A stretch of DNA of 36,084 bases, from positions 1-36,084 of the forward strand of contig CAKZJF010000003.1 in assembly GCA_936941205.1 (NCBI GenBank). The letters run 5' to 3'. The notes below the pieces were generated by a model. That model did no database searches and was not told the DNA's origin. It worked only from the letters and a program-made list of their open reading frames with translations. Source of the DNA: an uncultured Candidatus Altimarinota bacterium (GTDB lineage Bacteria; Patescibacteriota; Gracilibacteria; BD1-5; UBA2023). This document shows, piece after piece, positions 1-36,084 of this stretch. The translations under genes were made by a program, and so were the position numbers. The first letter of the stretch is position 1. Every line of letters starts with the position of its first letter.

Positions 1-939
<939 letters not shown>

Positions 940-941
940 AA

Positions 942-968
942 AAGAGCATAGCTTTTTACTATGCTCTT
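942..968. terminator. Bidirectional terminator between the SLH gene and clpB
   Basis: A perfect 10-bp stem AAGAGCATAG / CTATGCTCTT encloses the 7-nt loop CTTTTTA. A-rich sequence lies on the left and T-rich sequence on the right. It sits between two convergent genes and can serve both. Confidence 0.8.
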
Positions 969-977
969 CATCTCTTT

Positions 978-3545
978 TTATGAGATTGTAAGAGTACCAT
1001 TTGTATCTATATCAAGCTCATAGTTTTTCCCTTCTTGTATAGTATTTTGTATTATCGCTTCAGAGAGAGGATTTGTAATCATTCGAGTAATCGTTCGCTT
1101 CAATGGTCGAGCTCAAAATTCAGGATCATAGCCCCTTTGTATAATTGTATCTTTTAGATTCTCAGTAAATGTAAGTGTTATATTTTTTGTCTTAAGAAGA
1201 ATATTAAGTTCCGTCAGAAGGAGAGATACGATATCTCATAGCATATTTTTCTCAAGAGCATTGAAGATAATTATTTCATCAATTCTATTGAGAAATTCTG
1301 TACGAAAATATCATCGAAGAAGCTCAAGCGTTTTTATTTCCCTTTCTCAAGTCGTCATATCTTCTCAGACTAAATGACTCCCTATATTTGATGTCATGAT
1401 GATGATACAATTTGTAAAATTAACAGTTCGTCATTTTCCATCAGTCACTATTCCATCATCAAAGATTTGAAGAAATATATTCCATACATCTTTATGTGCT
1501 TTTTCTACCTCATCAAGGAGTATTACAGAATATGGCTTTCTTCGTACAGCCTCTGTTAATTGTCCTCATTCGTCGTGACCTATATATCATGGAGGTGAAC
1601 CTATCAATCGAGCGATAGAGTGTGATTCCATATATTCACTCATATCGATGCGTATATAGGCATGTGGATCATTCCATAGGGTTTCACAGAGTGCTTTTGC
1701 GGTTTCTGTCTTTCCAACTCCAGTTGGACCGAGAAATAGAAAAGTTCCTATCGGTTTTTTTCCATCAGAAAGACCTGCCTTACTCCTTTTAACAGCACTT
1801 GCAATTTTCTCAAGAGCAGCATCCTGTCCTATTACTCTTTTTCTCAATGATTCTTCAAGATGAATATATTTCTCTTGTTCAGTTTCTATGAGTTTTCCAA
1901 CAGGAATGCCTGTCCATTTACTGATGACACGAGCAATATCTTCTTCACTTACGTGATCTTTGAGAAATCAACCATCTCGCTCCATTTTTTTAAGTTCTTT
2001 TTCAACTTGTAAGAGCTCTTTTTCTTTTGCTGGAATTTCTCCATATCGAAGCTTTGCAGTGAGTCAATAATCTGCTTTCCGTTCTGCATCAAGTGCTTGC
2101 GTTGAAAGAGTTTCTATATCTATCTTTAGCTGTTTTTGGAGATCAATCTTCTTTTTCTCTTGTTCCCAGTTTCCAAGAATTCTCCTATAGGATTCATTCT
2201 TTTCTGTGAGCTCCTTTTCAATAGCTTCAAGTCGGTTTTGCTCTCATTTTTCTTGTTTGAGTGCTGCTTTTTCTATTTCGAGTGTACGAATCTCCTTCTC
2301 CATCTTATCAAGTTCTACTGGTTTTGAAGTGGTGGATATCTTTACACTGGAAGCAGCTTCGTCTATGAGATCAATCGCCTTATCTGGAAGTTTTCTATCT
2401 GGAATGTAACGAATTGCGAGTTCAGTAGCTTGTACAATCGCCTTATCCGTAATGCGGATTCCATGAAAGGTTTCATACCGATCTTTAAGTCATCGTAAGA
2501 TAGCTATAGTATCTTCTTTGCTTGGTTCATCTACTGTCACTGGCTGGAATCTTCGCTCAAGAGCACCATCTTTTTCTATATATTTTCTATATTCTGAAAT
2601 AGTAGTTGCTCCGATTATTTTAATTCTTCCGCGAGCAAGTGCAGGCTTAAGGAGATTACTTGCATCGGCTCATCCTTCTTCATTTCCAGCCCCTACAATA
2701 GTATGAAGCTCATCGATAAATAAAATAATATCTCCTTCTGATTTTTCAATTTCTTCTAGTACTGCTTTTAATCTTTCTTCAAATTCTCATCGATACTTTG
2801 CTCATGCAATAAGCGCAGCAAGATCAAGGGTAAGTATATGCTTGTTCTGAAGCATATCAGGCACCTCTTTTTCGACAATTTTTCTTGCAATTCATTCTAT
2901 AATGGCCGTTTTTCCTACTCCAGGATCTCATATAAGAACTGGATTATTCTTGGTACGTCTTGAGAGAATTTGAATAGTTCGCCTGATCTCATCTTCTCGA
3001 CCGATAACGGGATCAATTTTTCCATTTCGAGCCATCTCAACAAGATCTGTTGTATATTTCTTGAGAGATTCATAGAGATTTTCAGCAGTATTGGATGTTA
3101 CTTTCTTCCCATTTCGAAGTTGTTTTACAGCTCATTCAAACATTTCATACGTAAGAGAACATCATTGAAACAATTGAGCAATACTCGTTCATTTTGAAAG
3201 TATTCCGAGAAAGAGATGTTCTTCGGTTATATAGAGATCACCCATAGATTGTGCAATTTTTTGTGCTTCTCGGAGAATGTTTTGGAGTTCAGAGGAAATG
3301 CTTCCATTCTGAATATTTCCAGAAATCGTAGGCATTTTTCAGAGGAATGATTCACTTTCTTGTAGCAACTTTTTTGGGTCAATTCCAATTCTTTCAAGGA
3401 GGGGAATATTGATACTCTCTTTTGATGAAAGGATTACAAATAATAGGTGTATAGTTTCCAAGTTTGCATGATTTCTTTCTATACGGAGGCCATCACCTTC
3501 AGCGAGTCTTTTTTGAGTGGCGATAGTAAAGTTTTCGTTATTCAT
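978..3545 (-). CDS. clpB: Chaperone ClpB (AAA+ disaggregase)
   Basis: ClpB threads aggregated proteins through a hexameric ring, working with the DnaK system. The protein has 855 residues, the usual ClpB length. An N-terminal Clp-N region starts [23 protein letters not shown]1 has the P-loop [10 protein letters not shown] at about residue 206, where the first Gly is a UGA codon (2928-2930), and a Walker B region [13 protein letters not shown] coiled M-domain follows ([19 protein letters not shown]). NBD2 has [29 protein letters not shown] and the sensor-2 region GYDPEFGARPLKR. The C-terminus is NGTLTIS before TAA 978-980. Many glycines are UGA. The gene is probably under HrcA-type heat-shock control, because a CIRCE-like operator overlaps its promoter. 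Confidence 0.97.
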
Positions 3546-3587
3546 AAGTATGGTATGTTATATAATATTCATCGTTGCTAACTAAAA

Positions 3588-3614
3588 TTAGCACATAAAT
3601 TATATACGTGCTAA
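3588..3614. promoter_or_regulatory. CIRCE-like operator (HrcA site)
   Basis: TTAGCAC and GTGCTAA are separated by exactly 13 nt, the same outer bases and spacing as the CIRCE consensus TTAGCACTC-N9-GAGTGCTAA. The two inner positions of each arm differ (AT and AC instead of TC and GA). A third half-site, TGCTAA at 3576-3581, faces the left arm. CIRCE is the operator of the heat-shock repressor HrcA, and its place over the clpB promoter fits that role. No hrcA gene is in the window. Confidence 0.75.
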
Positions 3615-3627
3615 TATTGAAAGTCAA
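3599..3627 (-). promoter_or_regulatory. Sigma-70 promoter of clpB
   Basis: On the minus strand TTGACT (3627-3622), a 17-nt spacer and a perfect TATAAT (3604-3599) are seen. The expected start of transcription is near 3592. The -10 box lies inside the spacer of the CIRCE-like repeat. Confidence 0.8.
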
Positions 3628-3634
3628 AACTATT

Positions 3635-3661
3635 TTGCCATTTTTTAAAAATTCATACAAT
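3635..3661 (+). promoter_or_regulatory. Likely promoter of the Nudix gene
   Basis: TTGCCA (3635-3640) and TACAAT (3656-3661) have a 15-nt spacer. Transcription would start near 3668, which excludes the GTG at 3663 as the start codon and favours ATG 3687. Confidence 0.45.
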
Positions 3662-3686
3662 CGTGCCAATACTTTTACTGAAGCAT

Positions 3687-4259
3687 ATGCGTTCTCATCC
3701 AAAAATCCCATCCCAAGCCCGGAAAGTTTTTAACGGTATTCGTTGTGAAGTTTATAACTGGGATCAAGAAATGTACGATGGAAGTACTCAGATATTTGAA
3801 CGGATTCGACATATTGATGGTGCCTTTGTTGTGGCATGTACTCCTGATAATCAAATAATCATTACCCATCAAGAACAGCCATTACGTCCAATATTTATCT
3901 CATTACCAGGGGGAACTATTGAGACAGATGAGGATCCGTTATTTTGAGCAAAAAGAGAACTCCTAGAAGAGACAGGATATATATCCGATGAGTTTATTCA
4001 CTGGAAAACAACAGACTATAACATGAGTGTAGTATCCTTTTGTGATTATTATATTGCGAGAAATTGTCAGCATATCCAAGATATTGCCCCTGATTCGGGG
4101 GAGAAAATAGCTTTAAAAATGATTTCATTTGATGAATTTCTTCTTCTTTCGGAAGATTCTCACTTTCAACATCGTGATATTTCTGATGAGCTTTTTCTAG
4201 CACGTCTCTATCCACAAAAAAAAGAACATCTTCGGAAAATGTTCTTTTGAGAGGTATAA
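3687..4259 (+). CDS. Nudix hydrolase, ADP-ribose pyrophosphatase-like
   Basis: Nudix enzymes cleave nucleoside diphosphates linked to another group. The protein has 190 residues. The Nudix box Gx5Ex7REUxEExGU is complete from GTIETDE to RELLEETGY; one residue of the box spacer is a UGA codon (3945-3947), so the motif exists only if UGA is Gly. An N-terminal beta region (ARKVFNGIRCEVYNW, IDGAFVVACTPDNQIIITHQ) resembles ADP-ribose pyrophosphatases, but the substrate cannot be fixed from sequence. GTG 3663 would add eight residues; ATG 3687 is preferred because of the promoter position. A UGA at 4248-4250 precedes the final Glu-Val and TAA. The gene is divergent from clpB and may share its control region. 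Confidence 0.88.
4220..4248. terminator. Terminator hairpin overlapping the Nudix 3' end
   Basis: A perfect 10-bp stem AAAAGAACAT / ATGTTCTTTT closes a 9-nt loop. It lies inside the last codons of the Nudix gene and just past the stop of the opposing gene, so it can end both convergent transcripts. Confidence 0.7.
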
Positions 4260-4277
4260 TATAAGTCATATCAAGTA

Positions 4278-6026
4278 TTACTTGATTTCTACAATATGCC
4301 AAGATTTCTTGATCTTTGCAGTGATGATACTATGTCAATTTGGGAGAAATATAACATCCGTACCAACATCATCAAACTTGGTTTCGATACGTTTCCCGTC
4401 TTTTATAATTGCATATTTCCCATCTTTTGAGTCATACTGATAGAATATATGATGTTTTCCAGAGGTGGTATCGATAAAGAACCAGTCCTTAGATATATCA
4501 TCTGACCCGCTATAGTCAGTCGATGATAGAACAGAGGTATCCTTATATATTTTCCAAGAATTCTCAGTATGTGCAGCAAATAATACAGTATTCTGACTTT
4601 GGGTAAAACGCGGATTCATATATCCTTTGATATCACATTGTTTTACTCCTCTTTCTGTATAGAAGCACCAATTTTTTTCACCCATATTTCTTGCGAAAAA
4701 TGCTATTTTCCCATTTTTTCATACGAGTATATTTCTGATTTCTTGGAATAGTTCTTTTTGAAATGGAAGCCCATTTATAAAGATTTGTTCACCAGAAAGT
4801 GATTTTATGCTATATGCATACTCTTTTCCATTGGATTTATAACTTCCAATGATGGATGGGTTATTTCATAATGGTTGTACTTTATTATTGTCATTCACTA
4901 CTTCATAGCTTCCACTCATATTTTTGATAAGTGCTGTAAAATAGGCTCCATTTTCTGTCATGGAGAGTTGAATGAGCTCCCCAGATCCTGTAGTGATTGA
5001 TTCTTTTCGTGCTGAGTCACGAAGTATCCATGAATTATTTTGTGTTGTTCACCATAGAAATCGTCCTCACTCACCATTCATACTTATTATCGGAATATTC
5101 TTCCCTGATCCAGCCATTATCGCTTCTTTTGTTTGTGTTCGAATCGGGGAGATTACCCATCCAGAACTGGTCTTTACTATCCATCCAATAGTCGCATTGT
5201 CCCTTGTAAGAAATGAAAGCATAGAATCTTTGGAGAATCGTGTTACTCCAGTATTCACTTGTAGGATGGTTTCTTCGCCAGCCTTTCAGATTATTAGATT
5301 GGTATTTTCTTGGAGTTCAATATGGGAAATACTACTGAGGTCTCAAGCAATGGTTTTTTTATCCTTTTGTACATTCCATTTTTCACCTTTTTTATATGCA
5401 AAGGCGAATTCTCCCGCATTTGCACCCCAATAGATATCACCGATTTCTTCATATCCTGGACTTACTAGTATTCCTGATTGTGCTTTAATCCCAGTTCCGT
5501 AGATACTATTGAGGAAAAAAGAATGTTCCGATTTGTTATTTTGATAGATAGAAGCAAATATAATAACTCCCGTAAGCACAAGAAGAGTAAAGCCACCAGT
5601 ATATGCAATGATAAGATCAAAGCTATAGTGTATTCCGAAGCTATCATCAAATGGCTCTTTTTTTGTTATACTCTGTAAAAAGAAAAATCCAACTCATCCA
5701 AAGAGGAATATCCATCCCCAACTCCATATTTCCGCATGTGCATACGGTGGAGTTTGTATTGTAAGGAATCATCCAATAAACGCACCCAGTATCACTCCTA
5801 TGAGAAGGGTTGTAATGCCAGCTATAGAGTTATATATTTTCCAGTGTTGTCTTGCTCCTGTGATAAATGCTATCACCATAAGAAAGAGTATAGAAAATGC
5901 GAACATTCGCATATTCGTCATAGGAAGTGGTATATAGACTCCATTTACTTGGGTGATCGGGGCAATAACTCCAGTAAAAACACTCATAACAGCCAAAAGC
6001 GCTATATGAACTCTGGTAACTAGCAT
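4278..6026 (-). CDS. Membrane-anchored protein with a repetitive exported domain
   Basis: The 582-residue frame runs from ATG 6026 to TAA 4278-4280 with UGA as Gly. The first roughly 190 residues form about five membrane helices: HIALLAVMSVFTGVIAPITQ, RMFAFSILFLMVIAFITG, AGITTLLIGVILGAFIGGF, WGWIFLFGGVGFFFLQS and AYTGGFTLLVLTGVIIFAS. The remaining roughly 390 residues repeat short beta-strand phrases with Trp/Lys/Asp/Gly: KWNVQKDKKTIA, SWILRDSARKES, KYAIIKDGKRIET, SWKIYKDTSVLSS. This looks like a beta-propeller or WG-type repeat sensor domain outside the membrane. The family is not recognised. It is convergent with the Nudix gene. Confidence 0.8.
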
Positions 6027-6150
6027 ATTGTATTAAATAAGAAAAATACATTCTTTCAATAGACATAATACATTTTTCCTGTGAAATGCAAGAAAATCCT
6101 ATCATGTGATTGACTTCTCCTCCATAATAGAGGCACCGTCTTAAAAAAAT

Positions 6151-6178
6151 TTGCAAATATCCATCTTTTCTATATAAA
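6151..6178 (+). promoter_or_regulatory. Promoter of tRNA-Gln
   Basis: TTGCAA (6151-6156), a 16-nt spacer and TATAAA (6173-6178). The expected start near 6185 is about 8 nt before the mature tRNA. Confidence 0.65.
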
Positions 6179-6192
6179 TTTCTTACTTCTTT

Positions 6193-6266
6193 TGGGAATT
6201 CGCCAAGTGGTAAGGCTCCGGACTCTGAATCCGGCATCGGGGGTTCGAATCCCTCATTCCCAGCCA
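6193..6266 (+). tRNA. tRNA-Gln (anticodon CUG)
   Basis: The acceptor arms TGGGAAT (6193-6199) and ATTCCCA (6256-6262) pair fully. The anticodon stem CCGGA/TCCGG holds the loop CTCTGAA, giving anticodon CTG, which reads CAG. The T-loop GGGTTCGAATCCC is standard. The discriminator base is G and CCA is encoded at 6264-6266. It is not the UGA-reading tRNA-Gly expected in this genome. Confidence 0.95.
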
Positions 6267-6330
6267 TTGAAAACCGAGCTCGCAGACCATGTTGCCTGCG
6301 TTTCACATAACATGCGATTTCCGCATACAA

Positions 6331-6365
6331 TAAAAGAGACTCTCCGATTCGGAGAGTCTCTTTTA
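6331..6365. terminator. Strong terminator after tRNA-Gln
   Basis: Two 17-nt arms starting TAAAAGAGACTCTCCGA and its exact complement are separated by one base. The effective loop is GATTC. A/T runs flank both sides. It probably ends the tRNA transcript. Confidence 0.85.
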
Positions 6366-6370
6366 TTGAA

Positions 6371-6395
6371 AAAACCCTCGAATGCTCGAGGGTTT
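6371..6395. terminator. Second terminator, better oriented for the minus strand
   Basis: The stem AAAACCCTCGA / TCGAGGGTTTT has loop ATGC. On the minus strand the stem is followed by six T. It would end transcripts coming from the small gene at 6545-6769. Confidence 0.8.
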
Positions 6396-6405
6396 TTACT
6401 GATTG

Positions 6406-6484
6406 ATGTGCGAGATGCGGACTGCGCATGGAACGCTTGGATAAGTAGTTTCTAATAAAACAATTTATCCAAACATTCGCACAT
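6406..6484. ncRNA. Possible structured RNA (three-way junction)
   Basis: An outer stem ATGTGCGA (6406-6413) pairs with TCGCACAT (6477-6484). Inside are a hairpin ATGCG-GACTG-CGCAT (6415-6429) and a second stem TTGGATAA (6437-6444) with TTATCCAA (6465-6472). No T-arm is present, so it is not a tRNA. It lies between the small minus-strand gene at 6545 and its terminator, so it may be a structured 3' UTR or a separate small RNA. No known family is recognised. Confidence 0.35.
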
Positions 6485-6544
6485 GAGTTCAACCAGATTT
6501 TTTTGCTTATAATAACCAAATACTTCTGATATTATGAGCCTTTC

Positions 6545-6769
6545 TTACATAGGGAAGTGAAGTTCCTTTGGAATCCACCAAACTTGTCCATCGTAGAAGA
6601 CTTTTTCATATCTTCCATCCTGTGAAATTGGTATATCCTCCATAAGATCATCGATGGTTACCTGAACGTCACAGTTATTACTATCTGTGACAAGAATCCA
6701 AGTATCAGCAAAGACTTCTGGTCCGAACATATTTCCTATATCATACTTTCTTTGTGTTTGTGTTTTCAT
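6545..6769 (-). CDS. Small acidic protein of unknown function
   Basis: The 74-residue protein runs from MKTQTQRKYDIGNMFGPEV to VWWIPKELHFPM and stops at TAA 6545-6547. It is Asp/Glu-rich with a two-Trp patch near the end and has no membrane segment. It has no in-frame UGA. Unusually for this window it has a clear Shine-Dalgarno site, AAAGGAG, 7 nt before the ATG, suggesting strong translation. A promoter lies upstream. I do not recognise the family. Confidence 0.75.
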   Translation of the reverse strand: MKTQTQRKYDIGNMFGPEVFADTWILVTDSNNCDVQVTIDDLMEDIPISQDGRYEKVFYDGQVWWIPKELHFPM

Positions 6770-6819
6770 GAGTATCTCCTTTTCTATTTATGACTCTTGG
6801 CTCCCCGTAAGTCGAGTGT

Positions 6820-6847
6820 ACTATATGAGCAATATATAAAAAGTCAA
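6820..6847 (-). promoter_or_regulatory. Promoter of the 74-residue gene
   Basis: Minus strand TTGACT (6847-6842), a 16-nt spacer and TATAGT (6825-6820). Transcription should start near 6813, about 43 nt before the ATG. Confidence 0.6.
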
Positions 6848-6929
6848 AAATATTTATAAGTCTTTTCTTTCTTTTATACAGAGGAAATATGTATATTTCA
6901 GGTTGAAAAGAGAGAATTGTTGACAAGAT

Positions 6930-6957
6930 TTGATTTTATATAAAAATATGTTAAAAT
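6930..6957 (+). promoter_or_regulatory. Extended -10 promoter of the hydrolase gene
   Basis: TTGATT (6930-6935), a 16-nt spacer and TAAAAT (6952-6957) preceded by TGT, the extended -10 pattern. A TTGACA at 6920-6925 is an alternative -35 but is too far from this -10. Confidence 0.5.
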
Positions 6958-6985
6958 AGAAGGGAATAATCTTAAAAATCCATCA

Positions 6986-8638
6986 ATGTTTCATATTACT
7001 CGTTTTTACAAGATTCATGAAAATCTTTCAGGAGGACCAAAGTCTTCAGAAAGAAAACCAGAGAAACTTCAGCCGATATCTTCCGAGCGAATGGACTCAC
7101 TTCAGCAAGCCATCGAACTCAAGAATCGTGAACTCGAAAGGCTTTCAGGAGAAGAAAAACGTTTGGCACGTTCAGAAATCAACCGTATGAAACGCGAGAT
7201 GAATCGACTCAATCAGTGATTACTGTTTCGAGACGAGTCTGATAAAGACTTTAATATTGATACCATCTCATCAGCTGATATTCTAGAGAAGGATAAAACA
7301 ATATCACAAAAGGATGGAAAGGAGCGATGAAATGCTCTTTCGAAGATTTTTGCTTACAAACAAACGGAAGTAGATGGAAATATTATTGAGGAACCTCTTG
7401 AAACGGCGAGTGTAAAAGAAGGCGATAAAATCGTTATTGATTTTGGTAAGAACCGATCAGCAGATAGTAAAATCGGAGCGGGTGATATGCTTCCGGTCAA
7501 TATTCAAGTTGCGAAAATTACTGATGCTGCTGGCAATACTCGCACAGGGAAGCGAAGTATCCAGGGCATGAAAGTAGGATACTATGATGAAAATGGTTAT
7601 ATCGCTATCCATAATAACTATACTATCGAGATCCCGCGAGCACAAGAGGTAAAAACTCACTTGGAAAGTTCAGATCCAGGTATTGTGTTGAGTACCAACC
7701 TCCAATCCGAAGAAAAAAGCAAAGATACCTTTATCGAGATTGCTCGTCGGTATGATGCGATGGACGCAAGTTTTACTCCATGGGATATCGAATCTCGCCA
7801 AGAATTTCAAAAAAAGGCAGTTGATCTTGCCAAAAAAATCGAAGAAAAATACCATATTCCTTGGCAGGTTACCTATGCACAGACAGCACTCGAAACTGGA
7901 TATGGAAAAAATGTTCCTGATAATAACTATTTTGGTATCAAGGGAAAATGAGGAAGTTATCAGACCAAGGAAGTCATCGATGGAAAAGAGGTAACAGTGA
8001 ATGCTTCATTTCGTTGATATGCCAGTATGGAAGAATCCTTTGAAGACTATGCAAAGCTTCTTACTGAAAATAATCGTTACAAATGAGCTTTTGCTCATAA
8101 GGATCCAAAGGCATTTCTTACGGAAGTGATCCGTTCGGGATATGCAACTGATCCAAGTTATGTAGCAAAAGCTGAAAATATCTGGAATCGATATGATATG
8201 ATTGCTTCGTATAAGCGACATCCAGAAGAGATTGTTGCACGTACGACTCCATCCGAACTCATTGCATCAGCAAGAAAATATCTAAATGTAGATTACGCAT
8301 GGGGATGAGGTTCAAAGAGATGAATCGATTGTTCCCATCTCGTCTGTAAGGCACTTGTTGATACAGGAAGTGCTACAGATGGATTTTACCGAGTATCTGG
8401 TGATCTTCGTCGTATAACTCAAACAAAACCACTTCAAGATATTGTCCAGGGAGATTTGATTTTCTGGCATGGAGAAAATGGAGTAAAACATGTAGCCATC
8501 GCTACAGGAGCTCCAAATTCTGCTACTGGAGAAGTGAGTATTATTGATTCATCAACGGATACGGGATGAGTGGCTGAACGTATGGTTTCACTCAAGGCAG
8601 GAAAGCATACAGCAGGAACTCCACCATTCTATGCTTAG
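6986..8638 (+). CDS. Two-domain peptidoglycan hydrolase: glucosaminidase plus NlpC/P60
   Basis: The 550-residue frame ends at TAG 8636-8638. After a charged coiled-coil N-terminus (about residues 25-77) and a beta-rich middle, a glucosaminidase (GH73/FlgJ-like) domain begins near residue 280: IPWQVTYAQTALETGYGKN, with catalytic Glu at about 303 and NNYFGIKGKGG. The C-terminal NlpC/P60 cysteine peptidase starts near residue 430: YLNVDYAWGGGSKRGIDCSH, catalytic Cys 449, and HVAIATG with His 502. Glycines next to both active sites are UGA codons. Together the domains would cut both glycan and peptide of cell walls. No N-terminal signal peptide is visible, which is odd for a wall enzyme. Confidence 0.9.
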
Positions 8639-8660
8639 TATATTTTCTTTTGTATAATAG

Positions 8661-8690
8661 AAACAGAGCGATACAATTGCTCTGTTTTTT
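8661..8690 (+). terminator. Terminator of the hydrolase gene
   Basis: Stem AAACAGAGC / GCTCTGTTT with a 9-nt loop, followed by T. It lies just before rsmA. Confidence 0.8.
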
Positions 8691-8704
8691 GTAAATAATT
8701 TTTC

Positions 8705-9517
8705 ATGCCATTAGATATTCATCATATTCATGCCAAGAAATCACTTGGACAAAATTTTCTTATCGATCCAGAAGCACTTCATGATATATCTCATAGTATC
8801 GAAGTATCTGGAAAGCATATTATCGAGGTAGGTCCAGGGTATGGTGCATTGACGGAATGTATATTGCCTCAAAATCCGAGCTCACTCGACATGATAGAAC
8901 TCGATACCGATATGATTCATATCTTGGAACAGCGTATTGAATCTGAATGGAGAAAAGATATTCCCTGTAGACTTCATCATACAGATGTTCTGAAATATCT
9001 ACCTGAAAATAGAGAATACTCAGTGATAGCAAATATACCGTATTACATAACATCACCTATTTTATTCCACTTTCTCTATGATATCGAGTATTCACCCAAG
9101 GAAATGGTTATTCTGATGCAGAAAGAAGTGGGGGAAAAAATAGTTCCAAAAAATGGAAAAAAGGTGGATAATTCTTTTTTCTCACTCTGTATGCAATATC
9201 GTTGTGAAAAAATAGAGATAATAAGAATAGTAAAAAATACTGCCTTTAATCCTCCACCAAAAGTCGATAGTATTGTATTATTATTTCAGGTAAAGGAAGG
9301 GCGAGATACTGCAAAAGAGAAAATGCTTATCGATTTTTGGAAATATGCTTTTCGATTCCCTAGAAAACTCTTAACCACCAATCTTCGAGGATATCATGGA
9401 GATATGGAAAATAAATGAATCGAAGAATTATTGATTTCTCTCTGATATGATATTCGAGTCCGACCAGAAGCCATAAAGTTTACTGACTGGGAATGTATTT
9501 ATTCCTATTTTCACTAA
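8705..9517 (+). CDS. rsmA: 16S rRNA (adenine-N6)-dimethyltransferase RsmA (KsgA)
   Basis: This enzyme dimethylates two adjacent adenines in the 3' hairpin of 16S rRNA during small-subunit maturation. The protein has 270 residues, normal for the family. It starts KKSLGQNFLIDPEALHDI, has the SAM-binding motif IIEVGPGYGALTE near residue 40 and the catalytic motif NIPYYITSPILF near residue 105. NPPPKVDSIVLLF near residue 185 is also typical. UGA codons near the C-terminus (9416-9418 and within LISLGYDIRV) read as Gly, and the frame ends at TAA 9515-9517. Confidence 0.96.
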
Positions 9518-9519
9518 AT

Positions 9520-9547
9520 TTGTTTTTGAAGGTAAATATTATATAAT
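9520..9547 (+). promoter_or_regulatory. Promoter of the FecR-like gene
   Basis: TTGTTT (9520-9525), a 16-nt spacer and a perfect TATAAT (9542-9547), 24 nt before the ATG at 9571. Confidence 0.6.
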
Positions 9548-9570
9548 TTTTGTGTTAACTTATTAATCCT

Positions 9571-11211
9571 ATGAGTATGTCTCTTTCTACTTCTAATCGT
9601 GGTTCGGCAGGATGAATAGTTCTGATTCTTTTATCAGTACTTCTGATTGTTGGTTGATATTTTGGTTATGTTACTTACTTTCAAAAAGCACCAACTCAAT
9701 CCCTCACTATTTCAAATGTCGTTTGAAGTACATTTGCTACTTTGAATTCTCAAGATGTTTTTCTTGAGAATGGAAAAACACTTACAGGAGATATAAATAC
9801 TATTTTTACAACTACAGGATCCCGGCTCGCGGTTATATTTCCAGATAGATCCATTGTTCGTCTTGATGCGAGCACACATATTCAGGTAAAAAAATGACCA
9901 CAAGGAAATACGGTTATTACGCTTACAAAATGACGACTCTGGGCTCGTATCCTCGGAAGTGCTGGAGGTGAGTGAAAAGTTGTAATTTCTCTTGGTGATT
10001 CTCAAGCATTGGTTCATGGAACTTCTCTGGAAGCTATGAAATTTCCACTTATGACGAAGTATTCAGTATTTGATTCTTCTTCTGTTGTTTCATGAGAAGC
10101 ATGAATCGATGTTATAGATGGAAGTGGAAAAGTAACTCAGGTAAAACCAGAAAATGAGTGGATTGATACTCTAACTACGGAAAGTACGGTACGAGCGATG
10201 AATATTTCAGAAGCATATAAGAATGATGTGTTTGCACTGAAAAGTACGCAGGAAGATATCGTTCATATGCAAGATGCAATTGTTTCTTACTCGGGTGATG
10301 TTGATATAGTAAAAGCTGAGAAGGAAATTCTTTCTTCTGTTCCTTCTATTGGAACTTTAGAGTTTGCAACTTTCTTTTCCGGAACAAGCATTGATGTTAC
10401 TGATATTACTCAGAATACATCAGTAACCGATTGGTGAAAGGTAACCGATAAAGCTCTCAAGGAGCGAACACAGGAATATTCTGCTATGATGCAACAATAT
10501 GAATCCTATATGAATCGTGTTATGCTTGATCAGGAAAAACTTCATGAGTCTCTCATGAAGATGAATGGACAGATTCTTGATCAGACTCGTTCTATGGTGG
10601 ATTCGGTTATCGTGGAACAGGAAAAACTTCTTTCTGATACCATGATGCAGACTCGATCATATCTCCAGAAAGTAAATGAAGACATGTCTACACTTCTTCA
10701 GAATCAAGAAAAAATGACTCAAAGTATCATCAGCGATACTATGAACTCAGTGCAATCAACGGTGGAAAATGCCACCAAGGGGGTTCCAACTATGACGCAA
10801 GAGATGACAAAGATAGACAGTATTGTTCAGGATGCTATCGATGATGCAAAAGAAGATACGAGTGACATGAACATGGATATGGGCGATATGAATATGGATG
10901 ATTCCACTCCAGATGATTCACCTGCTTCTACTCAATGAAATGGCTCTATGAATATGAATGGAAATAGTATGACCAATGATGGTATGAATATGAATGGAGG
11001 TTCCATGTCCAATGGTGATACTTCATCATCAGAAGATTCTATGAATATGAATGGTGGTAGTATGAATATGGGAAATAGCACTTCAGATCAATCAACCTCC
11101 GATGATGGCATGAATATGGATGGGAATAGTATGTCGAGTGGGAATGGATGAATGAATATGGATGGGAATAGTATGTCCAATGGTGATGGTGGTATGTCTA
11201 TGGGAAACTAA
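9571..11211 (+). CDS. Exported FecR-like coiled-coil protein with Met/Asn-rich tail
   Basis: The 546-residue protein begins MSMSLSTSNRGSAGG and has one membrane helix (IVLILLSVLLIVGGYFGYV, about residues 16-34). A FecR-like beta domain follows: GSRLAVIFPDRSIVRLDAST, VITLTKGRLWARILGSAGGG, DSQALVHGTSLEA and GIDVIDGSGKVTQV. Residues about 300-430 are long Gln/Met/Glu-rich helices likely to form coiled coils. The last roughly 90 residues repeat MNMNGGSM/MNMDGNSM. FecR domains are usually periplasmic signalling or surface modules. The Met-rich tail resembles the composition of copper-handling proteins, but that is only a resemblance. Many glycines are UGA. Confidence 0.8.
10945..11205 (+). repeat. 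Degenerate tandem repeats coding Met/Asn/Gly/Ser
   Basis: Units of about 24 to 36 nt built on ATGAATATGAATGG(A/T) and AATAGTATG recur at least six times. They encode MNMNGGSM-type phrases at the C-terminus of the FecR-like protein. Confidence 0.75.
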
Positions 11212-11234
11212 CTCATTTTCCTTCTGAATTCTAA

Positions 11235-11265
11235 AAAACCTCTAGAAGAACGTTCTAGAGGTTTT
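11235..11265. terminator. Bidirectional terminator
   Basis: A perfect 13-bp stem AAAACCTCTAGAA / TTCTAGAGGTTTT with a 5-nt loop lies between two convergent genes. Confidence 0.85.
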
Positions 11266-11268
11266 GTA

Positions 11269-13254
11269 TTATACTGGATTGGAGGATGTCGGTTGTTCTG
11301 GTGATTTATTATTTGACTCGGGTGATATACCTTTTCATTTTTGTGATGGTGCTGTATCTTGTTTTTTCTCATTGGAAAAGAGACCTGATACTGCACTTTC
11401 CTGAATCTGTCCATTTTCAAATCTTCCATCTTTACTGAAGTCTTTTCCTTCTTGGGTTTTTGATTTTGTTCCATCCCTTGCAGCTTCAAGGTCCATCTTC
11501 CATTCTACTCATGTTGATTTTTGCCAGAGTTCTATTACATCCAAAGAATCTTTTCTTACTATCTTCCCAAGCGTTTTCAGGAGCTCCATTTTTTGGATTC
11601 ATGTGAGTTCTGTATTGAGTGTTGCATCGATACCACTTCACTGAAGATCCTTTCTTTCCTTCATACCACCAATAATTGTATCAAGATTCTGTTGTCAGAG
11701 TGTATCAAATCCTATTTCGGTGAGAAATGATAGATTGGCTGATGCAGCTTGTTCAAACTGGGTTGTACTTGTTTCGAGTTCATCGGATGATGGGTTCGAA
11801 GAAGGAGAAGATGTCAGGAGTGGGGATTTTTCTAATTGTTCAATCTGAGTATGTATAGCACTCAGATATGAAAGGGGAGTATCAATAAGTGTCCTTCGAC
11901 GTATCTCTTCCTGCATACTTTCTGGGAAGCCAATACCATCTCACAGGGCTATTCCCTCAAGGATATACTCATTTCAAGAAACTTGCTTTCCTTCTACAAT
12001 AGCCTTATAGGATTGCAGTTCTTGTCGAATGAGAGATGGGTTAATAGGGGGTGACTTTAAAAGATTGCTGATGTTTTCCTGTTTCTTCGAAAGTTCCTCT
12101 GTATCCTTGATTGCATCGAGTTTTTCCATTTCATCCTCAGAAATCGATATATCGGTTCCGTCACGGTTTTTTGTCTCACTTGGATTCCAAGAAGCGAGTT
12201 TTGTAGCATCTTTGTATAACTCACTCATCCCACTTCCAAACTTCAGAATTTTCTCTTTCTCAGCTTCACGTTCTTTCATGCGTTCGTTATTTGGTTTCTC
12301 TTTCATCTCTCGTTTAATCTCGAGATTTCATAGGCTCTTCTTGAGAACTGGTGGGTTCCCAAGTTCGATCTCATGAGTGACGAGGTTTGGATTATTTGGA
12401 TCACGATAAGAGAGCTTATTTCCTTCACGAACGACTGGAACATTTTTTCATTGAGTGATTCATTCTGTTATTGTTGTCACTTTTTCTTGAGTCGCACGAC
12501 TCTTATCGGGTATAAGTTCTGTAACTTTTGTACTTTCTCCTTTATAGAGTGGAATCTCCCCATCATTCATAGAAGAGCGGAGATTTCGAAACTTGGCATC
12601 TGCATCTTGTCTTTTCTCTGTAGGGAGTTTATCTATAATATTTTTAGCAAGTGTATCGGATGATAGGTAATACGCATCGACGAGATTCTGTACCTGTGAT
12701 GCATTCTTTCATCCTCACTGAAGGACTTCTTCCTTGGTACTTCCTGTTTTCGCTGCAATCTTGCTTGCAACATCATCTGGAAGGAGAGATTTTTCTTTAA
12801 GAGCATTGAGTTCCTCGTCTACCAGTTTTGAATCAAGTTTTTTTACAGCATCTAAATTATCGAAGATTGCTTGTAATTGCTTAGAATTTTTATCTATACC
12901 ATTTGTGATTTCTCATAACTTACTATCTATACCATTTGTGATTTCTCAATTTTTATGAGTTACATTATTTAGTATTATGCCATAATCCCCAAGAGTACTT
13001 TCTATCTTTTTCTTTACATCCTCAGGTATATTTTCTTTCGTATATCCTGCTTTTCGGATTTCTAGTTGTATTTCCTGTAAATCTTCAATAATTAATCCTT
13101 CTTTTTTATGAGAATTAATTTTTCAAATAACCTCGTCAGGGAGTGAGAGGTTTTTTCCGAGTTCTGGTAATTCGGTTGTTTGTTTGGGGGATGTAGTACT
13201 TTGTTCTACTGCTGGCAGTGGAGACGAAAGTGGTTCTTGTACTGTCTCTGACAT
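11269..13254 (-). CDS. Large protein of unknown function, helical and low-complexity
   Basis: The 661-residue frame runs from ATG 13254 (MSETVQEPLSSPLPAVEQ) to TAA 11269-11271. No signal peptide or membrane helix is visible. The protein is rich in Lys, Glu, Ser and Asn, with helical stretches (MKEKPNNERMKEREAEKEKI) and a disordered Pro/Ser/Gln C-terminus ending PEQPTSSNPV. An 11-residue unit with EITNGID is tandemly duplicated near residue 105. UGA codons occur throughout, for example within TEGITQGKNV. The family is not recognised. It follows the exported protein at 13312-13995 on the same strand, separated by a terminator that contains its probable promoter. Confidence 0.75.
12891..12948 (-). 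repeat. Exact 25-nt direct repeat, 33-nt period
   Basis: Copies at 12891-12915 and 12924-12948 are identical and encode the duplicated EITNGID unit. The period is 33 nt, so the reading frame is kept. Confidence 0.85.
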
Positions 13255-13255
13255 A

Positions 13256-13290
13256 AAAAATACGGTATAAGTCTATAATACCGTATTTTT
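13256..13290 (-). terminator. Terminator between two minus-strand genes
   Basis: A perfect 13-bp stem AAAAATACGGTAT / ATACCGTATTTTT with a 9-nt loop. The ATG of the downstream gene (13254) directly follows it. Confidence 0.8.
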
Positions 13291-13303
13291 CTCTGTATTG
13301 CAA
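13275..13303 (-). promoter_or_regulatory. Promoter embedded in the terminator hairpin
   Basis: Minus strand TTGCAA (13303-13298), a 17-nt spacer and TATTAT (13280-13275). The -10 box lies across the loop of the terminator hairpin, so the upstream transcript would end where the downstream one starts. Confidence 0.5.
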
Positions 13304-13311
13304 AAATCTGC

Positions 13312-13995
13312 CTATCCGAGTGAACGAGTCACTGATTGCCATCGTCGTTGAGCTTCTTCTTTTGATTTTGTTTTTATATTCTCAATTTCAGAAGTTCTCA
13401 ATTTCAGTATTTTTTCTCCAATAGCATCAAGTGACTGGAACATTTTTGATATTTTTTCAGTATTCACCTTTGTTAATTGTGATTCAGTTAGGTTTTTACT
13501 GATAAACAGTGAGGTATATGCTTCAGATAAGTCAGTTATAGAAATCTGATCTCATTTTTCTACTTTCTTGATAAAGCTATTTAATGTAAGATTTGCCTTT
13601 CAAAGTATGTCGCCTTTATCTATCGCAGCAAGAACAATCTGCTTATCTTTATCGTATTGTCCAATAATTTTTCTGTTTGCCCGTTCATCTTTATTTATAT
13701 TTCCACTTGCAGGACTTCAATCCAATAATTTTCCATTAGTAACCAAAGGAGGGATAATTGTCCCATCTTCTTTCGTATATTTCACTTCCACTGTCTTATC
13801 AGTCAGATTTCCATTCGTATCCACTTGTCGTACGTAGACAACATACTCCTGTTTCTCTGCACCTGCTTGTGCGAGGAGTATTCCTGTTCTTTCTTGTGTC
13901 TTTCCTGTCACTTCAGCAAGTGCAGGACTTGGTCCAGCAGCAAGAGCTACTCCGAGTGCAATGGCAGATCCAAGTTGTGCGAGAGGTGTTCCCAT
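13312..13995 (-). CDS. Probable exported protein of unknown function
   Basis: The frame ends at TAG 13312-13314 and gives 227 residues from ATG 13995. The N-terminus (MGTPLAQLGSAIALGVALAA, then GPSPALA before Glu) looks like a signal peptide but lacks a basic residue. An alternative ATG at 14037 adds 14 residues including one Lys. I chose 13995 because a good promoter (TTGACT, 16 nt, TAAAAT) spans 14046-14019 and would start transcription after 14037. The middle has short beta strands (EYVVYVRQVDTNG, KTVEVKYTKEDGT). The C-terminal half is helical (AYTSLFISKNLTESQLTK) and ends QRRWQSVTRSLG. No family is recognised. Confidence 0.7.
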
Positions 13996-14018
13996 ATAAA
14001 AAGGATTAAATTGCGGAT

Positions 14019-14046
14019 ATTTTAACACACTCGTCATAATAGTCAA
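14019..14046 (-). promoter_or_regulatory. Extended -10 promoter of the exported-protein gene
   Basis: TTGACT (14046-14041), a 16-nt spacer and TAAAAT (14024-14019) preceded by TGT, the same extended -10 form as the hydrolase promoter at 6930-6957. Confidence 0.55.
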
Positions 14047-14183
14047 CAGAATTTCAAAAATTCTCTATTCTTTTTCAGTTTTTAGAATATATTTCAAATC
14101 TTTTTTGTTTTTCTTTATGCTGATTTGATTTCTTATAGATTTTGTGTATAAGTTCAATATATTACTTTCTTTTCATTTTTCTT

Positions 14184-14723
14184 ATGGGATATTCACATCG
14201 AATGATACAGGATATGACTGATAGCCGTACAGTTTCTGATTCTGACTTGATTCGTGCTGGTGCTTGATTTCAGGTTATAGAAAATCCTGATCTTTCCATT
14301 TCTTCTCTTCTTCTTGTCGTTCCTAAGAAAGTACAAGAGAGAATCGCTCATATGGGAGATATGGTATATGGTAAACTGAATTCCGATGAAATCCAAAAAA
14401 CAAGTGAAGACTTTCGAACATGGTATAAGAAGCAGTTTGGAACAAGAGAACTTTCCGCATTAAATACTCATGAAATAGAGGGAATCCTCCGTGAGATGTC
14501 ACGAATCCATGTTGCCGATATACGTCGCTTGGAGAGGAGATTTCCACAACTTCGTGATAAAAAATGAGGATTTCTTCGAGAATGGATGGATATAAATACT
14601 CTCGATGAATTGGTAAATATTGTACGTACATGATTACAATCAGGACATGCTATACAAGCAAAAGATGCAGAGGAAAAATTGCGAATAGGGAAATATATAT
14701 TTGATAAAACATTGGATCAATAA
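14184..14723 (+). CDS. Unknown 179-residue cytoplasmic protein
   Basis: The frame runs from ATG (MGYSHRMIQDMTDSRTVSD) to TAA 14721-14723, with UGA codons in the AGAGF, KKGGF and RTGLQ segments read as Gly. It is mainly helical and basic, with no signal peptide or membrane segment: VPKKVQERIAHMGDMVYG, FRTWYKKQFGTRELSALN, SRIHVADIRRLERRFPQL. I do not recognise a family. It is transcribed alone and ends in a strong terminator. Confidence 0.75.
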
Positions 14724-14754
14724 AAAATCCCCTTCAAATTGAAGGGGATTTTTT
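14722..14754. terminator. Bidirectional terminator
   Basis: A perfect 16-bp stem AAAAAATCCCCTTCAA / TTGAAGGGGATTTTTT with one central base. It starts inside the TAA of the 179-residue gene and faces the end of the pilin-like gene. Confidence 0.9.
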
Positions 14755-14765
14755 ATGGTTCATTT

Positions 14766-15377
14766 TTAATTCATTCCACCGACAACATAGACAGAGTATC
14801 CTGTTCATAACAGTGGATTTGTATCGAGTGCTATTCATTTTTGCCCATTAATCTGGAGTAATGCATCAACTGATCGCATACCAAGAGGCATATTGGAACC
14901 AGTAAAAACTGTAGATCCAGTCGTTGCCATAGCAGATGTTTCCACATGAGCAATTACGAAGAATGCAGGGTTTGGTTTATTATCGAAATCAATATCATCT
15001 ATGGCACCAGTTGCGTATCAAAAAAGTCATCTCCCACCTGGACCCGTAAGTCCACATGGATCAGTTGTTCGAAGGTTGATAGGATCAAGTGGTACCTTTC
15101 ATCCATTCAGAAAAGGTGAAATATCTCATCCGCTTTGATCGGGGTTTCCTACACAGTTATTTGCAATTCCTGAACCAATAAGCGGTTGATATCCTATATC
15201 TTGAAGAAAAGATTGTATAACCGTTCTCAGTTGTCACAGGCTCGCAATTCGAGCTGCATCGCGAGATTTTTCTAGATACACACGAACCATGGGGAAAAGG
15301 GCAGAAGCAAGAACTCCTATGATTGCCACAACAATCATGAGCTCTACCAGCGTGAATCCCTTAATTTGATGCTTCAT
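14766..15377 (-). CDS. Type IV pilin / pseudopilin-like protein
   Basis: The 203-residue frame runs from ATG 15377 to TAA 14766-14768. The N-terminus MKHQIKG, cut before FTLVELMIVVAIIGVLASAL, is a textbook class III signal peptide with Gly at -1 and Glu at +5 and a hydrophobic helix. KSRDAARIASLGQLRTVIQ continues the long pilin helix. The C-terminal domain is Gly/Pro-rich with two Cys (NNCVGNPD and DPCGLTG) that could form a disulfide. Seven or more Gly are UGA. Such proteins assemble into type IV pili or type II secretion pseudopili. No assembly genes are in the window. Confidence 0.9.
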
Positions 15378-15476
15378 AGGAGAGATGAAAACAATTACAA
15401 ATAGTGTATATATTTGTGACGAGAATCAAAATTGTATTTTTTTCAAAAACTATGCTTTTTTTATTCGTTTTATAAA

Positions 15477-15890
15477 TTATTGAATAACCTGCATACAGGT
15501 TCTCAAGTCTTCGAGTAATTTCTTGTGTATTTTTACCCCTTCTTTTATTTGAAAAGTTCAGACATGATGGGTTTTGATTTTTTCTGAAAGTTCCTGAGAG
15601 TTAATCTCTATATGTATTTCTCATCTTTTTTCATCCTCTCTATCATAGCGAAAGACACAATGAATAATCTGAGAGATTCCATGTGACTCATCGTATATGC
15701 GTATTTTTATATTATTTCCGGTAGCAACAACCGAATCAATCCCATAGTTTGTTCAAAATTCAGTTTCTATAGACTCTTCTGTACGAGTCATAAGTTTATC
15801 GAGTTCTCATTTAAAATTTCCATAAAATTTTATTTTAGACCTGCTTGATTTGATGGATGATCCCTTGAATCGAAGTGTATTTGGTAGCAT
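15477..15890 (-). CDS. Unknown 137-residue protein
   Basis: The frame runs from ATG 15890 (MLPNTLRFKGSSIKSSRSKI) to TAA 15477-15479. Every UGA-bounded piece is short, so it appears only with UGA as Gly (in NFKGELD, EFGTNYG, KRGEIHIEI, HVGTFQIKEG). It has an alternating beta/alpha pattern: NNIKIRIYDES, QIIHCVFRYD, GEIHIEINSQELSEKIK. No membrane segment is seen and no family is recognised. It lies between the pilin and glycosyltransferase genes on the same strand. Confidence 0.7.
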
Positions 15891-15991
15891 ATTTTTTGAA
15901 TATATTGAATGATATTATTTTTGAGTATATACAAATAAGTAAAATATTCTAAAAGATAGATATATTTCTTATTAGAATATACTCATATCCC

Positions 15992-17287
15992 TTAGATAGA
16001 TTCACCGAAAAATGCTTTTCTCCAAGAGAAATCTGGATCTTTCATCTTTTGAGTCATTGGAGTCATATCAGAAATTTCAATCTGATGAGATGCAATTGTT
16101 TCTTCATTTCGAAATTTGTATGATTGTATTCCGTACAATTCTAGCACACGAAGAAACAAAGGATTAATACGTTCACGAGCCACAGATAGATCCATCTTTT
16201 CTCCTGCGGCAATTCGAATATATACTCGATAATATTCTGATATCTCCCGTGAGAGATTTTCTATATTGAGTCTACAATAATCAGGGAGAGATTCATTGGA
16301 AATTGTACGCCATGACTGTGACATATTTCGTACCGCATTTTCATTATCTTCACATCAGAAATTCTGATACCGTCCAGCCATGCCAGATCATTGCAGGAGG
16401 GATTGTACCTGTCTACGAGGATTATTAAGAACATCACTTACACGATCAAGTCGAAAAGTTCTTTCTCCATCGGCATCTTTTGCATGTGCATGAATCCGTT
16501 CCGATAAATCCATTTCTTCTCCTACGTATTTTTCTCCATCAAATCCTCAAACTATAGCATATGCTTCAGCTAAATAAGAAAATGGACCATTAATAATATG
16601 TGGGCCATGATATTGTCGAAGGAGAAAAATAGAAGCGGTTTGAATAATATCAAGTAAAGGAAAATTACGGAGAAGCTCAGGTGGTAAATGGGTTTCTCAT
16701 CGATGAGCAATAACCGTTTGATCTTCAAATATACTAATAGTGCGAGAAAGGAGTAGAGGATTGAGGGCTTCAACATCCGCTCCAGCAGTTCGGATAATTA
16801 TCCTCTCTTTTGCTTTTGTAGATACTGTTCTTTTTGTATTTCGTAGAATTACTGCATCTACGATATCTTTAAAAATTTGCCCAATTTTTGGTTTTATTCC
16901 GAAATCGTAGACAACTTCTGCCGTGTGAATATGGTATTCTGGATGAAGCGTTTGAAATCGTTTAATTTCCTCGAGCATGCTTATGTCTATTGGAGTGGTA
17001 GGATTTGGTCGATTGATGAGTATATTGATTTCAAACATATCTGGATGGAGCGGTTTTCCATCTGGAGTTATCTGCCAAATCGTGTAATGCTCGAGAGTAT
17101 TATAGATGACACTTCATTCTTGATATGCCGGAATGCAGATAGATATACAACATGAAGTATGCATATCACCGAGACTCGCTGCTACCGAGCATACATGTTC
17201 TCTATGAAGGGAATTGTTCATGAATTGTGTGTGTATGTAGTGATTTTGTGCTATATCATCGTTCTTCTCTTGGAAAGTATTGGGCAT
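15992..17287 (-). CDS. Glycosyltransferase, family 2-like
   Basis: The 431-residue frame runs from ATG 17287 (MPNTFQEKNDDIAQNHY) to TAA 15992-15994. A GT-A nucleotide-sugar-binding start is seen at about residues 47-65: CCISICIPAYQEGSVIYNTL, with the Gly from UGA. An acceptor-side motif GGFDGEKYVGEEMDLSERIH appears near residue 250, matching the GGFDE...GEDxDLxxR pattern of family 2 enzymes. The N-terminal roughly 45 residues and the C-terminal helical tail are extra. It probably adds sugars to envelope polysaccharide or surface protein. The next gene downstream is 15477-15890 on the same strand. Substrate is unknown. Confidence 0.82.
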
Positions 17288-17456
17288 TAATGTAATCTAG
17301 AATAGGAAATAGGGGATTCATGAAAAGGTGAGTATATCCAAATAAGGAGTTCTCAGAAAAGAAAGTTTCCTGTTTCATTTTTTTAGAAAAAAGAAGAGAG
17401 CTATATCCTTGTTGGAAATCTCGAGAAATATTTGTTTATGGTATAAAATAAATAAT

Positions 17457-17486
17457 AAAAAAGAGCTCTCTAGAGAGCTCTTTTTT
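17457..17486. terminator. Palindromic terminator
   Basis: A 30-nt perfect palindrome: six A, GAGCTCTC, TA, GAGAGCTC, six T. It works on either strand. The ankyrin gene ends 159 nt away on the minus strand, and this is the first strong terminator after it. Confidence 0.85.
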
Positions 17487-17644
17487 ATTAATAGACGATA
17501 GTAGTGTTTGACCTTTTTTTGGAGAATATTTAGAGGGTAATGAAAAAATATGAAAAGAAGTTCGATTGGAGGTATTGAGCTATCTGTATAGTCCTGATAC
17601 GATTCAAAATGTGAGTATAGTCTTTTCCATTTTCAAACTATTTC

Positions 17645-20600
17645 TTATTTTTTGAATACTAACTCTTTTTCCGCGGCTTTCCTTAGTATTTTTATCATTT
17701 TTCTGAATTCATATTCAGTTGCATATTTAAGAGCATCATCCCCATTTATATCAGTTAAATTAACTAAAGCTCCGTTTCGAATCAATATTTGAGCAATCTC
17801 TACGAGATTATTTCCAGCAGCGAAGCTCAATGGGGTTCGCATCTTTCCAAGGCTCGGTGTATTTACATTAATGCCATTATCTATAAGTATCTGAATTATT
17901 TCAGTACAATTATTCAAACAAGCAAAATGAAGTGCGTTAGATCCACCATTAAGTAAATTTACATTAGCCCCTCTATTTATAAGAATTTGTACTACAGCTG
18001 CATTATTCGGCATACAAGACGCTAGATGAATAGGTGCCCATTCATCTTGATCTTGGAGATTTATATCGGCTCAATGATCAAGTAAATATGTAACCATTTC
18101 AGGATTACGGTGTCAGCTTGCTATTAGCAATGGTGTTTCTCATTTTAACCCATAGAAAGAGTTTACTAGGGCTCCATTTTCTACTAAAAATTTACACATA
18201 GCCAAATTATTCTCATTGATCGCTAGCCCTAGTGGGGTATTAGATTTGCCACTCTTTCTTTCCACAGAGTCTCCCAACCGTAAAAGTGTATCTACTATCG
18301 AAATTCTGTTGTATAAAACAGCCAAATGAATGGGACAATTTCAGTAATTATTTTCTATAGATAGGTCTATACCATTTTCGACGAGTAGTTTTACGGTAGT
18401 CTCATTTCCACTATAACAAGCGTAATGTAGCGCTGTATGGCCATCCTTATCTTTTACAAAAAGGTTAGCTTCTTTTTTCAGAAGCAATAGTACTATATCT
18501 GTTTGCCCCTCCGCACTGGCTTCATATAGTGGAGTGTGACCATTTTTATCTGGTACATCTATATTAGCTCCACAGTCTAAAAGATATGTAACTATTTCAA
18601 TATACCCTTTTGAGCATGCAGCACCTAAGGCGGTGTAGGATTCATCCCCAATCAAATAAATATGATTAATATTCGCTCCTTCATCTAAAGTTTTCTTGAT
18701 AGCATCAAGATCTCAATTTAGAGCGGCTTGAACTAGGCGAGAGTTTTTATCGGTAGATAGATTCAACTCAACTTTAGTAACTTCACTCGATACCTTATCA
18801 ACTATGTCTTCTTTAAGTTCCTTCTGGGCACTTTCTAGATATTTTATTATTCATTCTAATTGATTTCCACTAGCCATTTCAAGAGCTGTCTTTCCATATG
18901 CATTAGTTGGGCTCAATTTTACGCCATGTTCAACTAATATTTTTACTATCTGTAGATTCTTTCGAACCACAGCCCTCATGAGAGGGGTGTGTCCTAATCA
19001 CTTGGTTATTTCATCAATCTTATTAAACCCATATTCGAATAGTAGTCGAATAGTTTGTATATTCTCTTCATCACAGGCAACGTGCAGTAGAGTATTTCCT
19101 TCTGCATCAATACAATGTTTATCTGCTCCATTATCTAGACACTCTTTAACTTTTTCCGTATTATCACTTCGTATAGCACGAAATATTTCACGATTTATTC
19201 CAGATAATAATTTAACTTCTTGTTCATGAAAGTGAGGATGTAGTATTTCATCCATCTCATCACTCGAGGAATACCAAAGAGGATTGTTTCCTTCATGGTC
19301 TTTTAAATGTAGATCAGCTCCATGAGATATCAACAATTTTACTATTTCTGTTCTATTTTCAATTACCGCATTAAAAATAGGGGTATTTCCATTTTCCTTA
19401 TCACGGTAATTAACATTTGCACCTTTATCAATAAGAATTTGTACCTCCTTCAATCCCCTATATCTAATAGCCCTACATAATTCTTCTGAAAGCTGTTTTA
19501 TTTGTCTCCGAGATAAATGTTTTCTGGAGTTTTCAAGAGCTATTTTTCGGTGCAGTTGTATCCTCTCATTATCTAGAATAGTTATTTTTTTATCTTGGTT
19601 ACCTTGTGGAAATTCTATGAACGATGCAAGATATTCCTGAATTTCACCCAGCAGTTTCAACTTATTTTCATCTACAATTACAACAGTTTTTGATGAATAC
19701 TCCTCCGTTTCTTTCTCCCATTCCCATTGGGGGAAATGAAAAGATATTTTCAAATGCGGTTGAAATACTTCTGATTCACCCGATCAGTATTTTCTTATAT
19801 TCCAAGCACCTCATACGACATATTTATCGCGAATTTCTCGAAGTTTTATATCCTCTAAAGAATCCATGGGGGTTTTTCATTTTGGGTTTTCAGGCAATTC
19901 TAGTCTTACATTCATTGCAATTATTTCTCAATTAAATTCAACTAATACTTCTATATTTTCTCATTGGGAAATGAGATCTTGGGCAATATTAGTTATATTG
20001 AATGGGAATCTTGATGATAGTTCTGGAATGTTGATATTGTACCAATATTGGTCAACAGTGCTTAGACTTACATCCACAGACGCAGAAATACACCCAGCTT
20101 CTCTTTTAAGTTCTTCACAAAGTTCTATTTCTGGCTTATTTCCAACGTATGCCGCATTAATATTTAACAAATACCTACTCCCAATTTCTTGAATTTCTAT
20201 CCCAGTTTTAAAAAAATTTGTCCCCATACCGTTATAGTCCCAACTTTCCTTGTATGTTCATCAAACTTCTATTGAAGCTGTTGCTACTTTGATTATTTCA
20301 CCAACAAAATCTTTCTTTCCATTTACTACTTTTCCCATTGCTACAAATAATCCAGCACTAAGCAGAGAAGAGTCTTGTAAAAGATTGTCAACAGCCTTTT
20401 GAGTAGTGGTCTGATTTGAACGAAGAATATCAGCAGAAATCTCACCATTGTAAACCCTGAGCGCTTGTTCAACTTCCTCCATTGAATCAAAAATAATCCC
20501 AGTAGTTTTTGCATTTTTCAGAACTGACTCAATACTTGATTCACAAGAAAAATTTTGTGGAATTTTATCAAATGTGAGTTCTGGCTTCTCCGCTGAACCG

Positions 20601-20647
20601 GTTTTAATCGAGGCTGTTCAATTGTCTGAGTGATTCCTCATATACAT
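17645..20647 (-). CDS. Large ankyrin-repeat protein
   Basis: The frame is open for 1000 residues from ATG 20647 (a second ATG is at 20641) to TAA 17645-17647. Residues about 1-385 are not recognised and show no signal peptide (KPELTFDKIPQNFSCESSIE, YWYNINIPELSSRFPFNIT, KISFHFPQWEWEKETEEYSS). From about residue 385 to the end come roughly 15 to 17 ankyrin repeats of about 33 residues, for example GNTPIFNAVIENRTEIVKLL, HTPLYEASAEGQTDIVLLLL and HTALHYACYSGNETTVKLLV, some degenerate. Ankyrin repeats bind other proteins, and long ankyrin proteins of host-associated bacteria are often effectors. That role here is inference. A perfect inverted repeat over the promoter suggests tight control. Confidence 0.88.
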
Positions 20648-20688
20648 ATGTTTAATGATTAAAATTTAAATCATTAAACATATGTATA
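20641..20688. promoter_or_regulatory. Perfect 20-bp inverted repeat over the ankyrin gene promoter and start
   Basis: Arms TATACATATGTTTAATGATT (20641-20660) and its exact complement (20669-20688) are separated by 8 nt. One arm covers the -10 box, the other covers both candidate start codons. The expected transcription start lies near the loop, so the repeat is more likely a DNA operator than an mRNA hairpin. Confidence 0.7.
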
Positions 20689-20700
20689 ATAAAATGTCAA
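20673..20700 (-). promoter_or_regulatory. Promoter of the ankyrin gene
   Basis: Minus strand TTGACA (20700-20695, perfect), a 16-nt spacer and TTTAAT (20678-20673). Transcription should start near 20666. Confidence 0.55.
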
Positions 20701-20802
20701 ATTTATATTCACGCAATCTATTATATTAGTTACACTTCATAGTCAATATGAATCAAAGTTCATAGATTACTTGTATCTTTCTTCAACTCCTCCAGAGCAA
20801 GA

Positions 20803-20836
20803 ATCAAAAAATATCCGTCCATTCGGACGGATATTT
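20803..20836 (-). terminator. Terminator of tRNA-Cys
   Basis: Stem AAATATCCGTCC / GGACGGATATTT with loop ATTC. On the minus strand it is followed by a run of T, just after the tRNA. Confidence 0.85.
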
Positions 20837-20847
20837 CATATTTCTTT

Positions 20848-20921
20848 TGGAGGCACCACCCGGAGTCGAACCGGGCTACGAAGCTTTGCAGGCCCCTACA
20901 TAACCGATCTGCCATGGCGCC
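20848..20921 (-). tRNA. tRNA-Cys (anticodon GCA)
   Basis: Read on the minus strand it starts GGCGCCATGGCAGATC. The acceptor GGCGCCA pairs with TGGTGCC (one G-U). The anticodon loop CTGCAAA gives GCA. The T-arm CCCGGTTCGACTCCGGG is standard. The discriminator base is T, typical of tRNA-Cys, and CCA is encoded (20848-20850). Confidence 0.95.
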
Positions 20922-20941
20922 AATTACTTATCGTCGATGGC

Positions 20942-20968
20942 ATTATAGGGAAAGTTCATAAATTGCAA
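20942..20968 (-). promoter_or_regulatory. Promoter of tRNA-Cys
   Basis: Minus strand TTGCAA, a 15-nt spacer and a perfect TATAAT (20947-20942), about 20 nt before the tRNA 5' end. Confidence 0.6.
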
Positions 20969-20981
20969 GAATTTTCAACAT

Positions 20982-21006
20982 AAAAAGACCAGATATTGGT
21001 CTTTTT
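20982..21006. terminator. Terminator after the 59-residue gene
   Basis: Stem AAAAAGACCA / TGGTCTTTTT with a 5-nt loop; works on both strands and separates the small gene from tRNA-Cys. Confidence 0.8.
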
Positions 21007-21042
21007 AAGAGAGGTATTTTAGTAGTATGTATTTATTAGTAT

Positions 21043-21222
21043 CTATCTTGTAGATGAATCATCTGAAGTGTCAGATGTTTCTTTCTTTTCTTCTTGAACA
21101 GTGAGAGTATGGGGTTTATTACCATACCATTCAGCTAGGGCATGTTCACGAGATTCTTGTCTTGCAATAGCATGCGCTCGGCATGAATATGGAATCATAT
21201 TCTGGGTATCTACGTCAGCCAT
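21043..21222 (-). CDS. Small protein of unknown function (59 residues)
   Basis: The frame runs from ATG 21222 (MADVDTQNMIPYSCRAHAIA) to TAG 21043-21045, ending SDTSDDSSTR. It is hydrophilic, with a single Cys, an acidic Ser/Asp tail and no membrane helix. No in-frame UGA occurs. Support comes from an excellent promoter (TTGACT, 17 nt, TATAAT) just upstream and a terminator just downstream. Function unknown. Confidence 0.65.
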   Translation of the reverse strand: MADVDTQNMIPYSCRAHAIARQESREHALAEWYGNKPHTLTVQEEKKETSDTSDDSSTR

Positions 21223-21247
21223 AAGAGGAATATTAAGTTACTTAAAT

Positions 21248-21276
21248 ATTATACACTATAATTTAATTTAAGTCAA
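21248..21276 (-). promoter_or_regulatory. Strong promoter of the 59-residue gene
   Basis: Minus strand TTGACT (21276-21271), a 17-nt spacer and TATAAT (21253-21248), start expected near 21241, about 19 nt before the ATG. Confidence 0.75.
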
Positions 21277-21338
21277 TATATAATGAATCAATGAAAGTAT
21301 ATTTATTTGTATACTCTAAGCAGACTTATTAAAAACTC

Positions 21339-21908
21339 ATGGCATCTTCACTTGAACGAATTCATCAGTATATAACCCGTTTTGCTCCATCCAAAATTCG
21401 TTTACAAGAATATATAACACGGAAGTGATTTATTATTTCTTTTGATGAATTATGATATGATGAAGATATTATGCTCCATTTATGGATACGAAATTATATA
21501 TCGCTTGCTAAGCCGATTCAATATACAAAACAAAAGCTTTATCAAAAGAAATTCCCGAAGGAGAGCATTGAACGAATTATGGAATCATACAATGAATCTT
21601 TTACTGATTGGGATGGGTATAAAATACGAATACAATCTATTATAGATACTTGAGTTCGGCAAGGAAAATCAATAGCTATTCTTCGGTGAAAATTGGTATG
21701 ATTATATCCAATATTTCGAGATGAAATCGATTCACTTTTGACATGCAATCCAACTTCTGATAAGGAAAATCTTCAAACTATCCACATAAGATATCAGAAT
21801 AAATATAATCTCACCGAGAGAAATGGAAAACAGAAATATATTCTCTTTCTCCAAAGACGAGGCTTTTTATATAAAGATATTGTATCACTGCTTTCCGGCG
21901 ATGAATAA
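21339..21908 (+). CDS. recX: RecX-like regulator of RecA
   Basis: RecX binds RecA filaments and limits recombination. The 189-residue frame runs from MASSLERIHQYITRFAPSKI to TAA 21906-21908. It is built of three-helix units typical of RecX: RLQEYITRKGFIISFDEL, KQKLYQKKFPKESIERIMES and QKYILFLQRRGFLYKDIVSL, with VRQGKSIAILRGKLVGLYP in the middle. UGA supplies Gly in RKGF and RGKL. The match is by helix pattern and length, not by an invariant motif, so the call is moderate. Lying directly before radA, another recombination gene, supports it. Confidence 0.65.
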
Positions 21909-21956
21909 TTTTCTTTTTTATTTCATATAAGTATACTCTCTCTATAAATTTTTCAT

Positions 21957-23324
21957 ATGTATACGTGTTCTCGTTGCAATACTTCTGTGCTAAAATGGAC
22001 TGGGAAATGTCCTCAGTGTTCAGAATGGAATACTCTTATTGAGTCTGCTCCATCCTGATGATGAAAATCAAATAAAAAATCTCCAGGAGTGGTTCGGGAA
22101 AAAAAGACTCTCTCAAGCCAGTGAGCAGTCGAATCTATTCGTATGAAGAGCTCCTCTTCTGAACTGGATGGTGTTTTTGGGGATGGAGTTGTTCCTGGGA
22201 GCTTGATTCTTCTCTCGGGTGAACCATGAATTTGAAAATCAACTCTCTCACTTCAGATGTCTGATTGGTACTGAACAGAATCACATCCAGTTCTCTATAT
22301 CAGCTGAGAAGAGCACATAGGACAAATAGCTTCTCGTGCAAAACGTCTCTGAATCCAGAATGAATATATACGCATATTAGCTACTGGAGTTTTCGAAGAT
22401 ATTATCTCTACCATTGAGAGTGGAGATGAATGAGTCATTATTATTGACTCTATATCTGTATTGTGAAGTGAGTATCTTGAAGGAAGCAGTGGAAGTATCT
22501 CTCAGATACGAACCATGACAGAGGCTCTCATGGAGGTTGCAAAGCGAACACAGAAAATTATTATTCTGATAGGCCATGTAACAAAAGATGGTGCCATAAG
22601 TGGTCCGAAGGCTCTTGAACATTTAGTGGATGTTGTTTTATTTCTGGAAGGGAGTCGATATGAAAACTATCGAATTCTTCGATCGTATAAAAATCGATTT
22701 GGTCCAACTGATATGGTAGGACTTTTTCGAATGACAGAAAATGGATTGATCGATATACAGAATCCTGGAATGGAGTTTGTGAGTTTGGAGAATACAAAAC
22801 TTTCATGATCAGCGCTTTCCATTACCATGGAAGGGAATCGACCTATATTAATTGAATTGGAAGCACTTACAACGTATACAAAATTCTGATATCCAAAACG
22901 ATCAAGTCGTTGAATTAACCAAGGGAAACTTGATTTGCTCATTGCTGTTTTAACAAAATATAGCAATACAAAACTCGATAGTTATGATGTATATATAAAT
23001 ATTGGAAGAGGACTCTCGATTCATGAACCTTGAATAGATATGGCCTGTATGGTTGCAATGATGAGCTCACGAAGAAATATGACGGTATGAAGAACACTCT
23101 TTCTTGGTGAGGTATCATTAACCGGAGTTATAAAAAATGTATTCCTTCTTGAACGTCGTATTCAGGAAGCAGCTAAACTCGGTTTTCATGAAATGTATAT
23201 CCCTACTTCGTATGATGGAAAGATTCCATCCTGAATTGAAGTGGTTCGTGTTTGAAATGTTTCTGAACTGGCTAATAAACTTGGATTTAATTCCAAACAA
23301 TCCAGAGAAGAGGAAGAGGAATAG
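21957..23324 (+). CDS. radA: DNA repair protein RadA (Sms)
   Basis: RadA is a RecA-like hexameric ATPase that drives branch migration in recombinational repair. The protein has 455 residues, the family length. A zinc finger has C4, C7, C18 and C21. The P-loop GEPGIGKSTL lies at residues 88-97, and both middle Gly codons (22227-22229 and 22233-22235) are UGA. Walker B is VIIIDSISVL, and the hallmark KNRFG is near residue 245. A Lon-like C-terminal domain follows (VYINIGRGLSIHEPGIDMAC, LFLGEVSLTGVIKNV). It ends in EEEEE before TAG 23322-23324. It follows recX-like on the same strand with a 48-nt gap. Confidence 0.97.
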
Positions 23325-23393
23325 TTTTTTTGTTTGTCTTTTTTTTATTTATATATATTCTCCGATATATACTTGTATGTTTTTTGATTTGGT

Positions 23394-23648
23394 ATGAAGT
23401 TTCAACTCCTTATTCTTGGTATATTTTGGATATTTTCATTAGGGATGTTCGTTTTTCTTGCTCTTGTCCTGAGACACATACGACAGTTTCGTGAGTATAG
23501 CACCTATATTGTTCCCATCACTCGATTTTTCTTTCTTCTTTTACTTTTGATTACACTCTTTGGAAGCTATATGATAGTTTCTGATACGAGCTCTAAAATG
23601 CTTTTTCAATCAGGAAAGAGGACGAGTGCCCCAGATAGTCAATATTAA
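23394..23648 (+). CDS. Small membrane protein of unknown function
   Basis: The 84-residue protein has two hydrophobic helices: [20 protein letters not shown] and [20 protein letters not shown], joined by a basic loop RHIRQFREY. The tail [12 protein letters not shown] is hydrophilic. It ends at TAA 23646-23648, 11 nt before ychF, and is probably co-transcribed with it. It has no UGA codon. No family recognised. Confidence 0.7.
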
Positions 23649-23659
23649 TTTTTTTTCTT

Positions 23660-24748
23660 ATGCAAGTAGGTATTGTTGGTCTTCCAAATGTTGGTAAATC
23701 TACCCTGTTTAATGCGCTTACAAAGTCATATGCTGCAGAAGCGGCAAACTTTCCTTTCTGTACTATTGAGCCGAATACGGGTATAGTAAATGTAAATGAT
23801 GAGCGTCTTGAACAGATTCGTATCGTTGTCAATGGCGCAAAAATTATTCCTGCAAATGTAGAGTTTGTAGATATTGCTGGTCTTGTTGAGTGAGCAAGTA
23901 AATGAGAATGACTTGGGAATAAGTTTTTATCACACATTCGAAATGTGGATGCTGTATTACAAGTTGTCCGTGCTTTTGATGATAGTAATGTTCATCATGT
24001 GAATGGTTCAGTGAATCCAAAACGGGACATTGAAGTCATTAATCTTGAATTGATTTTTTCGGATCTTGATACACTTGATAAGAGAATTGGCGATAATCAA
24101 AAAAAAGTACGCGCAGGTGATAAAGAGGCAAAATCTCGAGAAGATATCTATGCTCGACTTAAAGAACATCTTGAACAAGGAAAGATAGCATCAATTATGG
24201 ATATGACTGATGATGAGAAAATTGCCATCTCAGATCTTCACCTCCTGACAGCAAAACCTTTTATTTATGCGGTGAATGTTACTGAAGATAGAATAAATAT
24301 TTCTGAAAATGAACTCCGAGAGATTACTGGTATTTCAGATATAAAAATCCCTGTACTTCCAGTAAGTGCAAAAATTGAGATGGATATGCTAGAATTTTCC
24401 GAAGAAGATAGAAAGATGTTTCTTTCTGATATGGGAATTGATTTTAATCCTATGGATATTATAATAAAAAAATGTTATGACCTTCTCGGTCTTCAGTATT
24501 ATTTTACTGCTGGTGAAATAGAAGTGCGGGCTTGGACTATAAAAAAATGATGGTCTGCACCAGAAGCTGCAGGAGTTATTCATACTGATTTTCAGAAGAA
24601 ATTTATTAAAGCAGATACCGTAAACTGGAAAGATTTGGTAGATTGTAGTGGTTGGTCAGGGGCTCGTGAAAAATGAAAAGTTCGAATGGAGTGAAAGGAA
24701 TATATTGTACAAGATGGGGATATTATGTTGTTTAAGTTTTGAGGATAA
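23660..24748 (+). CDS. ychF: Ribosome-binding ATPase YchF (Obg-like)
   Basis: YchF is a conserved P-loop ATPase of the Obg family that binds ribosomes. The protein has 362 residues, the usual size. It has G1 [15 protein letters not shown], the segment [11 protein letters not shown]3 DIAGLVEGASKGEGLGNKFL and a C-terminal TGS-type end ([15 protein letters not shown]). Three glycines of the invariant G3 stretch (23891-23893, 23903-23905, 23909-23911) are UGA codons. A last UGA gives FGG before TAA 24746-24748. It follows the small membrane protein by 11 nt and is convergent with a minus-strand transcript. Confidence 0.97.
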
Positions 24749-24756
24749 TAGAAATA

Positions 24757-24812
24757 AAAAATCCCTTCATGTATCTGTGGCATATTTAAGAAAAAAGCCT
24801 ATGAAGGGATTT
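24757..24812 (-). terminator. Long-loop terminator, minus strand
   Basis: Arms AAATCCCTTCAT and ATGAAGGGATTT pair over 12 bp with a 30-nt loop. On the minus strand six T follow; on the plus strand there is no T run. It could end ychF only poorly, so a minus-strand transcript is implied. Confidence 0.6.
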
Positions 24813-24821
24813 ATGTTTTGT

Positions 24822-24850
24822 GGTTATAATACACTTCATATATTATAACC
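24822..24850. repeat. Perfect 10-bp inverted repeat
   Basis: GGTTATAATA (24822-24831) and TATTATAACC (24841-24850) flank the 9-nt loop CACTTCATA. On the minus strand the loop contains ATGAAG, which is complementary to CTTCAT in the nearby terminator arm. Confidence 0.7.
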
Positions 24851-25098
24851 TTGTCTACTCCTATTTGGTCTTTTGTCGAGTATGACCAGCTCGTACCATT
24901 CCTTTTTGGAATAATAATTTTTATGTGTGAGAACCTCTTTATTTGTTTTTGTAGAACTTGTATTCTACATTTTTTTTGATAGGAAGTTTCCGTATCAATT
25001 TTTTATGTATTCATCCTTTTTGTTTTATAACGAGGATGAGATACTATTTGTTTTTATATGGTGTATGAAGTTCACCGTGTCTAGGAGAAGACATAGAT

Positions 25099-25127
25099 AT
25101 TATGCATTAATAATTATAAATTGTCAA
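25099..25127 (-). promoter_or_regulatory. Minus-strand promoter with no obvious gene
   Basis: TTGACA (25127-25122, perfect), a 17-nt spacer and CATAAT (25104-25099). The start is expected near 25092, leading into the gene-free stretch. Confidence 0.55.
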
Positions 25128-25156
25128 AATATATTTCGTTATTCTATGAATAATAG

Positions 25157-25182
25157 AAAAAATCCGCTTATTATAGCGGATT
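25157..25182 (-). terminator. Terminator of the membrane-protein gene
   Basis: Stem AATCCGCT / AGCGGATT with a 6-nt loop; on the minus strand it runs into six T. It follows the stop of the gene at 25228-25746. Confidence 0.8.
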
Positions 25183-25227
25183 AGTGTATGAATAAATATT
25201 TAGTACAATAATAAAAAATATTGTCAA

Positions 25228-25746
25228 TTATACGCGTATCTTCTTTATTTTTTCTCCATATTTTTCTCGTTTCTTTGTAATATTTTTCCCACTTATTCAT
25301 GCAATGAGTAATAGCCATCAGAAAAGAATATACCAAAAAGGTGCTGATATCTCTGTTGATGTAGGTGTATTTGAGATATTTAAATCTTTAATAGATAAAC
25401 TACCACTTGTTGTAGTATTTACTACTCATGAAGCTTCTTTGGTTGTATCTTCTAAGAAAATTGATCCAACTAATATCATAAATATCGCGAGAGAGATCTG
25501 AGTCCATTTCCATATTTTTTTACGAAATATTCCTGGATCGATAGCTCCACGTATTATACTGATGACCGGTATAATACAGAGAATGTATTTTGTCCAAACA
25601 GGGAATAGGTATGATCCAATTTGAACTTCAAATCCTGTAAAATCAAATATAATTATCGTAGTGAGAAGTATTCAGAAAATGAGACGTATTATCCGAATAG
25701 TTCCATCACTTGGACGAGAACGAACGAATTCAATAAATTTAAGCAT
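25228..25746 (-). CDS. Four-helix membrane protein of unknown function
   Basis: The 172-residue frame runs from ATG 25746 (MLKFIEFVRSRPSDGTIRII) to TAA 25228-25230. About four membrane helices are visible: LIFGILLTTIIIFDFTGF, YILCIIPVISIIRG, ISLAIFMILVGSIF and PFWYILFGWLLLIAGIS. A Thr/Ser-rich loop lies between the third and fourth, and the tail is strongly basic (KNITKKREKYGEKIKKIRV). Gly codons in helices 1 and 4 are UGA. It lies 92 nt after the beta-propeller gene on the same strand, so the two may work together. No family recognised. Confidence 0.75.
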
Positions 25747-25801
25747 AGTTATAATAAGAGATTCACTAATAAATGTTGTAAGAATGTATCGATAAAGTAC
25801 A

Positions 25802-25830
25802 TAAAATCAAGGATAGTAATCTTGATTTTA
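25802..25830. terminator. Hairpin between beta-propeller and membrane-protein genes
   Basis: A 10-bp stem TAAAATCAAG / CTTGATTTTA with a 9-nt loop and a short T run on both strands. It may be a weak terminator or a processing site between two co-directed genes. Confidence 0.5.
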
Positions 25831-25838
25831 CAGAACTA

Positions 25839-28169
25839 TTATTTCCAAATAATCTCTCATGTATCTTCATTACTTTCTATGTTGGTTGAAAGCATTTTTT
25901 CATTACTAATCGTATAGAGAGTATCCCCAATATACAGATTTCTTATAATAAATGAGTTATTGAGTTGCCAGATATTTTGAGATAAGTAGTTATCTATAGA
26001 AGATCATTCATAACAATAAGGAGGTACGTATTGTTGATTAATTGGTTCACAGTATTCTCATCCCCCTATGAGTTTATAACATTTTGGTTTTTGTATTGTA
26101 TTTTTTCCATAACTAGCACATTCTTTTTTCCATTTATTTTCTAAATTTTTCCCATCAATATGAGTTATTCGTCATAATTCTTTTATTCCAGCTGGTTTCA
26201 CTGAAAGAATGAGTGTTCCTTGCCAAGTAGTACTTGGTCAATGAATTGAAGCTATTCTTTTTTCTACAATTCAAGATGCTTCATCTTCCGAAGAATTTCC
26301 TGTATTTGTTTCATCTTCTGATATCTGTACTTTCTGGTCATTCATTATTATAGCAGGCATAAGAAGGAGTCATTTTTCTTTATACCAAACAAAGAGTTTT
26401 GGGTTATTAAGAACATCACTTGAACTTCCGGCTCATCCTATAGTAATGGTTGATTCTCTTTTTGGATTTTTTGTATCCTCGACATTATAAAGGTCAATTT
26501 TTATCCCCCCATTTTGTGTTCATCCCCATTGATTTTCAAATGCATCATATCATATTCCTATAAGTCTATTTGTATCATAGGGATGAAGATAGGTTGAATA
26601 TCCAGGAATTTTAAGTTCACCAAGAATATTTGGGTAGGTTGGATCTTTGATATCGATAACAAAGAGTGGATCTATTTGTTTGAAAGTTACCAGGTAGAGT
26701 CGATCATCAATAAATCGTGATGATTGAAAATTTTCACCTTCAGCAATATGGCTTAATGTACCAGTAAGTGTTCCATCTTTTGCGAGTATGCTGAGTGTTG
26801 TATAATTTGTATTTCCACCAGCTTCACCCACTCAATATTCCTGTGTAACAATTCGAAAGTTATCATTCCCATCTTCATCCATAGAATATTGATTCAGAAG
26901 ATTTCCATTTACAAGGCTTGTATAAATATAGGAAGCTGGACTATTATCGAGTGTAAATTTGTGGATAAGAGTACTATTTTGCCCAAATGTAGGAGCAAAA
27001 CATCGTGCATTTGGAGGACAATTATTATTTTTCCCCTCTGTCCAAATTCTCGATAATAGATAGAGTCACTTTGTACTCATATGTATTTCACCAATATCTC
27101 AAAATAGAACTTTTGATTTTATAACACTTCATACATTCTTTATATCTATCATTGATACAGTTGAGAATGCGGGATTAAGTTGATATTTCTGAGAAGTTTT
27201 TTTATCAGGGAGAATATACTCCATAGTATCACAACTAGCAACAGGTTTATTTTCTTGACTGTATTTTCCTGTGGCTTCTTTCATAAGTGTATCACGCACT
27301 CTTGGAATGACTGATTTTATAGAAAATGTTTCTTTAAATTTTTTGAGATAATCTTTTTCATTTGCATATATTGGTGGTATGTTTATGGCATTCTGAGTAA
27401 TAGTATAGAGTTTGTTTGCAATCAGTCGTGATTGTATAAGTGATCCATCAAATTGGATATATCTTTCTAGTTGAGGATTATTTATTTCTGAAAGATTATA
27501 TATGGCTATGATTGCTTTTTGTTCACCATTATACCATCCATACCATCTACTACCGATATTTGTATATTTTGTGGCAGTAATAACTATTTTTCCTTCAGAT
27601 ATATAAAGTTCTGTTCCAATATACGTACTCGGTATACGAATCTTCTTAATTATCTTCATAGAAGCTTTTTCAACTATAAAGATATTCTTTCCAAGTGGTT
27701 TTGAATCATCTTTAGTTCCATCTTCTCTATACATAACTGGATAGTATCAATTACTGGTTCCATCATGAAAAAAGTATATATATTTTCCATCGGTCTTGAT
27801 AATCTCTGCTTCATCCACTCAGGCTACTTGTATGTTGGTGGTTGAATATGCTTCATCTTTGGAACTTGACTGCCTTGTTGAATTGGTTGTATCTGCAACC
27901 CCAGCAAGTGAATCGACTGCTTTTTCCATCATCATGGGCATTGGTCTTCCATAGTAGTAGGGCATCTGCCATTGATAGTTTTCTAGAATTTTGGCCATAG
28001 TTTCCTCCATATCAGTACAATTTTTAAATTTTTTAATTTCAAAAATTGGAGTTACTGTAATGACTCACTCTGTTTGTTCTTTATCAATCAGTTGATTATC
28101 AGTAGTAGTTTCTGCAAATACTCATGAAGTAATACAGAGAATACTTACGAATAGGAAGATAAAACGCAT
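25839..28169 (-). CDS. Secreted beta-propeller domain protein
   Basis: The 776-residue frame runs from ATG 28169 to TAA 25839-25841. A signal peptide is clear: MRFIFLFVSILCITSGVFA before ETTT. Near residue 110 the phrase STTNIQVAGVDEAEIIKTDG followed by KYIYFF matches the hallmark of the beta-propeller family PF09826 (secreted proteins distantly related to WD-40). Repeated propeller phrases follow: SRLIANKLYTITQN, NFQSSRFIDDRLYLVTFKQI and STYLHPYDTNRLIGIGYDAF. Several Cys are found in the second half (SYGKNTIQKPKCYKLIGG). UGA supplies Gly in VAGVDEAE. It is probably exported and membrane- or wall-associated; ligand unknown. Confidence 0.88.
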
Positions 28170-28195
28170 AATATTAGAAGTTACAATATACGTGA

Positions 28196-28224
28196 TTATT
28201 ATGTACGATTCCTTGTAAAGTCAA
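28196..28224 (-). promoter_or_regulatory. Likely promoter of the beta-propeller gene
   Basis: Minus strand TTGACT (28224-28219), a 17-nt spacer and TAATAA (28201-28196), 27 nt before the ATG. Confidence 0.45.
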
Positions 28225-28276
28225 AGCAAAAAGAGGGTTTTTCTAGGACAGTATTTCTATACAAACTTTATAATAA

Positions 28277-28393
28277 ATGACAATAGATAAAACCTCGGGG
28301 GATATACTATTTCCCATGATACAATTGAGAGTATGTATTCTTTTCTTGATAGCGTACTTTTGAAGAAATGAATATGTAAATATCTTGCTATAA
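28277..28393 (+). CDS. Possible small ORF (38 residues)
   Basis: An ATG at 28277 opens 38 codons to TAA 28391-28393, with one UGA. The product MTIDKTSGDILFPMIQLRVC continues with ILFLIAYFG, a short hydrophobic stretch. A TATAAT-like sequence lies directly before the ATG. Nothing else supports it. Confidence 0.25.
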
Positions 28394-28407
28394 ATTCCAT
28401 TCTAGAA

Positions 28408-28434
28408 TTGACTTTGAAACATTTTCCCTATACT
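28408..28434 (+). promoter_or_regulatory. Promoter of ftsK, probably leaderless
   Basis: TTGACT (28408-28413), a 15-nt spacer and TATACT (28429-28434). The ATG at 28442 starts 7 nt after the -10 box, where transcription itself should begin. Confidence 0.55.
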
Positions 28435-28441
28435 CGATACT

Positions 28442-30652
28442 ATGCCACCAAAAAAGAAAAAAACACAGAAAACATCATTTCCTCATATACATATTACTGA
28501 AGATTTTCGTAATATGATTATGGGAGGATTGTGTATTACTTTAGGAGTATTGATGTTTTTCTCTGCCCAAGAAACATCCACAGTATGATATTATCTTTCA
28601 CAATTTTGACTGAAACTTTACTGAGAATATTATAGGATTATTTTTTCCTCTATATTGGTAGCTCTTTGATGAATGATTGTTGTAAAGAAGGCTTCTTGGA
28701 GTATTTCGCGTCTTCTTGGAGTTATTTTATTTTGGATATCAGTTGTTTCGCTTTTGAGTTTTTGATCCGACATAAAAGTTGCCTTTTTTGATAGCCACAT
28801 AAAGTTAATAAATCTTGTTTGAAAGACTTCAGCTATTATTTTTCTTGTTTTTTTGTTTCTCTCCTCCTTATATCTCACACTCCGTATATCATATCGAGCC
28901 ATTCTTTCCAAGGCTCGTCAATCACTTCCAAGTTTTCGAGATGTTCGTGAAACAGTATCCCCTCAGAGGAGTGATTATGAAGAACGAAAAACTTCATGAA
29001 AAGGATCAAATGAATATAAAAAGAAAGCCGAAGAATTGGAAAGGCAACTTGCTTGAATTCAAAAAGAACGTGAGCGCGATAAGGGGCGTATAGAAAAGAA
29101 GCCAGTTCAACTACAGATAGATGACCATGTTCCGAATTCTTGAGGATTATTTTGAGCCCTGGAACGTAAAATTCGTGTAGAATCTGGATCTATCAATCAG
29201 AGAGATAAAGATGAAGTTAAAAAGAGCACCATTGATTTTTGAACTTGGGATTTTCCAAAGACAACACTTTTAAATGTGATAAAACATATTGATGTAGTAG
29301 ATGCAAGTGAGATAGAAGAAAAATCTATTCGTATTCAAAAGTCACTTCTTCAGTTCAATATCGATGTAACTATGGAAGGAGAATCAGTTGGTCCAACCGT
29401 TATTCAATACCGTCTTCGTCCATCTGAATGAGTTCGACTTGCTAAGATTGAATCTCTCAAAAAAGATCTTACCCTTTCATTGAAGGCTAAATCTATTCGT
29501 ATACAAGCACCTATTCCTGGACTCTGATTGGTGGGTGTTGAAGTTCCAAATGATAAACGTGATACAATAGGAATTCGTGAACTTTTGGAACATCCAAATT
29601 TTATTAATCATAAATCAAAACTTGCCCTTGCTATGGGGAAGGATATTAATGGTGATTATATTGTTGGTGATCTTGCTAAAATGCCACATCTTCTCATAGC
29701 AGGTCAAACTGGGTCAGGGAAGTCTGTTTGAATGAATGGATTTCTCCTCTCACTTCTTTATAAAAATACTCCGAGTGAACTTCGAATGATTATGGTGGAT
29801 CCAAAGCAAGTTGAGTTATGAGTATATGATGGAATTCCTCATCTTCTTACTCCTGTAATTAGTTCTCCTGATAAGGCACTCAATTCTTTGAAATGGAGTG
29901 TTGCTGAAATGGAAAGAAGATACTCACTTTTAAAGCAGGTATGAGCAAGAAATCTTGCAGAGTATAATGTGAAAATGAATAAAAAAGATCAGATGTTTGT
30001 GATTGTAATTGTAATCGATGAATTGGCCGACCTTATGATGAGTGGAAATAAAAAAGAAGTTGAATCAGCCATTACTCGTATTGCACAAAAAGCTCGCGCA
30101 GTCGGGATGCATTTAATTCTTGCCACTCAACGTCCTTCTGTAGATGTTATTACTGGTCTCATCAAGGCAAACGTACCTTCTCGTATTGCCTTTACCGTTG
30201 CCTCTCAGGTAGATAGTAGAACCATTCTTGATCAGGTTGGAGCGGAAGATCTTCTTGGAAGAGGGGACATGCTCTATTTTCCAACTTGAGCTATGACTAC
30301 TCAACGAGTCCAATGAGTTCTTGTTGAGACTGATGAGGTTGAACGAGTGGTGAATCATATCAAACGAACCATTGATCCAGAGATGTTGGAAGATCTCTAT
30401 GATGCTTCTATTGTTCAGTGAGATCGATGAAATTTTGAATGAGCAGTTGCGGGTGGAAATTTTGATGAAGATCCAAAAGTCGTAGAAGCTGCTATTGAAT
30501 TAGTGCGTAATAGTGGAAAGTGTTCGACATCTATGCTTCAACGGCATTTGAAACTTTGATATGGGCGTGCAGCACGAGTAGTAGATATTCTTGAAGAAAT
30601 GGGAATTGTTGGCCCAGCTGATGGATCAAAACCACGAGAGATTATTGGATAG
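28442..30652 (+). CDS. ftsK: DNA translocase FtsK/SpoIIIE
   Basis: FtsK pumps chromosomal DNA through the division septum. The 736-residue frame ends at TAG 30650-30652. A basic start ([10 protein letters not shown]) precedes about four membrane helices ([60 protein letters not shown]). A charged linker follows ([20 protein letters not shown]). The motor has Walker [17 protein letters not shown] and Walker [13 protein letters not shown], then [19 protein letters not shown]. The DNA-reading gamma domain is present: [20 protein letters not shown]. The Gly after the Walker A (29729-29731) and the Gly in KLGYG are UGA. Transcription is probably leaderless. Confidence 0.97.
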
Positions 30653-30663
30653 TGTATATTGAA

Positions 30664-32472
30664 TTATTTTCCATTCAATTGCCGTATCCATGTATATATA
30701 TTGAATCATCAGGTATGTCTACTATTATTTTGTATACGAGATATTTCTTTTCTTGATTCTTCCATGTGAATTCCTCATCTTTCGGATATTTCTCTTCCGT
30801 GTATTATATCTGCTATCATATAACAGTATTCATCTCCTGGAACTCAATTCTCTATCGTGATTGATCTAAGGCCAGATAGAATAGTTTCATTGGAAAGCAT
30901 TCGATATACAAAGCTAGAAAGTGAATTTGCTTGTATTTCCATTTTTCCAAAATTATAGTCAACATCAATTCAGAGTTCTGATAAGTGATGAATTATTTCA
31001 ATTAGAAATAGAAATGAGTAGTTATTATAATTTGAGGGTGCGTTTGTATTTCAGTGATCTCAGAGTCGCATAGCAAATAAACGAGTCATTTCACTTGCCA
31101 TGATTCATCCACTTGTTGGATTTATTGTATCACCAGCAGATTCTCTGTATTGAATATATGGGAGATAGATTTCCTTGTAATATTGTCTTCATTTTTTTTC
31201 ATCATCCTTGTTTCCCCATATTATATCATCTCAAACAAGTCCAGAGAAATTTTTGTAAATTCTATAGAGGAGTATAGAAGCATAATCTTTTATCCATACT
31301 GGAAGTTCTTCTACAGTACAGTATTCAGGAACAAAGAAATTTTCACCTCTTAAGCTATTGATTTCACCACTTACTATGTATTTTAAAATATCTGGGTTGG
31401 CTTGTAAAAGAAGGAGTCAATCTATAGTGTCACCTGGTATATCACTTTTGATACAATTAAGAGCTTCGATGACTGGATTAGTTGCTTCTGTGGAGATGAT
31501 TGCATGGACGGTTCATTCGTAGTAGCGAAGATATTCACTTGTCGATGCTTCATCTTTTGCTATTTTTTGTATACTTTTTTGAGTAATGCTGTCTATTTCT
31601 CAATATCGACACATTTTATTATATCGTTGCCATCGTTTCATATAATATTCATGAGATTCAAGCATTTCAGATATTTCTGCCAGTATTGCATAGGTTTCTT
31701 TTCATAGGATTTTACTTTTTCATGTCAATCCATCTTGACCTCTTTGGGCTATATATTCAAAAATACGTTCAACGTTTGCAACATTCGTGTGACTTTTTTG
31801 AGGTAATTTTTTTGTTATTCAAAATGTATGCAAAAGAGCATAGCATTTTGCACAGAGTGCAGCAACTGTTGTATCGAGTCATGATGGATTATTGGTATTT
31901 TTTACAAAGAATTCATGAATCAGATTCAGTGTTCATTCAATCGTTCGTACTGCCTCACTTTCATTGATTTTTGGATCTATGGTTGGATAGTCATATTTCT
32001 CACGTGTTTTATTCCAAAATTCAATGGAAGGGGTATAGACTTCTTCAAAATATTGTTGAGTTTTTTTATTGTCTTCTTGTGATAAATTGGTTGTTTCTGG
32101 TATATTGTCACGATAATATTCTGCAACGCGTATTCATGCTAGAGCCTGAAACCAAATCGGCGTTTTTATTGCCTGTAATTGTCTCTTTTCTTCTAATGAA
32201 TAGCCATGAAGTATACTTTGATCATGTGTAGCGAGATATTTCAATACTCCAATCTGCCTATCTGAAAATAGCTTCTCAAGAAGTTCCTTTCACTCAGATA
32301 TGTATTCAGAATGAAACTCTGCATTTATTCTACTTCGTTCCTTAAAAAATATATAGATGGCATCTATATTAATTTCTCGCTTCATTGCATGGTATTCGCT
32401 TGCATCAAGTTTTCATAAATCAAAGTAATCTCATGGTATCCTTTCCAAATATCAAGTTCTAATATTTGACAT
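30664..32472 (-). CDS. Large protein of unknown function
   Basis: The frame is open for 602 residues from ATG 32472 (MSNIRTGYLERIPGDYFDLG) to TAA 30664-30666, 11 nt from the ftsK stop. In-frame UGAs are so frequent that no piece reaches 60 codons under the standard code. The protein is helical, rich in Glu, Ile, Tyr and Asn, with no signal peptide or membrane helix: ECHAMK-like charged start, VAALCAKCYALLHTFG, AILAEISEMLESHEYYMKRW, SFLFLIEIIHHLSELGIDVD. It ends FNIYTWIRQLNGK. A TATAAT at 32504-32499 may be its -10 box. I do not recognise any family. Confidence 0.75.
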
Positions 32473-32532
32473 ATTATTTAATTAATGTATTAATATTTAT
32501 TATATGAAGTATTTATAAAATACAAGAAAATA

Positions 32533-32559
32533 TTGAATTTTATAGAAAAATGGTATTAT
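32533..32559 (+). promoter_or_regulatory. Promoter of map, probably leaderless
   Basis: TTGAAT (32533-32538), a 15-nt spacer and TATTAT (32554-32559). The ATG at 32568 lies 8 nt after the -10 box, so the message would start at or next to the start codon. Confidence 0.5.
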
Positions 32560-32567
32560 ATCACTCT

Positions 32568-33329
32568 ATGAATAGAAAAAATGGTATTATAATTAAAACT
32601 CCTGACCAGATATCGGGAATTCGAAAAGCATCGCACTTAACAGCGATGACACTTGATATGATTGGACAGTATGTGAAACCATGAGTTTCTACAGAAGAGT
32701 TAGATCATATTTGTAATGAATTCATTCTTAGGAATGGCTGAAAATCTGCCTGTATTGGATATCATGGATATCCGAAATATACTTGTATTTCATCAAATGA
32801 TACGATTTGTCATGGAATACCATCAAAAAATGAGATACTCAAAGAAGGTGATATAATAAATATAGATGTTACCAGTCTTGTTGGTGGGTATTTTGGTGAT
32901 GCATCTCGAATGTATCCTGTTGGTAATATCTCCAAGGAGGCAAGAGATCTCATACAAGTGTCGAAAGAATGTCTTGATATATGATTGGCAGAAGTGAGGC
33001 CAGGGAATTATTTTTGAAATATTGGATACTATATTAATGACTACGCAGAGTTAAAATGATATAGCATTGTCCGAGAATATACTTGACATGGTACTGGTGT
33101 TGAATTTCATGAAGAGCCATATGTATATCATAAAGCACCAAAAAATAGTTGACCAAAAATTCAACCAGGTATGATATTCACCATTGAACCAATGGTGAAT
33201 ATTGGTGAATATAAAACAAAGCTTCTCAGTGATGGATGGACTGTGAAAACAAAAGATGGATCATTATCGGCTCAGTGGGAACATACCATACTCGTAACAG
33301 AGAGTGGTTATGAAATATTAACGCAATAA
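32568..33329 (+). CDS. map: Methionine aminopeptidase, type I
   Basis: The enzyme removes the N-terminal Met from new proteins. The 253-residue frame runs from [20 protein letters not shown] to TAA 33327-33329. Metal ligands are all present: D100 and D111 ([16 protein letters not shown]), H174 ([12 protein letters not shown]), E207 (FTIEPM) and E238 (QWEHT). Each is exactly three above the E. coli numbering (D97, D108, H171, E204, E235), with several UGA codons counted as one residue each. An in-frame ATG at 32550 lies inside the promoter and is rejected. Confidence 0.98.
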
Positions 33330-33333
33330 GTTT

Positions 33334-33379
33334 CAATTTATAATACCATCGTATAATTATACGATGGTATTATAAATTG
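33334..33379. repeat. Perfect 46-bp palindrome after map
   Basis: The left half CAATTTATAATACCATCGTA plus TAA (23 nt) is followed without spacer by its exact complement. As RNA it would form a hairpin of about 21 bp with no T run behind it. It may act as a terminator, an mRNA 3' stabiliser or a protein-binding site. Confidence 0.8.
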
Positions 33380-33414
33380 TCATCATATTTTCCAGCTTCT
33401 TGGCTTCCTTGTCA

Positions 33415-33441
33415 TTGATTTTACATATATTTCCATATAAT
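33415..33441 (+). promoter_or_regulatory. Promoter of the adhesin-like gene
   Basis: TTGATT (33415-33420), a 15-nt spacer and a perfect TATAAT (33436-33441). Transcription should start near 33449, about 23 nt before ATG 33472. Confidence 0.55.
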
Positions 33442-33471
33442 TTCAGAAATCAAATTTCTCATATATTTTAT

Positions 33472-36084
33472 ATGCATATATTCCTCCAGCAAAGGATTTC
33501 AATGATAGTCTCAATCGGTATAATTTTTACTGGGCTTATTTTTTCTTTTTTTCCAAATTTTTCTTACGGATATCAATATAAGAATCTTGATGATGGATGG
33601 ATGTATAATACAGATCCAATAAAGTTTCTTTCAGGCATGTATGCTCTCTGACCAGTTGGTATTGGGTACACTTCAGGAACTATTAACTCACTTTATAAAA
33701 TCGATGTTACATGAGGATATGTAAATTCAAATAGCGGATTTTGTATCAACTGAGATTGTAAGTCAGCATGGAATCAAGTATGAACTTTTATTCCAAATGC
33801 TGTATCAACTTGAAATACTCTTCGTTGGACTGGTACAGGTTGGGCTGATTCAGATAATGGAGATTTATTGGTGAATGGAATTACAATTGGGAGGTGAAAA
33901 TGAAATGCTACCAATTCAGCTATTGGTTTGGGGGCTCTTTCTAATAATTCGGGAACATATAATACTGCCATTGGATATCAAGCTTTGATTAATAATAATT
34001 TGGGAACATATAATACTGCAAACGGAGCTTGGTCATTAGCAAATAATACGAATGGAAGTCAAAATGTTGCAATGGGTATTAGTGCACTTTTTTCTAATAC
34101 TAACTGAGAATTTAATACTGCCATCGGTGCATGAGTTCTTTGGAATAATTCAGCAGGAAATAATAACACTGCCCTATGAATGAATGCCTTGAATAATAAC
34201 ACTATTTGAAATAATAATATTTCTATTGGGTATTATTCTCTTTATAATAATACATCCGGTACTAATCATACAACAGTATGATATGAATCATCTTATAGAA
34301 TAGTTTCTAATGGTTGATTAACTCCAAATACTACAATCTGATACCAATCATTATATGGCTGATCTGCAACTGCTTCAGCTAATACTTCGAGTGATAATGT
34401 GGCTATAGGATATCAATCAATGTATGGTACAACAGGCATCCCATCAACATGAGTTCAAAATGTGGCTATTTGAAATCTATCACTTGCTAGGAATACAAGT
34501 GGTGATTGAAATTCTGCATTTGGACAGTCAGCTATGTTTCAGAATACTTCTTGAAATAATGGAACATCGATTGGTCAGGCTGCTCTCTATAATAATACAA
34601 CGGGCTCTTATAATACTGCAGTGGGTCAATCGGCTATGTATTATAATACAGTAGGTGAATTAAATTCTGCAATTGGGCAATGAGTATTATATAATAATAC
34701 AATTGGTGATGCGAATACTGCATTTGGACAGTCAGCCTTAAGTGAAAATACAGTTGGCTCTTACAACACCGCTATTGGTCAATCTGCGATGGAATTTAAT
34801 ATATCAGGCTCAAATCATGTTGCCCTATGAGCGGGAGCGGCAAATAGAATCGTCTCCAATGGTTGAGCTCAACCCAATATTGCTATCTGATATCGATCTC
34901 TCTATGGAGGTTCATGAACCGCATCTACAAATACTGCTTATGATAACGTAGCTATTGGTTACCAATCTATGTATGGGACTCCTGGAATCCCATCAACTGG
35001 TTATGAAAATGTTGCAATAGGGAATGGTACACTTCATGATAATACAACTTGATATCAAAATATTGCAGTTTGAAATAATGTCCTCAATAAAAATACAACT
35101 TGATATCATAATCTTGCAAATTGACCAAATTCTCTTTATTCTAATACTATTGGAAATGGTAATATTGCAGTAGGATGATGGTCACTTTTTTCAAATACTT
35201 CTGGACAATATAATCTTGCAAATTGAGGGAATTCACTTTTTTCAAATATTTCTGGACAAAAAAATACTGCATATTGATTTGCTACTCTTTCATCAAATAC
35301 TAATTGATCTAATCATGTTGCTATTTGATCAGAATCATCCTACCGTATAGTTTCTTCAGGTTGATCGACACCAAATACGACCATTGGATTTCAATCTCTC
35401 TATGGCGGGAGTGCTACTCCTGAGAATAATACGGCCTATGATAATGTGGCCATTTGATATCAGGCTCTTTATTGAACTCTTGGAACTCCATCAACTGGGG
35501 TTTCCAATGTTGCAGTAGGAAATGGTGCACTTTCTACAAACACTACCTGAAACTACAATACTGCAAATGGAATTCTTGCCCTTTACCTTAATACATCTGG
35601 ATATAGTAACACTGCACATGGATATCGTGCACTCTACTCTAATGCTACATGATATAGTAATTCGGCTCTCTGAAATTATTCACTGTATTATAATACAAGC
35701 TGACATTCAAACACTGCTGTTGGAGTTGAAGCACTTATAACTAATAGTACTGGATATTTTAATGTTGCAAATGGTTTTCATTCATTGTACTTAAATACAA
35801 TCTGATATAATAATACCGCCAATGGGGCTTTTTCCCTTGATAAAAATACTATATGAATGGGGAATACTGCTTTATGAATCATTGCTGGTAGTGCTGTTTG
35901 GTGAAATTCATGAACGGTCACGTGAAATCGGAATACCTTCCTTGGTTACTATGCAACTTCATATACCTGAAACTACGATAACTCCACCGCTCTTTGAGCG
36001 AATTCTCTTGTCTCTGCTTCCAATACTATAGTGCTTGGTTCTGTAAGCTGAGTAAACTGAGCATCGTCTGATATACAGGTTGTT
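33472..36084 (+). CDS. Secreted adhesin-like protein of YadA/Hep_Hag-type repeats (3' end outside window)
   Basis: The frame is open for 871 codons to the end of the window. The start at 33472 gives a signal peptide with one Arg: MHIFLQQRIS then MIVSIGIIFTGLIFSFF, cut after NFSYG. After about 130 residues, 14- to 18-residue units repeat for the rest of the visible protein, in the form N-T-A-I/V-G-x-x-A/S-L-x-x-N-T-x-G (NTAIGYQALINNNLGTYNTA, NTAVGQSAMYYNTVG). This is the pattern of YadA-type head repeats in adhesins and of some tail-fibre proteins. Many of the repeat glycines are UGA, so the standard code destroys the gene. A 71-residue module occurs three times. It is probably a surface fibre for attachment; the anchor lies beyond the window. 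Confidence 0.88.
34264..34476 (+). repeat. 71-residue module, copy 1 of 3
   Basis: It encodes NHTTVGYESSYRIVSNGG, TPNTTIGYQSLYGGSAT and DNVAIGYQSMYGTTGIPSTG, ending VAIGN. Length 213 nt. Confidence 0.85.
34813..35025 (+). repeat. 71-residue module, copy 2 of 3
   Basis: Same module, exactly 213 nt, beginning NHVALGAGAANRIVSNGG and ending ENVAIGN. It starts 549 nt after copy 1. Confidence 0.85.
35311..35523 (+). repeat. 71-residue module, copy 3 of 3
   Basis: Same module, exactly 213 nt, beginning NHVAIGSESSYRIVSSGG and ending SNVAVGN. It starts 498 nt after copy 2. Confidence 0.85.

Follow-up and report, generated by a model that had tools for sequence, protein, structure and literature searches.

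The classical CIRCE element has the form TTAGCACTC-N9-GAGTGCTAA, according to the consensus quoted in the available excerpts of PMC7464140 and PMC545781. In the small genomes of Mollicutes, clpB and dnaK are under CIRCE (PMC5138195 and PMC4245973, as excerpted), and the excerpt of PMC4245973 places the elements of M. gallisepticum upstream of the promoters of the chaperone genes. The HrcA footprints of Helicobacter and Campylobacter overlap the core promoter and the start site, as given in the excerpted parts of PMC6032397 and PMC7464140. No paper joining HrcA and Gracilibacteria was found, the literature on Gracilibacteria and heat shock offered none on the subject (judged by title), nothing relevant was found for Absconditabacteria, and the sole match found for HrcA and Patescibacteria appears from its listing to concern the oral microbiota. 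The element described here is an operator of an established type, found in a poorly studied lineage and carrying a lineage variant of the sequence.

The window, that is the whole stretch of 36,084 nt analysed, is contig 3 of a 1.31-Mb genome in 90 contigs, whose genes use TGA as a glycine codon (21 in clpB and 8 in hrcA). The clpB gene (minus strand, 978-3545) has 855 codons with TGA read as Gly, and upstream of it a CIRCE-like inverted repeat, the putative HrcA operator of clpB, spans 3588-3614. Read on the plus strand it consists of TTAGCAC (3588-3594), a 13-nt spacer (3595-3607) and GTGCTAA (3608-3614), an exact match to the operator pattern. The clpB promoter, identified by reading the sequence and by a promoter scan, lies on the minus strand with a -35 box TTGACT (3627-3622) and, after 17 nt, a -10 box TATAAT (3604-3599) within the operator spacer, a conserved layout; 11 of 12 consensus bases are matched. 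The interval 3480-3760 holds two promoter-like matches, a count no higher than in shuffled sequences (mean 1.5, sd 1.5), and the promoter call thus rests on conservation. Transcription is predicted to start at 3592-3594 (minus strand), ~7 nt past the end of the -10 box (give or take ~2 nt) and inside the downstream operator arm. A third half-site at 3576-3581, TGCTAA on the plus strand and TTAGCA in the clpB sense, faces the left operator arm across 6 nt. The first-pass annotation had described the repeat, the 17-nt-spaced promoter, the -10 box in the spacer and the third half-site, and its reading was right base for base. On the other side, a divergent Nudix-domain gene runs from 3663 to 4259 on the plus strand, with its start at GTG 3663 or ATG 3687.

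The repeat resembles CIRCE in the outer 7 bp of both arms, in its length of 27 nt, in its place before groES-groEL, dnaK and clpB, and in the presence of hrcA in the genome, but differs in the two innermost bp of the arms. Compared with the strict form, with its 9-bp arms TTAGCACTC and GAGTGCTAA separated by N9, the clpB site agrees at 14 of 18 bases and does not match, and because the inner TC and GA are absent it was filed as a lineage variant and not as canonical CIRCE. Both inner pairs are kept in none of the 127 operators of the order and neither is kept in 108, which bears out the earlier suggestion of a lineage-specific HrcA site with inner bases unlike the classical ones, with the limit that family f140, outside the order, has also lost both (6/6 weak sites). 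For groES in the class outside the order, 74 of 109 matches were taken into the comparison, and the 70 operators from these 74 regions keep both TC and GA in 27 cases, one of them in 37 and neither in 6. Genomes outside the order with the exact pattern mostly have TC on at least one side, judged by eye among the matches listed. The inner CIRCE bases can be lost across a whole order that retains HrcA. A short HrcA was rejected as the cause of the relaxed inner bases, as the short protein is also found in genomes of the phylum that keep TC and GA (e.g. G182).

A search for hrcA, which had been proposed with the first description of the site, found a single gene with a 232-residue product. The protein scores above the cut-off for PF01628 and matches TIGR00331 at 1.2e-46, under the curated cut-off, over stretches 1-123 and 230-330 of the 338 model positions. 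These stretches are the N-terminal DNA-binding part and the C-terminal HrcA domain, both present in the protein, and the central ~100 residues (TIGR00331 ~124-229) are absent. The nearest solved sequence is that of T. maritima HrcA (1stz), aligned over residues 2-116. A model built for a relative with 72% identity (mean pLDDT 82, pTM 0.54) likewise had 1stz as its best fold match; the two superpose poorly overall (TM 0.44), and the alignment has 324 columns for 232 residues, a surplus that is expected since the central part is missing. In a sample of 30 genomes of the phylum, 27 of the 29 with a match, this one included, have the central gap at about the same place, and in the remaining two the gap is shifted; the short form is thus usual in the sample and compatible with membership of the HrcA family. 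Of 21 named loci whose HrcA is 47-72% identical to this one, 18 are labelled Candidatus Gracilibacteria. Within the order hrcA was found in 56 of 59 genomes; G015, G022 and G056 gave no match, though all three have operators, and their assemblies are possibly incomplete. The number of TGA codons within hrcA ranges from 0 to 16 inside one family (L080-L109), which may point to uneven use of TGA as a glycine codon.

The exact operator pattern occurs at two places in the 1.31-Mb genome, before clpB and before dnaK, and groES-groEL is preceded by an operator with two mismatches; one further place with two mismatches lies within a coding frame. When up to three mismatches were allowed, no excess was seen in the window (1.10 expected) or genome-wide (19 matches vs 56 for the reversed pattern). 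At one mismatch or fewer, the pattern is present in 58 of the 59 genomes of the order and the reversed control in 6, and across the phylum the exact pattern is found in 100 of 286 genomes and the control pattern in 1. One relative, G028, carries five operators at this threshold of one mismatch.

Regions upstream of each gene were read one gene at a time across the genomes of the order. Starts of clpB could be placed in 38 of the 59 genomes, the other 21 giving no match, a partial one or AAA matches of lower score. With up to two mismatches, an operator precedes full-length clpB in 26 of the 27 regions examined, a short clpB lacking the N domain in 10/11, dnaK in 54/57 and groES in 33/49. No operator with up to three mismatches was found before 13/49 groES and 3/57 dnaK genes, which, together with 1/11 short clpB (contig end), were omitted from the layout and folding counts below; in one of the three dnaK regions (L142) the arms are present with a 12-nt spacer. 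In nine relatives (L218-L226) the ClpB match begins at query residue 147-160, yet only 31-175 nt after the operator, so that the protein seems to lack the N domain, and ClpB of L078 resembles this set. The two comparisons proposed in the first-pass annotation, of the regions before groES-groEL and dnaK and of the clpB upstream regions of relatives, both found the element, in this genome and in its relatives, and with hrcA present as well the operator was not refuted. The repeat before clpB is very probably a CIRCE-type operator of HrcA, superimposed on the clpB promoter. As in the HrcA regulon of Mollicutes, clpB and dnaK are among the predicted targets. The excerpted Mollicutes accounts also give lon (and dnaJ_2 in M. 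gallisepticum), whereas this genome has no non-coding operator at up to two mismatches beyond clpB, dnaK and groES-groEL; conversely, groESL of S. melliferum is given there as lacking the element, whereas groESL is a predicted target here. The three genes outline a heat-shock regulon for TGA-recoded, uncultured bacteria of the Gracilibacteria type.

The operators of the order fall into two layouts. In layout A the spacer contains the -10 box and the downstream arm the predicted start, an arrangement seen for clpB in 26/27 cases (22 by script and 4 by eye, of which two fit both patterns and two neither), for short clpB in 10/10 and for groES in 31/36. Layout B has the operator just upstream of the -35 box and accounts for all 54 dnaK operators (two of these regions match the layout-A pattern too), 5/36 groES and 1/27 clpB. 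Of the 60 layout-B operators, 58 are separated from the -35 box by 6-7 nt; the operator centre is ~55 nt ahead of the predicted start, and the spacer end is A-rich. Operator layout tracks the target gene, and HrcA would probably block the core promoter directly in layout A and mask an UP element in layout B. In the class outside the order, the place of the groES operator varies by family (by eye): it lies over the -10 box in f7, f8 and f10 and downstream of it in f139, and it encloses a TTGAC -35 box in f136 and f146.

In the mechanism that we propose, HrcA would cover the strong sigma-70-type clpB promoter at its -10 box and start region and bar RNA polymerase, and heat or protein damage would inactivate HrcA and free clpB. 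groES-groEL would be under the same HrcA with the same layout, as would dnaK, where the repressor would bind immediately before the -35 box, in the position of an UP element. Because GroE raises HrcA binding in other bacteria (PMC6032397, as excerpted), an operator before groESL would complete a feedback loop. We infer binding, repression, heat induction and UP-element masking from these sequence features. The operators of clpB and groES resemble the Helicobacter and Campylobacter footprints in lying over the core promoter and the predicted start site, while in those organisms, according to the same excerpts, HspR acts beside HrcA. The HspR operator HAIR, CTTGAGT-N7-ACTCAAG as quoted in the excerpt of PMC7464140, is absent from the clpB site when the sequence is read directly. 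A position upstream of the -35 box, as in the dnaK layout, is not described for Helicobacter or Campylobacter HrcA in the excerpted parts of PMC6032397 and PMC7464140.

The third half-site requires a separate reading. It had been taken as part of the clpB operator, a claim that did not survive comparison: among the 36 layout-A regions of clpB and short clpB, TTAGCA within 45 nt was found in this genome only and was absent from the other 35, that of the same-genus genome included. The operator as conserved in the order does not include it, and if it has any role, it may best be read as one strand of a 5'-terminal mRNA hairpin, which at clpB would span 3576-3594 (minus strand) and consist of the right operator arm and the third half-site. 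CIRCE affects mRNA stability in B. subtilis, and nothing to the point was found in the literature on mRNA hairpins at CIRCE. For folding, the 45 nt from the arm (layout A) or from the predicted start (layout B) were compared with shuffles, and the 45 nt upstream of the operator served as controls. The clpB hairpin of this genome is borderline, with p 0.045 against shuffles and 0.106 against shuffles with the arm held fixed; when the start was set at the first or third arm base p was 0.070 or 0.050, no hairpin was obtained with a start 2 nt further on, and for a longer stretch 11 of 200 shuffles were equally stable. The chances are about even that the half-site at clpB is an accident. Besides its absence from relatives and the arm-fixed value, this is supported by the ordinary frequency of TTAGCA among permuted hexamers at clpB (mean 0.25 per 36 regions; 35/180 equal or better). 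Against chance, the groES of this genome also has the half-site, in a predicted hairpin with p 0.010 and 0.012 (shuffle and arm-fixed) that contains a G-U pair, and the enrichment at groES spans five genera.

That enrichment amounts to TTAGCA downstream of 6 of the 31 layout-A groES operators, the one in this genome among them, and places the word first among 180 permuted hexamers (permuted mean 0.32; next best 5, TTCGAA). Together with the copy at clpB, it could be taken to mean that the third half-site is a genuine additional half-site for HrcA, serving to strengthen or phase its binding before clpB and groES. We consider this improbable, as the copies at layout-A operators are on one side and in one orientation only (0 upstream, 0 inverted), and none is found downstream of the 60 layout-B operators, around which half-sites elsewhere number two for TTAGCA upstream, one for TGCTAA downstream and one for TGCTAA upstream. 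The distance to the operator also ranges from 3 to 22 nt, and by eye the predicted pairing is kept where the half-site is lost (G009, G030 and G038) and, more weakly, in G012 and G052. A bias to one side and one orientation agrees with pairing between the copies and the right arm in the RNA.

Folding across the order is consistent with such pairing mainly at groES. The mean z was -1.72 for layout-A groES (p<0.05 in 15/31), -2.28 for layout-B groES (3/5), -1.17 for dnaK (15/54), in whose hairpins the operator cannot take part, and -0.41 for clpB (4/37). Controls gave means of -0.19 to -0.26 (-0.55 for layout-B groES) and 22 other consensus promoters a mean of -0.03 (p<0.05 in 1/22), slightly above the clpB values (one-sided p 0.033). 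With the arm held fixed, p<0.05 was reached by 14/31 groES regions, or 7/19 with one genome per genus. The corresponding values for clpB are 4/36 regions and 2/20 genera, the count by genus being no commoner than chance, and a hairpin at clpB across the order was rejected on these counts. The groES signal depends on the arm, since moving the transcript start 4 nt later removes most of it (mean z -0.63, 5/31 with p<0.05, and none for the genes of this genome). The arm is changed in 19 of the 31 groES regions, 7 of them with p<0.05. In G012 and G052 the predicted partner varies with the changed arm, neither being significant alone, and groES of this genome shows such a change as a G-U pair; at least four changed arms (G007, G022, G027 and G048) show little or no pairing, and compensating changes were therefore discarded as proof of a stem. 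In the class outside the order, where 26 of 70 groES operators have layout A, an arm hairpin is unsupported (mean z -0.67 vs -0.28 in controls); the five regions with p<0.05 all belong to family f8, and by eye only the G424 stem is mainly with the arm.

An arm hairpin is plausible, if unproven, in groES of the order. As a tentative idea, which we regard as rather unlikely, the downstream arm of the operator, which would be transcribed first from groES and from clpB of this genome, would pair with a TTAGCA-like copy and form a hairpin cap that stabilises the mRNA or melts with heat, one DNA word serving both repressor and messenger. The reuse of operator arms in mRNA is offered as a testable idea.

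The first-pass annotation had further suggested that the divergent Nudix gene might share the control. The distance from the operator to the Nudix GTG codon is 48 nt, and the gene pair is kept in the same-genus relative, but the neighbour was found in just 2 of 39 clpB loci (38 genomes; upstream reach per locus ~20 nt to 1.5 kb), both in the same genus, and the plus strand of 3480-3760 holds no promoter-like match at the scan threshold, which makes control of the Nudix gene by this operator very unlikely. Hardly any weight can be given to the notion that the repeat is a hairpin of a transcription terminator or attenuator and not a repressor site: a pattern scan does flag 3615-3587 (minus strand) as terminator-like (1 found, 0.2 expected), but the repeat encloses the -10 box of an 11/12 promoter match, the dnaK copy lies upstream of its promoter and would not be transcribed from it, and the arms are conserved base for base. 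In the order, a short 5' hairpin is frequent in dnaK leaders; its sequence varies, and in this genome it is CTTCGA-GAAA-TCGAAG.
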